From Muribaculaceae bacterium (GTDB lineage Bacteria > Bacteroidota > Bacteroidia > Bacteroidales > Muribaculaceae): a stretch of DNA of 64,000 nucleotides. The notes beneath the pieces were generated by a model, which worked only from the letters and a program-made list of their open reading frames with translations, was not told the DNA's origin and searched no databases. Below, one piece after another: positions 1 to 64,000 of the stretch. A program made the translations under genes and the position numbers. How positions within the stretch are numbered: the stretch's first letter is position 1; each line of letters starts with the position of its first letter. The stretch spans positions 50,604 to 114,603 of the forward strand of contig JAFYYG010000037.1 of NCBI GenBank assembly GCA_017557625.1. The letters run 5' to 3'.

Positions 1-442
1 GATAACCACGACCTATGGCGCAATATTTCTCATCCTTCTCCCCCACTCCCATCGTGAGCGTGTCGCCAACAAGTTTGTCGGCATCAAGTCCGCTGATGGC
101 ATACCCACTTTTCACCGACACAAGGTTGACAATGTCAATGAGCGAGGTGAGACGATAGAGCCCAAGACCTCGAATAATGCGGCGACACAAAGCCTCGCTC
201 GACACACGGTAACGGCCTGGATCTTTGCCAAGCGACTTATAGAGCTTGCGGGTGGCGGCGATGGCTGGACGCTGGTTTATCTCTAGCAGTTGATAGGCCG
301 ATGCTATCTTAGCCGCCTCATCCTCAATTTCTTGCCATAGAGCATCAGGAGTGTCGCAATTGACGACATCGGCACTTAGCAGTCCAATCTGGATATGTGG
401 GCAAACCACCAAAATCCTGGGTTCAATCTTTACATTTATCAT
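1..442 (-). CDS. B3/4 domain protein, C-terminally cut by window edge
   Basis: The reading frame opens at an ATG (complement of 440-442) and stays open to base 1, so only about the first 147 residues are present. The stretch from residue 66 reads LYKSLGKDPGRYR and continues through a region rich in Arg and Leu, then SLIDIVNLVS and ISGLDADK. This is the pattern of free-standing B3/B4 domains related to the editing domain of the PheRS beta subunit (COG3382-like). Family members are about 220 residues, so roughly a third is missing. A role in clearing mis-aminoacylated tRNA is only inferred from the fold. A -7-like box (TACTTTTG on the minus strand, 473-480) lies about 30 bases upstream. The gene is divergent from the peptidase gene at 558. 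Confidence 0.72.
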   Translation of the reverse strand, partial: MINVKIEPRILVVCPHIQIGLLSADVVNCDTPDALWQEIEDEAAKIASAYQLLEINQRPAIAATRKLYKSLGKDPGRYRVSSEALCRRIIRGLGLYRLTSLIDIVNLVSVKSGYAISGLDADKLVGDTLTMGVGEKDEKYCAIGRGY

Positions 443-472
443 TTTAGTGAAGAAGATTTCTCATTTTTTCCG

Positions 473-480
473 CAAAAGTA
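473..480 (-). promoter_or_regulatory. Bacteroidetes -7 box for the B3/4 gene
   Basis: On the minus strand the bases read TACTTTTG, a match to TAnnTTTG, 30 nt upstream of the B3/4 start codon. No TTTG is seen at the -33 position, so this is a half-supported promoter. Confidence 0.4.
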
Positions 481-503
481 ATACAAAAATCGGTTTTTTT
501 GTG

Positions 504-511
504 TATTTTTG
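504..511 (+). promoter_or_regulatory. Bacteroidetes -7 box for the C1 peptidase gene
   Basis: TATTTTTG followed by CAAAA fits TAnnTTTG and lies 46 nt upstream of the ATG at 558. It is back to back with the minus-strand box at 473-480, making this a compact divergent promoter region. Confidence 0.5.
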
Positions 512-557
512 CAAAATCATTAACAGAAAATTTTATTCTTTTTTTAATTAATACACA

Positions 558-1757
558 ATGAAACATCTTTTTCTTACTTTTATTGCCGCCAGCCTTGCGC
601 TTGGCGCAATGGCCGACGACAAGGTCGAAAATCCTGACAGCACAGGTTTCCAATTCACCGACGTGAAGGTGATAAAGTCAACACCAGTGAAAGACCAGAA
701 CAAGTCTGGAACATGCTGGTGCTATTCGAGCAACACTTTCTTTGAAAATGAAATCCTACGCAAAACAGGCAAGGAAATCCATCTCAGTGAGGGATTTGTG
801 GTTTATCATTGCTATCTCGACAAAGCTATCAAGTACATCCGCATGGATGGCACAGTGAACTTCGCCGAGGGCGGTAGCGGACTCGATGTAGGCTATGTAT
901 GGGAGAACTATGGCGCAGTGCCAAATGACGTTTACACCGGCATGACCTATGGTGACAAGAAGTTCAACACCGCCGAGCTCACCAGCACACTCAAAGGCAT
1001 GGTTGACGTAGTGAACCAGCGAAAGCTCAAAAAACTCACCCCTGCGTGGATCGACGCTTTCAAGGGCGTGCTCGACGCTTACATGGGCAAGCTTCCCGAG
1101 ACTTTCACTTGGGAGGGAAAGACCTACACTCCTAAGAGCTTTGCCGCTTCACTGCCCATCAATCTTGATGACTATGTATCGGTGACTTCGTTCAACCATC
1201 ACCCGTTCTACTCGCAATTCGTTATTGAGGTTGCTGACAACTGGATATGGGAGAAATCATGGAACGTGCCTCTCGACGATCTTTGGGAAATTGCCAATAA
1301 CGCCATCGATAAAGGCTACACCATCGCTTGGGGTGCCGACGTGAGCGAGCGCGGCTTCAAGTGGCGCAAGGGATATGCTGTACTCGTGAAAGAGAAGAAC
1401 GAGAACGACCTGAGCGGCACCGACCGTGAGCGTTGGGACTTGATGAGCGACAAAGACCGCGACGAGCAACGCTGGGAGATCAAAGGTCCGGGCAACGAGG
1501 AGACTGTTACCCAGGAATCTCGCCAAATCATGTTTGACAACAAGGAGACGACCGACGACCATGGCATGGTAATCGTGGGCAAGGCTGTTGACCAAGACGG
1601 AAACAAATATTTCAAGGTGCAGAACAGTTGGGACACCAACCAACTCTATCACGGATTCTTCTATGTGAGCGAAGCATTCTTCAAAGCTAAGACTATAAAC
1701 ATGGTCATCAACAAAGAGTGCATTCCCGCAAAGATTGCTAAGAAATTAGGCATCTAA
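558..1757 (+). CDS. Secreted C1 family cysteine peptidase (aminopeptidase C / bleomycin hydrolase-like)
   Basis: This 399-residue protein starts with a signal peptide (about residues 1-19, ending LALGAMA-DD), so it is exported, unlike cytoplasmic PepC of Firmicutes. The papain-fold catalytic residues are visible: oxyanion Gln47 and nucleophile Cys53 in DQNKSGTCW, the His in DDHGMVIVG near residue 336, and the Asn in KVQNSWD near residue 355. The wide spacing between Cys and His and the C1B-type layout point to the bleomycin hydrolase/PepC branch, which trims N-terminal residues from peptides. Secreted versions are common in Bacteroidales and are thought to feed peptide uptake. It is monocistronic, with its own -7 box upstream and a strong hairpin terminator downstream. 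Confidence 0.9.
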   Translation: MKHLFLTFIAASLALGAMADDKVENPDSTGFQFTDVKVIKSTPVKDQNKSGTCWCYSSNTFFENEILRKTGKEIHLSEGFVVYHCYLDKAIKYIRMDGTVNFAEGGSGLDVGYVWENYGAVPNDVYTGMTYGDKKFNTAELTSTLKGMVDVVNQRKLKKLTPAWIDAFKGVLDAYMGKLPETFTWEGKTYTPKSFAASLPINLDDYVSVTSFNHHPFYSQFVIEVADNWIWEKSWNVPLDDLWEIANNAIDKGYTIAWGADVSERGFKWRKGYAVLVKEKNENDLSGTDRERWDLMSDKDRDEQRWEIKGPGNEETVTQESRQIMFDNKETTDDHGMVIVGKAVDQDGNKYFKVQNSWDTNQLYHGFFYVSEAFFKAKTINMVINKECIPAKIAKKLGI

Positions 1758-1780
1758 ACAAATTTCTTTTGACTAAAAAT

Positions 1781-1819
1781 TAGGTTCCAAACCATCACAT
1801 GGCCTGGAACCTATTTTTT
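1781..1819. terminator. Bidirectional Rho-independent terminator
   Basis: A perfect 9-bp stem (TAGGTTCCA 1781-1789 with TGGAACCTA 1805-1813) is followed by a six-T run on the plus strand and preceded by AAAAAT, giving Ts on the minus strand as well. It lies between two convergent genes, the C1 peptidase and the nitrilase, and can serve both. Confidence 0.85.
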
Positions 1820-1869
1820 ACTGTAATATAAAGAAGAAAATCAAGCAGCTCAGAGACCAACTGTTTATT

Positions 1870-2661
1870 CTAATATATACGAAATACGTCTGAATCGTGC
1901 CAAGCTGGAAATTTCTCACGAAATCGAGAAAGTTCTGATGGTGATAGTTCAGCCTCGATTATTGGTGACGAACCTCGTTCGCCAAGAATTTTTCCTTTGA
2001 AGTCTATAATAAATGAACCTCCCGTAGCATATTCCAACCCATTAGGATCAATGCCACACCGATTTACCCCGCAAACGAAACACTCGTTTTCAATGGCACG
2101 TGCCTGGAGCAGTGTTTTCCAGGGATGGAGGCGGACTTTTGGCCAGTTGGCAACTACGATAAGCACATCGTAGGCATTATTGACATTGCGACAGAACACT
2201 GGGAAGCGCAAATCATAACAAACTATCAACTTGATATTAAATCCCCTGTAACGCACTATTGCCGATGATTTCTCACCTGCCACATATACATTCTGCTCGC
2301 CCGACATAGTGAAGAGATGCTTTTTGTCGTAAAACATCTCGTCGCCATTTGGCTCAAGAAAGAACCCACGGTTGTAGAGACTAGTGCCATCGGTTGCAAG
2401 GAAGCTACCAGCAAATGCCACATTATAGTAACTTGCTAAATTTTTCAGGTATTTTACGGTCTCGCCTGTGTTTTGTTCAGCGAGTTCACGGGCGCTGTCA
2501 TCAACAATAAAGCCAGTTGTGAACAATTCGGGCAGCACAATGATGTCAGTGCCGTTAGAAACTTTCTGGATGTTGCGGCCAAGCTTCTCAAGATTGGCAT
2601 ATTTGTCGCCCCACTTGATATCATCCTCAATAAGAGCTATTTTCAGGTTCTTGGTAATCAT
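1870..2661 (-). CDS. Carbon-nitrogen hydrolase, omega-amidase (YafV/Nit2) type
   Basis: At 263 residues this has the normal length for the nitrilase superfamily. The Glu-Lys-Cys triad is visible: Glu45 in VLPELFTTGF, Lys113 in YDKKHLF and Cys148 in VCYDLRFP. The CYDLRFP context and the TTGF after the Glu are those of the Nit2/YafV omega-amidase group, which hydrolyses alpha-keto amides such as 2-oxoglutaramate or 2-oxosuccinamate in repair of glutamine-transaminase by-products. The exact substrate is inferred. It begins 6 nt after the stop of the upstream acyltransferase gene on the same strand, so the two are probably cotranscribed, ending at the terminator at 1781-1819. Confidence 0.85.
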   Translation of the reverse strand: MITKNLKIALIEDDIKWGDKYANLEKLGRNIQKVSNGTDIIVLPELFTTGFIVDDSARELAEQNTGETVKYLKNLASYYNVAFAGSFLATDGTSLYNRGFFLEPNGDEMFYDKKHLFTMSGEQNVYVAGEKSSAIVRYRGFNIKLIVCYDLRFPVFCRNVNNAYDVLIVVANWPKVRLHPWKTLLQARAIENECFVCGVNRCGIDPNGLEYATGGSFIIDFKGKILGERGSSPIIEAELSPSELSRFREKFPAWHDSDVFRIY

Positions 2662-2667
2662 AGTAGT

Positions 2668-3237
2668 TTATTTTGTATCTTCATTAATTCCCGTAGTAAA
2701 CTTCTCGGGATATTTACCCTCGCAATCTACTGTATCGTAGTATCTCTTAATTGCCAGCATGTCGGCATCCACATCGTCGGTGGGTTCAAAGATGCGGTCA
2801 AGACACACAATCTTCTTCTTGTAGTTGAAATATCCGAGCACGATTGGCACGCCAGCATCTCGAGCTATATAAAGAAACCCTTTGTGCCAGTGCGGGTTGC
2901 GGCTTCGGGTGCCTTCTGGGGTAACTGCCACAGCAAGGTTGTCGCAACGATTGAAACTGTCGACAACACCTCCTGTGACATTTGTGTGATGGCCACGCGA
3001 GACGGGGATGCCGCCAAGTGCTCGAAGCAGATATTTGAGAGGGAAAAAGAACCAAGTGTCCTTCATGAGGAACTTGGCTTTCATCCCCACCGATCGACTC
3101 GCCAGCTCCCCCATAATAAAGTCCCAGTTGCTAGTGTGTGGTGCAGCACAAATCACGCACTTTTTCACGGATGGAATGTTCACGACGAATTTCCACCCAT
3201 GATTTTTCATTATGCGGTCCAATAGCTTGTTTATCAC
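2668..3237 (-). CDS. PlsC-type lysophospholipid acyltransferase family protein
   Basis: This is a 189-residue protein with the acyltransferase motif I H-x4-D as APHTSNWD (His34, Asp39), motif II-like GGIPVSRG near residue 75 and motif III TPEGTRS near residue 109. These define the 1-acyl-glycerol-3-phosphate acyltransferase superfamily. It is shorter than PlsC (about 240), lacks an obvious N-terminal membrane anchor and belongs to the compact group often found in Bacteroidetes, so the acceptor lipid is uncertain. It is the first gene of a two-gene unit with the nitrilase gene (6-nt gap). The spacer upstream is filled with an octamer-based inverted repeat (3267-3360). Confidence 0.82.
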   Translation of the reverse strand: MINKLLDRIMKNHGWKFVVNIPSVKKCVICAAPHTSNWDFIMGELASRSVGMKAKFLMKDTWFFFPLKYLLRALGGIPVSRGHHTNVTGGVVDSFNRCDNLAVAVTPEGTRSRNPHWHKGFLYIARDAGVPIVLGYFNYKKKIVCLDRIFEPTDDVDADMLAIKRYYDTVDCEGKYPEKFTTGINEDTK

Positions 3238-3266
3238 GCTGCTTGTTCAGAGGATTATTAGTGAAG

Positions 3267-3360
3267 CTAACAAGCTGACGAGTAACAAGCAAACAAGGCA
3301 ATGGTAGTTGTCGCAGCATTACACTTGCCTTGTCAGCATGTTGGCTCGTTCGCTTGTCAG
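3267..3360. repeat. Inverted arrays of degenerate octamers (nnnACAAG type)
   Basis: The left arm reads in phase CTAACAAG, CTGACGAG, TAACAAG (7 nt), CAAACAAG (3267-3297). The right arm, in the opposite orientation, reads ACACTTGC, CTTGTCAG, CATGTTGG, CTCGTTCG, CTTGTCAG (3321-3360). The arms can pair imperfectly (ACAAGGCAA 3293-3301 with TTGCCTTGT 3325-3333; AGCTGAC 3273-3279 with GTCAGCT 3356-3362). The array fills most of the 135-nt spacer between the acyltransferase and the 108-residue protein. Confidence 0.7.
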
Positions 3361-3372
3361 CTAAATGTTTTA

Positions 3373-3699
3373 TTACTTCTTGATGAGAGCATTCATCGCG
3401 CCTACAATCTTCTCGCTTTCCTCTTTCATGTAGTTGCCGAGAGCTTTCTCCACGGCTTTGAAATAGGTGCGGCGGGCTTTTTTGTATTCTTTGCCATTGG
3501 CAAAGTCTTTTGGGGCTTTGTCAAAATCGACCGACACGCGATTCACCGCCTCGGCCTGAAGCAGAGCGATGTCGATGATGATCTTGTCCCAGTCTTCGGG
3601 ATTGGTGTTCTCAAAAGTCTCTTGAGCGAAGAAACACTCACCTGCCATCTCACCACAAGCGTAGCAGATGGCTTTTTTCAATTGTCTTTTGTTTGCCAT
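3373..3699 (-). CDS. Conserved-looking 108-residue protein of unknown function
   Basis: I do not recognise the family. The protein is 108 residues, starts MANKRQLKKAICYACGEMA, is predicted mostly helical, and ends in a Lys-rich helix (AMNALIKK). It has three Cys, two of them in an I-C-Y-A-C-G motif near residues 12-15 that could bind metal or be incidental. There is no signal peptide or membrane segment. It lies between the phosphohexomutase gene and the acyltransferase gene on the same strand, with spacers of about 130 nt on both sides that contain octamer repeats of the same family. Codon use resembles its neighbours, supporting a real gene. Confidence 0.65.
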   Translation of the reverse strand: MANKRQLKKAICYACGEMAGECFFAQETFENTNPEDWDKIIIDIALLQAEAVNRVSVDFDKAPKDFANGKEYKKARRTYFKAVEKALGNYMKEESEKIVGAMNALIKK

Positions 3700-3714
3700 A
3701 ATGTTTTTCAGAAG

Positions 3715-3754
3715 TTAACAAGTAAACAAGCTTACAAGAAAACAAGACAATTGC
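3715..3754. repeat. Array of degenerate octamers (nnnACAAG type)
   Basis: Five units run in exact 8-nt phase: TTAACAAG, TAAACAAG, CTTACAAG, AAAACAAG, ACAATTGC. Downstream, ACTTGTTTAAGTGTTTACTTA (3765-3785 region) is a partial inverted copy. The array lies just upstream of the 108-residue gene, and the same family recurs at 3267-3360 and 18333-18372. Confidence 0.65.
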
Positions 3755-3830
3755 TATTGTTGAAACTTGTTTAAGTGTTTACTTATCTTATTAAAATTCT
3801 GTATTATTAATCTTTAATCAACACAAAGTT

Positions 3831-5579
3831 CTAAATTCCCAAGTCACGACAAATGGTGTCAATCTTAGCGTCGGCCCACTCGTTCTTGGCGTCATACTCG
3901 GCAGCGCTCTCGAGTTTGTCGTGTACCTCGATGTAGAATTTGATTTTTGGTTCTGTTCCCGAAGGACGAATAGACACCTTAGTGCCATCCTCGGTATAGT
4001 ACTGAAGCACATTGCTGGTGGCAGGCATCTCAAGTTTGGTGATTTTGCCTGTCTTCACATCGAGTTCCTCAAGGCTTTGGAAGTCCTTAATGGTGACAAC
4101 TGGCGATCCAGCGATTTCCTTCTGGGGATTCTCACGGAAGTTCTTCATCATAGCCACAATTTCCTCGGCTCCACTCTTTCCCTTGCGAACCACCGAGATA
4201 CCGCGCTCCTTTGAGTAGCCGTAGGTGAGATAAAGGTCGATGAGCATCTCGTTCATAGTCATACCCTTATCCTTAGCCCAGGCTGCAATTTCGCACATCA
4301 GTGGAATTGACGAAACCGAATCTTTGTCGCGTGCGAAGGTCTCAGGTAAGAAGCCGTAGCTCTCCTCGCCACCACCCAGATAGCGTCCTTTGCCTTCCAT
4401 CTCGCGCATCACAGTAGCGATCCACTTGAAACCAGTGTAGCAGTCAAACATCTTCACGCCAAGCTTGTCGGCCATACGCTTAATAGTCTCGCTGGTTACG
4501 ATAGTCTTAACAATGTATTCATCACCAGTTAGTTTGCCTAACTCGCGGTTGCGGGTAAGCAGATAGTAGTGGAATATAATCTGAATTTGGTTTCCGTTCA
4601 CGAGTTCATATTTGCCCTTATTGTTTTTGAACACCACGCTGATGCGGTCGGCATCAGGGTCGCTGGCGAGAGCGATGTCGGCCTGAGTCTCCTCGGCTTT
4701 GTCAATCGCCATCTGCATTGTTGGTGCATTCTCGGGATTGGGCGACTCTACAGTGGGGAAATCACCACTCATCACGTCTTGCTCGGGCACGTGGATAATA
4801 TTCTTGAATCCCCAGCGCTCAATGGAGCGTGGAATGATGTAGCGTCCTACTCCATGAATTGGAGTATAGACAATCTTAAGGTCGCTGTGACGTTCATTCA
4901 CCTCAGGACTGAGCGAGAGTTCATAGATATCTTCGATATACTTGTCATCAATTTCTTTGCCAATAATCTCAATCAAGTCGGGGTTGCCCTCAAACTTAAT
5001 CTCGCTCACATCCTTGATGTTGTTCACATAGTTGATGATGTTAACATCGTGTGGCGACACAACCTGTGCGCCATCATCCCAATAGGCCTTGTAGCCGTTG
5101 TACTCTTTGGGGTTGTGAGAGGCAGTGATGTTCACACCGCTCTGGCAACCAAGCAGACGGATGCCGTAGGACACCTCGGGAGTTGGGCGTGGTCCCTCAA
5201 AGAGATATACCTTGATACCATTGGCACTGAAAATGTTGGCAACAGTCTCGGCAAAGAGGCGGCTGTTGTTGCGTACGTCATGGCCTACAATCACTTTGCG
5301 CTCTGGCAGATCTTTGAAAGCCTCGTTGATGTAATTGGCAAGACCTTGAGTTGCGGCACCCACAGTGTAGATGTTCATGCGGTTGCTACCAGGTCCCATA
5401 ATGCCACGAAGTCCACCAGTACCAAACTCCAAGTCTTTGTAAAAGGACTCAATGAGTTCAGTTTTGTCTTCGGCGTCAATCATCGCCTTCACTTGTGCTT
5501 TAGTCTCCTCGTCATAGCCCTCACCAAGCCATTTCTGGGCTTTGAGGGTCAGCTCTTGAATTAGTTTTTCGTCATTCAT
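3831..5579 (-). CDS. Phosphohexomutase (phosphoglucomutase/phosphomannomutase family)
   Basis: This is a 582-residue alpha-D-phosphohexomutase. The phosphoserine loop is ITASHNP with Ser154, the metal-binding loop is DPDADR at 307-312, the sugar-specificity loop is GGGEESYG at 402-409, and the phosphate-binding loop is RPSGTEPK near the C terminus. GEESYG points to a phosphoglucomutase-like rather than strictly mannose-specific enzyme. The long Bacteroidetes form can also act on pentose phosphates, so substrate range is open. The start is set at MNDEKLIQEL (5579): the longer frame up to 5639 would run through the -7 box. A good promoter (5617-5647) sits directly upstream, so the gene is transcribed separately from the M18 peptidase gene. 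Confidence 0.9.
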   Translation of the reverse strand: MNDEKLIQELTLKAQKWLGEGYDEETKAQVKAMIDAEDKTELIESFYKDLEFGTGGLRGIMGPGSNRMNIYTVGAATQGLANYINEAFKDLPERKVIVGHDVRNNSRLFAETVANIFSANGIKVYLFEGPRPTPEVSYGIRLLGCQSGVNITASHNPKEYNGYKAYWDDGAQVVSPHDVNIINYVNNIKDVSEIKFEGNPDLIEIIGKEIDDKYIEDIYELSLSPEVNERHSDLKIVYTPIHGVGRYIIPRSIERWGFKNIIHVPEQDVMSGDFPTVESPNPENAPTMQMAIDKAEETQADIALASDPDADRISVVFKNNKGKYELVNGNQIQIIFHYYLLTRNRELGKLTGDEYIVKTIVTSETIKRMADKLGVKMFDCYTGFKWIATVMREMEGKGRYLGGGEESYGFLPETFARDKDSVSSIPLMCEIAAWAKDKGMTMNEMLIDLYLTYGYSKERGISVVRKGKSGAEEIVAMMKNFRENPQKEIAGSPVVTIKDFQSLEELDVKTGKITKLEMPATSNVLQYYTEDGTKVSIRPSGTEPKIKFYIEVHDKLESAAEYDAKNEWADAKIDTICRDLGI

Positions 5580-5616
5580 GTTGCTAATGTATTTAAAGTT
5601 GATATTATTTTCTCCA

Positions 5617-5647
5617 CAAAAATAGTAAAATTTCGCCAATCAGACAA
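5617..5647 (-). promoter_or_regulatory. Promoter of the phosphohexomutase gene
   Basis: On the minus strand a TTTG (about 5645-5648) is followed after 20 nt by TATTTTTG (5617-5624). This fits the Bacteroidetes -33/-7 architecture and lies about 40 nt upstream of the chosen start. Confidence 0.65.
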
Positions 5648-5649
5648 AT

Positions 5650-6942
5650 TTAGCTGAAAAATGTCTTAAACACTTTTATCATATTAACATGGTCTTCACA
5701 CGAAGCGGTTTCGCGCACCGAGTGCATGGCAAGCAATGGGTTTCCCACGTCAACACCCTCAATATCAATCTGGCCAGTCAATATATTGCCCAATGTGGAG
5801 CCTCCAGCCACGTCACTATGATTGATGAAATATTGACAAGGCGAACCAGCCTTGTCGCATAAGTTTTTGAAGATGGCGGCAGAGTGGGCGTCGCTCATAT
5901 ATTTGCAGTTGGCGTTAATTTTGATGCAGGGGCCGCCACCCATAGTTGGATGGTTGGTTGGATCATACTTCTCGCTATAATTGGGATGATGAGCGTGAGC
6001 ATTGTCGGCGCTTATCAGGAATGTTTTCTGTAATGCAACGCAGTAGTCGTCGAAGTTGCAGCCCTGGCTCTCTGCCATGCGCTGTAAAGCATTGGCAAGC
6101 ACTGGCGAACCAGCACCTTGTTTTGTGCCACTGCCTGTCTCCTCATTATCGAAGATGGCGGCGATGCAAGTACCTTCCTCGTCGGTTGCCTCAGCTATAG
6201 CTGTGATGGCGGCATGAGCCATGCTCAAGTCGTCAAGACGACCCGAAGACAAGAACTCATTATTAAGTCCAAATGTGCAAGCGGGAGTTGTGTCGTAGAG
6301 TAGCAAGTCGAAATCTAAAATCTCATCAACAGCCACATCAAGCTCTTGAGCCACAAGGTTCAAAAGCATATTACCAGTCTCAAACTCCTTGTTTACCTTA
6401 GCGATAATGGGGAGCATATCTTTTTGTTTCGACAGTGGATTGCCTTCATTTACCGCGCGGTTGAAATGAATGGCAAGATGAGAAATCTGCATCAATGGTC
6501 GGTCTATCTTGATATTGCGTGACACTACATTAAGTGGGCTGTCGCCTTTAAGAATCACTCTGCCGGCAATCGACAATGGGCGGTCGAACCAAGTGTAGAG
6601 AATTGGACCGCCATAGACCTCTGTATTAAGTTTAACGATGCCGCCATCGCAACGTATCTCGGCATTAGGCTTGATGCGGAAACACGGTGAGTCGCTGTGG
6701 GCGGCAACAATCTTGTAGCCAGTCTCCTTTATGGGTTTCTTGCCGACTTTCACGGCAAAGATTGCAGAATCATTTTTAGTGAAGAAGAATTTCTCACCCG
6801 CTTTGGCGGTCATCTTCTCCGTGAGTCTCCTTTCCTTGAATCCATTGTCAACAAGAATCTTCTTCATTGTGTCAACGGCAAGGAAGTTGCATGGACTATT
6901 GTCCATAAATTTCAGTAACGAGTCAATGTATTTGCTTTTCAT
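5650..6942 (-). CDS. apeB: M18 family aminopeptidase (aspartyl aminopeptidase type)
   Basis: This 430-residue cytosolic metallopeptidase removes N-terminal acidic residues from peptides. M18 motifs are clear in order: AAHSDSPCF (first metal His), SGRLDDLSM (bridging Asp), DNEETGSGT (catalytic and metal Glu), SADNAHAHHP, GGGPCIKIN, and the final metal His in NHSDVAGGSTLG. The start is placed at MKSKYIDSLLKF. Upstream in-frame residues come from an A/T-rich spacer with a palindrome (6964-6991) and look non-coding. It lies downstream of the DUF5063 gene on the same strand. The length fits the bacterial ApeB group. Confidence 0.9.
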   Translation of the reverse strand: MKSKYIDSLLKFMDNSPCNFLAVDTMKKILVDNGFKERRLTEKMTAKAGEKFFFTKNDSAIFAVKVGKKPIKETGYKIVAAHSDSPCFRIKPNAEIRCDGGIVKLNTEVYGGPILYTWFDRPLSIAGRVILKGDSPLNVVSRNIKIDRPLMQISHLAIHFNRAVNEGNPLSKQKDMLPIIAKVNKEFETGNMLLNLVAQELDVAVDEILDFDLLLYDTTPACTFGLNNEFLSSGRLDDLSMAHAAITAIAEATDEEGTCIAAIFDNEETGSGTKQGAGSPVLANALQRMAESQGCNFDDYCVALQKTFLISADNAHAHHPNYSEKYDPTNHPTMGGGPCIKINANCKYMSDAHSAAIFKNLCDKAGSPCQYFINHSDVAGGSTLGNILTGQIDIEGVDVGNPLLAMHSVRETASCEDHVNMIKVFKTFFS

Positions 6943-6963
6943 ATAATTGTTAGTTATAAGTTT

Positions 6964-6992
6964 TTTTGTAGGGACGAGACCTGTCTCGTCCG
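6964..6992. repeat. REP-like palindrome, copy 1
   Basis: GGACGAGAC (6972-6980) and GTCTCGTCC (6983-6991) form a perfect 9-bp palindrome with almost no loop, preceded by TTTTTTTGTAG. No T-run follows on the minus strand, so it is a poor terminator for the DUF5063 gene. A related element occurs at 8791-8817. Confidence 0.5.
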
Positions 6993-7015
6993 CATGGCAT
7001 TTTTTTCTCCTCTTC

Positions 7016-7540
7016 TTAACTCTCAAATTCATCACGATAAGCCACACTCACGGAATGAAGTGCGCGGAACACGTTGCACAGCGTCTGACCCCAGTATTCA
7101 GTGAAATTCTCCTTGCACATTCCCAGGATTTGTCTTTGCTCATCGGTGTTGAGGTCGCGCAGCGACGACACGACGTTGTAAAATTCCTGATACAAATCGG
7201 CCAGATTCTCCGATATTGACGTAGCTATGGGTGTGTCGCTATATTTCATGTCCTCGAGGAACACTTCAAGATACACATCTTCCTCGCCCATCAAGGCACT
7301 GATATTGCCACGCACCATGTCGTAGGTAGGCTCATCAAGCGACTGACTGATAAAGGCATCAAAATACTCAAGACTCGGCTCTATGTCGCTAATGGTGATG
7401 TAGATGCGTGGTAAGAGTTTGAGCATCGACTCCACAAATCCCTCTCGGCCGAGCTCTGCACAATTCTCGATTATCTCGCAATACTCATTGGCCATAACGA
7501 TGAACGCAAGACTCGTTGGCGACAGTTTATCGTTTTCCAT
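7016..7540 (-). CDS. DUF5063 domain protein
   Basis: This 174-residue, acidic, all-helical protein has no signal peptide or membrane segment. The layout (LAFIVMANEYCEIIEN near residue 12, LLPRIYITISDIEP in the middle and QILGMCKENFTEYWGQTL near residue 140) is what I recall for the Bacteroidetes DUF5063 family. Its biochemical role is unknown. Its start codon is 1-2 nt from the stop of nadD, so the two are tightly coupled in the yicC-gmk-nadD-DUF5063 run. The constant association with NAD and nucleotide genes is the only functional hint. Confidence 0.75.
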   Translation of the reverse strand: MENDKLSPTSLAFIVMANEYCEIIENCAELGREGFVESMLKLLPRIYITISDIEPSLEYFDAFISQSLDEPTYDMVRGNISALMGEEDVYLEVFLEDMKYSDTPIATSISENLADLYQEFYNVVSSLRDLNTDEQRQILGMCKENFTEYWGQTLCNVFRALHSVSVAYRDEFES

Positions 7541-7541
7541 A

Positions 7542-8123
7542 TTATTTCATATATAGTTGATTCTTGACAATATATTTCTCAATAGCTTCGGGAACATAGA
7601 AACTCACACTCTTCATCTGTGCCAGTCGCTCCCTAATCTGTGTTGATGACAGCTCAATTAGCGGAGCCTCCACCACTTTTACCCTTTCACTGTATCTCTC
7701 GGGTATCACAATGTCATATCCCCTGCGAGGATATATCAGGATGTGGTATTTCGTGATTATTTCCTCGCCATTCTTCCACTTGTCGAAAAGACACCAATTA
7801 TCGGCACCTATCACTAGATAAAACTCGTCATCAGGAAATTTTGCTTGAAGGGCATTAAGCGTATCGATGGTATAAGACGGCTTCGGCAGATCAAACTCGA
7901 ATGCCGATGTAGTGACGTTTTCAATGCGTCGCGACACAAGCTCGGTCATGCGAAGGCGATGATAATCGCTTGCTAAGTCGCTATTCTCCTTTAGAGGATT
8001 CTGAGGCGAGACCATAAGCCACAAAGTGTCTATTGCTCCACTCTCCACAATATAGTTAGCAATAAGCGCATGCCCCACATGGATGGGGTTGAACGACCCG
8101 CCAAAGATGCCTATACGTCTCAT
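7542..8123 (-). CDS. nadD: Nicotinate-nucleotide adenylyltransferase
   Basis: This 193-residue enzyme makes deamido-NAD from nicotinate mononucleotide and ATP. Diagnostic features are the nucleotidyltransferase loop GGSFNPIHVGH (residues 8-18), the substrate region ending IGADNW near residue 108, and the C-terminal SSTQIRERL motif that binds the ATP phosphates. The length is typical. It follows gmk on the same strand and is separated from the DUF5063 gene by one base. The 50-nt leader is an almost perfect array of heptamers ending in AACT in the gene's own orientation (see 8128-8162), running up to the ATG. Confidence 0.95.
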   Translation of the reverse strand: MRRIGIFGGSFNPIHVGHALIANYIVESGAIDTLWLMVSPQNPLKENSDLASDYHRLRMTELVSRRIENVTTSAFEFDLPKPSYTIDTLNALQAKFPDDEFYLVIGADNWCLFDKWKNGEEIITKYHILIYPRRGYDIVIPERYSERVKVVEAPLIELSSTQIRERLAQMKSVSFYVPEAIEKYIVKNQLYMK

Positions 8124-8127
8124 TTTT

Positions 8128-8162
8128 AGTTCATAGTTAACAGTTCATAGTTAATAGTTTTT
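8128..8162 (-). repeat. Heptamer array before nadD
   Basis: Read on the minus strand, five units follow in exact 7-nt phase: AAAAACT, ATTAACT, ATGAACT, GTTAACT, ATGAACT. The ATG of nadD follows within 5 nt. The invariant part is AACT; the first three bases drift. Confidence 0.75.
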
Positions 8163-8175
8163 AGTTCCAGTGAGG

Positions 8176-8763
8176 CTATTGCCTTGCCAACTTTTTTTTG
8201 ATGAAATTGGTGATTATCTCATGAGTCTCGGCAACAGCGGTTTCCAAAACATCATTGACTACGCAGCAGTCGTACTGGTCGGCGAGCGACAACTCATATT
8301 CTGCACGGGCAACACGGTTGTTTATGTCCTCTAAGCTGTCGGTACCGCGTGAGAGCAATCGCTGTCGCAAGGTCTCTATTGAGGGAGGCTTGATGAAGAC
8401 TGCGAGGGCCTTCTTGCCATAAATCCTCTTCACATCTATACCGCCTAGCACATCAAGATCGAGGACAACATTGTGGCCCTTGTCGGTGATGCGTTTTATC
8501 TCGCTCTTGAGGGTGCCATAGAATCGCCCCTCATATACCTCGTGAAACTCGGCAAATTCATCATTCTCGATGCGTTGCTTGAAGTCCTCGAGAGTGAGAA
8601 AGTAATACTCCACCCCATGCTTCTCTGCGCCGCGAGGCCGTCGTGTTGTTGCCGAAATGGAAAACTCGAGCTTCAGCTCGGCATCTTTCATCAACTCGGC
8701 GATTATTGTCGATTTTCCAGTGCCCGAAGGTGCTGAAATAACTATTAATTTACCTTTTGCCAT
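8176..8763 (-). CDS. gmk: Guanylate kinase
   Basis: This 195-residue enzyme converts GMP to GDP. The P-loop SAPSGTGKST occupies residues 10-19. It is followed by the GMP-binding segment with STTRRPRGAEKHGVEYYF and the DLDVLGGIDVKR stretch of the lid/core. The length and order match bacterial Gmk. It lies between yicC and nadD on the same strand. The leader holds degenerate A-rich heptamers (GATAAAT, CAAAAAC, AAGAAAC) ending at the ATG, and further upstream a REP-like palindrome. Confidence 0.95.
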   Translation of the reverse strand: MAKGKLIVISAPSGTGKSTIIAELMKDAELKLEFSISATTRRPRGAEKHGVEYYFLTLEDFKQRIENDEFAEFHEVYEGRFYGTLKSEIKRITDKGHNVVLDLDVLGGIDVKRIYGKKALAVFIKPPSIETLRQRLLSRGTDSLEDINNRVARAEYELSLADQYDCCVVNDVLETAVAETHEIITNFIKKKLARQ

Positions 8764-8790
8764 ATTTCGTTTCTTGTTTTTGATTTATCG

Positions 8791-8817
8791 TTTTGTAAGG
8801 ACAAGACAGCCTTATCC
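8791..8817. repeat. REP-like palindrome, copy 2
   Basis: TTTTGTAAGGACAAGAC shares 15 of 17 positions with the copy at 6967-6980, and GGACAAG (8799-8805) pairs with CTTATCC (8811-8817) with one mismatch. It lies in the 201-nt spacer between yicC and gmk. A run of seven G (8888-8894) is the only other notable element in that spacer. Confidence 0.45.
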
Positions 8818-8964
8818 ACTAGTTTCTTCGCATTATCATCAAACAAACTCAACAAAAAAGGACAAATCCAACAATAATAATTGCTTTGGGGGGGTACTAG
8901 TCGTTTTTGTCAGGTTTTGTTGTTTTTGTTTGATAAGAGTTACATCGCTGAATAGTTGTTTCAT

Positions 8965-9840
8965 TTACAGTACATTTAAAACTTGCTCTTTAATTTGCTC
9001 TAAGTGGTCTTTCATCTCCACCACAATCTTCTGCATCTCGGCATGGTTAGCTTTCGAGCCGGTGGTGTTTATCTCGCGGCCCATCTCCTGGCTGATGAAG
9101 CCTAATTTCTTGCCCTGACGCTCTACGCTTTCTAAGGTCTCAAGAAAGTAGTTGAGGTGATTCTGAAGCCTTATCTTCTCCTCGGTGATATCGAGTTTCT
9201 CAATGTAGAAGATTAGCTCTTGCTCAAGTCGGTTCTTGTCATAATCAACTTGACCAAGCTGCTCAAGTTGCTCTACAAGGCGAGCTTTTATTTTCTCGGT
9301 GCGAGTGGGCTCATATTGCGCTATATCGTTTAGCAGCTGCTGGATGGCGGCAATCTTCTCCTTGAAGAAGAGATATAACTTAGCTCCCTCCTGTGTGCGG
9401 AAGTCGGTAGTCGCCTGTAACGCTTGCCTAACCACCTCACGCACACCATCAAGCTCCTCTTGAGCCACTTCAGCGTTCACGTCCTGCTTGTACACGTCGG
9501 GCATGCGCAGCAATGTCGAGTACCAATCTTCCGGCTCTGAAAGCCCCAACTGCCTAGACACATTTTCAACTTGTGACTTATAGCTGCGGAGCATCTCTAT
9601 ATTGAGTTGCGAAGCACCTGCCGAGTCTATTGACTCACAAGTGATATACACATCAACTTTTCCGCGGCCAAGTTCTTGGGCTATGGCATTGCGCAGCTCC
9701 AATTCCAGTTCCCTATACAGCAGCGGCACCTTCACTGTCAAGTCCATCTGCTTGCTGTTCAGCGATTTTATCTCGGCGGTAATCTTTTTATTACACACCA
9801 CGATTGTGGCCTTGCCGAAACCTGTCATAGATAGTATCAT
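8965..9840 (-). CDS. yicC: YicC family endoribonuclease-like protein
   Basis: This 291-residue protein starts MILSMTGFGKA, the family-defining N terminus. It ends with the DUF1732-type segment GFISQEMGREINTTGSK followed by a helical tail (MKDHLEQIKEQVLNVL). E. coli YicC has been described as an RNase acting on a small RNA; that activity here is inferred from family only. The start at 9840 is preferred because upstream in-frame residues overlap a -7 box (9862-9869). It is the first gene of the yicC-gmk-nadD-DUF5063 set and is divergent from tsaB. Confidence 0.9.
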   Translation of the reverse strand: MILSMTGFGKATIVVCNKKITAEIKSLNSKQMDLTVKVPLLYRELELELRNAIAQELGRGKVDVYITCESIDSAGASQLNIEMLRSYKSQVENVSRQLGLSEPEDWYSTLLRMPDVYKQDVNAEVAQEELDGVREVVRQALQATTDFRTQEGAKLYLFFKEKIAAIQQLLNDIAQYEPTRTEKIKARLVEQLEQLGQVDYDKNRLEQELIFYIEKLDITEEKIRLQNHLNYFLETLESVERQGKKLGFISQEMGREINTTGSKANHAEMQKIVVEMKDHLEQIKEQVLNVL

Positions 9841-9861
9841 AGTATCTTTCCCGTTTTTGTG

Positions 9862-9869
9862 CAAAAATA
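9862..9869 (-). promoter_or_regulatory. -7 box for yicC
   Basis: The minus strand reads TATTTTTG, 22 nt before the yicC ATG. A TTG lies 16 nt further upstream, shorter than the usual 19-20, so only the -7 element is claimed. The remaining yicC-tsaB spacer (to 10040) is A/T-rich with no other clear element. Confidence 0.45.
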
Positions 9870-10040
9870 ATATATTTTTCTTAATCAACACACATTTAAC
9901 AGACTTAACTTATCAACAACCTTTATGATATTTTGCAACAATCACCAGAACTATGCTATTATGTTTATATTAATCCAAGAATTTGAGATGTTTTTTACAA
10001 ATATAACATCTTCTTCAAGCCTATTCTCAACGATTTTTTG

Positions 10041-10048
10041 TAATTTTG
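10041..10048 (+). promoter_or_regulatory. -7 box for tsaB
   Basis: TAATTTTG followed by CAGC lies 20 nt upstream of the tsaB ATG and matches TAnnTTTG exactly. No -33 TTTG at the right distance is evident. Confidence 0.5.
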
Positions 10049-10067
10049 CAGCAACTTTTGAACGATT

Positions 10068-10757
10068 ATGGCAAATATTCTCAACATAGAGACTTCAACC
10101 ACAGTGTGTTCTGTTGCATTAAGCAGTGAGGGACAGATTGTTGACCATCACGAGAATTATGAAGGTCTGAACCATGCTACACTGTTGAGCCAGTTCATCG
10201 ATGATATGCTCTCAACCGCTAATCGAAAAGAAATGAAACTTGATGCCATTGCGGTGAGCATCGGACCAGGCTCATATACTGGTTTGCGAATAGGCTTGTC
10301 GCAGGCCAAAGGTTTGGCGTTCGGTATGGACTTGCCTCTGATTGGCGTGAACACACTGCAGTTGCTAGCTGTAACAGCGATGTTCAAGGAATTCTTCGAC
10401 GACGACACCCTTTACGTGCCCATGATAGACGCACGGCGTATGGAGGTTTATACTGCGGTCTATGACAGTTCTTTAGAAGCCATCGTGGTGCCACAAGCCA
10501 TGATTCTTGAAGGAGATTCATTTGCCGCACAGCTCGAAAAACATCATCTTGTGATGATAGGCAATGGTGCTATGAAAGCAAAGGAGATAATCAAGCATCC
10601 AAACGCCCGTTTCATGCCTGATGTCAAGCCTGTCGCAGTAGAGATGATGGCACTATCGGAGAAAGCGTTCAGAGAGAAGCATTTCGTTGATGTGGCCTAT
10701 TCAACACCCCTCTATCTTAAAGACTTCCAAGCCACAGTCCCCAAATCGCTTATCTAA
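10068..10757 (+). CDS. tsaB: tRNA threonylcarbamoyladenosine biosynthesis protein TsaB
   Basis: This 229-residue protein of the ASKHA fold is the TsaB partner of TsaD in N6-threonylcarbamoylation of A37 in ANN-decoding tRNAs. The N terminus ILNIETSTTVCSVAL and the segment VSIGPGSYTGLRIGLSQAKG (about residues 63-82) are diagnostic. Like other TsaB proteins it lacks the HxxxH metal motif of TsaD. It has its own -7 box and is divergent from yicC. Downstream begins a heptamer-rich spacer leading to DUF4290. Confidence 0.95.
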   Translation: MANILNIETSTTVCSVALSSEGQIVDHHENYEGLNHATLLSQFIDDMLSTANRKEMKLDAIAVSIGPGSYTGLRIGLSQAKGLAFGMDLPLIGVNTLQLLAVTAMFKEFFDDDTLYVPMIDARRMEVYTAVYDSSLEAIVVPQAMILEGDSFAAQLEKHHLVMIGNGAMKAKEIIKHPNARFMPDVKPVAVEMMALSEKAFREKHFVDVAYSTPLYLKDFQATVPKSLI

Positions 10758-10786
10758 CTTGGTTATTGGCTATCAGTTCTCTGCTT

Positions 10787-10828
10787 GTTAACTAAAAACT
10801 GATAACCGATAACTGAAAACTGAAAACT
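10787..10828 (+). repeat. Heptamer array before DUF4290 gene
   Basis: Six in-phase heptamers: GTTAACT, AAAAACT, GATAACC, GATAACT, GAAAACT, GAAAACT. The array runs directly into TTTTTG and the -7 box TAACTTTG. The last 37 nt (10808-10844) recur with one mismatch before pheS (21449-21485). Confidence 0.75.
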
Positions 10829-10834
10829 TTTTTG

Positions 10835-10842
10835 TAACTTTG
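10835..10842 (+). promoter_or_regulatory. -7 box for DUF4290-rimM region
   Basis: TAACTTTG followed by CAAAA lies 24 nt before the ATG at 10867 and is immediately preceded by the heptamer array. Confidence 0.55.
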
Positions 10843-10866
10843 CAAAACATTTTTGATTGAAACAAT

Positions 10867-11463
10867 ATGCTTACATATAATTCACAACTCAAAAAACTGG
10901 CTCTTCCAGAGTATGGACGCAACATCCAGCAAATGGTGGACTACTGTTGCACTATCGAAGACCGCGAAGAGCGAAACAAGTGCGCCTACTCCATCATCAA
11001 TACGATGAGCAACCTGTTTCCACAACTCAAGCAAGAGACCGATTATCAACACAAGCTGTGGGACCATCTAGCGATAATGAGTGACTTCAAGCTCGACATC
11101 GACTACCCTTACGAGATAGTCAAGCCCGAAAACCTTGACACAAAGCCTGTGCCCATAAAATATAAGCACGAAGGCATCAAGATGCGTCATTACGGCAAAA
11201 TTGTTGACCAAATGATTGGTCGTGCCTGTGAGTACCCCGATGGCGATGAGAAAGAAGCTCTTGTGATGCTTATCGCCAATCACATGAAGAAGCTCATCTA
11301 TCAAATCAGCAATGAGGATGTTGAAGATGCCAAGATTTTCAAAGATTTGGAATATTTTTCTAAAGGACAGATAAAACTCGACCCTGCAACTCACTCACTT
11401 CACCAGTTTAAAGTTGCACCATCACAACAGGCCACATCGTCGAAAAAGAAAAAGAAGAAATGA
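10867..11463 (+). CDS. DUF4290 domain protein
   Basis: This 198-residue cytoplasmic protein begins MLTYNSQLKKLALPEYGRN, which I recall as the conserved N terminus of the Bacteroidetes DUF4290 family. It also has the segment IKYKHEGIKMRHYGK near residue 97 and a Lys-rich tail of seven consecutive Lys at the extreme C terminus. No function is established. The tail could bind RNA or ribosome, which would suit its position just upstream of rimM, but this is speculation. An 89-nt spacer of heptamer-like repeats separates it from rimM. Confidence 0.8.
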   Translation: MLTYNSQLKKLALPEYGRNIQQMVDYCCTIEDREERNKCAYSIINTMSNLFPQLKQETDYQHKLWDHLAIMSDFKLDIDYPYEIVKPENLDTKPVPIKYKHEGIKMRHYGKIVDQMIGRACEYPDGDEKEALVMLIANHMKKLIYQISNEDVEDAKIFKDLEYFSKGQIKLDPATHSLHQFKVAPSQQATSSKKKKKK

Positions 11464-11470
11464 TAATTTA

Positions 11471-11552
11471 GTGGAGAGTGGAGAGATTATAGTGCCATTC
11501 ATTCCACTAATGTCTTCCATAAACGATAAACGATAAAACGAAGCAAGTCACA
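11471..11552 (+). repeat. Heptamer-rich spacer before rimM
   Basis: The spacer starts with GTGGAGA, GTGGAGA, GATTATA, GTGCCAT in 7-nt phase (11471-11498). It ends with CATAAAC, GATAAAC, GATAAAA, then after one extra base GAAGCAA, GTCACAA, which abuts the rimM ATG. The same order (GTGGAGA-type units first, GATAAAC units last) appears in the spacer before proS. Confidence 0.65.
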
Positions 11553-12074
11553 ATGATTACCAGCGATGAAATAATCGCCATAGGCAAGTTCAACAAACCA
11601 CATGGCATCAGCGGGGAGATTTCGGCAACGATTAACACCCTTACGGATGTGTTGAACAATTGTTCTTGCATTGTGTGTGACATTGATGGGATTTTTGTTC
11701 CTTTCTTTATTAAGGCTTTGCGAAACAAGTCACAAGAGACGTTTCTACTTTCCATTGACGACATCAATAGCGACGAAGAAGCTGCGATACTGGTAAATAA
11801 AGACATCTATGTGAAACGCAGTGAGTATTACGAAGTCATTGAAGACGAAGACAGAATTCCTCTAGACTTCTTTATGAATTTCAACGCTATTGTAAACGAA
11901 ATTAATGGCAAAATCGTGGATATTGATGACTCTACTGCCAACGTCCTGTTTGTTATCGAAACCACCGACGGGAAATCAATCCTCATTCCGGCTGTGGAAG
12001 AGTTCATAACCGATTTTGACAGCAAAGAAAGAACAATAAAAATGGAGGTCCCCGATGAACTCCTTAATCTATAG
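11553..12074 (+). CDS. rimM: Ribosome maturation factor RimM
   Basis: This 173-residue protein has the two RimM beta-barrels. The N-terminal motif IAIGKFNKPHGISGE (residues 8-22) is diagnostic, and the C-terminal PRC-like barrel ends with ILIPAVEEFITDFD and the residues before MEVPDELL. RimM assists 30S head assembly, binding S19. The sequence is A/T-rich relative to its neighbours but the motifs are intact. It is flanked by heptamer-containing spacers on both sides. Confidence 0.92.
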   Translation: MITSDEIIAIGKFNKPHGISGEISATINTLTDVLNNCSCIVCDIDGIFVPFFIKALRNKSQETFLLSIDDINSDEEAAILVNKDIYVKRSEYYEVIEDEDRIPLDFFMNFNAIVNEINGKIVDIDDSTANVLFVIETTDGKSILIPAVEEFITDFDSKERTIKMEVPDELLNL

Positions 12075-12109
12075 CTATAAGCAGAAAATAAAAATGTAGA
12101 ACAGCTCCC

Positions 12110-12150
12110 GATAAACGATAAACGAACAACGATAAACGAAACCAGATGAT
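12110..12150 (+). repeat. Heptamer array before the OmpA-type gene
   Basis: In exact phase: GATAAAC, GATAAAC, GAACAAC, GATAAAC, GAAACCA, then GATGAT directly joined to the ATG at 12151. All units start with GA. Confidence 0.75.
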
Positions 12151-12768
12151 ATGAACAAATTTTTTAATTACATTAAAGCAATCACTCTGATGATTGCCTC
12201 CGTATGCAGCTTATCGATGATTGCGCAAGTCAACAACTATCGTAGTCTTGATGAGGCCATCAACTCGCCAATGATAAAAGACAATAAAGTGCGCAATGCG
12301 GTTAGTGCCTATCAGACTAGGCTTGTCAACGATCTGGCCGATGATTATAATGTCAACTTAATTAGAAATGATGAAGTTATCGTTATCACTATTCCTGCAG
12401 ATTTGTTTTTTGAGGCTAATGCAACAGAACTAAGCCGCAAAGCCGATGACATACTCTATAAAATTACACAATTCCTTAAAGTTCCGGGATTCTATCATCT
12501 TGCTCTTGCTATGTATCATGACAACACTGGTTCGCCACGCTACTGCAAAGAGTTGACCGACAAGCGAATACAAAGCATTGTTGAGTGGTTTACCATAAAC
12601 ACCAACAGCCGACAATACATTTCGTCATTCTCCTTTGGCGATAAAGACCCTATACTTGAGAACAACTCAATGAATAACCGCCGAATGAACCGTAGACTTG
12701 TCATCTACCTAATCCCGGACAACGTCATGTTTGACAATGCGAAAAGAAATCTTTTGAATAAAAGATAG
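12151..12768 (+). CDS. Exported OmpA family protein
   Basis: This 205-residue protein has an N-terminal signal peptide (hydrophobic core about residues 9-24, ending SMIAQ). The second half is an OmpA-like peptidoglycan-binding domain: the beta-strand start IPADLFFEANATELS near residue 75 and the closing NNRRMNRRLVIYL near residue 180, where Asn and Arg contact meso-diaminopimelate in the family. There is no N-terminal beta-barrel, so it is a periplasmic peptidoglycan-associated protein rather than a porin. It sits between rimM and proS, with heptamer arrays on both sides. Confidence 0.82.
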   Translation: MNKFFNYIKAITLMIASVCSLSMIAQVNNYRSLDEAINSPMIKDNKVRNAVSAYQTRLVNDLADDYNVNLIRNDEVIVITIPADLFFEANATELSRKADDILYKITQFLKVPGFYHLALAMYHDNTGSPRYCKELTDKRIQSIVEWFTINTNSRQYISSFSFGDKDPILENNSMNNRRMNRRLVIYLIPDNVMFDNAKRNLLNKR

Positions 12769-12769
12769 A

Positions 12770-12888
12770 GTAGAGAGGGAAGAGGTGAGAGTGGAGAGAT
12801 AATCAATGTACGATGCTCGTTCCACGATCCCCGGTCTCCGATCCCCGATTCCCGATCTCCGATCCACGATAAACGATAAACGATAAAC
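12770..12888 (+). repeat. Array of 17 consecutive degenerate heptamers before proS
   Basis: From the second base after the stop codon the spacer reads in unbroken 7-nt phase: GTAGAGA, GGGAAGA, GGTGAGA, GTGGAGA, GATAATC, AATGTAC, GATGCTC, GTTCCAC, GATCCCC, GGTCTCC, GATCCCC, GATTCCC, GATCTCC, GATCCAC, then GATAAAC three times. Sixteen of 17 units begin with G. Composition shifts from purine-rich through C-rich to A-rich towards the proS start at 12909. Confidence 0.85.
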
Positions 12889-12908
12889 AAAATATAATCA
12901 ATAAAAAA

Positions 12909-14390
12909 ATGGCTATTGAAATTAAAGACTTAACAAAACGGAGCGTAAACTACTCACAGTGGTATAACGACTTGGTGATAAAAGCCGACCTCGCAGAGCA
13001 GTCGGCGGTGAGAGGCTGCATGGTGATAAAACCTTACGGATATGCCATCTGGGAGAAAATGCAACGACAACTTGACGACATGTTTAAGGAAACTGGAGTG
13101 CAGAACGCCTATTTTCCTCTACTTATCCCAAAATCATTCCTCAGCCGCGAAGCAGAGCATGTAGAAGGTTTTGCTAAGGAGTGTGCTGTGGTCACACATC
13201 ATCGTCTCATGAATGCCCCCGATGGCAGCGGTGTGGTTGTAGATCCTGAGGCTCGACTTGAGGAAGAACTCATCATCCGTCCCACTAGTGAGACCATTAT
13301 ATGGAACACTTACCGCAACTGGATTAGTTCTTATCGCGACCTGCCACTGCTCATTAACCAATGGGCTAACGTAATGCGGTGGGAGATGCGCACACGCATG
13401 TTCCTGCGAACCGCCGAGTTCTTGTGGCAAGAGGGCCATACTGCTCACGCCACAAAGGAGGAAGCACAAGCCGAAGCCATTCAAATGCTCAACGTATATG
13501 CCGACTTTGCCGAGAAATATATGGCAGTACCTGTTGTCAAGGGAGTGAAAACCGCCAACGAGCGCTTTGCCGGCGCTCTTGAGACCTACACCATCGAGGC
13601 TATGATGCAGGACGGCAAGGCTCTGCAGTCTGGAACATCCCACTTCCTGGGACAGAACTTCGCCAAGGCCTTTGACGTGAAGTTTGTCAATAATGAGAAC
13701 AAGCTCGACTATGTATGGGCAACTTCTTGGGGTGTTTCAACTCGCCTTATGGGAGCACTCATCATGACTCACAGCGATGACAACGGCCTGGTTCTTCCAC
13801 CTAAGTTGGCACCCATTCAGGTTGTTATTGTTCCTATCTACAAGAACCAGGAACAACTCGACGAGATTAACGCCAAGGTCAACCCCATTGTGGAGAATCT
13901 ACGCGCTATGGGCATCTCGGTGAAGTATGACAACGCCGACAACAAGCGTCCTGGCTTTAAGTTTGCCGACTACGAGCTCAAGGGAGTTCCTGTAAGACTT
14001 GTGCTCGGTGCCCGTGATATCGCCAACGGCACTATCGAAGTGATGCGTCGCGACACGCTCGAGAAATCCAGCGCCTCGCTTGATGGTATCGAAGATACTG
14101 TAAAAGGTCTTCTCGATGAGATTCAAGACAATATCTTCAAGAAAGCTCTTGACCTCCGCAATGAAATGACTTATAAGGTTGACAACTACGAAGACTTCAA
14201 GCAGCAAATCGAGAAAGGTGGCTTTGTCCTTGCTCACTGGGACGGAACTCCCGAGACCGAAGACCGAATCAAGGAGGAGACAAAGGCTACAATCCGTTGC
14301 ATACCTCTCGATGCAGAGGAAGAAGATGGCGTGGACATGCTTACAGGCAAGCCATCAAAACGCAGAGTAATCTTCGCACGCAACTACTAA
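12909..14390 (+). CDS. proS: Proline--tRNA ligase
   Basis: This 493-residue class II synthetase is of the short archaeal/eukaryotic-like (ProS type 3) form, lacking the editing insertion of E. coli ProRS. Visible motifs are [10 protein letters not shown] (motif 1/2 region, residue ~119), [19 protein letters not shown] (motif 2, from residue ~157), the Pro-site segment and [19 protein letters not shown] (motif 3, residue ~277). The anticodon-binding domain starts [10 protein letters not shown], and the C-terminal extra domain ends in RRVIFARNY. It charges tRNAPro in the cytoplasm. The leader is the 17-heptamer array. Confidence 0.96.
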
Positions 14391-14413
14391 TTCTTTATTG
14401 CATACAAAAATCC

Positions 14414-14568
14414 ACAAGGTGTGTCAAAAATAAAAACAACTGATTTTTCTGATTAATCTGATTATTTGCAAATTTTTCAAAAATCTGTCAATCAAGACAT
14501 TGAGAGATCAGAACATTCAGACAATTCAGTTGTTTAAATTTTATTCTGCATTTTGACACACCCCTTGT
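14414..14568. mobile_element. MITE-like element with imperfect terminal inverted repeats
   Basis: The left end reads ACAAGGTGTGTCAAAA then ATAAAAACAACTGA (14414-14443). The right end, reverse-complemented, reads ACAAGGGGTGTGTCAAAA then, after a short insertion, AATAAAATTTAAACAACTGA (14568-14524). The 155-nt element has no coding capacity, and its A/T-rich interior contains smaller dyads. Its right end lies inside the broken small-protein gene (14569-14727), whose frame runs into it and stops. No clear target-site duplication is visible. A folded terminator for proS is a simpler alternative. Confidence 0.5.
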
Positions 14569-14735
14569 TATTTTCAGCTCTCCAACCTGGAACACGCAGC
14601 CGTCAATCGTCACCTTGCCAGGGGTCTTGATGGCAAAGGTAGCCCCATTCTCGACAATGAAACCTTCTCCCAGATGTACGTCATCTGTGGCCTCTACCTC
14701 ATAGACTGCACCGTTCTTTATGGTCACATTGCCAT
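14488..14735 (-). pseudogene. Truncated copy of the small exported protein at 16230
   Basis: The frame, read on the minus strand from the stop of the dockerin gene, gives LNGNVTIKNGAVYEVEATDD, then a 25-residue stretch identical to residues 27-51 of the protein at 16230-16484, then runs into the inverted-repeat element at GELKITRG and stops at 14488. It has no ATG (only a GTG at 14725-14727), no signal peptide and a foreign C terminus. I therefore call it a remnant. The 75 shared nucleotides (14587-14661 against 16335-16409) differ at seven positions, all synonymous. Confidence 0.6.
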
Positions 14736-16166
14736 TTAATTTCCCAAAAGATAATTGTAAACAGAAGTAATGTCGGCACTGGTGACTGCGCCATCGCCAT
14801 CCACGTCATAGGAAGCTGGTGCTTCGTTGATGTTTCCAAGCAAGAAGTCATAAAGTGCTGTTACATCGGCCGAGGTGATGTCGCCATCACCGTTCACATC
14901 TTCTTTCTTATGCTTCAACTGTTGAGCCACATCATACATGCAACCTTTATACACCAGCTCGCCGTTCTCATATACCGCCGAGAGGCCTGCCATTTTCTCG
15001 CCGGCGCCTGAGTTGGCATCAGCGGAGAATAGCCGGTAAGGCATCAGCAGGTCGCCGAAGGCGCAGTCAACGCCTATTCCCTCGATGATCTTGAAATCGT
15101 CAACAAATGGGATCGCGCCGTCACATGTTATTTGATATGTTTTCCTGAATGTCCCTGCAATTTCAAGGTCTATCATCGTGGCGTTATCCAGATTATATGG
15201 GTATGGATATGTAGGATAAGAAGGTGGTATTATGAACATCGGGGCATAGAAGTGGTAAACTCTATCGGTGGGGACCTCGAACCCCGGCCAATAGTTCACA
15301 CCTATAGCATCGACTTGCTCGTATTTCTCCTTTGCGTAGGCGGCAAGGTAAGGCTCTTGAGCATTTCCTTGCTCATCATAGTTGGTGCGGTAAAGATTAT
15401 GATACACATAAGTCCAGCCGACATTATCGGTTATCTCGGTAGTCCCGTTAAACTCCAGAGTATATAGCTCTACTTCCTCGCCCGCTACAGGACCAAGGAC
15501 ACTGTTGTAACCTACATACTCCCACACCACTCCCTCGCGCACCAGAGGAACGTAGTCATCCTTTGTGAAATCATCCTTTGTGAAGATTATATCTCCGTTC
15601 TCGCTGCACGAGAGCATGACGCATGGACCGATGTCGCCGGTTTGCCCTCCTAGCCAAAAATTATTGTTAACACCAACTCCTTCAACTACGTAGTAATTAT
15701 AATCATATTCGACATCTTCATAGTCAGTTGTTATCATAATTCGTTTTCTACTCACACCATTCACTCTGACAAAGTCCTCAACAATAACATAACTAACAAA
15801 AAAATCATCCCATAGATGAAGCCCGATATCAAACAGCAGTTCCATCTCTCCATTTTCTCTAACATTCCACACTTTGCCGTTTTCCTCATATGCAACAGCA
15901 GTCTTTGAGCTTTTCTGGCTGTCTTCGGAAACAATTAAAATCTTCTTGCAGGTGAGATTGTTGATGATAGTGTCACCAGAGACAGAAAGGATGTAAGTGT
16001 TTATTGTATCCGTTGTTCCAGGCCTTACTCTTGCCACTTCCCACGACTTGCCTTCAGTCAGCACAGGCTTGAACGTTGATTGACCAAACAACCAAAGAGG
16101 AAACATCGCTAGGGCCATCATTAACGCTTGCTTGTAACCCAGCATTAGGAAAAACATCTTTTTCAT
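14736..16166 (-). CDS. Exported protein with C-terminal dockerin-like EF-hand pair
   Basis: This 476-residue protein has a signal peptide (hydrophobic to about residue 29, MFPLWLFGQ). Two related beta-rich segments follow, one with WEVARVRPG near residue 43 and one with VVWEYVGYN near residue 213. Each ends in a similar motif, VVEGVGVN and IIEGIGVD, suggesting an internal duplication. The last 55 residues carry two dockerin type I-like calcium loops, DVNGDGDITSADVTALYDFL and DVDGDGAVTSADITSVYNYL, ending at the stop. No catalytic motif is recognised. A consensus promoter (16198-16228) lies upstream. The gene is flanked by intact and broken copies of the small secreted protein. Confidence 0.7.
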   Translation of the reverse strand: MKKMFFLMLGYKQALMMALAMFPLWLFGQSTFKPVLTEGKSWEVARVRPGTTDTINTYILSVSGDTIINNLTCKKILIVSEDSQKSSKTAVAYEENGKVWNVRENGEMELLFDIGLHLWDDFFVSYVIVEDFVRVNGVSRKRIMITTDYEDVEYDYNYYVVEGVGVNNNFWLGGQTGDIGPCVMLSCSENGDIIFTKDDFTKDDYVPLVREGVVWEYVGYNSVLGPVAGEEVELYTLEFNGTTEITDNVGWTYVYHNLYRTNYDEQGNAQEPYLAAYAKEKYEQVDAIGVNYWPGFEVPTDRVYHFYAPMFIIPPSYPTYPYPYNLDNATMIDLEIAGTFRKTYQITCDGAIPFVDDFKIIEGIGVDCAFGDLLMPYRLFSADANSGAGEKMAGLSAVYENGELVYKGCMYDVAQQLKHKKEDVNGDGDITSADVTALYDFLLGNINEAPASYDVDGDGAVTSADITSVYNYLLGN

Positions 16167-16197
16167 GATTATACAGTATTATTAATTATTTCTTCCG

Positions 16198-16228
16198 CAA
16201 AAATAGAAAGTCGCAGTAAATAATCCAA
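16198..16228 (-). promoter_or_regulatory. Promoter of the dockerin-tailed gene at 14736
   Basis: The minus strand has TTG (16226-16228), a 20-nt spacer and TATTTTTG (16198-16205), matching the -33/-7 layout, 32 nt before the ATG. It lies between this gene and the small secreted protein gene, so the two need not be one transcript. Confidence 0.6.
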
Positions 16229-16229
16229 A

Positions 16230-16484
16230 TTATTCGTCAACATATTGCGTAAATTCCACCTTTGAGCCTAGCTCGGCGGTGAATTTACCCACAAATTCAA
16301 CATTTCCAGCCTCTATCTTGACCTTGGCACCGCCCTGGAACACACAGCCGTCAATTGTAACCTTACCTGGGGTTTTAATGGCAAAGGTAGCCCCATTCTC
16401 GACAATGAATTCTCTGTCATTTCTGCTGTTAGCAAATGATGTCAATGCAAATAATGCAAACAGTAAGAATACAGTTTTTCTCAT
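16230..16484 (-). CDS. Small exported protein, coat-hanger-stack-like repeat
   Basis: This 84-residue protein has a clear signal peptide (MRKTVFLLFALFALTSFANS). Its mature part is a short beta-strand repeat: FIVENGATFAIKT, VTIDGCVFQGG, VKIEAGNVEFVG, FTAELGSKVEF. This rhythm resembles the small coat-hanger or beta-solenoid modules found in large Bacteroidetes surface proteins, but here it stands alone. Function is unknown. A 25-residue block (27-51) is copied exactly in the broken gene at 14488-14735. The spacer upstream to 16672 is A/T-rich and holds a near-match -7 (GAACTTTG on the minus strand around 16515). Confidence 0.6.
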   Translation of the reverse strand: MRKTVFLLFALFALTSFANSRNDREFIVENGATFAIKTPGKVTIDGCVFQGGAKVKIEAGNVEFVGKFTAELGSKVEFTQYVDE

Positions 16485-16672
16485 TTCAGTTGGTTCTTTA
16501 CGTTAATAATCAACTGCAAAGTTCCAACTATTTGAGAATAAATACAAATATTTTTAGGGTATTCTTGCAAAAAAGCACCGCTGAAAATCAACGGATTATA
16601 AAATATTTTGGTATCCGAATGTTAATTATCTTAAATATAACAGATATCACCAAATATATAACGAAATCTTTT

Positions 16673-18304
16673 TTATTTCATCCTATCATTTAAGTGTTCC
16701 TGTAGAAGAATATCCAGATTCATTTTGTTTCTTATTTTATTTCTCCTTGCCTTTACAGACTTATCATTTCTATATCCTTTACAAACTGCAATTTCAGCAT
16801 CACTGAATCCACAACACATGAGCCCAATAATATTTAAATCATTGGGAGACAATTTTGGATGCTGTTTTGAAATATCCTTTATAATGTTATTATACTTAAG
16901 ATTCAAATATTCATATAGTCCATTCCAGAACTCCTTGTCACTGTCATCAATAGGCGATACTTTATGCTCTGATTTTTTTGATAGATAATCACTTGGTTCA
17001 TTATACGTCTGGGCCATGATATTTTTCAAGACACTGATTTGGGCAAGCATAACATTGGCAAACCGATTGTTTATATTGACAAGCTCCTCATTAAGGCGAT
17101 CATATTTGTTGGAATTTTCATTTCTTATCTCCTCAATAAGTCTTTTTGAGTCTTTTTTCTTCTTCAAATATAGCAACAAGAAAACTATAGATATCAGCAG
17201 TAATAATCCAATAAGCAAAGAAATTGTTTTCTTTTTCTTTCCTAAACTTATTGAAGCTTCAGATTTAGTACTTTTATCAAATTCCTGTTCTGAATCATGA
17301 AGTTTATATTTTGTTTCATTGTGTTCGAGAGAGTCAGAGATTCTATAGTAGTGTTTATCAAATTTACGATATTGTGGAATGTCGTTCTCGCACAACGCTA
17401 TCTCCTTTAATGCTTTATACATCAGCAGACTGTCGTAGGCAGTGCTTTGTGATATGTCAGGCAACGAGATGAAATATTTAGCTGAATCAAGATCTTTCTG
17501 ATTGGCATAAATAAGGCTCAGCATGTAATAATTGCTATTTTCTTCAAACCTGTTATTCAACTGGTAAGCCTCCATAATATATTTCTTTGCCTGTGAGTAT
17601 AAAGAGTCTTTAATATACATCAACGCATAACTGGCATCTAAGCGATAGATACTGCTTGTGTCCTTTAACTCTCTTGCTATCGAAATACCCTTGTCATAAC
17701 ATCTTCTCGCCGAATTAATATCTGTTATTCTGAGTACATTCCCGCAATAATAGAGTGATTGCATCAACATTCTCTTGTCATTTAATAACTCGTAATAATG
17801 AGCCGCTTTCAGGAACTTGTCTAAGTCGAGGTTGTTGCTGGCGAAATTGTCATAATACAGCAGTCCCATGCGAAAGTTGATTTGCGCTAGGTTGCGGTAG
17901 TCAGTGTTGTCGGCGTTGGCTTCGGCTTGCTTGTACCACTTAATTGCCTCAACTGGATTGCCCATGTCCTCGTAGGCTCCACCTTTATATAATAGCGCAC
18001 GTGTATAGTGTTCACGGTTGTGGTTGTCACTGTAGTAATCGACAGCTTTGCTGATTAATGTGTCACTTGTAAGAGGGATATTGCAACGGAACTGCGCCTG
18101 AGTGATGAGTAAAGCATAATATGCTTGGTTCTCATCGCCTTGCAGTGAGTCGCGGTTAATGGCGCTTAGGATGGCGAGTGAACTGTCTGGATTTGTCCAC
18201 ATAAGGGTGTCGGCGAGAACGAGCCGCTTATCCACACTGCGCCCGCAGCCCATCACCATGGTGACGAGCATAAAGGCGAGCGATATGTATAGAAGTTTCC
18301 TCAT
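16673..18304 (-). CDS. TPR lipoprotein-type membrane regulator with C-terminal HTH
   Basis: This 543-residue protein starts MRKLLYISLAFMLVTMVMGC. A lipobox (VMGC, Cys20) suggests a lipoprotein or a membrane-anchored periplasmic start. Residues 60-320 are helical TPR-like repeats with SLQGDENQAYYALLI, ALLYKGGAYEDMGNPVEAI and similar units. A single transmembrane helix spans about 360-380, followed by a coiled coil (385-430). Residues 485-530 (KLSPNDLNIIGLMCCGFSDA onward, with KARRNKIRNKM) resemble a LuxR/GerE-type HTH. Such TPR-TM-HTH proteins are frequent in Bacteroidales and are presumed one-component transmembrane regulators. The start at 18304 is preferred over an in-frame start at 18430 because a -7 box (18313-18320) lies between them. 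Confidence 0.78.
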   Translation of the reverse strand: MRKLLYISLAFMLVTMVMGCGRSVDKRLVLADTLMWTNPDSSLAILSAINRDSLQGDENQAYYALLITQAQFRCNIPLTSDTLISKAVDYYSDNHNREHYTRALLYKGGAYEDMGNPVEAIKWYKQAEANADNTDYRNLAQINFRMGLLYYDNFASNNLDLDKFLKAAHYYELLNDKRMLMQSLYYCGNVLRITDINSARRCYDKGISIARELKDTSSIYRLDASYALMYIKDSLYSQAKKYIMEAYQLNNRFEENSNYYMLSLIYANQKDLDSAKYFISLPDISQSTAYDSLLMYKALKEIALCENDIPQYRKFDKHYYRISDSLEHNETKYKLHDSEQEFDKSTKSEASISLGKKKKTISLLIGLLLLISIVFLLLYLKKKKDSKRLIEEIRNENSNKYDRLNEELVNINNRFANVMLAQISVLKNIMAQTYNEPSDYLSKKSEHKVSPIDDSDKEFWNGLYEYLNLKYNNIIKDISKQHPKLSPNDLNIIGLMCCGFSDAEIAVCKGYRNDKSVKARRNKIRNKMNLDILLQEHLNDRMK

Positions 18305-18312
18305 TAGCGATG

Positions 18313-18320
18313 CAAAGTTA
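18313..18320 (-). promoter_or_regulatory. -7 box for the TPR-HTH regulator
   Basis: The minus strand reads TAACTTTG only 9 nt before the ATG, implying a nearly leaderless mRNA. A TTG occurs 16 nt further upstream inside the octamer array. Confidence 0.5.
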
Positions 18321-18332
18321 GTAATTAAATAG

Positions 18333-18372
18333 TAAACAAGAAAAGAAGAAGACGAGAAAACAAGAAAACAAG
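18333..18372. repeat. Array of five degenerate octamers upstream of the regulator
   Basis: In exact 8-nt phase: TAAACAAG, AAAAGAAG, AAGACGAG, AAAACAAG, AAAACAAG, followed by GCAAG. It is the same family as at 3267-3360 and 3715-3754, including the shared ACAAGnAAACAAGrCAA core. Confidence 0.7.
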
Positions 18373-18386
18373 GCAAGATATATGTC

Positions 18387-18511
18387 CTTTTGTACTTATG
18401 TCCCCAAAAACACACTAACAGACTGAACACATGTCTCTTTGTCTGTTTTGTTAAAAAAAACGCGGCGACAGCCTTTTGTTTCTTTTGTACTTATGTCTAA
18501 TAAACACACTA
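18387..18511. repeat. Pair of ~30-nt direct repeats between dnaA and the TPR-HTH gene
   Basis: CTTTTGTACTTATGTC occurs at 18387-18402 and 18482-18497. Each copy is followed, after 5 or 4 variable bases, by AAACACACTA (18408-18417 and 18502-18511). The copies lie 95 nt apart, upstream of the -7 box of the regulator gene, in the position of operator sites. The rest of the spacer to 18566 shows nothing else. Confidence 0.6.
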
Positions 18512-18566
18512 TTGGAGGGCGAGTGAATTATAAAAAAACTGAGATAATCAAATTTGTTACTTTTGG

Positions 18567-19964
18567 TTATCTCAGTTCGTTTTCTATCATCTCTACTTCG
18601 TGCCTGAATTTCTTCTCTATAGATAGCCGCTGCTCTATCTGCTTGCAGGCATGGAGGACTGTGGCATGATCTCGTGACAGCTTAAGACCTATGTTGGTTG
18701 ATGACAGCTGGGTCTTCTTCTTTGTGAGATACATAACCAGCTGACGAGCATCGCTAATCTCACGTTTGCGCGACTTGCCATAAAGCAGCTGCTCGTCGAG
18801 GTTGTAGAATCGTGACACCGTTTCGGCTATCAGCTCAAATGACAGTTGTTTCTTGCTTACATTCACAGTATTGCCAATAACCCTTTTGGCCAATTCAAGG
18901 TCAATGTCCTGATTGAGCATCGTGGCATGAGCCAGCAATGCCACAACAATGCCCTCAAGGTCTCTTATGCTCTCGGTGACATTCTGGGCAATGAATTCAA
19001 TCACTTCATCGCTCAACTCCAGTCCATCTTGTGCAGCTTTCATCCTAAGCACATCACGACGCAGCTCGATGTCGGGCTTATAGAGCTCTACCGTCATTCC
19101 CCATTTGAAACGAGAAATCAATCGTGGCACCATGCCGTCAAGATCCGACGGGCAGCAGTCGCTAGTCATGATGAGCTGCTTTTGGTTCTGGTGCAGATGG
19201 TTGAAAATGTGGAAGAAGGTGTTCTGAGTGCCAGTTTTTCCAGCAAGCTCGTGAATATCATCAAGTATCAAGACATCAATACTTTGATAGAAATTGATGA
19301 AATCATTGAGTTTTTTGTTGACATGTGCTGTAGTAAATTGCAACTCAAAGATGCGTGACGTGGTATAGAGCACCCGGGTGCGAGGACGCTTCTCCTTAAT
19401 CCTGATGCCTATCGCCTGGATAAGATGAGTCTTGCCAACACCAGTGGGACCAAACACGAACATTGGGTTGAAAGTCTTGCAGTTGGGGTCATCGGCAATA
19501 GCTTTGCCCACACTAACGGCAAGTTTGTTGCTCATGCTAGTGCAATAGTTCTCAAAGGTGTAACGTGGATTGAGTTGAGGGTCGATGTCGTCGAGTTCTA
19601 TTGAAGCAAACGGATTGGCAACCTGCTGAGTCTGGCGAGCTACACTACTGTTAAGCTTTACGCTAGAGTTATCATGAGCTATAGTAACCGACGAACTTGG
19701 AGTGTCTTTTATTATATTAAAGGTGTAGAAAAGCTTCACTTCGCTACCATAAACTCTACGTAAAGTAGCACTGAAAAGCTGATAATAACGATCCTCTATC
19801 TGCTGAACAAAGAACTGAGAGGGCACCCTCAATGTGAGATTGTTGTCTATAAATTCTTGGGCGACAATAGGATTAAACCAAGCATTAAACTGCTCGGCAT
19901 CCATATTGTCGCGAAGTATCGCAAGACATTTATTCCACATTTTTATGTTTTGTTCTTCGTTCAT
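18567..19964 (-). CDS. dnaA: Chromosomal replication initiator protein DnaA
   Basis: This 465-residue protein has domain I from MWNKCLAILRDNM, a variable linker (about residues 85-130), and the AAA+ domain with Walker A GPTGVGKTH and Walker B LILDDIHEL. The C-terminal DNA-binding domain carries the signature SRDHATVLHACKQIEQ, which reads the DnaA box. All key motifs are intact. The flanks (18305-18566 and 19965-20333) contain no cluster of TTATCCACA boxes, so the replication origin is not demonstrated here. No consensus -7 box was found in the 19965-20120 stretch. The gene stands alone, between the TPR-HTH regulator and the MCE protein gene. Confidence 0.97.
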   Translation of the reverse strand: MNEEQNIKMWNKCLAILRDNMDAEQFNAWFNPIVAQEFIDNNLTLRVPSQFFVQQIEDRYYQLFSATLRRVYGSEVKLFYTFNIIKDTPSSSVTIAHDNSSVKLNSSVARQTQQVANPFASIELDDIDPQLNPRYTFENYCTSMSNKLAVSVGKAIADDPNCKTFNPMFVFGPTGVGKTHLIQAIGIRIKEKRPRTRVLYTTSRIFELQFTTAHVNKKLNDFINFYQSIDVLILDDIHELAGKTGTQNTFFHIFNHLHQNQKQLIMTSDCCPSDLDGMVPRLISRFKWGMTVELYKPDIELRRDVLRMKAAQDGLELSDEVIEFIAQNVTESIRDLEGIVVALLAHATMLNQDIDLELAKRVIGNTVNVSKKQLSFELIAETVSRFYNLDEQLLYGKSRKREISDARQLVMYLTKKKTQLSSTNIGLKLSRDHATVLHACKQIEQRLSIEKKFRHEVEMIENELR

Positions 19965-20276
19965 TTTAACTCTTTTTCCTCATATGAGTGGTCCAAACTC
20001 ACAGATAATGGGCTTGTTTTAGCAGTACAAATTTCGTACTATATTTCTATAAAAAAAAGACAGAAAAAATTTGCTTTTTTTGAAACAGTTATAATGGCAT
20101 TGATTATCAACTTCTTGCAAACTGCTCTTCAAACAACATACAACTCAATAATACACAATCCTAAATTTCAACATTTTAGAGTGCACCACTACCCTAACAG
20201 ATAAGTGAAAAAACCAACAATATCCCCTTACAAGTCCTTTATTTGTTGAGGTTTAAAATCCAAATATAAAAAAGAA
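19965..20276. other. A/T-rich intergenic stretch upstream of dnaA
   Basis: About 310 nt without a gene. I see runs of A and T, a dyad GTACAAATTTCGTAC at 20026-20040 (GTAC repeated around AAATTTC), and one degenerate TTATCAAC site near 20105. No DnaA-box cluster, tRNA or conserved ORF is visible. Confidence 0.4.
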
Positions 20277-20315
20277 GAAAACACTTATTTAGAATTATTC
20301 CAAATAAGCATTTTC
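20277..20315 (-). terminator. Rho-independent terminator of the MCE gene
   Basis: On the minus strand GAAAA-TG-CTTATTT pairs with AAATAAG-TG-TTTTC around an 11-nt loop, followed by CTTTTTTATA. It lies about 20 nt after the MCE stop codon at 20334. Confidence 0.7.
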
Positions 20316-20333
20316 TGACTCTTATTATTCTTT

Positions 20334-21284
20334 TTAAAATACTTTAATAGTTACATATTTCTTTGGGTTGGCTTTTAAGTCAATCAACAATGAATCGAGA
20401 CTCATGACCACCCCATTTGCATTATCATACAACTGCCTGTCATTCAGCAACAAACCTAAAGATGAATTACGGTCGTTCAGCTTAGCGTTCAACTCGGCAG
20501 TCAAGGCTTTAAGATTGGCTAAAGTAGCATTCAAGTCATTGATTGTTTGCTGCAACTGTTGGGTTGGCAAATCGTTAACCTTATTGTTTAGGTTTGAGGT
20601 GAGGGTCTGAATACTTGTCATTGTGCCATCAACCTTGGTCTCAATGCCGCTAATGCCATTTATCACTCCTGGCACACTGCCATTGAGATTCTGTGACAAA
20701 GCACTCAGGTTATTCATCAAAATTGTTAGGTCTTGAGCGCTGGCGTTGATCTTAGCGGTGATATCATCCAAGTTAGACACCGAGTTATGCAATGCAGGAT
20801 TTGATGTCAAAGTGTTCACATTAGCCAATATATCATTAACCTTAGGCATAATTTCATTTACCTGAGGCATGATATCGTTCCCTACCTTGTCCATAAGTCC
20901 AGCCTGCACCTTACTGGGTATCACATCGCCTACCTTGTAACAAGCATTTCCTTCAGCAAGATTGAGCACTAATGATGGAGAACCAAGCAATTGGCTCGAG
21001 AGCGATACCGACGAACCAATAGGAATCTTTAGTTCTTCGTCAAGGCTCATTTTAACCTCAATCTCATTAGTCTTATAATCATAATTGATTTCCTTTACCA
21101 GACCCACTTGGTAACCATTCACGGTGACTGGAGCCGAAACTGTCAAGCCATCTACCTTATCAAAGCGAGCTATATAGTAATTCTTTGGCTCAAAAAGATT
21201 TACACCCTTAAGGAACTCAATTCCCCAGTATAACAATCCCAATGCCAAGACTACCACGACGCCTATAATTATGTTTTTCTTCAT
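20334..21284 (-). CDS. MlaD/MCE family lipid-transport protein
   Basis: This 316-residue protein has one N-terminal transmembrane helix (about residues 4-24). An MCE domain follows (about 38-118: YYIARFDKVDGLTVSAPVTV, GYQVGLVKEINYD, SLSSQLLGSPSLVLNL). A long helical/coiled tail (150-280) repeats NLNNKVNDLP-like segments. This is the MlaD/Mce architecture, a periplasmic ring or needle that carries phospholipids between the membranes, normally with an MlaE permease and MlaF ATPase. Neither partner is in the neighbourhood. A -7 box (21340-21347) and a terminator (20277-20315) frame it as a single-gene unit. Confidence 0.88.
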   Translation of the reverse strand: MKKNIIIGVVVVLALGLLYWGIEFLKGVNLFEPKNYYIARFDKVDGLTVSAPVTVNGYQVGLVKEINYDYKTNEIEVKMSLDEELKIPIGSSVSLSSQLLGSPSLVLNLAEGNACYKVGDVIPSKVQAGLMDKVGNDIMPQVNEIMPKVNDILANVNTLTSNPALHNSVSNLDDITAKINASAQDLTILMNNLSALSQNLNGSVPGVINGISGIETKVDGTMTSIQTLTSNLNNKVNDLPTQQLQQTINDLNATLANLKALTAELNAKLNDRNSSLGLLLNDRQLYDNANGVVMSLDSLLIDLKANPKKYVTIKVF

Positions 21285-21339
21285 TGATTTTTTATCTCCT
21301 AATAACGATTGAAACTCTAATTCTCTTTATTTCAAAATG

Positions 21340-21347
21340 CAAAGGTA
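21340..21347 (-). promoter_or_regulatory. -7 box for the MCE gene
   Basis: The minus strand reads TACCTTTG, preceded by A/T-rich sequence, 56 nt upstream of the ATG. Confidence 0.5.
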
Positions 21348-21441
21348 TAAAAATATTTCAACTATCTAACACAAATATTCGTAAAAAAGATATTAAACTA
21401 ACAATTGAGCCTTTCAAACTTGTGAGACTATTAAAAAATTT

Positions 21442-21469
21442 GACAAGTGATAACTGAAAACTGAAAACT
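21442..21469 (+). repeat. Heptamer array before pheS
   Basis: In phase: GACAAGT, GATAACT, GAAAACT, GAAAACT, then TTTTCG and the -7 box. The 37 nt at 21449-21485 equal 10808-10844 except for one T/C change. Confidence 0.75.
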
Positions 21470-21475
21470 TTTTCG

Positions 21476-21483
21476 TAACTTTG
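21476..21483 (+). promoter_or_regulatory. -7 box for pheS
   Basis: TAACTTTG followed by CATG lies 36 nt upstream of the pheS ATG, directly after the heptamer array. Confidence 0.55.
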
Positions 21484-21518
21484 CATGATTTTTCAAGAAA
21501 CACTCAATTCAATAAGAT

Positions 21519-22559
21519 ATGTTATTAAATAGAATAGAGAATTTAAAGGCGCAAGTTGCTGAACTGAAAGCAAAAAACAGCGAGGAATTAGAGGCGCTTC
21601 GTATAAAATATCTGAGCAAGAAGGGCGAAATTTCGGCTCTTTTTAATGAGTTCCGTAATGTACCTAATGATCAGAAGAAAGAGTTTGGGCAGCGACTCAA
21701 CGAGCTAAAAGCTCTTGCAACCGAGAAAATAAACTCTCTGAAGGAGGAGTTCAAGGCCAAAGAGGAAGTTTCCCACAAAATCGACATCACTCGTCCCGCA
21801 TTCCCTGAGGAGATAGGCACTCGTCACCCCATTTCCACTGTTCGCAAGGAGATTATTGACATCTTCTCACGTCTGGGATTCACGCTTGCCGACGGTCCTG
21901 AGGTTGAGGATGATATGCACGTGTTCACTTCGCTGAACTTTGCCGCCGACCACCCCGCACGTGATATGCAGGACACCTTCTTTATCAATGAGGACAAAGG
22001 CGGTGACGTTACACGCAACATAGTACTACGCAGTCACACCAGCTCGGTGCAGTCGCGCGTGATGAAGACCACACAGCCTCCCATACGCATCATCTGCCCA
22101 GGACGTGTCTATCGCAACGAGGCTATTACTGCCCGCGCCCACTGCTTCTTCCACCAGATTGAGGGACTTTACATTGACAAGAACGTGTCATTTGCCGACC
22201 TCAAGCAGGTACTTCTCTACTTTGCCAAGGAGCTGTTTGGTCCCGACACCAAGATTCGACTGCGTCCCAGCTATTTCCCCTTCACCGAGCCAAGTGCCGA
22301 GATGGATGTCTCGTGCATGCTTTGCGGAGGCGAAGGATGCGGTTTCTGCAAGCACACCGGTTGGGTGGAGATTTTAGGTTGCGGCATGGTAGATCCCAAT
22401 GTACTTGAGCTTTGCGGTATCGACAGCAAGGTTTATACCGGCTACGCCTTTGGCGTGGGAGTGGAGCGTATCACCAACCTCAAATACATGGTTAAGGACC
22501 TGCGCATGTTCAGCGAGAACGACGTGAGATTCCTTAGAGAATTTGAGCATACTCATTGA
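21519..22559 (+). CDS. pheS: Phenylalanine--tRNA ligase alpha subunit
   Basis: This is a 346-residue class II synthetase subunit. The N-terminal coiled coil (residues 1-85) binds tRNA. The catalytic core shows RHPISTVRKEI (motif 1), VLRSHTSSVQSR, CPGRVYRNEAITARAHCFFHQ (motif 2), the EILGCGMVDPNVL segment and motif 3 GFGVGVERI written here as AFGVGVERI. The catalytic subunit charges tRNAPhe together with PheT, which is not in this window. A hairpin with a short T-run follows (22584-22610). Its promoter module is the copy also found before DUF4290. Confidence 0.96.
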   Translation: MLLNRIENLKAQVAELKAKNSEELEALRIKYLSKKGEISALFNEFRNVPNDQKKEFGQRLNELKALATEKINSLKEEFKAKEEVSHKIDITRPAFPEEIGTRHPISTVRKEIIDIFSRLGFTLADGPEVEDDMHVFTSLNFAADHPARDMQDTFFINEDKGGDVTRNIVLRSHTSSVQSRVMKTTQPPIRIICPGRVYRNEAITARAHCFFHQIEGLYIDKNVSFADLKQVLLYFAKELFGPDTKIRLRPSYFPFTEPSAEMDVSCMLCGGEGCGFCKHTGWVEILGCGMVDPNVLELCGIDSKVYTGYAFGVGVERITNLKYMVKDLRMFSENDVRFLREFEHTH

Positions 22560-22583
22560 GAATAGTTTTTAATTACTGTATCG

Positions 22584-22610
22584 AGGGGAGTTGCGCAACA
22601 GCTCCCCTTT
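22584..22610 (+). terminator. Hairpin after pheS, weak terminator or attenuator
   Basis: AGGGGAG (22584-22590) pairs with CTCCCCT (22602-22608), with an inner palindrome TTGCGCAA (22591-22598). Only three T follow, then AAAAT, so termination may be partial and allow readthrough into nth, whose ATG is at 22624. Confidence 0.45.
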
Positions 22611-22623
22611 AAAATAAAGAGCG

Positions 22624-23256
22624 ATGACAATCAAAGAGCGATATGAGGCGATTATCAGCCATTTCAAAGAGGTGAATCCCAATCCTACCACCGAGCTCAA
22701 CTTCACAAATCCCTTTGAAACTCTGGTGGCGGTGATTCTCTCGGCGCAGTGTACCGACAAGCGAGTGAACCTTGTCACCCCTGCCCTTTTTGCCACCTAT
22801 CCAACTCCGCAAGAGATGGCAAATGCCACTACTGAAGACCTACTGCAATACATCAGCAGCGTGTCCTATCCCAACAGCAAAGCGCGTCACCTGCAGGCAA
22901 TGGCTGAGATGCTTGTCGAGGATTTTGATGGGCAAGTGCCAAGCACGATGGAGGAGCTAACTCGCTTGCCTGGTGTGGGCCGCAAGACCGCCAATGTGAT
23001 TATGGGTGTGGTGTTCCACAAAGCGGCCATCGCCGTTGATACTCATGTGTTTAGAGTGGCAAACCGCACTGGACTCGCTCACGGCAAGACTCCTTTTGAG
23101 GTTGAAAAGACACTTACTCGCCACATCGCCGAGGAAGACCGATACAATGCACATCACTGGCTGCTGCTTCATGGCCGCTATGTGTGCAAAGCCCTTAAAC
23201 CCGACTGCCTCAACTGCGGCATCAACCAATTTTGCAAGCATCACAACAAGAAATGA
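22624..23256 (+). CDS. nth: Endonuclease III (DNA glycosylase/AP lyase)
   Basis: This 210-residue base-excision repair enzyme removes oxidised pyrimidines and cleaves at AP sites. The helix-hairpin-helix is LPGVGRKTANVI with catalytic Lys121; the catalytic Asp is Asp139 in AVDTHVFRVANR. The [4Fe-4S] loop has Cys188, Cys195, Cys198 and Cys204 in C-x6-C-x2-C-x5-C spacing. All essential residues are present. Its stop overlaps the ATG of the next gene (ATGA at 23253-23256), so the two repair-related genes are translationally coupled. Confidence 0.96.
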   Translation: MTIKERYEAIISHFKEVNPNPTTELNFTNPFETLVAVILSAQCTDKRVNLVTPALFATYPTPQEMANATTEDLLQYISSVSYPNSKARHLQAMAEMLVEDFDGQVPSTMEELTRLPGVGRKTANVIMGVVFHKAAIAVDTHVFRVANRTGLAHGKTPFEVEKTLTRHIAEEDRYNAHHWLLLHGRYVCKALKPDCLNCGINQFCKHHNKK

Positions 23257-24713
23257 ACACCAACAAGGAAAACATACTTAAGCAACTTATAAAACCAGTG
23301 CTTGACATCATAAAAAAAATATCCATAGAGATACAACTTGGTAATGATGTCGAGGTTGGAACAATTGCAACCATCAGGCAAAACATCGATAGGGCAAAGA
23401 CCATCAATCGTAATATCTTCACCAAAGAATTAAGACAAATAATTCTCCTACCAAAACCATCTGTAGGATTCATACAGCTTGACAAGATTGGCCTACTTCC
23501 ACTCGTTTTGCCTGAACTCGCCAACCTAAAAGGTGTGGAAACTGTGAACGGACGTGGACACAAAGAAATCTTTGAACACACAATGCAAGTGCTCGACAAC
23601 GTGGCGACTCAGAGCGACAACGAATGGCTGCGATGGGCTGCACTTCTGCACGATATTGGCAAACCCGCTACCAAGCACTGGGACGTGAAACAGGGCTGGA
23701 CTTTCCACAATCACAACTATGTGGGCATGAAAATGGTAAAGCCAATTTTCAAAAAGATGGGCATGCCATCGGATGAACACATGGAATATGTAAAAAAACT
23801 CGTTGAACTGCACATGCGACCTATTGCTCTGGTAGAAGATGAGGTCACCGACTCGGCAGTAAGACGCATGCTCACTGAGGCTGGTGACGATGTTGATGAT
23901 TTGATGATATTGTGCCGTGCCGATATTACTAGCAAGAACCAAGAAAAAGTAAAACGTTTCAGAGAGAACTATGAACTTGTAAAGCAAAAAACAGAGCTTA
24001 TCAAGAAAAAAGACCATGATCGCAACCTACAACCACAAATTGATGGTAAGGAAATAATGGACACCTTTGGACTTGACCCATCACCATTAATAGGAAACAT
24101 TAAAGATCCCATCAAGAAAGCAATTCTTGACGGCGTCATTGGCAACGATTATGGACAAGTATACAGTCTCATGATGAAGAAGGCCGAAGAACTTGGCATT
24201 GAGCCTGTTAACAAAGGAAAACTCAACTATATTATAATCGATACTGTTATTGGCAAAATCTCAATTGCTTCTACTATAAAAGGTATCTTAGCTGTAGAGT
24301 TTGGCGAGATGGATTTCTCTGCTCTTGCTGCCAAGATAAAGCTTGAACCATGCAACACTTCTACCCCATTGCTCGACAACTGCGTCAAGCAGCTCAACGA
24401 GTATTTCGAAGGCAACCGACGAGAATTCTCCCTGCCGTTGCACCTTGTGGGAACAGAATTCCAAATGAAAGTGTGGAAAACATTGATGACAATTCCTTAT
24501 GGCACGACAATCAGCTACAAAGAGGAAGCAATACGCATGGGCAACGATAAAGCTCTGCGTGCTGTGGCGCAAGCCAACGGAGCTAACCCCATCCCCATCA
24601 TCATCCCCTGCCACCGAGTAATCAACAGTGATGGCACCCCAGGAGGATACTCCAGCGGATTAGATAAAAAACTATTCCTGCTAAAACTGGAAAAAACTGT
24701 GTGTCAAACGTAG
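23253..24713 (+). CDS. Fusion protein: CCA-enzyme-type HD domain plus Ogt methyltransferase
   Basis: This 486-residue protein in one frame has two unrelated parts. Residues 1-315 look like the body of a tRNA nucleotidyltransferase-type HD protein without its nucleotidyltransferase head: RGHKEIFEHTMQVLDN, the HD motif LLHDIGKP (His133, Asp134), the WTFHNHNYVG region and an arm/tail domain to EELGIEP. Residues 325-480 are an O6-alkylguanine-DNA alkyltransferase: TEFQMKVWKTLMTIPYGTTI, then ANGANPIPIIIPCHRV with acceptor Cys453, then GGYSSGL. The ATG overlaps the nth stop codon. The Ogt part should repair O6-alkylguanine. The HD part may be a phosphohydrolase; its substrate is unknown. No head domain is encoded upstream. 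Confidence 0.85.
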   Translation: MNTNKENILKQLIKPVLDIIKKISIEIQLGNDVEVGTIATIRQNIDRAKTINRNIFTKELRQIILLPKPSVGFIQLDKIGLLPLVLPELANLKGVETVNGRGHKEIFEHTMQVLDNVATQSDNEWLRWAALLHDIGKPATKHWDVKQGWTFHNHNYVGMKMVKPIFKKMGMPSDEHMEYVKKLVELHMRPIALVEDEVTDSAVRRMLTEAGDDVDDLMILCRADITSKNQEKVKRFRENYELVKQKTELIKKKDHDRNLQPQIDGKEIMDTFGLDPSPLIGNIKDPIKKAILDGVIGNDYGQVYSLMMKKAEELGIEPVNKGKLNYIIIDTVIGKISIASTIKGILAVEFGEMDFSALAAKIKLEPCNTSTPLLDNCVKQLNEYFEGNRREFSLPLHLVGTEFQMKVWKTLMTIPYGTTISYKEEAIRMGNDKALRAVAQANGANPIPIIIPCHRVINSDGTPGGYSSGLDKKLFLLKLEKTVCQT

Positions 24714-24742
24714 CAAAGCGGCAAACTAGCGAAGTAACTGCG
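24711..24742. repeat. Short octamer-like run between the fusion gene and mutL
   Basis: In 8-nt phase from the stop codon: TAGCAAAG, CGGCAAAC, TAGCGAAG, TAACTGCG. The run is short and partly overlaps the stop codon, so it is a weak member of the octamer class. Confidence 0.35.
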
Positions 24743-24747
24743 ATCTG

Positions 24748-26592
24748 CTAAAACATTTTTGCCATTTGGTCTAAGGTGAGGATGTTGGCAATAAGTTTTC
24801 CTGAGGGGGTGTATTTGGCGTTTTTCAGTTTGCGCCAGTCAGTGATTAGGGATTTTATCTCTTGCTCGTTAAGTTGGCGGTTGTAAGGTATGGCGGCTTT
24901 TGAGGCTATTGTGATGGCAATTTTCTCAAACACCTTGTCTTTAACGCTCACGCCGTTCACTGAGGCCAGCACCTCATTGAGCAGTTCGATTATATCAACA
25001 TTGTCAAGCCCTGGAGGCACCGAGTTTATTGACCAATCGCCGCCGCTAAGTTTTGCAAGTCCAAACCCTGCTTTCTCAAGTTCGGGCTCAATTTCCTCAA
25101 ATACTGCATTCTGCGCGACAGTCAGATGCACAATCTCAGGGAAAAGCACCCGCTGCGACACCACATTCATGCCGTCAATCTGCTGCATCAATCTTTCATA
25201 TATAACCGCCAGATGTGCACGGTGCTGGTCAAGAATCACAATCCCCTCTTGTGAGAGAGTGAGCAGATAGCGGTTGCCAAGCTGCATCACACCCTGAATC
25301 TCGTCGTCAACCTCAACAATTTTGTTTTCTACAGCCGCATCATCGGCCATCATTGGCAACTCCCCTATCTCGTCAAGTCCCTCTTGCTTTGACTTCTCGA
25401 AGTTCTTATAGAGTTCTTCCCAATTAGGCAGAATGTCGTGATGCGATGATGGAGTATAACCGCCACCATGCGAACTAGACTGCTGTTTAAAAGGATTATA
25501 GCTCTTGTCAACAGCGATATCAGGCATTTTTGACGTGTGAGGCAAAGTGAAAGAAGGAATCTCGGGAGCATCTTCCTTGTCGAAGTCGATAGACGGCACA
25601 ACGCTGAAACGTCCCAGCGTCTCCTTGACAGCAGCAGAAATAATCTGCCAAATCGGCAACTCATTCTCAAATTTTATCTCGGTCTTAGTGGGATGAATGT
25701 TGACATCAATCGTCTCTGGGTCAACATCCAAGACCAAGAAATATTTGGGCTGAGAGTCATCGGGAATAAGTTCATCATAGCACGAAAGCACCGCCTTATG
25801 GAAATAAGGATGCCGCATATATCTGCCATTGACAAAGAAATACTGCATTGCATTGCGCTTGCGGGCGCTCTCGGGTTTGCCGATGAAGCCTGAAATTTTC
25901 ACCAACGATGTGTCAACATTCAATGGAATGAGCTGCTGGTCAATGTTATGGCCAAAGAGGGCTATGATGCGCTGCTTCAATGTTCCACCACTGAGTTTGT
26001 AGAGCATATTGCCATTGTGAGTGACAGTGAAATCAATAGTGTAATTGACGAGTGCCAGTTTCTCAAATTCCTTGATGATATTACTCAATTCCACTTGATT
26101 ACTCTTCAAGAACTTGCGACGAGCAGGGACATTGAAGAACAAGTCTTTAATCATGAAATTGCAGCCGACAGGACATACGTCAGGCTCCTGCGACTCACAT
26201 TGCGAAGCGTTTATCAACAGTTTGGTACCCAGCTGCGCTCCTCGGGCACAGGTGCGAAGTTCGATATGAGATATTGCGGCTATCGATGCTAGTGCCTCTC
26301 CACGGAACCCCATGGTCTGCAGCGAAAACAAGTCATCAGCCTGACGAATCTTTGACGTGCTGTGACGCTCAAAAGCCAATCGGGCATCAGTGTCGCTCAT
26401 GCCCACACCATTGTCTATCACTTGAATCAAGGTGCGACCAGCATCCTTAAGAATTATCTGAATACTTGTTGCCTGTGCATCAACAGCATTCTCCACCAGC
26501 TCCTTTATTACCGATGCGGGGCGTTGAATCACCTCACCAGCTGCAATCTGGTTGGCGACAGAGTCGGGCAAAAGTTTTATCACATCACTCAT
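24748..26592 (-). CDS. mutL: DNA mismatch repair protein MutL
   Basis: This 614-residue GHKL ATPase starts IKLLPDSVANQIAAGEVIQRP, with ATP-binding motifs ELVENAVDA, DNGVGM and TMGFRGEALASI. The C-terminal dimerisation domain shows LDQHRAHLAVIYERL where nuclease-active MutL proteins have DQHA-x2-E-x4-E. The first Glu is Leu here, and the ACKAAV-type motif reads ASKAAI, so the intrinsic endonuclease looks degraded. MutL couples MutS recognition to excision. In its own orientation the leader holds six heptamers (26602-26643). It is the last gene of the OM-biogenesis run (PPIase, PPIase, OstA-like, MutL), an order I recall as common in Bacteroidales. Confidence 0.93.
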   Translation of the reverse strand: MSDVIKLLPDSVANQIAAGEVIQRPASVIKELVENAVDAQATSIQIILKDAGRTLIQVIDNGVGMSDTDARLAFERHSTSKIRQADDLFSLQTMGFRGEALASIAAISHIELRTCARGAQLGTKLLINASQCESQEPDVCPVGCNFMIKDLFFNVPARRKFLKSNQVELSNIIKEFEKLALVNYTIDFTVTHNGNMLYKLSGGTLKQRIIALFGHNIDQQLIPLNVDTSLVKISGFIGKPESARKRNAMQYFFVNGRYMRHPYFHKAVLSCYDELIPDDSQPKYFLVLDVDPETIDVNIHPTKTEIKFENELPIWQIISAAVKETLGRFSVVPSIDFDKEDAPEIPSFTLPHTSKMPDIAVDKSYNPFKQQSSSHGGGYTPSSHHDILPNWEELYKNFEKSKQEGLDEIGELPMMADDAAVENKIVEVDDEIQGVMQLGNRYLLTLSQEGIVILDQHRAHLAVIYERLMQQIDGMNVVSQRVLFPEIVHLTVAQNAVFEEIEPELEKAGFGLAKLSGGDWSINSVPPGLDNVDIIELLNEVLASVNGVSVKDKVFEKIAITIASKAAIPYNRQLNEQEIKSLITDWRKLKNAKYTPSGKLIANILTLDQMAKMF

Positions 26593-26601
26593 AGTTTCTT
26601 C

Positions 26602-26643
26602 AGTTGTCAGTTGTCAGTTGTCAGTTGTCAGTTTTGAGTTTTC
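26602..26643 (-). repeat. Heptamer array before mutL
   Basis: On the minus strand, six units in phase: GAAAACT, CAAAACT, then GACAACT four times. GAAGAAACT and the mutL ATG follow. It has the same AACT-ending consensus and orientation as the arrays before nadD, pheS and tadA. Confidence 0.8.
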
Positions 26644-26697
26644 AGATGTCTAATTTCCCATTCCACTTTTTACTTTCCACGCGCTGAAGGCGCTCTC

Positions 26698-28452
26698 TTA
26701 GCGTATTACTGTCGTTCGTCGAGTTAAAACCGCCTCTCCGAAAACTTGACGCATCTCATCACTAACCTCCATCACATCATAAGGCTCCTTAGGACGTATG
26801 GAATCGTACCACCGAAACTTCTCAAGTCTTAAGTCCGACCGCTTGGCAAGAAACAAAGGAATGACTTTTCCCGTTACATCGGGCCACATCTTGATTTTCT
26901 CCACTTCCTGCTTGGGCTTCATGTTGATAGTGAGGTAGGCACTGTTGGCATTCACCAGTTTGTTGTAAGTAGAATCTTTTTCCATGGGATAAAACAGCGC
27001 CTCCACATCGCCGCTAACATCGAGTTGTCGAAGTTCCTGGTTCTCAAATGTAGCCTTCATCATGCGACCACTAAGCTGGTTGTAATATTCCTCTCCAAGA
27101 TGTTCTATGAGCATACCTGGCTTGGGCAGCGTGGCCCAATCTACCACCGAGTCTTTCACATGGACATTTATCTCCTCGCCACTAATCTGGCGTGCCTCAC
27201 TCCAAATTATTGCATGGCGATAAAGGTTGAGAATGGAATCCTGCTCGCTCACTGCCGCTGAGTCGCACACTCCCTGCAAGTCTTTGCGGTAAAACCTCAC
27301 ATACTTATTGGCTATAAGAATTCTCACATCCTTATCGACAGTGATAGTGCGAAGCGTGTCGGCATGGATATAAATCGTGTCCTTTTGCGAGAACTCCCTC
27401 GCCAGTGCATTTTCAGTTACATACGACTCTTTGGTCTTCTCATTGTGGAATCCCACTTCACCCTGAAGAATCACTTTATTCTTCTCATCGGTGATGACCA
27501 CGTTGCCACGCGCCTTGCCAATGCCATTCTTGCGGTCATAGTCAACCACATCACCCTTGAGGGTGCGCTGGGACTTTTCATCAGTAAGCACCACATTTCC
27601 CTGCGCCTGGCCTTTATCATTCTTGCGGTCGTAATAGACCACGTCGCCCACAATAGTCTGCCCATCCTTGGCCTTGATGGTGGAGCGGTTGTAAAGCGTG
27701 CCTTCCTCGCTCGACATGTTATACCAGCCACTCGAGGTATAGATGGTGTGGCCATCGGCAAGCGAGATGATTTTTGTCTCATCTTCGATGGTGGCGATGT
27801 GGGTGCGCATGTCATAGTCGAGAATATCGGTGAACAGCTCCATCTTGTCGTTTTTCATGTGTACCTTAGACGTGAACTGCACCTTCTTAGTGTCGTGCTC
27901 ATAGCGACCAACATTCGACGTGATGCGTGTGCCCGACTTGTCAACCACCGTGCCGCCGCTGAAGTAGCGCGCCACGTTGTTGAACATGTCATAGTCAAGG
28001 CTGTCGGTGGTGACGGTCATTGAACTGTTGACAACGCGCACATTGCGCCTGAGTTTTGCCACTTCAACATCACCATAATAGTGCATACGGTCACAATACA
28101 CTGTCATTGTGTCGGCCTGGTTCATCACCACATGGCCGAAAGCGTCCAATGAGCTTGTTGCCTCATAGAAATAGGCACTGTCGCATCTCAACGTCATGTC
28201 ACCACGGCGAAATCTAACATTACCTCGCAAAATGCGATACTCAGTACTTCGCTGCTCGTCGGCGATAAGTGCATCGGCATTCTCAAGAAACACTTTGCCA
28301 GGGTCAAAACGATTAGCATCGGGGATGATTGGCGTTATTCGACGCAAATGAGGCGTGGTGGCACCATTGCGGGCAGCAACAGCTTGGGCGTTGGCGTGCT
28401 GTGCAACAGCCGCAAAACACACAAAAACTATCAGAAACAGCGCACGGGTCAT
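26698..28452 (-). CDS. OstA/LptA-like LPS transport protein
   Basis: This 584-residue exported protein has a signal peptide (residues 1-22, ending ANA). A series of OstA/LptA beta-jellyroll repeats follows, recognisable by the recurring YDRKNDKGQAQGNVVL, DYDRKNGIGKARGNVVI and VYCDRMHYYGDVEVAKL units between residues 60 and 330. In the LptA family these stack to form the periplasmic LPS bridge. The length is several times that of E. coli LptA, but the C-terminal LptD barrel is lacking. It is preceded by two parvulin-type chaperone genes and followed by mutL. The short leader contains GATAAAC-type units joined to the ATG. Confidence 0.82.
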   Translation of the reverse strand: MTRALFLIVFVCFAAVAQHANAQAVAARNGATTPHLRRITPIIPDANRFDPGKVFLENADALIADEQRSTEYRILRGNVRFRRGDMTLRCDSAYFYEATSSLDAFGHVVMNQADTMTVYCDRMHYYGDVEVAKLRRNVRVVNSSMTVTTDSLDYDMFNNVARYFSGGTVVDKSGTRITSNVGRYEHDTKKVQFTSKVHMKNDKMELFTDILDYDMRTHIATIEDETKIISLADGHTIYTSSGWYNMSSEEGTLYNRSTIKAKDGQTIVGDVVYYDRKNDKGQAQGNVVLTDEKSQRTLKGDVVDYDRKNGIGKARGNVVITDEKNKVILQGEVGFHNEKTKESYVTENALAREFSQKDTIYIHADTLRTITVDKDVRILIANKYVRFYRKDLQGVCDSAAVSEQDSILNLYRHAIIWSEARQISGEEINVHVKDSVVDWATLPKPGMLIEHLGEEYYNQLSGRMMKATFENQELRQLDVSGDVEALFYPMEKDSTYNKLVNANSAYLTINMKPKQEVEKIKMWPDVTGKVIPLFLAKRSDLRLEKFRWYDSIRPKEPYDVMEVSDEMRQVFGEAVLTRRTTVIR

Positions 28453-28510
28453 CGTTTATCGTTTAGGGGGGTGGAAAGTGTATCAATTTGTACGTTAACT
28501 AGTCAACTAC

Positions 28511-28542
28511 TCTACTATTTTACTACTCTGCTATTTTACTAC
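28511..28542. repeat. 16-bp tandem repeat between surA-like and ostA-like genes
   Basis: TCTACTATTTTACTAC (28511-28526) is followed at once by TCTGCTATTTTACTAC (28527-28542), one mismatch. GTCAACTAC flanks the array on both sides (28502-28510 and 28557-28565). Confidence 0.6.
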
Positions 28543-28561
28543 ATTACTTTTAGCTCGTCAA

Positions 28562-29923
28562 CTACTTGTTAACGTTCAACCAGTTGTACTGGAACTCACA
28601 ATCGCGCCAGCCCTCTTCAATATAAACATAAGTGGTCTTTTGCTTCTCTTCTATCCATTTCTCGATTATCTCTTGTCGCTTGTGATTCTCATATAAATCT
28701 TTCAGCACCTGATAATCATCGGCAAAGTCAGCACGATGCGCATCCACACGTTTAGAGAGTTTCACGATAGCAACTTGCTGACGGTTGGTCTTAGGATTCA
28801 TCATTACAAAAGGTTTTGAGATATCACCTACCTGCATAGTTGCAACCACCTTGCCCACCTCTGATGGCAAATCGGCCATCTCAAACATGTTGCTATGCTC
28901 TTTCTCATTGAGCATCACGCCGTTGTTGTTCTTTGAATCTTTATCCTGAGAGATATAAAGAGCTGCATTTTCAAAAGTAATATTGTTTTTTTGTGCTAAA
29001 ATGTCGGTACGCAGTGAGTCAAGTTTCATAATAGCATCATCAATGTCGTTTTGGGCTACTTTTGGACGAAGCAAGATGTGACGTGTGTTCACACGGTCGC
29101 CACGCTTCTCTATAAGCTGGATGATGTGAAAACCCACCTCAGTCTCCACAATCTTAGACACTCGCTTGGTGTCGTTAAGGTTGAAAGCCGCTGCGGCATA
29201 CTCTGGCAGCAACTCGGCACGCCCACGGAAGCCTACCTCCCCTCCGTAGTTTGAGGAACCTTGGTCCTCACTGTATAATATCGCCAACGTTGGGAAATCT
29301 TTCTCTCCGTCATTCACTTGACGAGTATATTCTCTGAGGCGTGCTTTCACATCATCTATCTCCTGCTGTGGTATCACGGGATTGATGGTGATAATTTTCA
29401 CCTCCACTTGCTGTGGAATCATTGGCAACGAGTCTTTTGAGATAGTGTTGTAGAACCTCCTCACATCGGCAGGAGTCGCCTTGATGTTGCTCGTGAGTTT
29501 GCGCTGCACTTCCTGAACCGTGAACTGGTCACGTATCACATCCATCAGTTGCTCCCGTATCTCAGGCAGCGGCTTGCGGAAATACTCTTCAAGCTTCTCG
29601 CGGGAACCTAAGTTCGCAATGAAATAATTGATACGTGAGTCCACATTTTGGACAACGGTGGAGTTAGGAACCTCTACAGTATCAATTTTAGCCTGATGCA
29701 GGAAAAGTTTCTCTATCGCCATTCTCTCTGGGATGACACAATAGGGGTTGCCGTCAATGGGAATGCGCTCATACAGTATCTGCTGATACTGCTCCTCGAT
29801 ATCCGATTTGAAGATTGGCTCATCGCCAACAACCCACGCCACCTCCTCGGCGACATTGTTTTGCGCACTCATGCAAAATGCCACAAGCGACATCAAGCAA
29901 CATAGCAATGTTTTGATTTTCAT
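28562..29923 (-). CDS. SurA-type peptidylprolyl isomerase
   Basis: This 453-residue periplasmic chaperone has a signal peptide (about residues 1-20, CMSAQ) and an N-terminal SurA chaperone region (VAWVVGDEPIFKSDIEEQYQ). The first parvulin domain contains YSEDQGSSNYGGEVGF and HIIQLIEKRGD. A second, more degenerate parvulin domain starts RVNTRHILLRP. SurA helps unfolded outer-membrane proteins reach the BAM machinery. It has a candidate promoter at 30005-30012 and lies in the run PPIase, SurA-like, OstA-like, MutL on one strand. Confidence 0.9.
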   Translation of the reverse strand: MKIKTLLCCLMSLVAFCMSAQNNVAEEVAWVVGDEPIFKSDIEEQYQQILYERIPIDGNPYCVIPERMAIEKLFLHQAKIDTVEVPNSTVVQNVDSRINYFIANLGSREKLEEYFRKPLPEIREQLMDVIRDQFTVQEVQRKLTSNIKATPADVRRFYNTISKDSLPMIPQQVEVKIITINPVIPQQEIDDVKARLREYTRQVNDGEKDFPTLAILYSEDQGSSNYGGEVGFRGRAELLPEYAAAAFNLNDTKRVSKIVETEVGFHIIQLIEKRGDRVNTRHILLRPKVAQNDIDDAIMKLDSLRTDILAQKNNITFENAALYISQDKDSKNNNGVMLNEKEHSNMFEMADLPSEVGKVVATMQVGDISKPFVMMNPKTNRQQVAIVKLSKRVDAHRADFADDYQVLKDLYENHKRQEIIEKWIEEKQKTTYVYIEEGWRDCEFQYNWLNVNK

Positions 29924-30004
29924 ATATCTTATCCTTCTATTAATTATTCATTAATGACTATTTGTGCATTTAAACTGCAAATTTCCTCATTTTTTATGAT
30001 TTCG

Positions 30005-30012
30005 CAAAATTA
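30005..30012 (-). promoter_or_regulatory. -7 box for the surA-like gene
   Basis: The minus strand reads TAATTTTG followed by CG, 82 nt before the ATG. It lies just past the terminator of the upstream PPIase gene, so this gene can start its own transcript. Confidence 0.5.
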
Positions 30013-30049
30013 AAGGCATTAATTATGCTTAATAATATTGTATATCTAC

Positions 30050-30085
30050 AAAAAAAGCCTTGAAGCAATAGCAACAAGGCATTTT
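30050..30085. terminator. Terminator of the two-parvulin PPIase gene
   Basis: GCCTTG (30057-30062) pairs with CAAGGC (30075-30080), flanked by AAAAAA and TTTTT, giving a T-run on either strand. It lies 17-50 nt after the stop codon at 30102. Confidence 0.75.
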
Positions 30086-30101
30086 TCCAAATATAATATT
30101 G

Positions 30102-32057
30102 TTATTTATACTTCTTTTTGAGTTGGTTTAAAACTTTATTGTCGATTTTCACTTTGTGTCGCTTGTGAAGCGCTGCAATCCATTCTTCTTCAAGGGCGTC
30201 TTGATAGTCGGAAGCCACCAGTCCCTTAACGTCGCTCATCTCCTCGGGTTGGTTGAGCATTCTGCCGAAAAGGATGCGAAAGACGGGATATCCTATGTAG
30301 GTCGACTCAACATGTTTCCCGCCGAAAGCCACATAATCAACCATCTCGTTCTCGCCCTGCTTCGACACAGAGCGCACCATCTTGATGTTACGGCCAAACT
30401 TCTTGTTTAGGGCTGTTGTAACAGAGTCTTCGGGCTCGTCTTTAATCGATTGATACATTGCTATGGCCTCGTTCATAATGGAGTCGTTCTTGGCACATAT
30501 TATCACACCCTTGAAGTGTGGCTCATTCCATTGATACTTAGATCGGTTGTTCTCAAAACGCTGAGTCAACATCGCATTGTCGTTCTTGGCCTTGTTCCAC
30601 ACCTCTTTGCTCATTACCTCAAACAGCAGGGTGCCGTCGCGATACTCGTTGAGCAGGTTGCGGTAATCGGGATTGAGGTCAACGATATTGTCGGTATAGT
30701 ACTTGACAATCTCCTGACGAGCGACACGCTCCACACTAGCATCGAGGACGGCTGCGGCAATCTCGTCGCTCGCCACCTTGGTTTTGGGGTTGATGGTCTG
30801 TGCCAAATGCGACAACGGGACCTTAACACCGTTACCGTAGGTGAACATGGTGTAATCACTCTTAGCCAAGACATCGGCGACATAAGTGGAGTCAAAGCCG
30901 CCATGAGCCTTTATCTCTTTGAGTATATACTCCTGCAACCCATCGGTCTTCTTGTAGTTTAGATCCTTCATTATTTGATTGCACTTGCTCTCAATAGGCA
31001 TTAAAGAGCGCTGGTCATTATTTATTCTTTTCTCAATAGACTCACGACAGTCTTCAATAGTGCCCAAAGGAATATGTGCATATTTCTTGATGATGTGATA
31101 GCCATAGGGGGTCTCTATAGGTTCAGAGATTTCTCCATCAGGAAGACTAAAGGCGACATCTTCAAATGATTTAGGCATATAGTTGTGCCCGAAAGGAGCC
31201 AGCTTGCCGCCTTCACGGGCAGACCTGGGGTCTTGGGAGAAACTCTTGGCAAGTTCCTCAAAGCTCTCGCCATTTTTAATGCAGGTATATATCGAGTCAA
31301 TTTTGGCCTTTACTGCCATCTTATCGTTTTCTGTAACCTGACCAGAAGGGAACTTTCTCATGATGTGCCCCACTTCGACCTGTCCCTCATTTGGTCTGTA
31401 GCCATTAACTTTAACCATGTGAACGCCATAGTCGGTGACAAACGGTTTAGACAATTCACCAATAGGAGTGTCATAAACAACCTTCTCAAAATCGTAAGGG
31501 AACACTCCGCTGCTGATGAAGCCATATTCTCCTCTATTATTCTCCCTAGAGGGGTCAACAGAATATTTCATTACAAGTTCACTAAAGTCCTCGCCATTGA
31601 GGATGCAGTTTCTGATGCTGTCCATCTTAGCGATTTGCTTCTTTTCCTCTGCTTTGCTCCTGCCTCTCGGGAGCATGATGTGACTCACGTCCACATCGGT
31701 CTTCATCCTCTCGTAAGCCTCTTGAACAAGCTGCTCCTGAAGCTCAGTGTCAGTAAGGAATGGCGCGAGCATATCATCCTTATAGCCGTTAATCTCTTCT
31801 TTGATACGTGGCAAAGTATCATAACCGAGTCTTTCGGCCTCGGCGACTTTGAGTTTATAGTCCACAAACCGGTTTATATATTCATCAATACCTTCTTTGT
31901 TGACTTGCTGCTCAAGATTCTTCTTGTAAAGATACTCAAACTCCGACATTTTAACCTCTTTTTTGTTGATCCACATCAACACAGGGTCGGTGGCAGCAAT
32001 TGCGAGTGTTGCAACTCCCACAAGTGCTAATGCGCCAAATAAGATTTTAAGTTTCAT
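30102..32057 (-). CDS. Periplasmic peptidylprolyl isomerase with two parvulin domains
   Basis: This is a 651-residue protein from the ATG at 32057; a TTG three codons upstream is less likely. A signal peptide (MKLKILFGALALVGVATLA) is followed by an N-terminal chaperone region. One parvulin domain runs from VDVSHIMLPRG to the GVHMVKVNGYR end, a second from VEVGHIMRKFP to YGYHIIKKYAH, and the last 300 residues are helical. The architecture matches Bacteroidetes SurA/PpiD-like chaperones for outer-membrane protein folding. It is the first gene of the run that continues with a SurA-like protein and OstA-like protein, though a terminator separates it from the next gene. Confidence 0.88.
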   Translation of the reverse strand: MKLKILFGALALVGVATLAIAATDPVLMWINKKEVKMSEFEYLYKKNLEQQVNKEGIDEYINRFVDYKLKVAEAERLGYDTLPRIKEEINGYKDDMLAPFLTDTELQEQLVQEAYERMKTDVDVSHIMLPRGRSKAEEKKQIAKMDSIRNCILNGEDFSELVMKYSVDPSRENNRGEYGFISSGVFPYDFEKVVYDTPIGELSKPFVTDYGVHMVKVNGYRPNEGQVEVGHIMRKFPSGQVTENDKMAVKAKIDSIYTCIKNGESFEELAKSFSQDPRSAREGGKLAPFGHNYMPKSFEDVAFSLPDGEISEPIETPYGYHIIKKYAHIPLGTIEDCRESIEKRINNDQRSLMPIESKCNQIMKDLNYKKTDGLQEYILKEIKAHGGFDSTYVADVLAKSDYTMFTYGNGVKVPLSHLAQTINPKTKVASDEIAAAVLDASVERVARQEIVKYYTDNIVDLNPDYRNLLNEYRDGTLLFEVMSKEVWNKAKNDNAMLTQRFENNRSKYQWNEPHFKGVIICAKNDSIMNEAIAMYQSIKDEPEDSVTTALNKKFGRNIKMVRSVSKQGENEMVDYVAFGGKHVESTYIGYPVFRILFGRMLNQPEEMSDVKGLVASDYQDALEEEWIAALHKRHKVKIDNKVLNQLKKKYK

Positions 32058-32174
32058 AACTATCAATAATCTGTATTTTCGTTATTTCAAATATTATCTT
32101 CACGATACAATAAAAATAACGAGATTAAGAAACCGAAATTATACTAATACTTTTAAATTTAGTTAATATTGACC

Positions 32175-34349
32175 TTAGTTGCCCATCTCGCTGAGGAATT
32201 TGATACGCACTAGACGTATTTCCTCCTCGGTGAACTCATCACCTAATTCTTCAATGGCAACTGAGAGACGATCGCTGTCGCTCTCCTTGAAATACTCAAA
32301 AATCTCTTCCATATGATCATCATCCATCTCCTCATGAATGCAATAATCTATATTGATGCGAGTGCCAGAATATACTATTGCCTCTATCTCATCGAGCATC
32401 TTGTCAAACTCCAGACCTCTTGACTGCGCCAGGTCGCGGAGGGGAACCTTGCGGTCGATGCTCTGAATCAACGAAATCTTCAGCTTACTCTTGTTGGCAA
32501 CGGTTCTTACTCGCATGTCTTCTGGGCGGATTATTTCATTCTCCTCAACATGACGCTTTATAATTTCGAGGAACTCAGCACCATATCGTTTTGCCTTACC
32601 AGCACCCACTCCGGGAATATTCTGCAACTCCTCCATAGTGATAGGATAAGTAGTTGCCATTGCCTCAAGTGACGGGTCTTGGAAAATCACATAGGGAGGC
32701 AGCTGTAGTTTGGAGGCCGTCTTCTTACGCAAACTCTTGAGGATGCTGAAAAGTTCACTATCAATAGCACTTGTGCCTCCTCTCATCTCGCTCTCTTCAA
32801 TTACCGAAAAGTCGCGATCCTCAGCAACCATAAATGATGATGGCGTTTCTAAGAACTCCTTACCGCGTTTGGTTACTTTCAGCAATCCATAATTCTCTAT
32901 GTCACGGTCAATATATCCTGCTATGATACCTTGTGTTATCACAGCATTCAAGAACCTGGGGCTCTTATCCTTTTGACAGCCAAACATGTCGATGCTGTCG
33001 TGAAGATAAGACTTCACCTCATTGGTGAGCTCACCTGTCATCACATCTATCACATGATCGGCCTTGAATTTCTCTTTCAACTTGATTATAGTCTCAAGGG
33101 CATCACAGAGCTCGTTGCAAGCCTCTATACGCTTGCGAGGATGCAGACAGTTGTCGCAGTTATGACAATTCTCCTCTTTATATTCCTCTCCAAAATAGTG
33201 TAGCAGTGTCTTGCGACGGCACACCGAGGTCTCGGCGTAGGATGCTGTCTCAGCGAGAAGTTGCTTGCCAATCTCCTGCTCGGCAACTGGCTTGCCTTGC
33301 ATGAACTTGCGCAACTTGTCAAGGTCTTTCTGTGCATAGAACGTGATGCATTGCCCCTCGCCACCGTCACGGCCAGCGCGTCCAGTCTCTTGATAATACC
33401 CTTCCAAACTCTTTGGTATATCGTAATGAATTACAAATCTCACGTCAGGTTTATCAATGCCCATGCCAAAGGCAATTGTCGCAACAATCACATCCACATC
33501 CTCAAGCAAGAAAGCATCTTGATTGGCCGAACGAGTGGCACTGTCCATACCCGCATGATAAGCAAGCGCTTTGATGTCGTTAACTCTAAGTGTGGTGGCA
33601 AGCTCCTCAACTTTCTTACGGCTGAGGCAATAGATGATACCAGACTTACCCTGCATCGTCTTGATGAACTTGATGATGTCTTTGTCAACGTCTTTGGTCT
33701 TAGGCCTAACCTCATAATATAAATTAGTGCGGTTAAACGAGGACTTAAACACGTTGGCGTCCATGATGCCTAGATTCTTCTGGATATCATGTTGAACCTT
33801 AGAAGTTGCAGTTGCAGTCAACGCAATTATTGGCCTCACCCCAATCTCATTGATAAAATGACGGATGCGGCGGTATTCAGGTCGGAAGTCATGGCCCCAC
33901 TCCGAGATGCAGTGCGCCTCATCAACTGCATAAAACGAAATTTTAACGCTTTTGAAAAACTCTAAGTTGTCTTCCTTAGTCAAGGACTCAGGCGCCACAT
34001 ATAGCAGCTTGGTCTTTCCAGCCAAAATATCTTCTTTCACTTGGTCAATGGCCTGCCTGTTAAGCGAAGAGTTCAAGAAATGGGCGATGCCATCCTCGTC
34101 GCTGAAGTTGCGCATAGCATCAACCTGATTTTTCATCAGGGAGATAAGAGGCGAAATGACTATAGCAGTGCCCTCCATCAACAACGACGGCAATTGGTAG
34201 CAAAGCGATTTGCCACCTCCTGTGGGCATGAGCACAAAAGTATCGTGCTCCTCGATAAGGCTCAGCATGATTTGCTCCTGCTGACCCTTAAATGTGTCAA
34301 AACCAAAATATTTCTTCAGTGTTGCCACCAACTGATTTTTATCTGCCAT
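32175..34349 (-). CDS. recQ: ATP-dependent DNA helicase RecQ
   Basis: This 724-residue helicase has Walker A TGGGKSLCYQLP, DEAH box VDEAHCISEWGHDFRPEY, motif VI QETGRAGRDG, and the zinc-binding Cys set in CRRKTLLHYF...CHNCDNC. The RQC winged helix is followed by an HRDC domain (PPYVIFQDPSLEAMATTYP, then LQNIPGVGAGKAKRYG). About 110 acidic residues extend beyond the HRDC, longer than E. coli RecQ (610). RecQ unwinds 3'-tailed DNA in recombination repair. It follows clpX on the same strand with an 82-nt gap and carries its own -7 box candidate (34384-34391). Confidence 0.95.
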   Translation of the reverse strand: MADKNQLVATLKKYFGFDTFKGQQEQIMLSLIEEHDTFVLMPTGGGKSLCYQLPSLLMEGTAIVISPLISLMKNQVDAMRNFSDEDGIAHFLNSSLNRQAIDQVKEDILAGKTKLLYVAPESLTKEDNLEFFKSVKISFYAVDEAHCISEWGHDFRPEYRRIRHFINEIGVRPIIALTATATSKVQHDIQKNLGIMDANVFKSSFNRTNLYYEVRPKTKDVDKDIIKFIKTMQGKSGIIYCLSRKKVEELATTLRVNDIKALAYHAGMDSATRSANQDAFLLEDVDVIVATIAFGMGIDKPDVRFVIHYDIPKSLEGYYQETGRAGRDGGEGQCITFYAQKDLDKLRKFMQGKPVAEQEIGKQLLAETASYAETSVCRRKTLLHYFGEEYKEENCHNCDNCLHPRKRIEACNELCDALETIIKLKEKFKADHVIDVMTGELTNEVKSYLHDSIDMFGCQKDKSPRFLNAVITQGIIAGYIDRDIENYGLLKVTKRGKEFLETPSSFMVAEDRDFSVIEESEMRGGTSAIDSELFSILKSLRKKTASKLQLPPYVIFQDPSLEAMATTYPITMEELQNIPGVGAGKAKRYGAEFLEIIKRHVEENEIIRPEDMRVRTVANKSKLKISLIQSIDRKVPLRDLAQSRGLEFDKMLDEIEAIVYSGTRINIDYCIHEEMDDDHMEEIFEYFKESDSDRLSVAIEELGDEFTEEEIRLVRIKFLSEMGN

Positions 34350-34383
34350 AGTCTTAAGGTTTTTTTGGTTCTTGTTTTCGTTA

Positions 34384-34391
34384 CAAATATA
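34384..34391 (-). promoter_or_regulatory. -7 box candidate for recQ
   Basis: The minus strand reads TATATTTG, followed by TAACG, 35 nt upstream of recQ. No -33 element is visible. Confidence 0.35.
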
Positions 34392-34431
34392 AAGATATTT
34401 TTTTTATCAGCGAAGAAATAATCCGATTTTT

Positions 34432-35667
34432 TTACATTGATGACGCAATTATTGCAAAATTCGACTTGTCGAGCTGCTCGTGGGCATAGCCTAAAGTGAG
34501 TTCGAACTTCTTCTTTTTAGTTGACGGATAGCTATACATCACATCCATCATAATGGTCTCGAATATTGAACGCAGTCCTCGTGCTCCTAGTTTATACTCA
34601 ATAGCCTTGTCAACAACAAAGTCGAGGGCCTCATCGGTGACGCTGAACTTGACGCCGTCCATCTTCATCAGCTTCTCATACTGACGCACAATGGCATTCT
34701 TAGGCTCCACCAGGATGCGACGTAAAGCATCGCGGTCGAGGGGCTCTAGATTGGTGACTACCGGCAAACGGCCTATGATCTCAGGAATCAAGCCGTAAGA
34801 GCGCAAGTCTTGAGGCGCCACATAATGCAGCAACTTATCCTGCTCAGCCTTGCTCACATGGTTGCCGGCGCCAAAGCCCACAACATGAGTGTTTAGACGC
34901 AACGCTATCTTACGCTCAATGCCCTCAAAGGCACCGCCGCATATGAACAGTATATTCTTTGTGTCAACGGCTATCATCTTCTGTTCGGGATGCTTGCGCC
35001 CCCCTTGAGGCGGCACATTAACAACCGAGCCTTCAAGCAGCTTCAACAAGCCCTGTTGCACACCCTCGCCACTCACATCACGAGTGATGGAGGGATTATC
35101 GCTCTTGCGGGCAATCTTGTCAATCTCATCAATGAAGACAATGCCCCGCTCGGCTTCTTTTACGTTGTAGTCGCATGCCGCCAGCAGTCTCACAAGCAGA
35201 CTCTCAATATCTTCTCCCACGTAGCCTGCCTCGGTGAGCACCGTGGCATCGACTATGGCGAATGGCACTTTCAGCAATTTTGCGATGGTCTTGGCGAGCA
35301 ATGTCTTTCCCGTTCCGGTAGGACCAACGATGATTATATTTGACTTTTCAATATCAACATCGTCCTTGCTCTGCGACAGACGTTTATAGTGGTTATAAAC
35401 TGCCACCGAGAGATACTTCTTGGCACTCTCCTGCCCTATCACATACTGGTCAAGATATTCCTTTATTTCCTGAGGCTTGGGAAGGTCACTCATTTGGATG
35501 TCACTCAACATCCTCTCGCCTGCCGACCCTAAATATTCTTTTACTAGTTCGCTTGCCCTCTCGGCACATTCATTGCAGATGCAACCGCTCATCCCCGGGA
35601 TGAGAAGTTCCACCTCATTTTGACCTCGACCACAAAAATCACATCTCAAAATTTCTCTTTTAGCCAT
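34432..35667 (-). CDS. clpX: ATP-dependent Clp protease ATP-binding subunit ClpX
   Basis: This 411-residue AAA+ unfoldase has an N-terminal C4 zinc domain (Cys9, Cys12, Cys31, Cys34), Walker [13 protein letters not shown], Walker [12 protein letters not shown], the pore loop GYVGEDIE, and the arginine-finger/sensor 2 region in [10 protein letters not shown]. It delivers substrates to ClpP and lies 24 nt downstream of clpP on the same strand, so they form one operon. The length is standard. A Lys-rich KKKKF segment occurs near the C terminus. Confidence 0.97.
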
Positions 35668-35691
35668 AATAATGGGAAAATAGCATTTTTG

Positions 35692-36390
35692 TCAGTTTTT
35701 CGGTTTCTCTTGGTCGTTTAACGCTTTCTCAAGCACCTTGTCAATCATGCCATACTCCAAAGCCTCCTGCGAGGTCATCCAATAGTCACGGTCGCTGTCG
35801 GCATATACCTTGTCATAAGGCTGGCCTGAGTGGGTGGAGATGATGTTATAGAGTTCTTCCTTAAGTTTCTGAATCTCGCGGGCTGTAATCTCAATGTCTG
35901 AAGCTTGACCTTGAATGCCGCCCATGGGCTGATGAATCATCACGCGACTGTGCTTGAGGGCAAAGCGCTTACCTTTCTCACCGGCAACGAGTAGGATGGC
36001 AGCCATCGATGCAGCCATGCCTGTGCAAATCGTAGTGACATTGCTAGAGATATACTGCATAGTGTCATAGATGCCAAGGCCGGCATAAACAGAGCCGCCG
36101 GGAGAGTTGATGTAGATTGACACGTCCTTGCCTGGATCGGAAGTGTCGAGATAAAGGAGCTGAGCCTGGATTACATTGGCGGTGTAATCATCAATCTGGG
36201 TGCCCAGAAAGATGATGCGGTCCATCATCAGGCGGGAAAAAACATCCATCTGCGCAACATTCAGCTTGCGCTCCTCGATAATGGTTGGTGAGATATAACT
36301 GCTCTCAATAGTCGCTTGAGCATACTGGTCAAGTGCCAAACCATTCATTCCCAAATGGTTTACTGCAAAATTTCTGAAGTCGTTTTTCAT
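35692..36390 (-). CDS. clpP: ATP-dependent Clp protease proteolytic subunit ClpP
   Basis: This 232-residue serine protease carries Ser128 in CTGMAASMAA, His153 in VMIHQPMGG and an Asp near residue 205. The N terminus is longer than E. coli ClpP by about 20 residues, typical of Bacteroidales. It forms the tetradecameric chamber served by ClpX, encoded next. A full -33/-7 promoter (36421-36451) precedes it. In many Bacteroidales tig sits immediately upstream; here a BspA-type LRR gene lies between tig and clpP. Confidence 0.97.
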   Translation of the reverse strand: MKNDFRNFAVNHLGMNGLALDQYAQATIESSYISPTIIEERKLNVAQMDVFSRLMMDRIIFLGTQIDDYTANVIQAQLLYLDTSDPGKDVSIYINSPGGSVYAGLGIYDTMQYISSNVTTICTGMAASMAAILLVAGEKGKRFALKHSRVMIHQPMGGIQGQASDIEITAREIQKLKEELYNIISTHSGQPYDKVYADSDRDYWMTSQEALEYGMIDKVLEKALNDQEKPKN

Positions 36391-36420
36391 TTTTCTTTAT
36401 TGTTTAAATGATTTTATTTT

Positions 36421-36451
36421 CAAAGATAGTAAATTTTTCCCAATCTCACAA
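36421..36451 (-). promoter_or_regulatory. Promoter of clpPX
   Basis: On the minus strand TTG (36449-36451), a 20-nt spacer and TATCTTTG (36421-36428) fit the -33/-7 consensus, 31 nt upstream of clpP. Confidence 0.65.
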
Positions 36452-36564
36452 CTTTTGCACCCTTTTTTAAACGATATTTCACAAAATAAGTGTAAACCGA
36501 GAGAAATAAAAATGAAAAGCGAGTTTTTCATTTTTATTTCCGTAGAGGCGCAACCTAATTTATT

Positions 36565-36602
36565 CAAAAAACACTCATGTAACATTTCAATGCCATGAGT
36601 GT
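36565..36602 (-). terminator. Terminator of the BspA-type LRR gene
   Basis: On the minus strand a perfect 9-bp stem (ACACTCATG/CATGAGTGT, 36602-36594 with 36579-36571) is followed by a six-T run. It lies about 100 nt after the LRR gene stop and isolates it from clpP. Confidence 0.75.
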
Positions 36603-36671
36603 AATTAGTATATTAAAATTTAAAAATTATAGGTATGTGCAGCACATTCTCACACCTCTATCTTCCAAAAC

Positions 36672-36699
36672 GATAAATCATAAACGAAAAACGAATCTC
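36672..36699 (+). repeat. Heptamer units after the BspA-type gene
   Basis: On the plus strand in phase: GATAAAT, CATAAAC, GAAAAAC, GAATCTC. Unlike the other arrays, this one points against the neighbouring minus-strand gene, whose stop codon overlaps its edge. Confidence 0.5.
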
Positions 36700-38740
36700 A
36701 CTCTCCCAAAAGCATATTGTAGATAGCTGTTATGTCGGAGGCTGTGATATTGCCGTCGCCGTTGATGTCGCTAGTGGCGATATGAGTTTGGTCATTATTA
36801 AGCAGGTAGTTGTAAATTGCCGTCACATCGGCAGTGGTAACATTTCCATCAAGGTCCACATCACCATCCATGAGTTCCTTCACTGTTCCAAACGCCAACC
36901 AAGGATTAGGCTTGTTGTTGTACGTTGACTGCCGATATTTGCCGGCAGAGCCTTTGGGCACATACAGGATGCTTGATTCTGGGATGCCAGTGAACACACG
37001 GTTGTTGGTTGAAGTATGAGTGTAAGTGACGCTTTGTGGATTTTCTATCTTAGATACTGCCACAGCAAGACTGCTGCAACCATTAAATGCCCAATTCTCA
37101 ATCTTATTCACCGAGCTGGGAATTGATACATAAGCCAAATTAGTGCAATATTCAAAAGGTGCAACACCGATGGTTGTCACCGAATTAGGGATAGAGACAG
37201 ACGTCAAGCCGGTACAGTCTCTAAATGTATAATAATCAATAGTAGACACTGAATTTGAAATTGTTAGCGATGTCAAACCACTACAACGAATAAATGCTTG
37301 TTTTCCTATTTTAGTAACCGAATTGGGTATCGTCATTGATGTCAAGCCAACACAATCACTAAAGGCACTTTCCCCAATTTCGGTTACCGTACTGGGAAAT
37401 TCGATACCCGTTAAGCTAACGCAACCTGAGAAAGCGCCATTTCCAATAATTGTGAGAGTATTAGGGAAGGTCACCGAGGTTAAACTACTGCAACCATAAA
37501 AGGCATTGTAGTCAATTTTTGTCACTGAATTAGGGATGATCACAGATGTCAAACCAGTGCAGAATTCAAAGACTCTGATGCCAATCGAAGTGACAGAATT
37601 GGATATAGACACTGAAGTCAAACCAGTGCAGCTTTCAAAGGCACTCCCGCCAAGACTTGTCACAGAATTAGGGATGCTCATAGATGAAATACTTGTACAT
37701 CCTTCAAAAGCATTGTTACCAATCGAGGTCACCGAGCTGGGGATAGTAACCGAGGTTAAACTAGTGCACTCAGCAAAAGTGTAATCGTCAATTTTGGTAA
37801 TAGAATTAGGGAGAGTCAACGAAGTCAAGCCACTGCAAGCATAGAAAGCATAGTCACCTATCGATGTCACCGAGTTGGGAATGGTAATTGATATTAGAGT
37901 GGAGTGTTCATAAAATGCGCCTCCACCAATCGAGGTCACCGAATTTGGGATAACCGAGGTCTTACAACCACACATAAGAGTATTGGTCGAAGTTTCGATG
38001 ATAGCATTGCAATTATTTCTGGAATCATATTTTGGATTTCCATTAGCAACACTGATTTTTGTCAAACCGGTGCAACCACTGAAAGATGTGCTATTAATTG
38101 TTGTCACTGTGCTTGGGATTGTCAATGTTTTAAGGGCGCTACAACCTCTAAAGGCATGCCAGTAGATTTCTTTCACCGAACTGGGAAAAGATATCGAGGC
38201 TAAACTTGTGCAACCATCGAAAACATAGCTGTTAATCTCTTCCAAAGTGTTTGATAGGGTCACCGAAATCAAGCCACTGCAACCCCTAAAGGCTGAACTG
38301 CCAATACTATTAACAGAATTAGGGATAGTCAAAGATGAAAGGCCTGTACAACCATTAAAGGCATCATTGCCAATCTCATTCACCGAGTTGGGAATCGTAA
38401 TCGATGGTAGGTTGGTGCAGTAAGCAAAAGAATATCCGCCAATCACTTTCACCGAGTTGGGGATGGTTATCGATGTCAGATTTGTGCAGCCATTGAAAGC
38501 ATTGCCGCCAATAGAGGTCACCGTATAGGTGGTACCATTATAAGTGACACTGGATGGAATGGTCACCGAACCACTAAGATTGGTGTAACTGGGATTAGAA
38601 TAGCTCTCATAAGTCACCGCCACGCTTGTGTTGTCACTGTTTATTTTATAACACAAGCCATTGACCATAAAGTCGTAAGCACTTGCTGGCATCACTACAC
38701 TCACTACCAGCAGAAGTAGGCATATCAATCGAGTTTTCAT
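36698..38740 (-). CDS. Secreted BspA-type leucine-rich repeat protein with C-terminal dockerin-like module
   Basis: This 680-residue protein has a signal peptide (MKTRLICLLLLVVSVVMPASA) and about 22 tandem TpLRR/BspA repeats of 23 residues. The typical unit is LTSVTIPNSVTSIGDYAFYGC with small changes, spanning residues 60-590. The last ~55 residues hold two EF-hand-like loops, DVDLDGNVTTADVTAIYNYL and DINGDGNITASDITAIYNML, of dockerin type. BspA-like repeats mediate adhesion to host proteins and other bacteria in oral Bacteroidales and treponemes; here the ligand is unknown. The gene has its own -7 box and terminator and lies between tig and clpP, normally adjacent, which suggests insertion. 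Confidence 0.88.
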   Translation of the reverse strand: MKTRLICLLLLVVSVVMPASAYDFMVNGLCYKINSDNTSVAVTYESYSNPSYTNLSGSVTIPSSVTYNGTTYTVTSIGGNAFNGCTNLTSITIPNSVKVIGGYSFAYCTNLPSITIPNSVNEIGNDAFNGCTGLSSLTIPNSVNSIGSSAFRGCSGLISVTLSNTLEEINSYVFDGCTSLASISFPSSVKEIYWHAFRGCSALKTLTIPSTVTTINSTSFSGCTGLTKISVANGNPKYDSRNNCNAIIETSTNTLMCGCKTSVIPNSVTSIGGGAFYEHSTLISITIPNSVTSIGDYAFYACSGLTSLTLPNSITKIDDYTFAECTSLTSVTIPSSVTSIGNNAFEGCTSISSMSIPNSVTSLGGSAFESCTGLTSVSISNSVTSIGIRVFEFCTGLTSVIIPNSVTKIDYNAFYGCSSLTSVTFPNTLTIIGNGAFSGCVSLTGIEFPSTVTEIGESAFSDCVGLTSMTIPNSVTKIGKQAFIRCSGLTSLTISNSVSTIDYYTFRDCTGLTSVSIPNSVTTIGVAPFEYCTNLAYVSIPSSVNKIENWAFNGCSSLAVAVSKIENPQSVTYTHTSTNNRVFTGIPESSILYVPKGSAGKYRQSTYNNKPNPWLAFGTVKELMDGDVDLDGNVTTADVTAIYNYLLNNDQTHIATSDINGDGNITASDITAIYNMLLGE

Positions 38741-38783
38741 GTTATATGCTTTTTTAATTGATTATTACTGAGTTATTATTTCG

Positions 38784-38791
38784 CAAAGATA
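38784..38791 (-). promoter_or_regulatory. -7 box for the BspA-type LRR gene
   Basis: The minus strand reads TATCTTTG followed by CG, 44 nt before the ATG. No -33 element at 19-21 nt. Confidence 0.5.
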
Positions 38792-38867
38792 GTGAAAAGA
38801 TTTCAATTATCAGTATAAAGTTTCTAAAAAATCAATTGTTTATAAACAAAGTGGGTGACTTCTATAC

Positions 38868-38905
38868 AAAAAAATGTGTGGCAACCATGTTGCTGGCTGC
38901 CACAC
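38868..38905 (-). terminator. Terminator of tig
   Basis: GTGTGGCA (38876-38883) pairs with TGCCACAC (38898-38905), followed on the minus strand by ATTTTTTTG. It lies 22 nt after the tig stop codon, ending the trigger factor transcript before the LRR gene. Confidence 0.8.
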
Positions 38906-38926
38906 TAAATTGTTAGTAATAATTAA

Positions 38927-40282
38927 TTACTTCTTCTCCTCGAAAAGCTTGTTGAACTCATCTACTGAGACGCTCTTTTCGGTGAGTGACACGTTGTCGC
39001 GGATTGTTTCAAATACTTTGTCCTCAAAGGCACGGCGTGTGATTTCGCGGGCGTAGTCCTTGTTTTCCATCAACTCGCCGGCATAGCGGTCGAGAGTCTC
39101 GTCGGGAACATTGCCGATGCCATACTGGGCAAACTGCTGTGCGGCAAAGATGCGGGCAAGGCGCATCTGGTCTTCTTTCTCGATTTTCACATCGTGGGCC
39201 TTAGCAATCTTCTCCTTGATGAGTTGCCAAACTATTTCCTCGCGAGTTTTGGGATACTCTTCATCAATCTTAGCGGCATCGGCCTCTTTGTTGGTCGAAA
39301 GAAGATAGCGTTTCAGGAAGTCGTCGGGGAGCTCAAGGTCGCCCACTTTCTTCTTCAGCACTGTCTCGGCATCGATAGTGAAGCGATAGTTGCTGTCGCT
39401 CTTCAACTGACCAGCAAGCATCTCTTTAATTTTGGCCAAATATTCTTCCTCGCTCTTGGCAACGTCTTTGCCAAGCACCATGTCGAAGAGTTCTTGCCCC
39501 ATCTCGGCATCCTTGTTGACTAGAATCTCACCAACCTTGAAAGTGAAGTCGCTCTTCACATCAGCTTTGTCCTTATCAACGGCAAGCATCGACGCCAGCT
39601 CCGTGAGATTGCCTCCGGCACCCTTATAGGGGTTGATGGTCACCTCATCGTCAACCTTCAGGTCAATGAGTTTAGCCTTCTCGGCCTCGTCTTTCAGATA
39701 TTTTGGAGAGATGATGGTTCGCTCCACCTTGATGCCTTCTTCCTTCTCGGTACCGTCCTCATTGAGCTCCACTAGCGAGCCGCGCAGCAGCGCATCCTCA
39801 GTAGATATCTCACCAGGAACCTGAGTGCCAAAACGCTTCATGTAGGCCTCGTTCTGCTTGTCAATCATCTCCTGACTAACCTCTATGTTGTAATAAGGCA
39901 CTTTCACACGCTTGTCGAGTTTCACTTCAAACTCGGGGGCAAAGCCGAGGTCAAATTTGAAAGAAAAATCCTTCTCGTTAACCAAATCCACCTTGGTGTC
40001 TTTCGACAGCATGGGTTCACCAAGTAAATCAATATTGTTGTTACGGATGTATTCGCTCAACTCGCGACTAACAATATCGTCAACCACCTCAGCAGTCACT
40101 TGACCGCCATAATGCTTCTTGAGCAACGAGGCAGGCACATGACCTGGCCTGAAACCCTTAATAGGACGCACGCGACCTAAATGTGATAATTGCTTCTTAA
40201 CTTCGGCTTGATAATCTTCTTCAACTAACGATATCGTGAGTACACCTGTCACGTTACCGGTCTTGTCTAATGTTACGTTCAT
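38927..40282 (-). CDS. tig: Trigger factor
   Basis: This 451-residue ribosome-associated chaperone has an N-terminal ribosome-binding domain with the signature region RPIKGFRPGHVPASLLKKHYG (residues ~36-56; canonical GFRxGKxP). The middle PPIase-like domain is poorly conserved, as in other Bacteroidetes, and the long helical C-terminal arms end in EFNKLFEEKK. It shelters nascent chains at the ribosome exit. A full promoter (40338-40367) and a terminator (38868-38905) make it a single-gene unit here, while related genomes have it next to clpP. Confidence 0.92.
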   Translation of the reverse strand: MNVTLDKTGNVTGVLTISLVEEDYQAEVKKQLSHLGRVRPIKGFRPGHVPASLLKKHYGGQVTAEVVDDIVSRELSEYIRNNNIDLLGEPMLSKDTKVDLVNEKDFSFKFDLGFAPEFEVKLDKRVKVPYYNIEVSQEMIDKQNEAYMKRFGTQVPGEISTEDALLRGSLVELNEDGTEKEEGIKVERTIISPKYLKDEAEKAKLIDLKVDDEVTINPYKGAGGNLTELASMLAVDKDKADVKSDFTFKVGEILVNKDAEMGQELFDMVLGKDVAKSEEEYLAKIKEMLAGQLKSDSNYRFTIDAETVLKKKVGDLELPDDFLKRYLLSTNKEADAAKIDEEYPKTREEIVWQLIKEKIAKAHDVKIEKEDQMRLARIFAAQQFAQYGIGNVPDETLDRYAGELMENKDYAREITRRAFEDKVFETIRDNVSLTEKSVSVDEFNKLFEEKK

Positions 40283-40337
40283 TTCTTTAAATCAGTATTT
40301 TATTGCAATATTTTTTTAGTTTCTTGTTTTGAGCGTG

Positions 40338-40367
40338 CAAATTTACTGCAAATCCATTGAAACACAA
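40338..40367 (-). promoter_or_regulatory. Promoter of tig
   Basis: The minus strand has TTTTG (through 40365-40367), 19 nt, then TAAATTTG (40338-40345), 56 nt upstream of the tig ATG. Confidence 0.6.
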
Positions 40368-40410
40368 AATATTTAAGGTAGGAAATCATTTTTATTTATG
40401 ATTTACATGA

Positions 40411-40456
40411 AAAAAAGCATGAGCCCCATGGCATTATCAAGTGTCATGGGACTCAT
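40411..40456 (-). terminator. Terminator of dnaK
   Basis: ATGAGCCCCATG (40419-40430) pairs with CATGGGACTCAT (40445-40456) with one mismatch, followed on the minus strand by a T-rich run (CTTTTTTTC). It lies 15 nt after the dnaK stop codon. Confidence 0.85.
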
Positions 40457-40470
40457 TATTTTAGTTAATT

Positions 40471-42426
40471 TTATACTTCTTCGTAAGGCACGTCTTGAGT
40501 GGTGTCGTCACCCTTATTGCCGCCTTGTGGACCTGCACCCGGGTTACCACCAAAGCCTGCAGCACCTGGGTCAAAGCCAGCCGCTCCGGGATTGAAGCCA
40601 GCACCTGGTCCGCCTTGTGCGCCACCTGCTTGATTGTACATCTGCTGAGATGCCTCATGGAAGATTGTCTCAAGCTCCTTCATAGCCACGTCGATAGCGT
40701 CAACATCTTGATTCTTGTGAGCCTCTTTGAGTTTGCCAAGGGCAGTCTCAATCTGACTCTTCTTGTCGGCAGGAAGCTTGTCACCGAGATCCTTCAAGCT
40801 CTTCTCGGTCTGGAAAATCATCGCGTCGGCACTGTTAATTTTGTCGATGCGTTCTTTTTCCTTAGCATCAGCGGCTGCATTTGCGCTTGCCTCATCCTTC
40901 ATGCGCTGAATCTCAGCGTCACTAAGTCCGCTCGAAGCCTCGATGCGAATGCTTTGCTCCTTGCCTGTAGCCTTGTCCTTGGCGCTCACGTTCATGATAC
41001 CATTGGCATCAACCTCAAAGGTAACCTCAATCTGAGGAATGCCACGAGGTGCGGGAGCTATGCCGTCGAGGTGGAACATACCCAGAGTCTTGCAGTCACG
41101 GGCCATGGGGCGCTCACCTTGCAGCACGTGGATTTCCACGCTGGGCTGATTGTCGCTTGCGGTCGAGAACACCTGACTCTTGCGGGTTGGAATTGTGGTG
41201 TTTGCATCGATGAGCTTGGTCATCACGCCACCTAAGGTCTCAATACCAACGCTCAGAGGTACTACGTCGAGCAGCAGCACGTCTTTCACGTCTCCGCTAA
41301 GCACACCACCCTGGATAGCAGCGCCTACAGCAACCACCTCGTCGGGGTTCACACCCTTCGAAGGAGCTTTGCCGAAGAAGCGCTCCACAATCTGCTGGAT
41401 GGCAGGAATACGTGTGGAACCGCCCACGAGAATCACCTCGTTGATGTCGCTTGGACTCAGGTTAGCATCACGCAATGCCTGCTCGCATGGCTTGATGGTG
41501 CTCTGGATAAGGTCGTCGCAGAGTTGCTCAAACTTAGCGCGGCTCAGGCTCTTAACCAAGTGTTTGGGAATTCCGTTTACAGGCATAATATAAGGCAGGT
41601 TAATCTCAGTGCTCATAGAGCTTGACAACTCAATCTTTGCCTTCTCGGCAGCCTCTTTCAAGCGCTGCAGAGCCATCGGGTCTTTGCGAAGGTCGATACC
41701 CTCGTCACGCTGGAACTCCTCAGCGAGCCAGTTGATAATGCGCTGGTCGAAGTCGTCACCTCCCAGGTGGGTATCACCATTGGTTGACTTAACTTCAAAC
41801 ACGCCATCACCAAGCTCAAGGATAGAGATATCGAATGTACCTCCACCAAGGTCAAACACTGCGATGCGCTTGTCGTTCTGGTCTTTGTCGAGACCGTAAG
41901 CAAGAGCGGCAGCAGTTGGCTCATTTACGATGCGTTGCACGTTCAATCCGGCGATTTCGCCAGCCTCTTTAGTTGCCTTGCGTTGTGAGTCGTTGAAGTA
42001 AGCAGGTACTGTGATTACCGCATCGGTAACGGTGGTTCCAAGATAGTCCTCAGCAGTCTTCTTCATCTTTTGGAGAATCATTGCCGAAATTTCTTGAGGT
42101 GTATATTGGCGGCCGTCAATCTCAACACGGGGCTGATTGCTGCCATTGTTTACCACCTTGTAAGGAACTCGCTCAATCTCTTTCTGTGTCTGGTCGTAGG
42201 TCTCGCCCATGAAACGCTTGATAGAATAAACTGTGCGAGTTGGGTTAGTGATAGCCTGACGTTTTGCAGGGTCACCTACTTTACGTTCACCGCCGTCAAC
42301 AAAAGCCACCACGCTCGGGGTGGTGTTACGGCCTTCGCTGTTAGGAATCACAACCGGGTTCTTGCCTTCGAGTACCGATACACAAGAGTTGGTTGTTCCC
42401 AAGTCAATACCAATAATTTTTCCCAT
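40471..42426 (-). CDS. dnaK: Molecular chaperone DnaK (Hsp70)
   Basis: This 651-residue Hsp70 starts [21 protein letters not shown]. Motifs include the phosphate-2 loop [13 protein letters not shown], the linker region ending [14 protein letters not shown], the substrate-binding beta domain and the helical lid. The Gly/Pro-rich tail (repeats such as [17 protein letters not shown]) ends in the acidic VPYEEV typical of bacterial DnaK. Neither grpE nor dnaJ is adjacent. It ends at a strong terminator. I found no CIRCE or clear -7 element in the 42427-42540 upstream region, which is A/T-rich. Confidence 0.98.
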
Positions 42427-42621
42427 AATTGTATTTATTTTTTTGTTATTAATATCTAGTTTATATTCGCTTTATCGCGATTTGTCATCTCGCAATTTAA
42501 CAAATTCCGTGCCAAAAAAGTAACTGCCAATTTTTAACAACACACCACAACTAATAGTGACAAAATCTGCCACCATGTCACGTTTATCAAGTGGAAAAGG
42601 GACGCAGGGAAATAGTAACGA

Positions 42622-42651
42622 GAACAGGCGGCTCTTTGGAGTCGCCTGTTC
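42622..42651. other. Strong hairpin after the FISUMP gene
   Basis: GAACAGGCG (42622-42630) pairs perfectly with CGCCTGTTC (42643-42651), and CTC/GAG extends the stem inside. No T-run follows on either strand, so it may be an mRNA 3'-end stabiliser or a weak terminator for the minus-strand gene ending at 42697. Confidence 0.5.
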
Positions 42652-42696
42652 TTGAATTTAAACCTCACTATTTAATTTTTCTGGGAAAAGAGGATG

Positions 42697-44754
42697 CTAA
42701 TTCTGTGGCACATACACTGCACGAACACTGTGACCGTGGTAGCGGGCATGGCCGTCACACTTCACGCTGCCCGAATCAAAGAACAGGTAGCCGGCGGAGT
42801 ATGTGTAATCAACGCTGAGCGTGCGCGACCAATATTTGCCGTATGAGCCTGTGTTGTGGTACCCACCACCCCATCGGTAACCGGCGGCCGGCAAGAACAG
42901 CGTCGCACCATTGATGTTACTAGTGAACAAACGTCCGTTGACGCCGTTCCTTGTGGTCCACTCGGTTGCGCAGTTATCAATCAACTCTTGAAACTGGTCA
43001 TTTGACGGCATGCGCCACTCTGGGCCCCAGTAGGATGTGGCGGCATCATCTTCAGCGTCAAGCTCGGTCTTGTTATCTACAAAGCCGTCATAGCCATAGT
43101 CGCTGTTGGTGCAGTACTTGGTTATCATGTACAGGTAATAGCTGGCAAATTCGATTGGTTCGTACCACTCATAGTCATCCTCATTGTATGTGTACTTGGG
43201 CCTGGTCTCGCCCCAGGCAAAGTAGTTTCCGTAGTCCTCGGGGCTGGTGGCTCCAATGTTCATCGTCGCCCATAGCGTACCGCTGGGCAACATCAGATTA
43301 ACATACTCATGATCTGGCAGCACACGCACTGGGCGCACGTTTCGACCTCGACTGCGGTCAAAACCGTACCAGATCACTTCTTCTGAACCAAAGGACAGGT
43401 AGTAAGCGTAATCCGGGATATATACGTCAAGCGTGCGCGACCATATGCTGCCTGACGAGCCAACGTTGTCAAGCGACCTCCCGTCGCGGAAGCCGGAGGC
43501 AGGGATGAACAGCGTCTCACCGTTGATGTTGCTGGTAAATAAACGGCCATATACACCGTTCCTCGTCATCCACATTGTTGTGCAGTTATTCATCAACTCC
43601 TGAACTTGGTCATTAGATGGCATGCACCATTCCTCGCCCCAGTTGGCGGTGGCGGCATCATCTTCAGGGTCAAGCTCGGTCTTGTTATCAGTGAAGCCGT
43701 TGTTGCCATAAGAGCTTTGAGTGCAGTACTTGGTCATCTGGCCATAACTGCCGTTGCACCACTGGTAGGTGCTCCAGGAGTAGTTCTCCTTTGGAGTGGT
43801 CTCGCCCCAAGCGAAGTAGTCCCCATAGTCCTCTGGGTTCTCTGCGCCCACGTTAGTCTTCGACCACAGCGTGCCACTTGGCAACCCCAAGTCAACATAC
43901 TCATGCTCTTTCTCTTGAACACGCACTGGACGGACACTCCTACCGAAATTACGTCCATCGGTGCCACAGCCCACGTTGGTCGTAGAAAAAAGGAGATTGT
44001 AGGCTAAATAAGAAGTTTTTCCGTAATGTGTGCGTGACCAATAGTAGCCGCGTGTGCCGACGGCAGTGGGCGAGTTCTTGTAGTAGCCTGCAGCCGGGAA
44101 GAACAAGGTGGCTCCATTAAGGTTGCTGGTCACAAGGTAACCGTCCACATTGTTCCTCTGCGTCCATTCCCAAGTACAGTTCGCCTGCAACTCTTGAATT
44201 TGTTCCTTCGATGGCATGCACCACTCTGCGCCCCAGTTAGCAGTGGCGGCATCGTCTTCTGGGTAAAGTTCTGCCATATAATCGACAAAACCGTTGTATC
44301 CGTGTGAACTGTTGGCACAGTACTTGGTGATAGTGTTATAGGTACCGTTGCACCACTGATAGGTGTTCCAATCATAGACATCTTTGGGAGTGGTCTCGCC
44401 CCAAGCGAAATAGTCGCCATAGTCCTCGGGCTTATCGGCACCCACGTTAGTCGTCGCCCATAGCGTGCCGCTAGGCAATCCCATGTCAACATATTCATGC
44501 TCTTCTTCGGCCGGCTCAATGCCGAGCAGAATGTTATACACAAAGGTCACGTCGCCGCTGGTGATATATCCGTCACCATCTACATCACCATTTTGCATGC
44601 CGCTAGTTTCGTTATTAAGCAAATAGTTATAAAGCACTGTTACATCGGCGGAGCTCACATTACCATCAGCATTCACGTCACCTTTGACGGTTCGTGAGTG
44701 GCCTGGCACCACACATGCCAGAACAATAAATAGCAAGATAAATAATCTCTTCAT
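42697..44754 (-). CDS. Secreted protein with N-terminal dockerin-like module and three FISUMP repeats
   Basis: This 685-residue protein has a signal peptide (residues 1-20). Two calcium-loop repeats of dockerin type follow at about 24-80 (DVNADGNVSSADVTVLYNYL and DVDGDGYITSGDVTFVYNIL). Three tandem ~200-residue copies of the Fibrobacter succinogenes major paralogous domain then begin EYVDMGLPSGTLWATTNVGA, EYVDLGLPSGTLWSKTNVGA and EYVNLMLPSGTLWATMNIGA, each with FAWGET and EWCMPS/EWRMPS motifs and ending RSVRPVRV-like. FISUMP domains are related to C-type-lectin-like sulfatase-modifying folds, but no function is assigned. Having the dockerin-like pair at the N terminus is unusual compared with the other three in this window. 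It has a consensus promoter (44869-44899). Confidence 0.83.
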   Translation of the reverse strand: MKRLFILLFIVLACVVPGHSRTVKGDVNADGNVSSADVTVLYNYLLNNETSGMQNGDVDGDGYITSGDVTFVYNILLGIEPAEEEHEYVDMGLPSGTLWATTNVGADKPEDYGDYFAWGETTPKDVYDWNTYQWCNGTYNTITKYCANSSHGYNGFVDYMAELYPEDDAATANWGAEWCMPSKEQIQELQANCTWEWTQRNNVDGYLVTSNLNGATLFFPAAGYYKNSPTAVGTRGYYWSRTHYGKTSYLAYNLLFSTTNVGCGTDGRNFGRSVRPVRVQEKEHEYVDLGLPSGTLWSKTNVGAENPEDYGDYFAWGETTPKENYSWSTYQWCNGSYGQMTKYCTQSSYGNNGFTDNKTELDPEDDAATANWGEEWCMPSNDQVQELMNNCTTMWMTRNGVYGRLFTSNINGETLFIPASGFRDGRSLDNVGSSGSIWSRTLDVYIPDYAYYLSFGSEEVIWYGFDRSRGRNVRPVRVLPDHEYVNLMLPSGTLWATMNIGATSPEDYGNYFAWGETRPKYTYNEDDYEWYEPIEFASYYLYMITKYCTNSDYGYDGFVDNKTELDAEDDAATSYWGPEWRMPSNDQFQELIDNCATEWTTRNGVNGRLFTSNINGATLFLPAAGYRWGGGYHNTGSYGKYWSRTLSVDYTYSAGYLFFDSGSVKCDGHARYHGHSVRAVYVPQN

Positions 44755-44868
44755 TTCTCTATTGTTTTAAGTTAATATTTTATGCCATTTCAGAGTCATA
44801 AGCAAACATTTCCTTGACAAGGATAAAGCAAAAACGTTTTCTTTTGCTTAAAACTGCTGTATTTTTCG

Positions 44869-44899
44869 CAAAGTTACAATAATATCTCTGTTCAAACAA
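44869..44899 (-). promoter_or_regulatory. Promoter of the FISUMP gene
   Basis: The minus strand has TTTG (44897-44900), a 20-nt spacer and TAACTTTG (44869-44876), a full -33/-7 match 115 nt upstream of the ATG, leaving a long leader. Confidence 0.6.
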
Positions 44900-44999
44900 A
44901 TTATTGATAAAAATTATCATTTCATTTAACTCCTTTAATTACTTTCAATTTTCACAAAGATTATACATTCACCACACCTTATTTTAAATAAAAAATTTG

Positions 45000-45007
45000 T
45001 AACTTTG
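45000..45007 (+). promoter_or_regulatory. -7 box of the methylmalonyl-CoA operon
   Basis: TAACTTTG followed by CGCG lies 62 nt upstream of the epimerase ATG. It is divergent from the FISUMP promoter; the 44755-45068 spacer (314 nt) holds only these two promoters and A/T-rich sequence. Confidence 0.5.
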
Positions 45008-45068
45008 CGCGTATTTTTGGACAATCATCAATTAACTTATAATATAAATTTCTTATTAACAATTAATT

Positions 45069-45488
45069 ATGGACATTTCACACATCGAACACGTTGGTAT
45101 AGCAGTCACCAGCCTTGACGAGGCTATACCTTTCTATGAGAAATTTCTCGGTTTCAAATGCTTCGCTATCGAAGAGGTAGAAGACCAGCACGTACGCACA
45201 GCGTTCTTCAAAGTTGGTCAAACTAAGATTGAGCTTCTCGAGGCCACCAGCCCCGACAGCGCTATCGCCAAGTTCATCGAGAAGAACGGTGGCCGCGGCG
45301 GCATCCAACACATCGCTTTCTGCGTTCAAGACGGCGTTGCCAACGCACTTCAGGAGATTCAGGACAAGGACGGTCGTGTTGTTGACAAGGCTCCCCGCAA
45401 GGGTGCTGAAGGCTTAAACATCGCCTTCGTTCACCCCAAGACTTCGGCCGGTGCTCTCGTTGAGCTTTGCGAAGATCCAAATGAATAA
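45069..45488 (+). CDS. mce: Methylmalonyl-CoA epimerase
   Basis: This 139-residue vicinal-oxygen-chelate enzyme interconverts (R)- and (S)-methylmalonyl-CoA. Metal ligands are visible as His8 (HIEHVGIAV), His81 (GIQHIAFCV) and Glu132 (GALVELCED), the normal VOC pattern. It is the first gene of the cluster for Na+-dependent methylmalonyl-CoA decarboxylation, so its product feeds propionate formation. A 9-bp dyad (45489-45497 with 45503-45511) follows the stop codon without a T-run, and then a heptamer array. Confidence 0.95.
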   Translation: MDISHIEHVGIAVTSLDEAIPFYEKFLGFKCFAIEEVEDQHVRTAFFKVGQTKIELLEATSPDSAIAKFIEKNGGRGGIQHIAFCVQDGVANALQEIQDKDGRVVDKAPRKGAEGLNIAFVHPKTSAGALVELCEDPNE

Positions 45489-45511
45489 TTCAAGTTTTTG
45501 ACAAACTTGAA

Positions 45512-45546
45512 GGTTAGAGGTTAGCGTTTAGTGTTATGAGAAAATT
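45512..45546 (+). repeat. Heptamer units after mce
   Basis: Five units in phase, all starting with G: GGTTAGA, GGTTAGC, GTTTAGT, GTTATGA, GAAAATT. A small dyad (GGCATC 45564-45569, GATGCC 45573-45578) lies further on, before mmdA. Confidence 0.55.
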
Positions 45547-45676
45547 ATTTCTCCTACCCGCTAGGCATCTGCGATGCCACCTAAAATCTCCCTTTAGCTA
45601 AATTATTATATAAATTGTTTTCAATTGTTAGTAATTGTTTGATAAAAACGAAACAACTTATACAATTCAAATAAAA

Positions 45677-47290
45677 ATGAGTAAACAACTCGAAAAAATC
45701 CAACAACTCATCGACATGCGTGCCAAAGCACGCGTGGGTGGTGGCGAGAAAGCCATTGCCAAGCAGCATGAGAAGGGCAAATACACTGCCCGTGAGAGAA
45801 TCAATATGCTCCTCGACCCAGGCAGCTTTGAAGAGCTTGACATGTTTGTTCAGCATCGCTGCACAAACTTCGATGCAGAGAAGAAGTCGTTCCTCGGCGA
45901 CGGTGTGGTAACTGGCTACGGTACCGTTGACGGACGTCTCGTCTATGTCTTCGCCCAAGACTTCACCGTGATTGGTGGCTCGCTTGGCGAGGCAATGGCA
46001 TGGAAGATGTGCAAGGTTATGGACCTAGCCATGAAACAGGGTGCTCCTGTTGTTGGCCTTAACGACTCGGGCGGCGCACGCATCCCAGAGGGAATCAACT
46101 CCCTCGCCGGCTATGCCGAGATTTTCCAACGCAATATCGATGCCAGCGGCGTTGTTCCACAGATTTCGGCAATCCTCGGTCCATGCGCCGGTGGTGCCGT
46201 TTATTCACCCGCCCTCACCGACTTCACCCTTATGGCAAAGGGCACTTCGTTCATGTTCCTCACCGGTCCCGCCGTTGTCAAGACTGTTCTTGGCGAGGAC
46301 GTGACTCAGGAGCAATTGGGTGGTGCCAACGTACACGCCCAGAAGAGCGGTGTTACCCATTTCGCCTGCGACACCGAGGAAGAGGTTATCGAGACCATCA
46401 AGAAGTTGTTGAGCTACATGCCAAGCAACAATATGGAAGAGGCACCCCGCTACGAGTGCAACGACCCTGTTGACCGTGTGGAGGACGCTCTCAATAACAT
46501 CATCCCCGAGAGCCCCAACGATCCTTACAACATGTATGACGTAATCGGTGCTATCGTTGATAACGGCGAGTTCCTTGAGGTTCACAAAGATTTCGCCAAG
46601 AACATCATCGTGGGCTTCGCGCGCTTCAACGGACAGAGCGTGGGCGTGGTTGCCAACCAGCCACAGCACATGGCTGGCGTGCTCGACGTTAACGCCTCTA
46701 AGAAGGGTGGTCGCTTCGTGCGTTTCTGCGATGCTTTCAATATTCCATTGGTAACTCTCGTTGACGTGCCAGGATTCCTTCCCGGTACCGGTCAAGAGTA
46801 CAACGCCGTTATCCTCAACGGTGCCAAGCTGCTCTACGCCTATGGCGAGGCTACTGTGCCCAAAGTAACAGTTACCCTGCGCAAGAGCTATGGCGGCAGC
46901 CACATCGTGATGAGCTGCAAGCAGCTGCGTGGCGACATGAACTACGCTTGGCCAAGCGCCGAAATCGCTGTGATGGGTGCCGCCGGTGCAGCTGGCATTC
47001 TCTACGCCAAGGACATGAAGACCGCTAAGACCGCAGCAGCCGAAGCTAAAGAGGCTGGCGACGAGGCAAAGGCAAAAGAAATCATGGAAGAGAACAAGAA
47101 GTTCATCGCCGAAAAGGAGCAAGAGTACAACGACCTCTTCTGTACTCCGTTCAATGCCGCCAAGTATGGCTACATCGACGACGTTATTGAACCTCGTAAC
47201 ACCCGCTTCCGCGTGATTCGCGCCCTTGAGCAGCTCCGCACCAAGAAGTACAACAACCCTGCCAAGAAGCATGGCAACATTCCTTTGTAA
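45677..47290 (+). CDS. mmdA: Methylmalonyl-CoA decarboxylase alpha (carboxyltransferase) subunit
   Basis: This 537-residue acyl-CoA carboxyltransferase starts MSKQLEKIQQLIDMRAKARV. It has the two crotonase-like halves: GGSLGEAMAWKM, NDSGGARIPEG and GPCAGGAVYSPAL in the first, and NGQSVGVVANQP, LVDVPGFLPGTGQEY and YGGSHIVMSC in the second. It ends ALEQLRTKKYNNPAKKHGNI, the usual terminus. A Lys/Glu/Ala-rich helical insertion (KTAAAEAKEAGDEAKAKEI) interrupts the C-terminal half. It moves carboxyl from methylmalonyl-CoA to biotin on the carrier subunit. The start at 45677 is preferred; the TTG-started extension to 45635 is not protein-like. Confidence 0.93.
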   Translation: MSKQLEKIQQLIDMRAKARVGGGEKAIAKQHEKGKYTARERINMLLDPGSFEELDMFVQHRCTNFDAEKKSFLGDGVVTGYGTVDGRLVYVFAQDFTVIGGSLGEAMAWKMCKVMDLAMKQGAPVVGLNDSGGARIPEGINSLAGYAEIFQRNIDASGVVPQISAILGPCAGGAVYSPALTDFTLMAKGTSFMFLTGPAVVKTVLGEDVTQEQLGGANVHAQKSGVTHFACDTEEEVIETIKKLLSYMPSNNMEEAPRYECNDPVDRVEDALNNIIPESPNDPYNMYDVIGAIVDNGEFLEVHKDFAKNIIVGFARFNGQSVGVVANQPQHMAGVLDVNASKKGGRFVRFCDAFNIPLVTLVDVPGFLPGTGQEYNAVILNGAKLLYAYGEATVPKVTVTLRKSYGGSHIVMSCKQLRGDMNYAWPSAEIAVMGAAGAAGILYAKDMKTAKTAAAEAKEAGDEAKAKEIMEENKKFIAEKEQEYNDLFCTPFNAAKYGYIDDVIEPRNTRFRVIRALEQLRTKKYNNPAKKHGNIPL

Positions 47291-47312
47291 TTCCTATTCA
47301 ACTATCAGTAAA

Positions 47313-48323
47313 ATGAATAAGAAAATATTATTGACACTTATTGCTGTTGTAGCTGCCATTACCGCCAGTGCGCAAGGCCGACTCGACCTGCGCATCAACG
47401 AGGTGATGGTGCAGAACAACAGCGACTATGTTGACCAAGATGGCCCCCACTCGGCATGGATTGAGATTTTCAATGCATCCTACGGAACCAATGGCATAGA
47501 AAAGATGTTCATCACCACACTCAATAAAGATTTCATCAACAACAAATTAGATGGAGTACCAAAAAGTAAAACAAATCAAGTGCTTCATAAACTTTGCGAA
47601 ACTAACAATGGTGAAATTTATGAGATTCCACTTGGTGATGAAGCCACCAAGGTCAAACCACGCTCACATGTCCTGTTCTTTGCCGACGGTGACACTACTG
47701 CTGGAACGTTCCACCTGCCATTCACTCTCTCGAAAGGACAATATGTTGCCCTTTATGACGTGAACGGTGATCTTGTTGACGAAGTGATGATTCCTGACAC
47801 CTTGCAGGCCAACCAGTCATTTGCACGCATAAAAGAGGACGACTTGCACAAGAAAAGAGTCTCACGCGACTTCAACAAAGATGAGTGGGAAGTGCGCGAC
47901 GGTTCAAGTGTTAGAATGGCTATCACTCCTGGCAAGTATAACACACGCCCCATCAACGATAACATCCAGAAATTCAAGGAGGAGGATTCCTATGGATGGA
48001 AACTCACCTTAATGTCGATGGGAGTAGTGTTCAGTGCCCTGCTGTTGCTCTACATTCTATTTAAGATTTTTGGCAAGATCTTCATCGCTAAAGACAAAAA
48101 GAAAGAAGATGAAGCAGTTGAAAAAGTCTTTGACGAGGAAAACACCACCGAACCTCAACCCGAAGGTGATGACGAGGCTATCGCAGCAATCTGCATGGCA
48201 CTCTACCAGCACTTCAATGCTCACGATGAGGAAAGTGGTGTGCTAACCTTCGACCGCTCTCAGCAGCACGGCGCATGGGGCTCTAAAGGCAATCTACTGC
48301 GCCGACGCCCCGAAAAACATTAA
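47313..48323 (+). CDS. Na+-pump decarboxylase gamma/delta-like subunit with lamin-tail-like domain
   Basis: This 336-residue protein has a signal peptide (LLTLIAVVAAITASAQ). An extracytoplasmic beta domain follows (residues 20-210), whose start, LRINEVMVQNNSDYVDQDGP then AWIEIFNAS, is the lamin-tail-domain pattern. One transmembrane helix lies near 230-255 (MSMGVVFSALLLLYILFKIF), followed by a charged linker. The cytoplasmic tail contains AAICMALYQHFNAHDEESGV, the OadG-like segment that contacts the other subunits. It therefore acts as the membrane anchor of the methylmalonyl-CoA decarboxylase, with an added periplasmic LTD-like domain. It lies between mmdA (22-nt gap) and the biotin carrier gene. 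Confidence 0.8.
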   Translation: MNKKILLTLIAVVAAITASAQGRLDLRINEVMVQNNSDYVDQDGPHSAWIEIFNASYGTNGIEKMFITTLNKDFINNKLDGVPKSKTNQVLHKLCETNNGEIYEIPLGDEATKVKPRSHVLFFADGDTTAGTFHLPFTLSKGQYVALYDVNGDLVDEVMIPDTLQANQSFARIKEDDLHKKRVSRDFNKDEWEVRDGSSVRMAITPGKYNTRPINDNIQKFKEEDSYGWKLTLMSMGVVFSALLLLYILFKIFGKIFIAKDKKKEDEAVEKVFDEENTTEPQPEGDDEAIAAICMALYQHFNAHDEESGVLTFDRSQQHGAWGSKGNLLRRRPEKH

Positions 48324-48349
48324 TCACTAACATTTAATTTGTTTTATCA

Positions 48350-48784
48350 ATGAAAGAATATAAATATAAAATCAATGGTCACGAATACAAAGTAAATGTT
48401 GGTGACATTGAGAATAACATCGCTCACATCGAGGTTAATGGAGTGGCTTACGACGTTGAACTCGAAGAAGAAAAGGCCATCAAGCCAGTTGTCAAGAAAG
48501 TGGCACCAAGCAACGACGCACCTGTTGCAGCTAAGCCCGCTGCCACCAAGCCCGCAGCCGCAGCTGCCGGTGAATATGTTATCGCTTCGCCTCTGCCTGG
48601 CGTCATCAAGGAACTTCATGTCAAAGAAGGACAGCAAGTAAAGGCTAATGACGTGGTTTGCATTCTCGAAGCCATGAAGATGGGTAACGAGATCCATGCA
48701 GGAAAGGACGGAGTAGTGAAATCTATTAACGTTGCTCTCGAAGAGTCGGTTCAAGAGGGTACCACTATCATGATTATCGCTTAG
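48350..48784 (+). CDS. mmdC: Biotin carboxyl carrier subunit of methylmalonyl-CoA decarboxylase
   Basis: This 144-residue protein has an N-terminal subunit-binding region, an Ala/Pro/Lys-rich linker (residues 48-73) and a C-terminal biotinyl domain with EAMKM, in which Lys110 is the biotinylation site. It carries the carboxyl group from the alpha subunit to the membrane beta subunit. The stop is 4 nt before the start of the beta-subunit gene, so the genes are tightly coupled. The symbol is used by analogy with the Veillonella/Propionigenium systems. Confidence 0.92.
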   Translation: MKEYKYKINGHEYKVNVGDIENNIAHIEVNGVAYDVELEEEKAIKPVVKKVAPSNDAPVAAKPAATKPAAAAAGEYVIASPLPGVIKELHVKEGQQVKANDVVCILEAMKMGNEIHAGKDGVVKSINVALEESVQEGTTIMIIA

Positions 48785-48788
48785 TATT

Positions 48789-49943
48789 ATGGTACTGTTA
48801 AATATAGCTGAAAACCTAAAGCAATTCTGGGAATTCACGGGGTTTTGCAACTTGATGAATTCGCCCGAAAGCTTGATTATGCTGTGCGTTGGTCTGTTTT
48901 TCATCTACCTCGCCATAAAGCATAATTTCGAGCCTATGCTGTTGGTGCCAATTGGGTTTGGTATTCTCATTGGCAACATTCCCTTCCAGCCAGGTAACGA
49001 AATTGGTATTTATGAGGAAGGGTCGGTGCTCAACATCCTCTATCAGGGTGTGCGTCAAGGCTGGTATCCACCGCTCATCTTCTTGGGAATTGGTGCGATG
49101 ACCGACTTCTCGGCATTGCTTGCCAACCCCAAGCTCATGCTTGTGGGAGCCGCAGCACAGTTTGGTATCTTTGGTGCCTACATGGTAGCCTTGGCAATGG
49201 GCTTCATGCCTGACCAGGCAGGTGCCATCGCAATCATTGGTGGCGCCGACGGTCCAACCGCCATCTTCCTTTCGTCGAAACTTGCCCCCAACTTGATGGG
49301 AGCCATTGCTGTCTCAGCATATAGTTATATGGCGCTTGTGCCAGTGATTCAGCCGCCTATCATGCGCCTGCTCACAACCAAGAAAGAGCGCACCATTCGC
49401 ATGAAACCCGCCCGCAAAGTGTCGCAGACCGAGAAGATTATATTCCCCATAGTGGGTCTTATCCTCACCTGCTTCTTTGTGCCAAGTGGTCTTCCACTGC
49501 TCGGTATGCTGTTCTTCGGAAACCTGCTGCGTGAGAGCGGCGTTACAACCCGTCTCGCCAAGACCGCAAGCAACGCAATGACCGATATCGTGACCATCCT
49601 CTTGGGTGTGTGCGTAGGTGCATCAACACAGGCATCTGAATTCCTTACTAGCGACACAATTAAGATTTTCTTGCTTGGTTTCATGGCGTTTATCATCGCC
49701 ACTACTTCGGGCGTTCTATTCGTAAAGATATTCAACCTCATTCTGCCCAAGCACAAGAAGTTGAACCCGTTGATTGGTAACGCCGGTGTGAGCGCTGTAC
49801 CTATGGCTGCACGTATCAGCAACGACCAGGGCCTCAAAGCCGACCCAAGCAACTACCTCCTCATGCACGCCATGGGTCCAAACGTAGCAGGTGTTATCGG
49901 TTCGGCAGTTGCCGCTGGTGTATTGCTCGGCTTCCTCGGATAA
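48789..49943 (+). CDS. mmdB: Na+-translocating decarboxylase beta subunit
   Basis: This 384-residue integral membrane protein of the OadB/GcdB/MmdB family has about 9-11 hydrophobic segments. The conserved GGADGPTAIF (residues ~153-162) contains the Asp linked to Na+ and proton binding in the family. A second conserved region, GNAGVSAVPMAAR then NYLLMHAMGPNVAGVIGSA, lies near the C terminus. It decarboxylates carboxybiotin and exports Na+, coupling succinate-to-propionate fermentation to a sodium gradient. Last gene of the mce-mmdA-anchor-mmdC-mmdB operon, followed by a strong terminator. Confidence 0.95.
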   Translation: MVLLNIAENLKQFWEFTGFCNLMNSPESLIMLCVGLFFIYLAIKHNFEPMLLVPIGFGILIGNIPFQPGNEIGIYEEGSVLNILYQGVRQGWYPPLIFLGIGAMTDFSALLANPKLMLVGAAAQFGIFGAYMVALAMGFMPDQAGAIAIIGGADGPTAIFLSSKLAPNLMGAIAVSAYSYMALVPVIQPPIMRLLTTKKERTIRMKPARKVSQTEKIIFPIVGLILTCFFVPSGLPLLGMLFFGNLLRESGVTTRLAKTASNAMTDIVTILLGVCVGASTQASEFLTSDTIKIFLLGFMAFIIATTSGVLFVKIFNLILPKHKKLNPLIGNAGVSAVPMAARISNDQGLKADPSNYLLMHAMGPNVAGVIGSAVAAGVLLGFLG

Positions 49944-49967
49944 TAAAATAATATCCAATTATATTTT

Positions 49968-50004
49968 AATAAGGTGTATCCCCCGGGATTCACCTTATTT
50001 TTTT
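49968..50004 (+). terminator. Terminator of the methylmalonyl-CoA decarboxylase operon
   Basis: AATAAGGTG (49968-49976) pairs with CACCTTATT (49991-49999), with an inner ATCCC/GGGAT pairing, followed by a T-run. It lies 25 nt after the mmdB stop. Confidence 0.88.
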
Positions 50005-50166
50005 CAAATCCTTAATCCCTAATGGCCGAGTAAGTATGGCTAAGCATTATTTGCCCCTATTGATGCTATTGAAGTACTTTTTTTGCTTTTTCACTCATAA
50101 ATTTGCATAATTCAAGATTTTTCCTCAATTTTGTAAGTTAAAACAAAAACTGCAATATCAATTGAA

Positions 50167-51327
50167 ATGAGATACCTATTTTCATTTTTGACAGCAATCA
50201 TAAGTATTAGCGCCTGTGCAGGTACTTTTGTTAGTGGCGGCATAGTGTATAGCTTTACTGACAACTTCCGCGAAGTAGCTGTGGACCAAAACATTGTCGA
50301 TGGCATTAATGCCTATGAGGGCATTTATATAATTCCCAGTGTAGTGAACTATGAAGGCGAGAACTACCTAGTCACCGCCATTACCGAGAGTGCATTTGCT
50401 CACTCAAAGGTCACTGAGGTTGTTATCCCCAATTCGGTGACTCGTATCGAAGAAAATGCTTTTGCCTTTGCCACCGAGTTGACAGATGTGACATTGCCGC
50501 TTGAGTTGACCGCGATTCCCGACTACTGCTTCACTGGCACAGGCATAGTCAATATCGTTTTGCCAGAAGGCATACAAGATGTGGGAGTTGGTGCTTTTAA
50601 AGACTGCGCAATGCTTCATACCGTGATGCTGCCTTCTTCACTGAAGTATATCGATGATTTTGCTTTTGACGGGTGTCACAATCTCTATGAGATGTACTGC
50701 GCCGCCACCGAAGCGCCTATCACCTTAGGCGACAACACCTTTGGCGGGTTGCAAAACGTGGACCTCGTTGTCACAGATGACGAGACCATCGATTCTTACA
50801 CCGACGACACAATGTGGGGCAACGACGACACCTTCACACTATTCCCTAACGAGGACTTCTACCCCACTATGGAATTTAACGGCGAGACATTCAACCAAGA
50901 CTGGAAGAAAATCACTTTGGGCAACAACCTCGCCTATAAAATTTATGACGAGAACGACGAATTGGTGGCAGTGACTTCAGCAAGCCACTTTTACCTCCTT
51001 GCAAAGGACCACGACACCGATTATACCATAGTACCTACGACATTGATGTTTGACAGCGATCCATTTACTGTCACGGTTGACAAGACAACCGGCATCGAGC
51101 AATTCATTGATAACGCGTTTCCCGCTGAGCCAGAGCCTATCATTGTGGCACATTATGGCACAATATATATCTATGGGGACACATACAAGCGTTGGACCTA
51201 CGTCTGGGATATATACGGCCGACTTTATTATCAGCGCATCTCAAGCGACGCACAAGTCATTGACCTACCTCGCAATAGGGTGTATGTCGTGAAAGTGGGT
51301 AATTACGTCAAGAAAATATTTGTTTAA
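50167..51327 (+). CDS. Secreted BspA-type LRR protein with T9SS-like C-terminal tail
   Basis: This 386-residue protein has a signal peptide (MRYLFSFLTAIISISACA). About four or five BspA-type leucine-rich repeats lie between residues 55 and 190 (VTEVVIPNSVTRIEENAFAF and similar), followed by a beta-rich middle (EFNGETFNQDWKKITLGN). The tail is WDIYGRLYYQRI then VIDLPRNRVYVVKVGNYVKK IFV. Its G-R, I-D-L and Y-V-V-K-V-G pattern resembles the type A sorting domain used by the type IX secretion system. It has no dockerin-like module, unlike the LRR protein at 36698. Role probably adhesive; the ligand is unknown. Confidence 0.78.
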   Translation: MRYLFSFLTAIISISACAGTFVSGGIVYSFTDNFREVAVDQNIVDGINAYEGIYIIPSVVNYEGENYLVTAITESAFAHSKVTEVVIPNSVTRIEENAFAFATELTDVTLPLELTAIPDYCFTGTGIVNIVLPEGIQDVGVGAFKDCAMLHTVMLPSSLKYIDDFAFDGCHNLYEMYCAATEAPITLGDNTFGGLQNVDLVVTDDETIDSYTDDTMWGNDDTFTLFPNEDFYPTMEFNGETFNQDWKKITLGNNLAYKIYDENDELVAVTSASHFYLLAKDHDTDYTIVPTTLMFDSDPFTVTVDKTTGIEQFIDNAFPAEPEPIIVAHYGTIYIYGDTYKRWTYVWDIYGRLYYQRISSDAQVIDLPRNRVYVVKVGNYVKKIFV

Positions 51328-51428
51328 GTGTTAAGTGTAAAGTTTTAAGTGTTAAATGAAGTCACTAACGCGACTAACTAACTGCTGACAACTGACAGCT
51401 GACAACTGATAACTGGCAACTGATAACT
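51328..51428 (+). repeat. Two heptamer arrays filling the spacer before tadA
   Basis: Right after the stop codon: GTGTTAA, GTGTAAA, GTTTTAA, GTGTTAA (51328-51355). After 31 irregular bases: GACAACT, GACAGCT, GACAACT, GATAACT, GGCAACT, GATAACT (51387-51428), followed by AA and the tadA ATG at 51431. Confidence 0.82.
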
Positions 51429-51430
51429 AA

Positions 51431-51862
51431 ATGAACGACGAGAGGTTTATGCAGATGGCTATCAACGAGGCACTTGAGGCACAAAAGTGCGATGAGGTGC
51501 CGATTGGTGCCGTGATTGTGAGTCAGGGACGCGTGATAGCACGAGGTCACAACCTCACTGAGACGCTCACCGATGTCACCGCTCACGCCGAAATGCAGGC
51601 CATCACGGCTGCACAAGGCACTCGGGGCGGAAAATATCTCAAGGACTGCACTTTATATGTTACCGTAGAGCCATGTCTGATGTGCGCTGGCGCCCTTGCC
51701 TGGAGCCAGATTTCACGCATCGTGTATGGAGCGACCGACGACAAGCGAGGCTACCGCTGCTTCTGTGACAATCCTTTCCATAAAAAGACATCAGTAACCG
51801 CCGGAGTGCTTGAGGAGCAATGTTCAAAACTGATAACTGATTTTTTCAAGAAAAAAAGATAA
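51431..51862 (+). CDS. tadA: tRNA-specific adenosine deaminase (nucleoside deaminase)
   Basis: This 143-residue zinc deaminase has HAE at residues 52-54 and PCLMC at 81-85, giving His52, Cys82 and Cys85 as zinc ligands and Glu54 as the proton shuttle. The context AHAEMQAI and FCDNPFHKKTSV near the C terminus is that of TadA, which converts A34 to inosine in tRNAArg(ACG). Guanine deaminase-like activity is an alternative within the superfamily but less likely. The leader is the heptamer array; translation starts directly after it. The esterase gene follows 13 nt downstream. Confidence 0.9.
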   Translation: MNDERFMQMAINEALEAQKCDEVPIGAVIVSQGRVIARGHNLTETLTDVTAHAEMQAITAAQGTRGGKYLKDCTLYVTVEPCLMCAGALAWSQISRIVYGATDDKRGYRCFCDNPFHKKTSVTAGVLEEQCSKLITDFFKKKR

Positions 51863-51875
51863 ATAAAATACTGCA

Positions 51876-52775
51876 ATGAAAACCATTTTAAAACTCCAAA
51901 TTGTCCTTGCCATAGCGGCAATGTGCTTTGCTACAAGCAATGCGCAGAAAGTGACACCTCCAGTTCCCGAAATCTATGACCAGGCTATAGCCAATGCCGA
52001 AAAGAAACTTGGCATAGTTGATACTATTGAAGTGATGAGCAATAAAATGGGAAGAGCCATAAAAAACACTGTGGTACTGCCTGCTCAATACTCTCAAAAA
52101 GATTATAGATATATGTCATTTCCAGTGATTTACCTCCTGCATGGTGCATGGGGAAGCTACTGCGACTGGCCCAAGAAAGCCGATCTGCGTTCACTAGCAT
52201 CGCAATACAGCATCATCTTCGTGTGTCCCGATGGGCAGGACAGTTGGTACTTCGACTCCCCTATCGACCCAACGTTCCAGTTTGAAACATTTATCACTCA
52301 AGAACTTAGAAGTTACATCGAATCGCATTATCGCACTCTCAACCACCCCAAATACCGTGCCATCACAGGCCTTAGCATGGGTGGTCATGGGGCATTGTGG
52401 CTAGCCTGGCGTCATCCCGAAATCTATGGCTCGTGCGGCAGCATGAGTGGCGGCGTTGACATCTACAATTTCCCCAACAAGTGGAAAATCAACGAGCGAT
52501 TAGGTGACTACGAGTCAAACAAAGAGGTGTGGAGAGAGCATTCGGTTATGAACCTGGTTTCAACTCTCGTGCCTGGCCAGAACATCATCATAGATGATGG
52601 CAACAAAGACATCTTCATAAACGAGAACAACGCACTTCATGAGGCACTTGACAAGCAAGGTATACCTCACGACTATATCGTGAGACCAGGTGCACACAAC
52701 TGGTCCTACTGGGTTAACGCCCTCGATTACCAGGTGTTGTTCTTCCACAAAGCGTTCAATAGTGGACTGAAATGA
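51876..52775 (+). CDS. Exported alpha/beta-hydrolase esterase (esterase D/feruloyl esterase-like), copy 1
   Basis: This 299-residue protein has a signal peptide (to about residue 23, ATSNAQ). The core is an esterase fold: oxyanion region IYLLHGAWGSYCDW, nucleophile Ser167 in GLSMGGHGA, the acid in IIIDDGNKD and His in RPGAHNWSYW near residue 279. Putative Esterase-family enzymes of this kind hydrolyse acyl groups from sugars or act as feruloyl/acetyl esterases; the substrate here is unknown. The next gene encodes a close paralogue (identical stretch CPDGQDSWYFDSPIDPTFQF), so this is a tandem duplication. Translation may couple to tadA (13-nt gap). Confidence 0.85.
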   Translation: MKTILKLQIVLAIAAMCFATSNAQKVTPPVPEIYDQAIANAEKKLGIVDTIEVMSNKMGRAIKNTVVLPAQYSQKDYRYMSFPVIYLLHGAWGSYCDWPKKADLRSLASQYSIIFVCPDGQDSWYFDSPIDPTFQFETFITQELRSYIESHYRTLNHPKYRAITGLSMGGHGALWLAWRHPEIYGSCGSMSGGVDIYNFPNKWKINERLGDYESNKEVWREHSVMNLVSTLVPGQNIIIDDGNKDIFINENNALHEALDKQGIPHDYIVRPGAHNWSYWVNALDYQVLFFHKAFNSGLK

Positions 52776-52860
52776 GATGCCAGATTTCAAATTTCAGATG
52801 TTAGATTCTCACATCTACCCTACTAACATGCGAAAAAAACTGATAACTAAAAACTTAATA
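52776..52860 (+). repeat. Heptamer arrays between the two esterase genes
   Basis: Beginning immediately after the stop codon: GATGCCA, GATTTCA, AATTTCA, GATGTTA, GATTCTC (52776-52810). Further on AAAAACT, GATAACT, AAAAACT (52835-52855) lead to the next start at 52868. Confidence 0.65.
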
Positions 52861-52867
52861 AATAAGC

Positions 52868-53806
52868 ATGAAACTACGAACCATAAAAATATTGGTGTGG
52901 ATTGCGATTTTTGCCATGTCTTGCATCAGTTGTGATGCAAGAAACAGCAACTCTCATGCAACGGAGCCAAAAGTGAAAACAACTAAAAAAGCAAAAAAGA
53001 CCACGCCGAACAAAACCGTCGCCCAACCAACTGTCACCAATAATAAGCAGTTGCAGGTAATAGAGGTAAAAAGCGACAAGATGGGACGCAACATCACCAA
53101 TCTTGTTGTTCTGCCAGAGCAGTATTTTATAGACTCGTCCTCAACCTATCCTGTGCTTTACTTGCTGCACGGCTATAGTGATGACTATATGGCGTGGCAA
53201 AATCATGTGGACCTAACAAAACATGCCAATAAATATGGATTTATTATAGTATGTCCCGATGGTCAGGACAGCTGGTACTTCGACTCCCCTATCGACCCGA
53301 CTTTCCAATTTGAGACTTATATAACTCAAGAATTAAGAAACTATATTGAGAGCAACTACCGCACCATCAATGACCGTCAACACCGCGCTATCACTGGACT
53401 GAGCATGGGCGGACATGGCGCACTGTGGCTGGGATTTCGACATCCAGACCTTTATGGCTTGTGCGGCAGTATGAGTGGAGCGGTTGATATTACAACTCTC
53501 AAAGATCGATTTAAGATTGACAAACGTTTAGGGAAATATGCCGCCAACGAAGCGTCATGGAAAAGCCACTCGGTGATAAACCTAGTGCCTACTCTCAAGA
53601 ATGACCAGTTCATCATCATCGATGACGGCACGAGCGACTTCCTTATAAAGGAAAATCGTGCTTTGCACGATGCTCTGCAACAACACAAAATTAAGCACGA
53701 GTACAGCGAGCGCCCTGGCCGCCACAGCTGGGATTATTGGTTGAAATCGCTGGAACAGCACCTCGCTGCGTTCGACAACATTATGAACACAAAAGAGGGG
53801 GACTGA
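52868..53806 (+). CDS. Lipoprotein esterase, tandem paralogue (copy 2)
   Basis: This 312-residue protein is paralogous to the preceding one. It begins with a lipoprotein-like signal (IFAMSCISCD, possible lipidated Cys19 or Cys22) and a Lys/Thr-rich linker (residues 30-60), where copy 1 has an ordinary signal peptide. The esterase core is intact: YLLHGYSDDYMAW, Ser179 in GLSMGGHGA, IIIDDGTSD, and His in RPGRHSWDYW. The change of anchoring suggests one soluble and one membrane-tethered enzyme for the same or related substrates, probably acylated carbohydrates. Inferred from family; no substrate is identifiable. Confidence 0.85.
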   Translation: MKLRTIKILVWIAIFAMSCISCDARNSNSHATEPKVKTTKKAKKTTPNKTVAQPTVTNNKQLQVIEVKSDKMGRNITNLVVLPEQYFIDSSSTYPVLYLLHGYSDDYMAWQNHVDLTKHANKYGFIIVCPDGQDSWYFDSPIDPTFQFETYITQELRNYIESNYRTINDRQHRAITGLSMGGHGALWLGFRHPDLYGLCGSMSGAVDITTLKDRFKIDKRLGKYAANEASWKSHSVINLVPTLKNDQFIIIDDGTSDFLIKENRALHDALQQHKIKHEYSERPGRHSWDYWLKSLEQHLAAFDNIMNTKEGD

Positions 53807-53839
53807 CCTTGTTAATAACTTTCTATTATAATAGCAAAT

Positions 53840-54889
53840 ATGACCCTAACAAACTCTAAGCCTCGTATTCTGATAATCTATACTGGTGGCACCATTGGCA
53901 TGATTGAGGACCCAGTGAGCAAAGTCCTAAAGCCCTTTGACTTCAGCCACCTTATCGATAATGTACCTAAAATCAAGAAACTCGACTTCGAGATAGGCAA
54001 CATTCAGTTTGACCCGCCCATCGACAGTAGCAACATGAACACTTCGCACTGGAGCAAGATTGCCAAAGAGGTGGAAGCAAACTATGACAACTACGACGGG
54101 TTTGTGGTGCTGCACGGCACCGACACAATGGCATATACCGCCTCGGCATTGAGTTTTATGCTCGAAAACCTAGACAAACCGGTAATCATCACAGGTTCGC
54201 AACTTCCCATTGGCGAGGTTCGCACCGATGGTGAGGAAAATCTGCTCACCGCTTTGCAAATTGCCGCCGCCCGCAACTCTCGCGGCAACGCGATGATTAA
54301 CGAGGTCGCCATCCTCTTTGAGAATCACCTGCTTAGAGGCAACCGCAGTTCCAAGGTCAGCGCCGATAACTTCAATGCATTCACAAGCAACAACTATCCC
54401 GAACTTGCAAGTATTGGCCTTGATATTACTTATCACGAAAAAGTACTTTACCAATCGGACCACAACCGCCCTCTTATCGTTCATGAGACCATGGACACCA
54501 ATGTGATGTTTATTGTTCTGCATCCAGGTCTCACAAAAGAGATGCTTGAGTATCAGCTCAACACGCCATCAATAAAAGGCATTGTCCTCAAGACCTACGG
54601 AGCAGGCAACAGCCCTAGCGATGAATGGTTTACCAAGCCCATATCAGAAGCTGTTGAGCGAGGCATAGTTATACTAAACGTGACACAGTGCGGCAATGGC
54701 TCAGTCAACAGCAACCTTTATGACACTGGCAACACGTTGGCGAAAGCCGGTGTCATCAGCGGCAATGACATCACCAGCGAGGCTGCCATCACAAAGATGA
54801 TGTATCTCTTCGGAAAAGGTATGACCAACAATCAAGTAAAGAAATACCTACAACGTGACATCTGCGGAGAAATGACTGTAAACAATTAA
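53840..54889 (+). CDS. ansA: Type I L-asparaginase
   Basis: This 349-residue asparaginase family enzyme has the catalytic threonine motifs YTGGTIGM (residues ~11-18) and VLHGTDTMAYTASALSF (residues ~92-108). Absence of a signal peptide and the overall length put it in the cytoplasmic type I (AnsA) group, often allosteric. It hydrolyses asparagine to aspartate and ammonia. It lies 33 nt after the second esterase and 8 nt before the small membrane protein, probably cotranscribed with the latter. Confidence 0.93.
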   Translation: MTLTNSKPRILIIYTGGTIGMIEDPVSKVLKPFDFSHLIDNVPKIKKLDFEIGNIQFDPPIDSSNMNTSHWSKIAKEVEANYDNYDGFVVLHGTDTMAYTASALSFMLENLDKPVIITGSQLPIGEVRTDGEENLLTALQIAAARNSRGNAMINEVAILFENHLLRGNRSSKVSADNFNAFTSNNYPELASIGLDITYHEKVLYQSDHNRPLIVHETMDTNVMFIVLHPGLTKEMLEYQLNTPSIKGIVLKTYGAGNSPSDEWFTKPISEAVERGIVILNVTQCGNGSVNSNLYDTGNTLAKAGVISGNDITSEAAITKMMYLFGKGMTNNQVKKYLQRDICGEMTVNN

Positions 54890-54897
54890 GGTCTAAA

Positions 54898-55248
54898 ATG
54901 CTTGCAAGACTAATTCTTTCAACCGTTGCAATTCTCATCACAGCGAGAATCATGGACAGCGTCAACATCACTCCCTGGTGGGTCGCTGCCATCATCTCGG
55001 TGGTGCTGGGTGCAATCAACACATTTATTAAACCTATAATTCAAATTCTGTCGATTCCCATCACCATTATCACTCTTGGATTCTTCTCATTGGTAATTAA
55101 CGCTTCGATGATATTGATCTGCGCGAAGATAATTGGTGAGCCACATTTCCATGTGGATGGTTTTTGGTCGGCAATGTTTTTTAGTATTATTCTCTCAATA
55201 GTCAATTGGGTGATTCACCAGATATTTGACCCTCCCAAAAACAAATGA
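54898..55248 (+). CDS. Small four-helix membrane protein, holin superfamily IV-like
   Basis: This 116-residue protein has four hydrophobic segments (about 4-22, 28-50, 54-80 and 88-108) and the recurring motif VLGAINTFIKPIIQILSIPI then TLGFFSLVINASMI. That pattern defines the 'phage holin family' (PF04020-like) proteins, which are chromosomal membrane proteins in many bacteria and not phage-linked here. Function is unknown. It follows ansA by 8 nt and ends at a good terminator. No lysis genes are nearby. Confidence 0.82.
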   Translation: MLARLILSTVAILITARIMDSVNITPWWVAAIISVVLGAINTFIKPIIQILSIPITIITLGFFSLVINASMILICAKIIGEPHFHVDGFWSAMFFSIILSIVNWVIHQIFDPPKNK

Positions 55249-55256
55249 TATAGTAA

Positions 55257-55303
55257 CTGCGGCTTGCAATGACACCATCAGTCATCACAAGCCGCAGTCT
55301 TTG
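55257..55303 (+). terminator. Terminator after the ansA unit
   Basis: A perfect 10-bp stem, CTGCGGCTTG (55257-55266) with CAAGCCGCAG (55288-55297), is followed by TCTTTGTTTG. It separates this unit from the convergent tdk gene. Confidence 0.8.
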
Positions 55304-55316
55304 TTTGAGAGCATTA

Positions 55317-55946
55317 TTATTCGCTTTTGAACTTCAGAGAATTGCGCTCAGCACTCTCTATGCGCTTGTTGCGCCAGCAACTTCGGCATAACGCCACATA
55401 TCGGTCATCACCACCAATCTCTACTTGGTTGCCGTCGGTGACAATGTTTCCCTGGGCATCGATGCGGGCATTGATGCTCGTCTTGCGACCACAAGCACAG
55501 GTCGATTTAATCTCCTCTATCGAGTCGGCAATCTCAAACAATCGGCGTGAGCCGTCAAAAAGGTGAGATTGAAAGTCGGTTCGGAGTCCGTAACACACCA
55601 CATTGGTGCCGTAGTCATCGACTATGCGTGCGAGCTGGTCAATCTGCTCCTCCGAGAGAAACTGCGCCTCATCAATGAGAATCCAATCCTTGACCACCAA
55701 GCTGCTCTCATAGAGCTCGCTCACGTATTCATAGATGTTCATCTCGCGATATATCCAACTGCATTCACGCTCAATTCCAATGCGCGAGCGTATCACGTTC
55801 TCTTTCTCGCGGTTATCGATAATGGGCTTCATACACAAGTACTTGAGCCCACGTTCCTCGAAGTTATAGGCTTGAGTGAGCAGCAGAGCGGTCTTTGCCG
55901 AACCCATGGTTCCGTATTTAAAGTATAGCTTTCCTCGTCCGTTCAT
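55317..55946 (-). CDS. tdk: Thymidine kinase
   Basis: This 209-residue type II thymidine kinase has P-loop GTMGSAKT (residues 12-19), Walker B-like LIDEAQFL, the lasso region with ARIDAQGN, and zinc-binding Cys pairs CACGRK and CRSCW near the C terminus. It phosphorylates thymidine for salvage. The length is normal. A full promoter (55955-55984) begins only a few bases upstream, implying a very short leader. Confidence 0.95.
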   Translation of the reverse strand: MNGRGKLYFKYGTMGSAKTALLLTQAYNFEERGLKYLCMKPIIDNREKENVIRSRIGIERECSWIYREMNIYEYVSELYESSLVVKDWILIDEAQFLSEEQIDQLARIVDDYGTNVVCYGLRTDFQSHLFDGSRRLFEIADSIEEIKSTCACGRKTSINARIDAQGNIVTDGNQVEIGGDDRYVALCRSCWRNKRIESAERNSLKFKSE

Positions 55947-55954
55947 AGCAAGCG

Positions 55955-55984
55955 CAAAGATATATAATTATATATCAATATCAA
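55955..55984 (-). promoter_or_regulatory. Promoter of tdk
   Basis: On the minus strand TTG (55982-55984), 19 nt, then TATCTTTG (55955-55962). The box is 9 nt from the ATG, so the transcript should be nearly leaderless. Confidence 0.65.
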
Positions 55985-56015
55985 CACTAAAAACAGGAAA
56001 GTTATTAACAATGTG

Positions 56016-57380
56016 CTACAACAGTTTCTCCAAGTCTTTGGTGGTTTTCGCTATATCCTCGGCAGTCACTTCATAGTTAGCCAAGTCATTAGCAAAGTAA
56101 CGGTCATAGGCTGTCATGTCGATAAGTCCATGTCCTGAGAGGTTGAAGAGGATTGTCTTCCTCTCACCACTAATTTTGCATTTCAGCGCCTCGTTGATGG
56201 TTGCCGCAATGGCATGTGACGACTCAGGAGCAGGAATAATGCCCTCGCAGCGAGCAAACAGTGTGGCAGCTTTAAAAGTGTCGAGTTGCTGAATATCGAC
56301 TGCCTCTATTAAGTTGTCATGCTTCAGTTGGCTTATAATTGCACCGCCGCCATGATAACGAAGCCCACCAGCGTGAATATTAGCTGGGCAGAAATTATGA
56401 CCAAGAGTATACATTGGTATCAGTGGCGTGTAGCCCGCTTCATCTCCAAAGTCATACTGGAACACACCACGTGTCAGTTTTGGACACGATGCCGGCTCAG
56501 CAGCAACAAATCTAGTTGCGGGTGTCTCGCCTATAAGTTTGTGCCTCAAGAATGGGAACGCCAAGCCCGAGAAGTTGCTACCACCTCCAAAACAGGCAAT
56601 CACCACGTCGGGATATTCACCTGCCATCTCCATCTGCTTCTCGGCCTCAAGCCCTATAACGGTTTGATGTAACGCCACATGATTAAGCACCGAGCCAAGT
56701 ACATACTTGCAGTTTGGTGTGCTCATTGCTAATTCCACTGCCTCACTGATGGCTGTTCCCAGAGAACCTTGGTATGTGGGGTTGTCAGTGATTATTTTTC
56801 TTCCTGCTTTGGTTGACATACTTGGCGAGGAGATGACCTCAGCACCGTAGGTTTGCATTATCGAACGCCTATATGGTTTTTGATTATAGGAGATTTTCAC
56901 CATATATACGGCAAGTTCTAGTCCAAAATGCTTTGCTGCGAGTGATAATGCAGCACCCCACTGTCCAGCACCAGTCTCTGTGGTGATATTGGTCACTCCT
57001 TCTTGTTTGCAGTAATATGCTTGAGCAATTGCAGAGTTCAACTTGTGTGACCCAACAGGACTTACGCTCTCATTCTTAAAATATATGTGTGCAGGAGTGT
57101 CAAGAAATTTTTCCAAGCCTGTAGCTCTTACTAATGGCGTGGGACGCCAAATTCTATACATATCTCTTACTTCCTCTGGGATTTCAATCCATCGGTCGGT
57201 GGTGTTTAACTCCTGTTCAGAAGCAGCTTTAGAAAACAACGGACATAAGTCCTCAACTTTTAGTGGCTCTTTTGTGCCTGGATGAATTAGTGGGGCTGGC
57301 TTATTTACCATGTCGGGAATAACATTATACCATGCATTGGGTATGTCATTCTCATTTAATAAATACTTTTTTCTTTCCAT
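56016..57380 (-). CDS. trpB2: TrpB2-type tryptophan synthase beta-like PLP enzyme
   Basis: This 454-residue PLP enzyme is of the TrpB2 family. It has an N-terminal extension (residues 1-75) absent from TrpB1, the PLP-binding GSHKLNSA with Lys113, ETGAGQWGAAL, and the phosphate loop CFGGGSNFSG. TrpB2 proteins can make tryptophan from indole and serine without TrpA, serving as indole salvage enzymes. No other trp genes are adjacent, which supports salvage rather than pathway use. A full promoter (57420-57449) lies upstream, and the gene is divergent from the Cys/His-rich protein gene. Confidence 0.93.
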   Translation of the reverse strand: MERKKYLLNENDIPNAWYNVIPDMVNKPAPLIHPGTKEPLKVEDLCPLFSKAASEQELNTTDRWIEIPEEVRDMYRIWRPTPLVRATGLEKFLDTPAHIYFKNESVSPVGSHKLNSAIAQAYYCKQEGVTNITTETGAGQWGAALSLAAKHFGLELAVYMVKISYNQKPYRRSIMQTYGAEVISSPSMSTKAGRKIITDNPTYQGSLGTAISEAVELAMSTPNCKYVLGSVLNHVALHQTVIGLEAEKQMEMAGEYPDVVIACFGGGSNFSGLAFPFLRHKLIGETPATRFVAAEPASCPKLTRGVFQYDFGDEAGYTPLIPMYTLGHNFCPANIHAGGLRYHGGGAIISQLKHDNLIEAVDIQQLDTFKAATLFARCEGIIPAPESSHAIAATINEALKCKISGERKTILFNLSGHGLIDMTAYDRYFANDLANYEVTAEDIAKTTKDLEKLL

Positions 57381-57419
57381 TAATCAAGAATTTTTATTCG
57401 TTGAATTTGAATATCAATG

Positions 57420-57449
57420 CAAAAGTATGCAGAACTTCTGGATATTCAA
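57420..57449 (-). promoter_or_regulatory. Promoter of trpB2
   Basis: TTG (57447-57449 on the minus strand), 19 nt, then TACTTTTG (57420-57427), 40 nt upstream of the ATG. Confidence 0.65.
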
Positions 57450-57500
57450 TCATAATTTGACTTTTTTATGAAAAAAAAGCAGTTTTTCAAGAAAAAGTTC

Positions 57501-57508
57501 TAATTTTG
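57501..57508 (+). promoter_or_regulatory. -7 box of the Cys/His protein-TonB receptor unit
   Basis: TAATTTTG followed by CATCG lies 12 nt before the ATG at 57521, implying a very short leader. It is divergent from the trpB2 promoter. Confidence 0.5.
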
Positions 57509-57520
57509 CATCGATTAAAC

Positions 57521-57871
57521 ATGAAATCACGTCAAAAGACATACGCTTGGCTATTGCTAACAATACTGCTGTCGATGCAAGCCATTAATGCGGTTCACAT
57601 CCATGAACCGCAAGTGGTGCCTATTGAAGACTATTGCGACATGTGTGCTCACCATGTCAAGCACTATAGTCATATCAGCAGTGACCGCTATAGCATGCAT
57701 CCCTGCCTATCGTGCATGATAAGCAGCAGCCAATATGTCACTTCGCAACCTGCACTTCTTTTGGCTGTTCAGCAAAGTGTATGCACTATTGATTGCCCAC
57801 AAACAATCTCATTGCTTGCTGCCACGATAAAACACAGGCAATCTCGAGCCCCACCGATGTTTTTAGTATAG
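57521..57871 (+). CDS. Small exported Cys/His-rich protein, unknown, upstream of a TonB receptor
   Basis: This is a 116-residue protein from the ATG at 57521; the earlier in-frame TTG lies inside the promoter box. A signal peptide (WLLLTILLSMQAINA) precedes a mature part rich in possible metal ligands: H26-I-H28, C39-x2-C42, His44, His45, His48, His51, H60-P-C62-x2-C65 and C88-x3-C92. I do not recognise the family with confidence. Similar small Cys-containing proteins sit upstream of TonB receptors in other Bacteroidetes. With the receptor gene starting 73 nt downstream, a metal-binding or metallochaperone role at the outer membrane is a reasonable inference, not proven. Confidence 0.6.
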   Translation: MKSRQKTYAWLLLTILLSMQAINAVHIHEPQVVPIEDYCDMCAHHVKHYSHISSDRYSMHPCLSCMISSSQYVTSQPALLLAVQQSVCTIDCPQTISLLAATIKHRQSRAPPMFLV

Positions 57872-57943
57872 CATAGTCTTTGTATGTCCTCAGACATGAG
57901 GACACATCTCACATTATTACTAATATCACTAATCAATAAATTC

Positions 57944-60034
57944 ATGAACAAATTCATTTTTGTTGCTATGGCTTTTGTCATGGCAATCCTTAGCAATATA
58001 AATTTATATGCTCAAGAGTGTGAGGACTCATTGGCGTCGGTACACTTGGGCAACGTTGTGATAACCGCCAACCACTCAGCCACCCTGCAGCGATTGGCTC
58101 CCGCTATGATCCAAGTGACTGGGCGGAGACTGCTTGATGCGGTGAATGCCGCGTGTGTGGGCGACGCCTTGTCGTTCCAACCTGGTGTGCGCATCGAGGA
58201 CGATTGTAGCAACTGCGGTTATAAGCAGGCTCGTATCAATGGCCTCGATGGACATTACTCTCAAATCCTTATCGACTCACGACCTGTGTTCTCAGCTGTT
58301 AGCAACCTATATGGCATAGAACAGCTGCCGTCGTGCATGATTAACCAGATTGAGGTAATGCGAGGAGGCGGCTCGGCTCTTTATGGCGCATCATCAGTTG
58401 CTGGCACTATCAACATCATAACACGTAACCCGTCAAGCAACAGCATTGAAGCAAGCCACACAATTACTTCAATAGGCTGTGGCGGCACTTTCGACAATAA
58501 CACATCACTGAATGCGTCACTCATCGATGACGACATCACTAAAGGCATAACCGTCTTTGCCAACAACCGCTATCGCCAAGGCTACAGTCACACCGAAGAC
58601 GGCTATACAACCCTACCCCGCTTAGACATGCAGACAATCGGAACCAAGATGTTCTACAAACCCAATGCCCGCTCACAATTGGCACTCACCTACTATTTCA
58701 TGCACGACTCCCGCCGCGGCGGCAACAAGATGCATGAGAGTCCCGAGAACAGCAACATCTGCGAGCAGGCACGCCACAATATGCACAACGCCAATCTGTC
58801 GTGGGAATGGACAAGCTACGACCACAAGTGGCATTACGATGTCTATGCAGCAATTGCTTCAATCAACCGCCACAGCTACACTGGCGGCTATGGCACCGAC
58901 GAAGACCCTGATCCCGATGCGGCACTATACTTCAGTCGTACCACCGACTTAACTTGGATGCTGGGAACACTTGGCAGATACAGCTTCGACAAACTGCTAT
59001 TCCTTCCTGCCCAACTCACCATCGGCTTTGAATATAACAACGACCGCCTTCGTGATATCGCCCTCGGTTACGACTTCGAGACCAAACAGTCAACACACAT
59101 CACAAGCGGATATTTCCAGAACGAGTGGAAAAACGAAAAATGGAGTTTTCTGATTGGCGCACGCATCGACAAGCACAACCTTGTAAAACACGCTATTTTC
59201 AGTCCACGTGTCAATCTACGATATAGCCCATCTGAGAAACTCACACTACGCGCCACCTATGGTGAAGGTTTCCGTGCTCCGCAGATTTTCGATGAGGAGA
59301 TGCATATCGAGATGGCTGCCGGCAATCGTTTCAAGATTCATCTTGCCGATGGGCTGAAAGAGGAGCGCAGCCGCACCTTCACCCTTTCGGCCAATGGCTA
59401 CCATTCGTTTGAAACATTCAACTTCAACTGGATGATAGAGGGGTTCTACACCTCTTTAAATAATGTTTTTGCTGAGAGGGAGACCGAGATTGTTGACCCG
59501 CAAGGCTGCAGCGTCATCGAGCGTTACAATGGCAGTGGAGCAAAGGTGATGGGATTGTCAACAACCCTTGACTTCATGTTCTCCCGTATTCTTGACATCG
59601 AGATGGGGGCGACAGTTCAACGAAGCCGTTACAACGAAGCCGAGCAATGGAGCGATGACATCGCGCCGCAGCGCAAAATGTTCCGAACACCTAATGCCTA
59701 CGGCTACTGCAATGTGAAAGTGACTCCATTCAACAACTTCGATATCGACATCACTGGCACATGCACTGGCAGTATGTTGGTCCAACACTATGAAAGCAGC
59801 GGCACTCCAGTTGATGTTGAGGTCAACACCCCCACCTTCTGGGACATGAGCATGAAGCTGTCTTACAACTTCAATATAACCCGCAGACTTCAGATGAACC
59901 TCAATAGCGGTATCATCAACATCTTCAACCAGTTCCAAAAAGACCTCGACCCAGGTCCCGAGCGCGACAGTGCCTATATTTATGGTCCATCACTGCCTCG
60001 AAGCATTTATTTTGGTATTGGATTTAAACTGTAG
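57944..60034 (+). CDS. TonB-dependent outer-membrane receptor (Cys-containing plug)
   Basis: This 696-residue receptor's signal peptide is MNKFIFVAMAFVMAILSNIN (start at 57944; an upstream ATG at 57884 would add a non-signal extension). The plug domain contains VVITANHSA, the TonB-plug core GVRIEDDCSNCGYKQARING and MRGGGSALYGASSVAGTINI. The beta-barrel ends in a typical outer-membrane C terminus (YFGIGFKL, final aromatic region). The CxxC in the plug and a Cys near the mature N terminus are noteworthy beside the preceding Cys/His-rich protein. It is of the FepA/BtuB-like group without an N-terminal carboxypeptidase-like domain or SusD partner. Substrate unknown; metal chelate or cofactor uptake is more likely than glycan. 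Confidence 0.9.
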   Translation: MNKFIFVAMAFVMAILSNINLYAQECEDSLASVHLGNVVITANHSATLQRLAPAMIQVTGRRLLDAVNAACVGDALSFQPGVRIEDDCSNCGYKQARINGLDGHYSQILIDSRPVFSAVSNLYGIEQLPSCMINQIEVMRGGGSALYGASSVAGTINIITRNPSSNSIEASHTITSIGCGGTFDNNTSLNASLIDDDITKGITVFANNRYRQGYSHTEDGYTTLPRLDMQTIGTKMFYKPNARSQLALTYYFMHDSRRGGNKMHESPENSNICEQARHNMHNANLSWEWTSYDHKWHYDVYAAIASINRHSYTGGYGTDEDPDPDAALYFSRTTDLTWMLGTLGRYSFDKLLFLPAQLTIGFEYNNDRLRDIALGYDFETKQSTHITSGYFQNEWKNEKWSFLIGARIDKHNLVKHAIFSPRVNLRYSPSEKLTLRATYGEGFRAPQIFDEEMHIEMAAGNRFKIHLADGLKEERSRTFTLSANGYHSFETFNFNWMIEGFYTSLNNVFAERETEIVDPQGCSVIERYNGSGAKVMGLSTTLDFMFSRILDIEMGATVQRSRYNEAEQWSDDIAPQRKMFRTPNAYGYCNVKVTPFNNFDIDITGTCTGSMLVQHYESSGTPVDVEVNTPTFWDMSMKLSYNFNITRRLQMNLNSGIINIFNQFQKDLDPGPERDSAYIYGPSLPRSIYFGIGFKL

Positions 60035-60138
60035 TTTATACTTGATGAGCAGACGTGTTGACATGGTAATAACACAGTAATAAAATAATAAAAAAACATT
60101 TTTCTTTTATATTTCACTCAACTTGCAATATTTTTCGC

Positions 60139-60146
60139 TAATTTTG
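60139..60146 (+). promoter_or_regulatory. -7 box for the S9 peptidase gene
   Basis: TAATTTTG followed by CAAT, 60 nt before the ATG, matches TAnnTTTG. No -33 element seen. Confidence 0.5.
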
Positions 60147-60206
60147 CAATTTATTATGGACATAATCATAAAAAACAAATATCAATCACATTAACAACTA
60201 TCTTTT

Positions 60207-62432
60207 ATGAATCGTATTAAAACAACACTTATGGCATCATTAGCTGCATTGATGGCATTTGCTTCAAATGGTGGCAACGAGGCGACAACCCCAAGTGAAA
60301 GTCCCAGCCCAGCTACCGAAGACAGGACATTCACTCCCGAAGTGATGCTGTCGTTAGGCAGAGTCGGTGATCCACAAGTATCACCCGACTGCAAGCAGAT
60401 TCTCTTTAACGTTAATTATCAAAACATTGAGGAGAACAAAGGAAACAGCGACCTATGGCTCATCGACATCGACGGCAAGAAACCCGCCAAGAGCATCACC
60501 AGCACCTCATCAAGCGAGTATAACGCTGTGTGGCTCAACAACGGCGAGAAAATCGCATTCATTTATCAAGGGCAGGTATGGACTATGAACCCCGACGGCA
60601 GCGGACGCCAGCAGGTGAGCAACCTCAAGAATGGCGTTGACGGCTTCGTAATATCGCCCGACGGCAAGAAGATTGTAATGATCAGCAACGTAAAGTATGG
60701 CAAAACCCTCCCCACCGACCATTATCCCGAGCTCGACAAGGCCAATGCCCGCATCATAGATGACATGATGTATAAGCACTGGGATGAGTGGGTCACAGAA
60801 GTGCCACACCCCTTTGTGGCCGATTTCACTGGGAACTCCGTGGGAGAGGCTACCGACATACTCGAAGGCACCGAATATGAGTCGCCAATGAAACCCTGGG
60901 GAGGCATCGAGTCATTGGCTTGGACGGCTGACAGCAAGCAGGTAATCTACGTGTGCCGCAAAAAGAGTGGCAAAGATTATGCCTACTCAACCAATAGCGA
61001 CCTCTACCTCTACGACGTGGCTCAGGGCAAGACCGTGAAGAACCTTACCGAAGGAATGATGGGTTATGACACTAATCCTCGAGTCTATAAAGATAAAGTG
61101 GCGTTCCTCTCGATGGAGCATGACGGCTATGAGGCCGACAAGAACCGTATCTTCGTCCTCGACATGAAGACTGGAGCAAAGACTGACTTAACCGAAAACT
61201 GGGACTACAGTGCCGACGACCTCGCCTGGTCACCCGACGGCAAGTTCATCTATTTCCTCGCCCCTTATCAGGGAACAATTCCCATGTTCCGAGTAAACGT
61301 TGATACAAAAAAGGTGGAAACTGTGACTCCTGGCATTGACGACTGGCACGACTATGCAGCTATTGTTCCCGTTAAGGGTAACAAGCTGATTACCGTCCGC
61401 CACAGCTATGCCGAGCCTAACGAAATTTTCAGCGTTGAGATGGGCAAGCAACCTGTGAAACTGACATCGATTAACGACAATATTCTCAGCAAGGTTGACG
61501 ATATCACCATGCGCAAGGAAATCGTCAAGACCACCGACGGAAAAGACATGACAGTATGGGTTGTTCTTCCACCAAACTTCGACCCAAACAAGAAATATCC
61601 TTCTATATTCTTCTGCGAAGGCGGTCCTCAGTCGCCAGTGAGCCAGTTCTTCTCTTATCGCTGGAACTTCAAGCTCATGGCAAGCCAGGGCTATGTAGTA
61701 ATCGCGCCTAACCGTCGCGGTTTGCCAGGATTTGGTACCGAGTGGAACGCACAAATCAGTGGCGACTATGGAGGCCAAAACATGCGCGACTACATGAGCG
61801 CAGCCAACCACATGAAACAGCAGCCTTACATCGACGGCGACCGCATGGGAGCTGTGGGCGCAAGCTATGGCGGCTACTCAGTATACTGGCTTGCCGGCAA
61901 CCACAACAACACCTTTGCCTGCTTCCTCGCTCATGCCGGAATCTTCAATATCGAGGCGCAATACCTTGAGACCGAAGAAATGTGGTTTGTTCAATGGGAC
62001 CTCGGAGGTCCGCGTTGGGATAAAAACAATGCTATCGCACAGAAATCCTATCGTGAGGCAAACCCTATCAACTTCATTGAAAACTGGAACACTCCTATCA
62101 TGATTACCGCTGGCGAACTTGACTACCGCATCGTCTTCACCCAAGCCTGCCAAGCATTTAACGCTGCGCAGATTCGCGGAATACCATCACGCATGGTGCT
62201 CTTCCCCGAAGAGAACCACTGGATTCTGCGTCCACAGAACGCGCTGGTTTGGCATCGCGAGTATTTCCGATGGCTTGACACTTGGCTCAAGCCAGGCAGC
62301 AAGGCAGCAAGAGACTACAAAGCTGAGCAAGACGCCAAAGCACGCATCAAGGCCGAGGAGAATAAAGGCCCTAAGACCCCGATGCCCGAGGTACAGAATA
62401 ACTTGCATATTACCAACCCCGACTTGAGATAA
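60207..62432 (+). CDS. Secreted S9 family peptidase (dipeptidyl peptidase 5-like)
   Basis: This 741-residue protein has a signal peptide (residues 1-20). An N-terminal beta-propeller (about 40-470) has WSPDGK-type repeats (QVSPDCKQILF, VISPDGKKIVM, AWSPDGKFIYF). The C-terminal alpha/beta-hydrolase domain carries catalytic Ser553 in GASYGGYSVYW, Asp in TAGELDYRI and His in PEENHWI near residue 671. The layout is that of prolyl-oligopeptidase family enzymes of the DPP5/acylaminoacyl-peptidase type, which release dipeptides in the periplasm of Bacteroidetes. It has its own -7 box and terminator. Confidence 0.92.
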   Translation: MNRIKTTLMASLAALMAFASNGGNEATTPSESPSPATEDRTFTPEVMLSLGRVGDPQVSPDCKQILFNVNYQNIEENKGNSDLWLIDIDGKKPAKSITSTSSSEYNAVWLNNGEKIAFIYQGQVWTMNPDGSGRQQVSNLKNGVDGFVISPDGKKIVMISNVKYGKTLPTDHYPELDKANARIIDDMMYKHWDEWVTEVPHPFVADFTGNSVGEATDILEGTEYESPMKPWGGIESLAWTADSKQVIYVCRKKSGKDYAYSTNSDLYLYDVAQGKTVKNLTEGMMGYDTNPRVYKDKVAFLSMEHDGYEADKNRIFVLDMKTGAKTDLTENWDYSADDLAWSPDGKFIYFLAPYQGTIPMFRVNVDTKKVETVTPGIDDWHDYAAIVPVKGNKLITVRHSYAEPNEIFSVEMGKQPVKLTSINDNILSKVDDITMRKEIVKTTDGKDMTVWVVLPPNFDPNKKYPSIFFCEGGPQSPVSQFFSYRWNFKLMASQGYVVIAPNRRGLPGFGTEWNAQISGDYGGQNMRDYMSAANHMKQQPYIDGDRMGAVGASYGGYSVYWLAGNHNNTFACFLAHAGIFNIEAQYLETEEMWFVQWDLGGPRWDKNNAIAQKSYREANPINFIENWNTPIMITAGELDYRIVFTQACQAFNAAQIRGIPSRMVLFPEENHWILRPQNALVWHREYFRWLDTWLKPGSKAARDYKAEQDAKARIKAEENKGPKTPMPEVQNNLHITNPDLR

Positions 62433-62459
62433 AAACAACTATAGAAACCACCAAAATAA

Positions 62460-62491
62460 AAAATGCGCCAACTGATGATGGCGCATTTTTT
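62460..62491. terminator. Terminator between the S9 peptidase and the starch-binding protein gene
   Basis: AAAATGCGCCA (62460-62470) pairs perfectly with TGGCGCATTTT (62479-62489) with Ts on both strands. It lies between two convergent genes and can serve both. Confidence 0.88.
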
Positions 62492-62526
62492 ATAATAGCA
62501 GCAAATCGGGTCCTAAGCATTCATAA

Positions 62527-64000
62527 TCATTCAATGCCCAAAATGACATTGTAAACAGTAGTGACATCGGCGCTTGTGATTTCGCCATCACCAGTTTGGT
62601 CACCGTTAACCAAATTGCTTGTGTCACCCATCAGCATAAAGTCGTAGAGTGCTGTAACATCGGCAGCTGTCACATTGCCATCACCATTAACGTCACCATG
62701 AATGGCAGTGCCGGCACCGGGAATGAATCTCACATGATATAAGCGTCCTCCATTATCGTAACGCAGGCGGTCACCCACTTCATCTTCATAACTTGAGATG
62801 AAATCAAAACTCAGAATATAGGTCTGTCCCGCTTCCAATCCCTGCAGGATATTAAGGTTGATGTTGTCGGCAACCCATTTTCCGTCCTCGGTTTTAGTGG
62901 CGTGAATCGAAAGCCATCCGTCATTAGATTCACCTTCTTTATATATTGCGTAATCCATAAAAATGTCCTCCACATCAATATTCACGTCAACCTCAAACCT
63001 GTTGAGATAGAAGTTGTTTATAGGACTTTCAATCATCACATCCTCAAAACCTGATGCTGGAAGTTGTTCGGTGAAAAACTCATTATCCACGTTTGCGGTA
63101 ATCTTAACAGCTGTTATGGCAGGCGCACTTCCTTCCATATTGAGAATGTATTGGCAGTTGTAGGTCTGCTTGTAGTTGTCCCACATATCGTAAACAGGTT
63201 GAGAATAAACAGTGACATAGAACGCCTTATCGGCAGGCAGCGAATTGGGGCTCAATGTCATAGTCCCTAGGCATTTGACATCCATCTCATCCATGTGCTG
63301 ACCGGCGTTAAGAAGACAGCCTTCAGGGAGAGTATAGTCTTTCTTAAGGTCGAAGCCTACGATGTGAAGGTTATTATAGTCAATGAACTGATTAGGCAAC
63401 AATTGAACATCGCCAAGATAGAGACGCTTGATGTTGTTCTGGACTGTCATCGCCTGTCCTGCCATCTGCTCGGTAACACGCATGAACATCGGCTCCCAGT
63501 AGTTAGGGTCACTCAAGTCGCCTTGCGAGAAGAAAGCAGGTTTAGAAGGGTCGATAGGCTCGATAATGAGCTGGAATTGCGGACCGTTGCCTTTTCCCCA
63601 CTCGTAAGTATTGAGAGTGAACTTGTAATTGCCAGTGTTGTTGACTCCCACAAACTCAATGTAATTATCAGTAATCACAGGTTCCAGCAGCTCAATTCCG
63701 CCATTAGGGTTAGGAACGGTGTAGAGCAGCTTGCCTGAGAGGTTGTAAACACCACCAGCCACATAGTTGAGGTCGGCAGTCTGGGTAGAACCATTGTTGA
63801 AGATGATGAATTCGGTGCGGTCAGCTTCATTAATGTCAGGACCTATCCACTGGTAAACTGGACTGCCATCAGAGGTGTTGCCAACATAATTGATGGGATC
63901 TCCAGGCCAAGTTCCAGAGGTGGTGAAGTTGGTTCCTGTAGTGTTGCTCCAAACCCACACGTTGCACTTGGTCCAGCTCTTAGGAGCGATGAAATAGGCA
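62527..64000 (-). CDS. Starch-binding (CBM26-like) protein with C-terminal dockerin-like module, N terminus beyond the window
   Basis: The frame is open to base 64000, so the start lies outside and at least 491 residues are present. The first visible residues read AYFIAPKSWTKCNVWVWSNT, then PVYQWIGPDI and TEFIIFNNGSTQTADLNYV with GGVYN, the signature of starch-binding module 26 in Bacteroidetes surface amylases. Several beta-sandwich-like regions follow without a recognisable catalytic motif. The last 60 residues contain two dockerin-type loops, DVNGDGNVTAADVTALYDFM and DQTGDGEITSADVTTVYNVI. Likely an exported glycan-binding protein, or the tail of an alpha-amylase whose catalytic domain is off-window. 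It ends at the shared terminator 62460-62491. Confidence 0.78.
   Translation of the reverse strand, partial: AYFIAPKSWTKCNVWVWSNTTGTNFTTSGTWPGDPINYVGNTSDGSPVYQWIGPDINEADRTEFIIFNNGSTQTADLNYVAGGVYNLSGKLLYTVPNPNGGIELLEPVITDNYIEFVGVNNTGNYKFTLNTYEWGKGNGPQFQLIIEPIDPSKPAFFSQGDLSDPNYWEPMFMRVTEQMAGQAMTVQNNIKRLYLGDVQLLPNQFIDYNNLHIVGFDLKKDYTLPEGCLLNAGQHMDEMDVKCLGTMTLSPNSLPADKAFYVTVYSQPVYDMWDNYKQTYNCQYILNMEGSAPAITAVKITANVDNEFFTEQLPASGFEDVMIESPINNFYLNRFEVDVNIDVEDIFMDYAIYKEGESNDGWLSIHATKTEDGKWVADNINLNILQGLEAGQTYILSFDFISSYEDEVGDRLRYDNGGRLYHVRFIPGAGTAIHGDVNGDGNVTAADVTALYDFMLMGDTSNLVNGDQTGDGEITSADVTTVYNVILGIE

Follow-up and report, generated by a model that had tools for sequence, protein, structure and literature searches.

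Between an OmpA-family protein gene (ompA) and the prolyl-tRNA synthetase gene proS of a Muribaculaceae bacterium lie 119 nucleotides that can be read as 17 consecutive heptamers, which raises the question of what kind of sequence fills this gap and how it came to be there. Partition of the spacer within the analyzed stretch of 64,000 nucleotides (hereafter, the window; Table 1) confirmed what had been noted from the letters alone: 16 of the 17 units start with G, and the final three are all GATAAAC. Identity between bases spaced 7 nt apart (lag-7 identity) was 0.69 across the array, with 0.66 at lag 14 and 0.59 at lag 21, compared to 0.15-0.31 at the remaining lags between 1 and 24. For the whole 140-nt spacer (12769-12908), lag-7 identity was 0.67 (z = 10.3), a value that none of 2,000 dinucleotide shuffles reached, and a separate run with 300 dinucleotide shuffles gave z = 9.0.

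The array is a patchwork, with a periodicity that is uneven along its length. The gradual drift in unit content described by the earlier, sequence-only reading was resolved into a purine-rich arm (lag-7 identity 0.67), a C-rich arm, and a GATAAAC tail. The same reading regarded the array as uninterrupted, which holds for the array overall but less so for its middle, where lag-7 identity is just 0.52 and where AATGTAC, the sole unit without an initial G, is located. Within the C-rich arm, lag-21 identity (0.86) exceeds lag-7 identity (0.74), and a 21-nt period was also called for 12770-12888 by Tandem Repeats Finder. Exact GATNCCC accounts for 3 of the 17 units, two of which are adjacent, while the other units of this arm carry mismatches. 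Furthermore, while the partition begins just after the ompA stop codon, as had been proposed, the called periodic stretch starts earlier, at 12758 within the ompA ORF, and so includes the final 11 bases of that gene, TAG stop included.

Table 1. Heptamer arrays, flanking genes, and related features in the window
Feature	Positions	Strand	Remarks
OmpA-family protein gene (ompA)	12151..12768	+	TAG stop inside periodic stretch
Spacer heptamer array	12770..12888	+	119 nt = 17 x 7 nt
Purine-rich heptamer arm	12770..12797	+	directly 3' of ompA stop; GTAGAGA GGGAAGA GGTGAGA GTGGAGA
Weakly periodic middle	12798..12825	+	holds most of imperfect predicted hairpin 12791-12825 (GTGGAG...TTCCAC)
C-rich arm, GATNCCC-like units	12826..12867	+	complement is of GGGNATC type; 21-nt block similarity
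Three identical GATAAAC units	12868..12888	+	lag-7 identity 1.00; unit is the tail unit of the dispersed ~50-nt sequence
A/T-rich proS leader	12889..12908	+	resembles entire 16-18-nt spacer of relatives L100-L102 (by eye)
proS, prolyl-tRNA synthetase	12909..14390	+	
GATAAAC array, rimM-ompA spacer	12109..12139	+	same gene row
Copy of dispersed ~50-nt sequence, DUF4290-rimM spacer	11481..11531	+	GAGATTGTAGTGCC..CACTGTCTTCC(ATAAACG)n
AACTGAT/AACTGAA array	10790..10828	+	upstream of DUF4290 gene
TCAGTTG array	26600..26676	+	AACTGAC in the sense of the - strand gene starting at 26592
Two arms in one spacer	51324..51428	+	TTAAGTG post-stop (51324-51358); CTGACAA/CTGATAA pre-start (51378-51428)

The sequence-only reading had considered the spacer to be neither a promoter nor a terminator, and our results agree on both counts. 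The ompA-proS spacer contains no TANNTTTG box, which we take to be the promoter motif, and its predicted RNA fold, including the imperfect hairpin, is no more stable than those of shuffled sequences (z = -0.19). As its fold does not surpass that of shuffles, the idea that the spacer works as a hairpin or terminator was dropped. A search of positions 10000-15000 against Rfam returned four matches (E up to 5), all of them far under gathering scores and none within the spacer.

The 7-nt periodicity extends well beyond this locus. Across 40 spacers of the window, which rest on hand-chosen genes, pooled lag-7 identity was 0.339 versus 0.290 (z = 8.4), the highest of lags 2-24 and followed by lag 3 (z = 5.9) and lag 21 (z = 5.7); individually, 7 of the 40 spacers exceeded z = 3 at lag 7. 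The genome-wide excess for which a check had been proposed was evident in a sample of 409,474 bases from the same genome, consisting of the window and 20 further stretches (one being a 1,846-base run of N, L030, the row of which is left out of the period-7 counts): 65 period-7 segments were found, compared to 0-10 for each of the periods 5, 6, 8-11, and 13, and period 14, as a multiple of 7, yielded 46. By the simple ORF-based gene set used, 53 of the period-7 segments fall between genes and the other 12 inside called ORFs. Eighteen other 20-kb stretches from the same genus contained 13 period-7 segments in 360 kb versus 12 at period 9, the latter count fitting an effect of codons, while 20 stretches from across the phylum (365 kb), seven of which come from genomes picked for repeats, contained 24 compared to 0-4 at periods 5, 6, 8-11, and 13. 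Compared with these counts, the genome under study is rich in period-7 segments, though not alone in having them. Exact AACTGATAACTGA, representing AACTGAT arrays, matched 28 times in this genome (reversed control, 0) and was present in 71 of 296 phylum genomes, the present one included.

The orthologous ompA-proS spacer was then compared between relatives, as had also been proposed. An OmpA match was identified in 58 of the 61 genomes of the genus, and the best 30 loci, our own included, each yielded an ompA-proS spacer. In this comparison of one genome per species, both length and units differ between related species, with spacers of 6-51 nt in 22 genomes and of 73-200 nt in 8. Neither of the two outcomes named beforehand as refuting the sequence-only reading was observed. 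Lag-7 identity was significant in 7 of the 8 long spacers (at most 11 of 2,000 shuffles as high) and not significant in the one at locus L068 (110 of 2,000). GATNCCC/GATAAAC units occur in the spacers of our genome and of L050, while L061 carries TTAGGTA together with an inverted CCTAAAA arm, L065 carries TTAGATT, and L057 AACTAAA. In most of the related species examined, the array is therefore missing from the same gap or the gap is built of other repeats, i.e., its presence is species-specific. The ompA stop codon is TAG in 4 of the 8 long and in 0 of the 22 short spacers (p = 0.003), and in L061 and L065, the stop codon itself is the first TAG of the repeat.

The neighboring gaps of the gene row vary as well. 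Relatives L100-L103 have ompA-proS spacers of 16-26 nt, and in L102 and L103, the DUF4290-rimM, rimM-ompA, and ompA-proS gaps all measure 5-26 nt. As judged by eye, L099 has arrays in all three of these gaps, and L100 and L101 have one in the DUF4290-rimM gap only. In array-bearing spacers, the last bases before the start codon often look like the short spacer of relatives, the ompA-proS gap of L099, in which the repeats reach the start, being an exception (both by eye). The economical reading of these alignments is that the array would have been gained between the stop codon and the leader, and the majority of short spacers among relatives suggests that the short form is probably the older one, although arrays may instead have been lost in other lineages.

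Where, then, might the units have come from? With 40 of 90 candidates scored, comparison of the spacer with its own genome gave at least 44 other places at E<=1; four of these span both arms. In the 20 sampled stretches, there was one match at E<=1e-6 (36 nt, 89% identity). Within a single genome, the unit families turn up at several unlinked spacers, and their distribution across the genus is uneven. CGATCCC dimers were detected in 5 of the 61 genomes (14 in our own, 33 in G042, 15 in G049, and 1 each in two others), as were TACTTCC dimers (33 in G042, 12 in G030, 11 in G010, and 1 each in two genomes including our own), while AACTGAY dimers occur in 42 of the 61, with 0-126 copies; reversed-pattern controls gave 0-4 per genome. 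Furthermore, alignment of the array units reveals a common AACTNWN-like core (4.13 bits compared to 3.21 +- 0.08 in the control), a signal that is also fed by the recurrent families. The earlier reading had attributed the array to repeated slippage or unit copying plus mutation. The 21-nt block similarity is in line with this, but slippage within the array gives an incomplete account, since the same units are present at unlinked sites and share a common core. Slippage that is purely local, starting from a chance seed and without exchange among loci, would explain the 21-nt similarity, the different units of orthologous spacers, and the scarcity of long identity between loci; we nonetheless regard it as quite improbable, given the recurrence of unit families at unlinked spacers and the absence of CGATCCC and TACTTCC from most of the 61 genomes.

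The GATAAAC tail links the array to a dispersed sequence of approximately 50 nt. Eighteen copies of the latter align as GAGATTGTAGTGCCNATAATCTCACCACTGTCTTCC(ATAAACG)n; this model used 18 of the 22 listed copies, which were drawn from 20 fetched loci (five per genome) plus L144 and L145, and it has no consensus base pairs. The 22-nt end ATRTCTTCCATAAACGATAAAC, with <=3 mismatches, matched 6 times in our genome (G000), 13 times in G001, 46 times in G042, and 75 times in G049 (reversed, 0), although some looser matches, e.g., the ones containing TCTTCG, may simply be heptamer arrays. Two spacers upstream of the array is one copy that was used to train the model (R1) and so matches it by construction; a weaker match is located at 36637-36677 (E = 4.7e-4). 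The array itself matches the model only over the GATAAAC units at its end (10.1 bits; E = 0.49 in a search of 840 kb).

This dispersal could indicate a nonautonomous mobile element that has heptamer arms and depends for its movement on a REP-associated (Y1) transposase or a comparable enzyme. Besides the matches to the ~50-nt sequence, the short palindromes adjoining some arrays point in this direction, as does the detection of Y1_Tnp matches in 55 of the 61 genomes, five of the other six having 0-1 AACTGAY dimers. However, the sixth, G052 (83% complete), has 56 such dimers, the correlation between Y1_Tnp and AACTGAY dimers across the 61 genomes is weak (rho = 0.23, p = 0.08), the array shares just the tail of the dispersed sequence, and arm junctions differ in length and phase. 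The single phase noted earlier holds for the present array but is not general, as the phase between purine-rich and C-rich arms took four values over the eight sites found. We thus consider such an element unlikely. A spread driven by RAYTs found no clear support in the correlation or in G052, and a fixed composite element was rejected, as junction phases vary and the ~50-nt sequence, lacking consensus pairs, meets the array only at the tail. REPIN/RAYT systems, as portrayed in excerpts of PMC3116915, likewise comprise small dispersed intergenic repeats, and palindromes stand beside some arrays here, but they differ from the present arrays with their variable junctions and lack of a clear Y1_Tnp association. 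Paired inverted palindromes with fixed ends, as in REPINs, were not found in the arm junctions or the dispersed ~50-nt sequence.

Other repeated sequences were encountered along the way. The perfect palindrome GCTGCGACNNNGTCGCAGC occurs at 7 sites of the genome (L104-L110; L042:8521-8539; reversed control, 0), and at four inspected sites, it lies near heptamer arrays. At L145 (G042), the spacers orthologous to those at 8124, 9892, and 11464 of the window are long composites of 261-432 nt, containing 8-nt arrays (ACGAGAGG type), a common core like AATAGTAGCCG, TACTTCC-type 7-nt arrays, and a GATAAAC-type tail. An intergenic sequence of approximately 145 bp at 14418-14563 is a dispersed repeat, with further copies in the same genome (L048, 81% over 142 nt; L031, 72% over 146 nt) and on other contigs of G001 (89%) and G042 (87%), and the intergenic region 8818-8964 has partial copies in the same genome (L029, L033, and L032) and in G001. 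Moreover, a 75-nt sequence occurs twice in the window (14587-14661 and 16335-16409; 91% identity), and a 69-nt repeat is present in two copies within one ORF at 38369-38512.

The placement of arrays relative to genes was assessed in a set of 69 arrays, obtained by lowering the score threshold and splitting more finely than for the 53 intergenic segments; 65 of them have both neighbors, and some share spacers, so that they are not independent. Arrays are anchored at stop codons, which 29 of the 65 touch compared to 16.5 +- 3.0 under random placement within the spacer (0 of 2,000 placements as high), while their edges are not enriched at start codons (16 versus 14.9 +- 2.9). Of 26 arrays that have a start codon as their nearest gene edge, 23 show A/C-richness on the sense strand; the median distance to the start is 5 nt. 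A general rule of G/T-rich arrays after stops and A/C-rich arrays before starts was rejected, as the post-stop counts were 17 versus 18 and the pre-start count is moderately above baseline. Among start-side arrays of >=27 nt, 14 of 24 have stops in all three frames, compared to 7.7 +- 2.0 for column-permuted units (3 of 1,000 as high), these cases being interdependent because units recur.

The A/C-richness before starts and the three-frame stops could reflect selection for function. Specifically, the arrays might act as regulatory elements that bind an RNA- or DNA-binding protein affecting downstream translation, a role suggested for TAACTGA repeats in Beggiatoaceae in the excerpted text of MacGregor 2015 (PMC4679880). 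Both features argue for this, but an A/C bias is common before starts without arrays as well (109 of 159 non-tied cases), array edges lack start enrichment, and 22 of the 30 same-genus genomes manage with 6-51 nt in front of proS, other species having arrays of other units there; we therefore judge a regulatory role to be rather unlikely.

How does the array relate to known repeats? The short tandemly repeated repetitive (STRR) sequences of cyanobacteria are heptanucleotide repeats of the same broad class. With a 7-nt tandem unit beyond chance and many, mainly intergenic loci, as in STRR and long simple sequence repeats (LSSR), the present array belongs to the heptanucleotide-repeat class. The sequence-only reading knew of no description of a drifting, spacer-filling heptamer class in Bacteroidales, but its suggestion of novelty is not supported. 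Intergenic heptanucleotide repeats form an established class in bacteria, and TAACTGA direct repeats are described in Beggiatoaceae, cyanobacteria, and five Bacteroidetes in the excerpts of MacGregor 2015 (PMC4679880). According to these excerpts, the repeats in the best-studied genome mostly lie just 5' of starts, and in two of the five Bacteroidetes, other heptamer repeats share the spacers, those of close relatives being shorter and without obvious repeats. They also state that related heptamers are seldom repeated in a Beggiatoaceae genome, and cite the suggestion that the 7-nt unit length stems from polymerase contact. Like these repeats, ours are intergenic heptamer tandem repeats, and the genome has AACTGAT arrays; in contrast, 12770-12888 contains no TAACTGA unit, and this genome is rich in several unit families.

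The GATNCCC units are not new either, being the complement of GGGNATC, which, with GGGGA(C/T)T, is reported as a heptamer repeat in Xanthomonas and Nostoc in excerpts of Rehm 2015 (PMC4692102). Shared with that class are the unit of the C-rich arm, the intergenic location near stops and starts, sometimes overlapping stops, as well as inverted pairs and length variation between species. The complementary unit and the location near stop and start codons would suit a G-quadruplex-forming repeat, but a quadruplex motif (four tracts of at least three G, 1-7-nt loops) is absent from both strands of the locus and from all 69 sampled arrays, and we regard this explanation as highly improbable. Furthermore, presence itself varies by species here, whereas the excerpted text reports that 90% of the Xcc repeats have the same flanking genes in Xac, and our array adds purine and GATAAAC units. 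Lacking both a TAACTGA unit and a quadruplex motif, the array misses the defining feature of each named subclass. Among long simple sequence repeats with units of 1-11 nt, heptanucleotides dominate in most genomes and slippage was proposed (Mrazek 2007, as cited in the excerpts of PMC4679880), while the excerpted text of Mrazek and Huang 2014 (PMC4060949) gives 4- to 11-mers as normally or weakly over-represented, heptamers not being singled out; unlike such repeats, the present array is degenerate and mosaic.

Taken together, we consider it probable that the array is filler that grew by slippage from seeds supplied by other parts of the genome and that selection keeps within the gap. The gap would probably have had tight operon spacing before the array grew as noncoding filler. 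AGTGGAG, GATNCCC, and GATAAAC units may have been seeded from other arrays of the genome by short-patch copying, e.g., template switching or gene conversion; with a single 36-nt match at the stricter threshold and variable arm junctions, we infer this route rather than observe it. The units would then have multiplied by slippage in steps of 7, 14, and 21 nt and subsequently mutated, and purifying selection may hold the array in its observed position, bounded by the stop codon on one side and the short leader of the following gene on the other. A specific regulatory function is not needed for this explanation, while a mild role, e.g., providing intergenic stops in all frames, is possible. Very unlikely, in our view, is a cellular process dedicated to synthesizing heptamer-periodic DNA and placing it next to stop codons; template-switching synthesis in 7-nt steps would yield products that share an AACT-like core, occur in spacers unrelated to one another, at times as mirrored arms, and arise anew, built of different units, both in orthologous gaps and in unrelated phyla.

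The array is ordinary in kind and unusual in degree. Searches of the open-licence PMC literature found multi-family heptamer arrays in Bacteroidales described only in the remarks of MacGregor, which is weak evidence of novelty. New here are the species-specific blooms of several unit families, the measured tendency of arrays to touch stop codons, and the dispersed sequence of ~50 nt with its GATAAAC tail. These findings bear on the question of why unrelated phyla accumulate 7-nt repeats that are similar in units and in their positions next to genes. The genus offers a natural experiment, with the same gaps with and without arrays, many related species, and different unit sets, in which the seeding, growth, and effect on expression of the arrays can be traced site by site.
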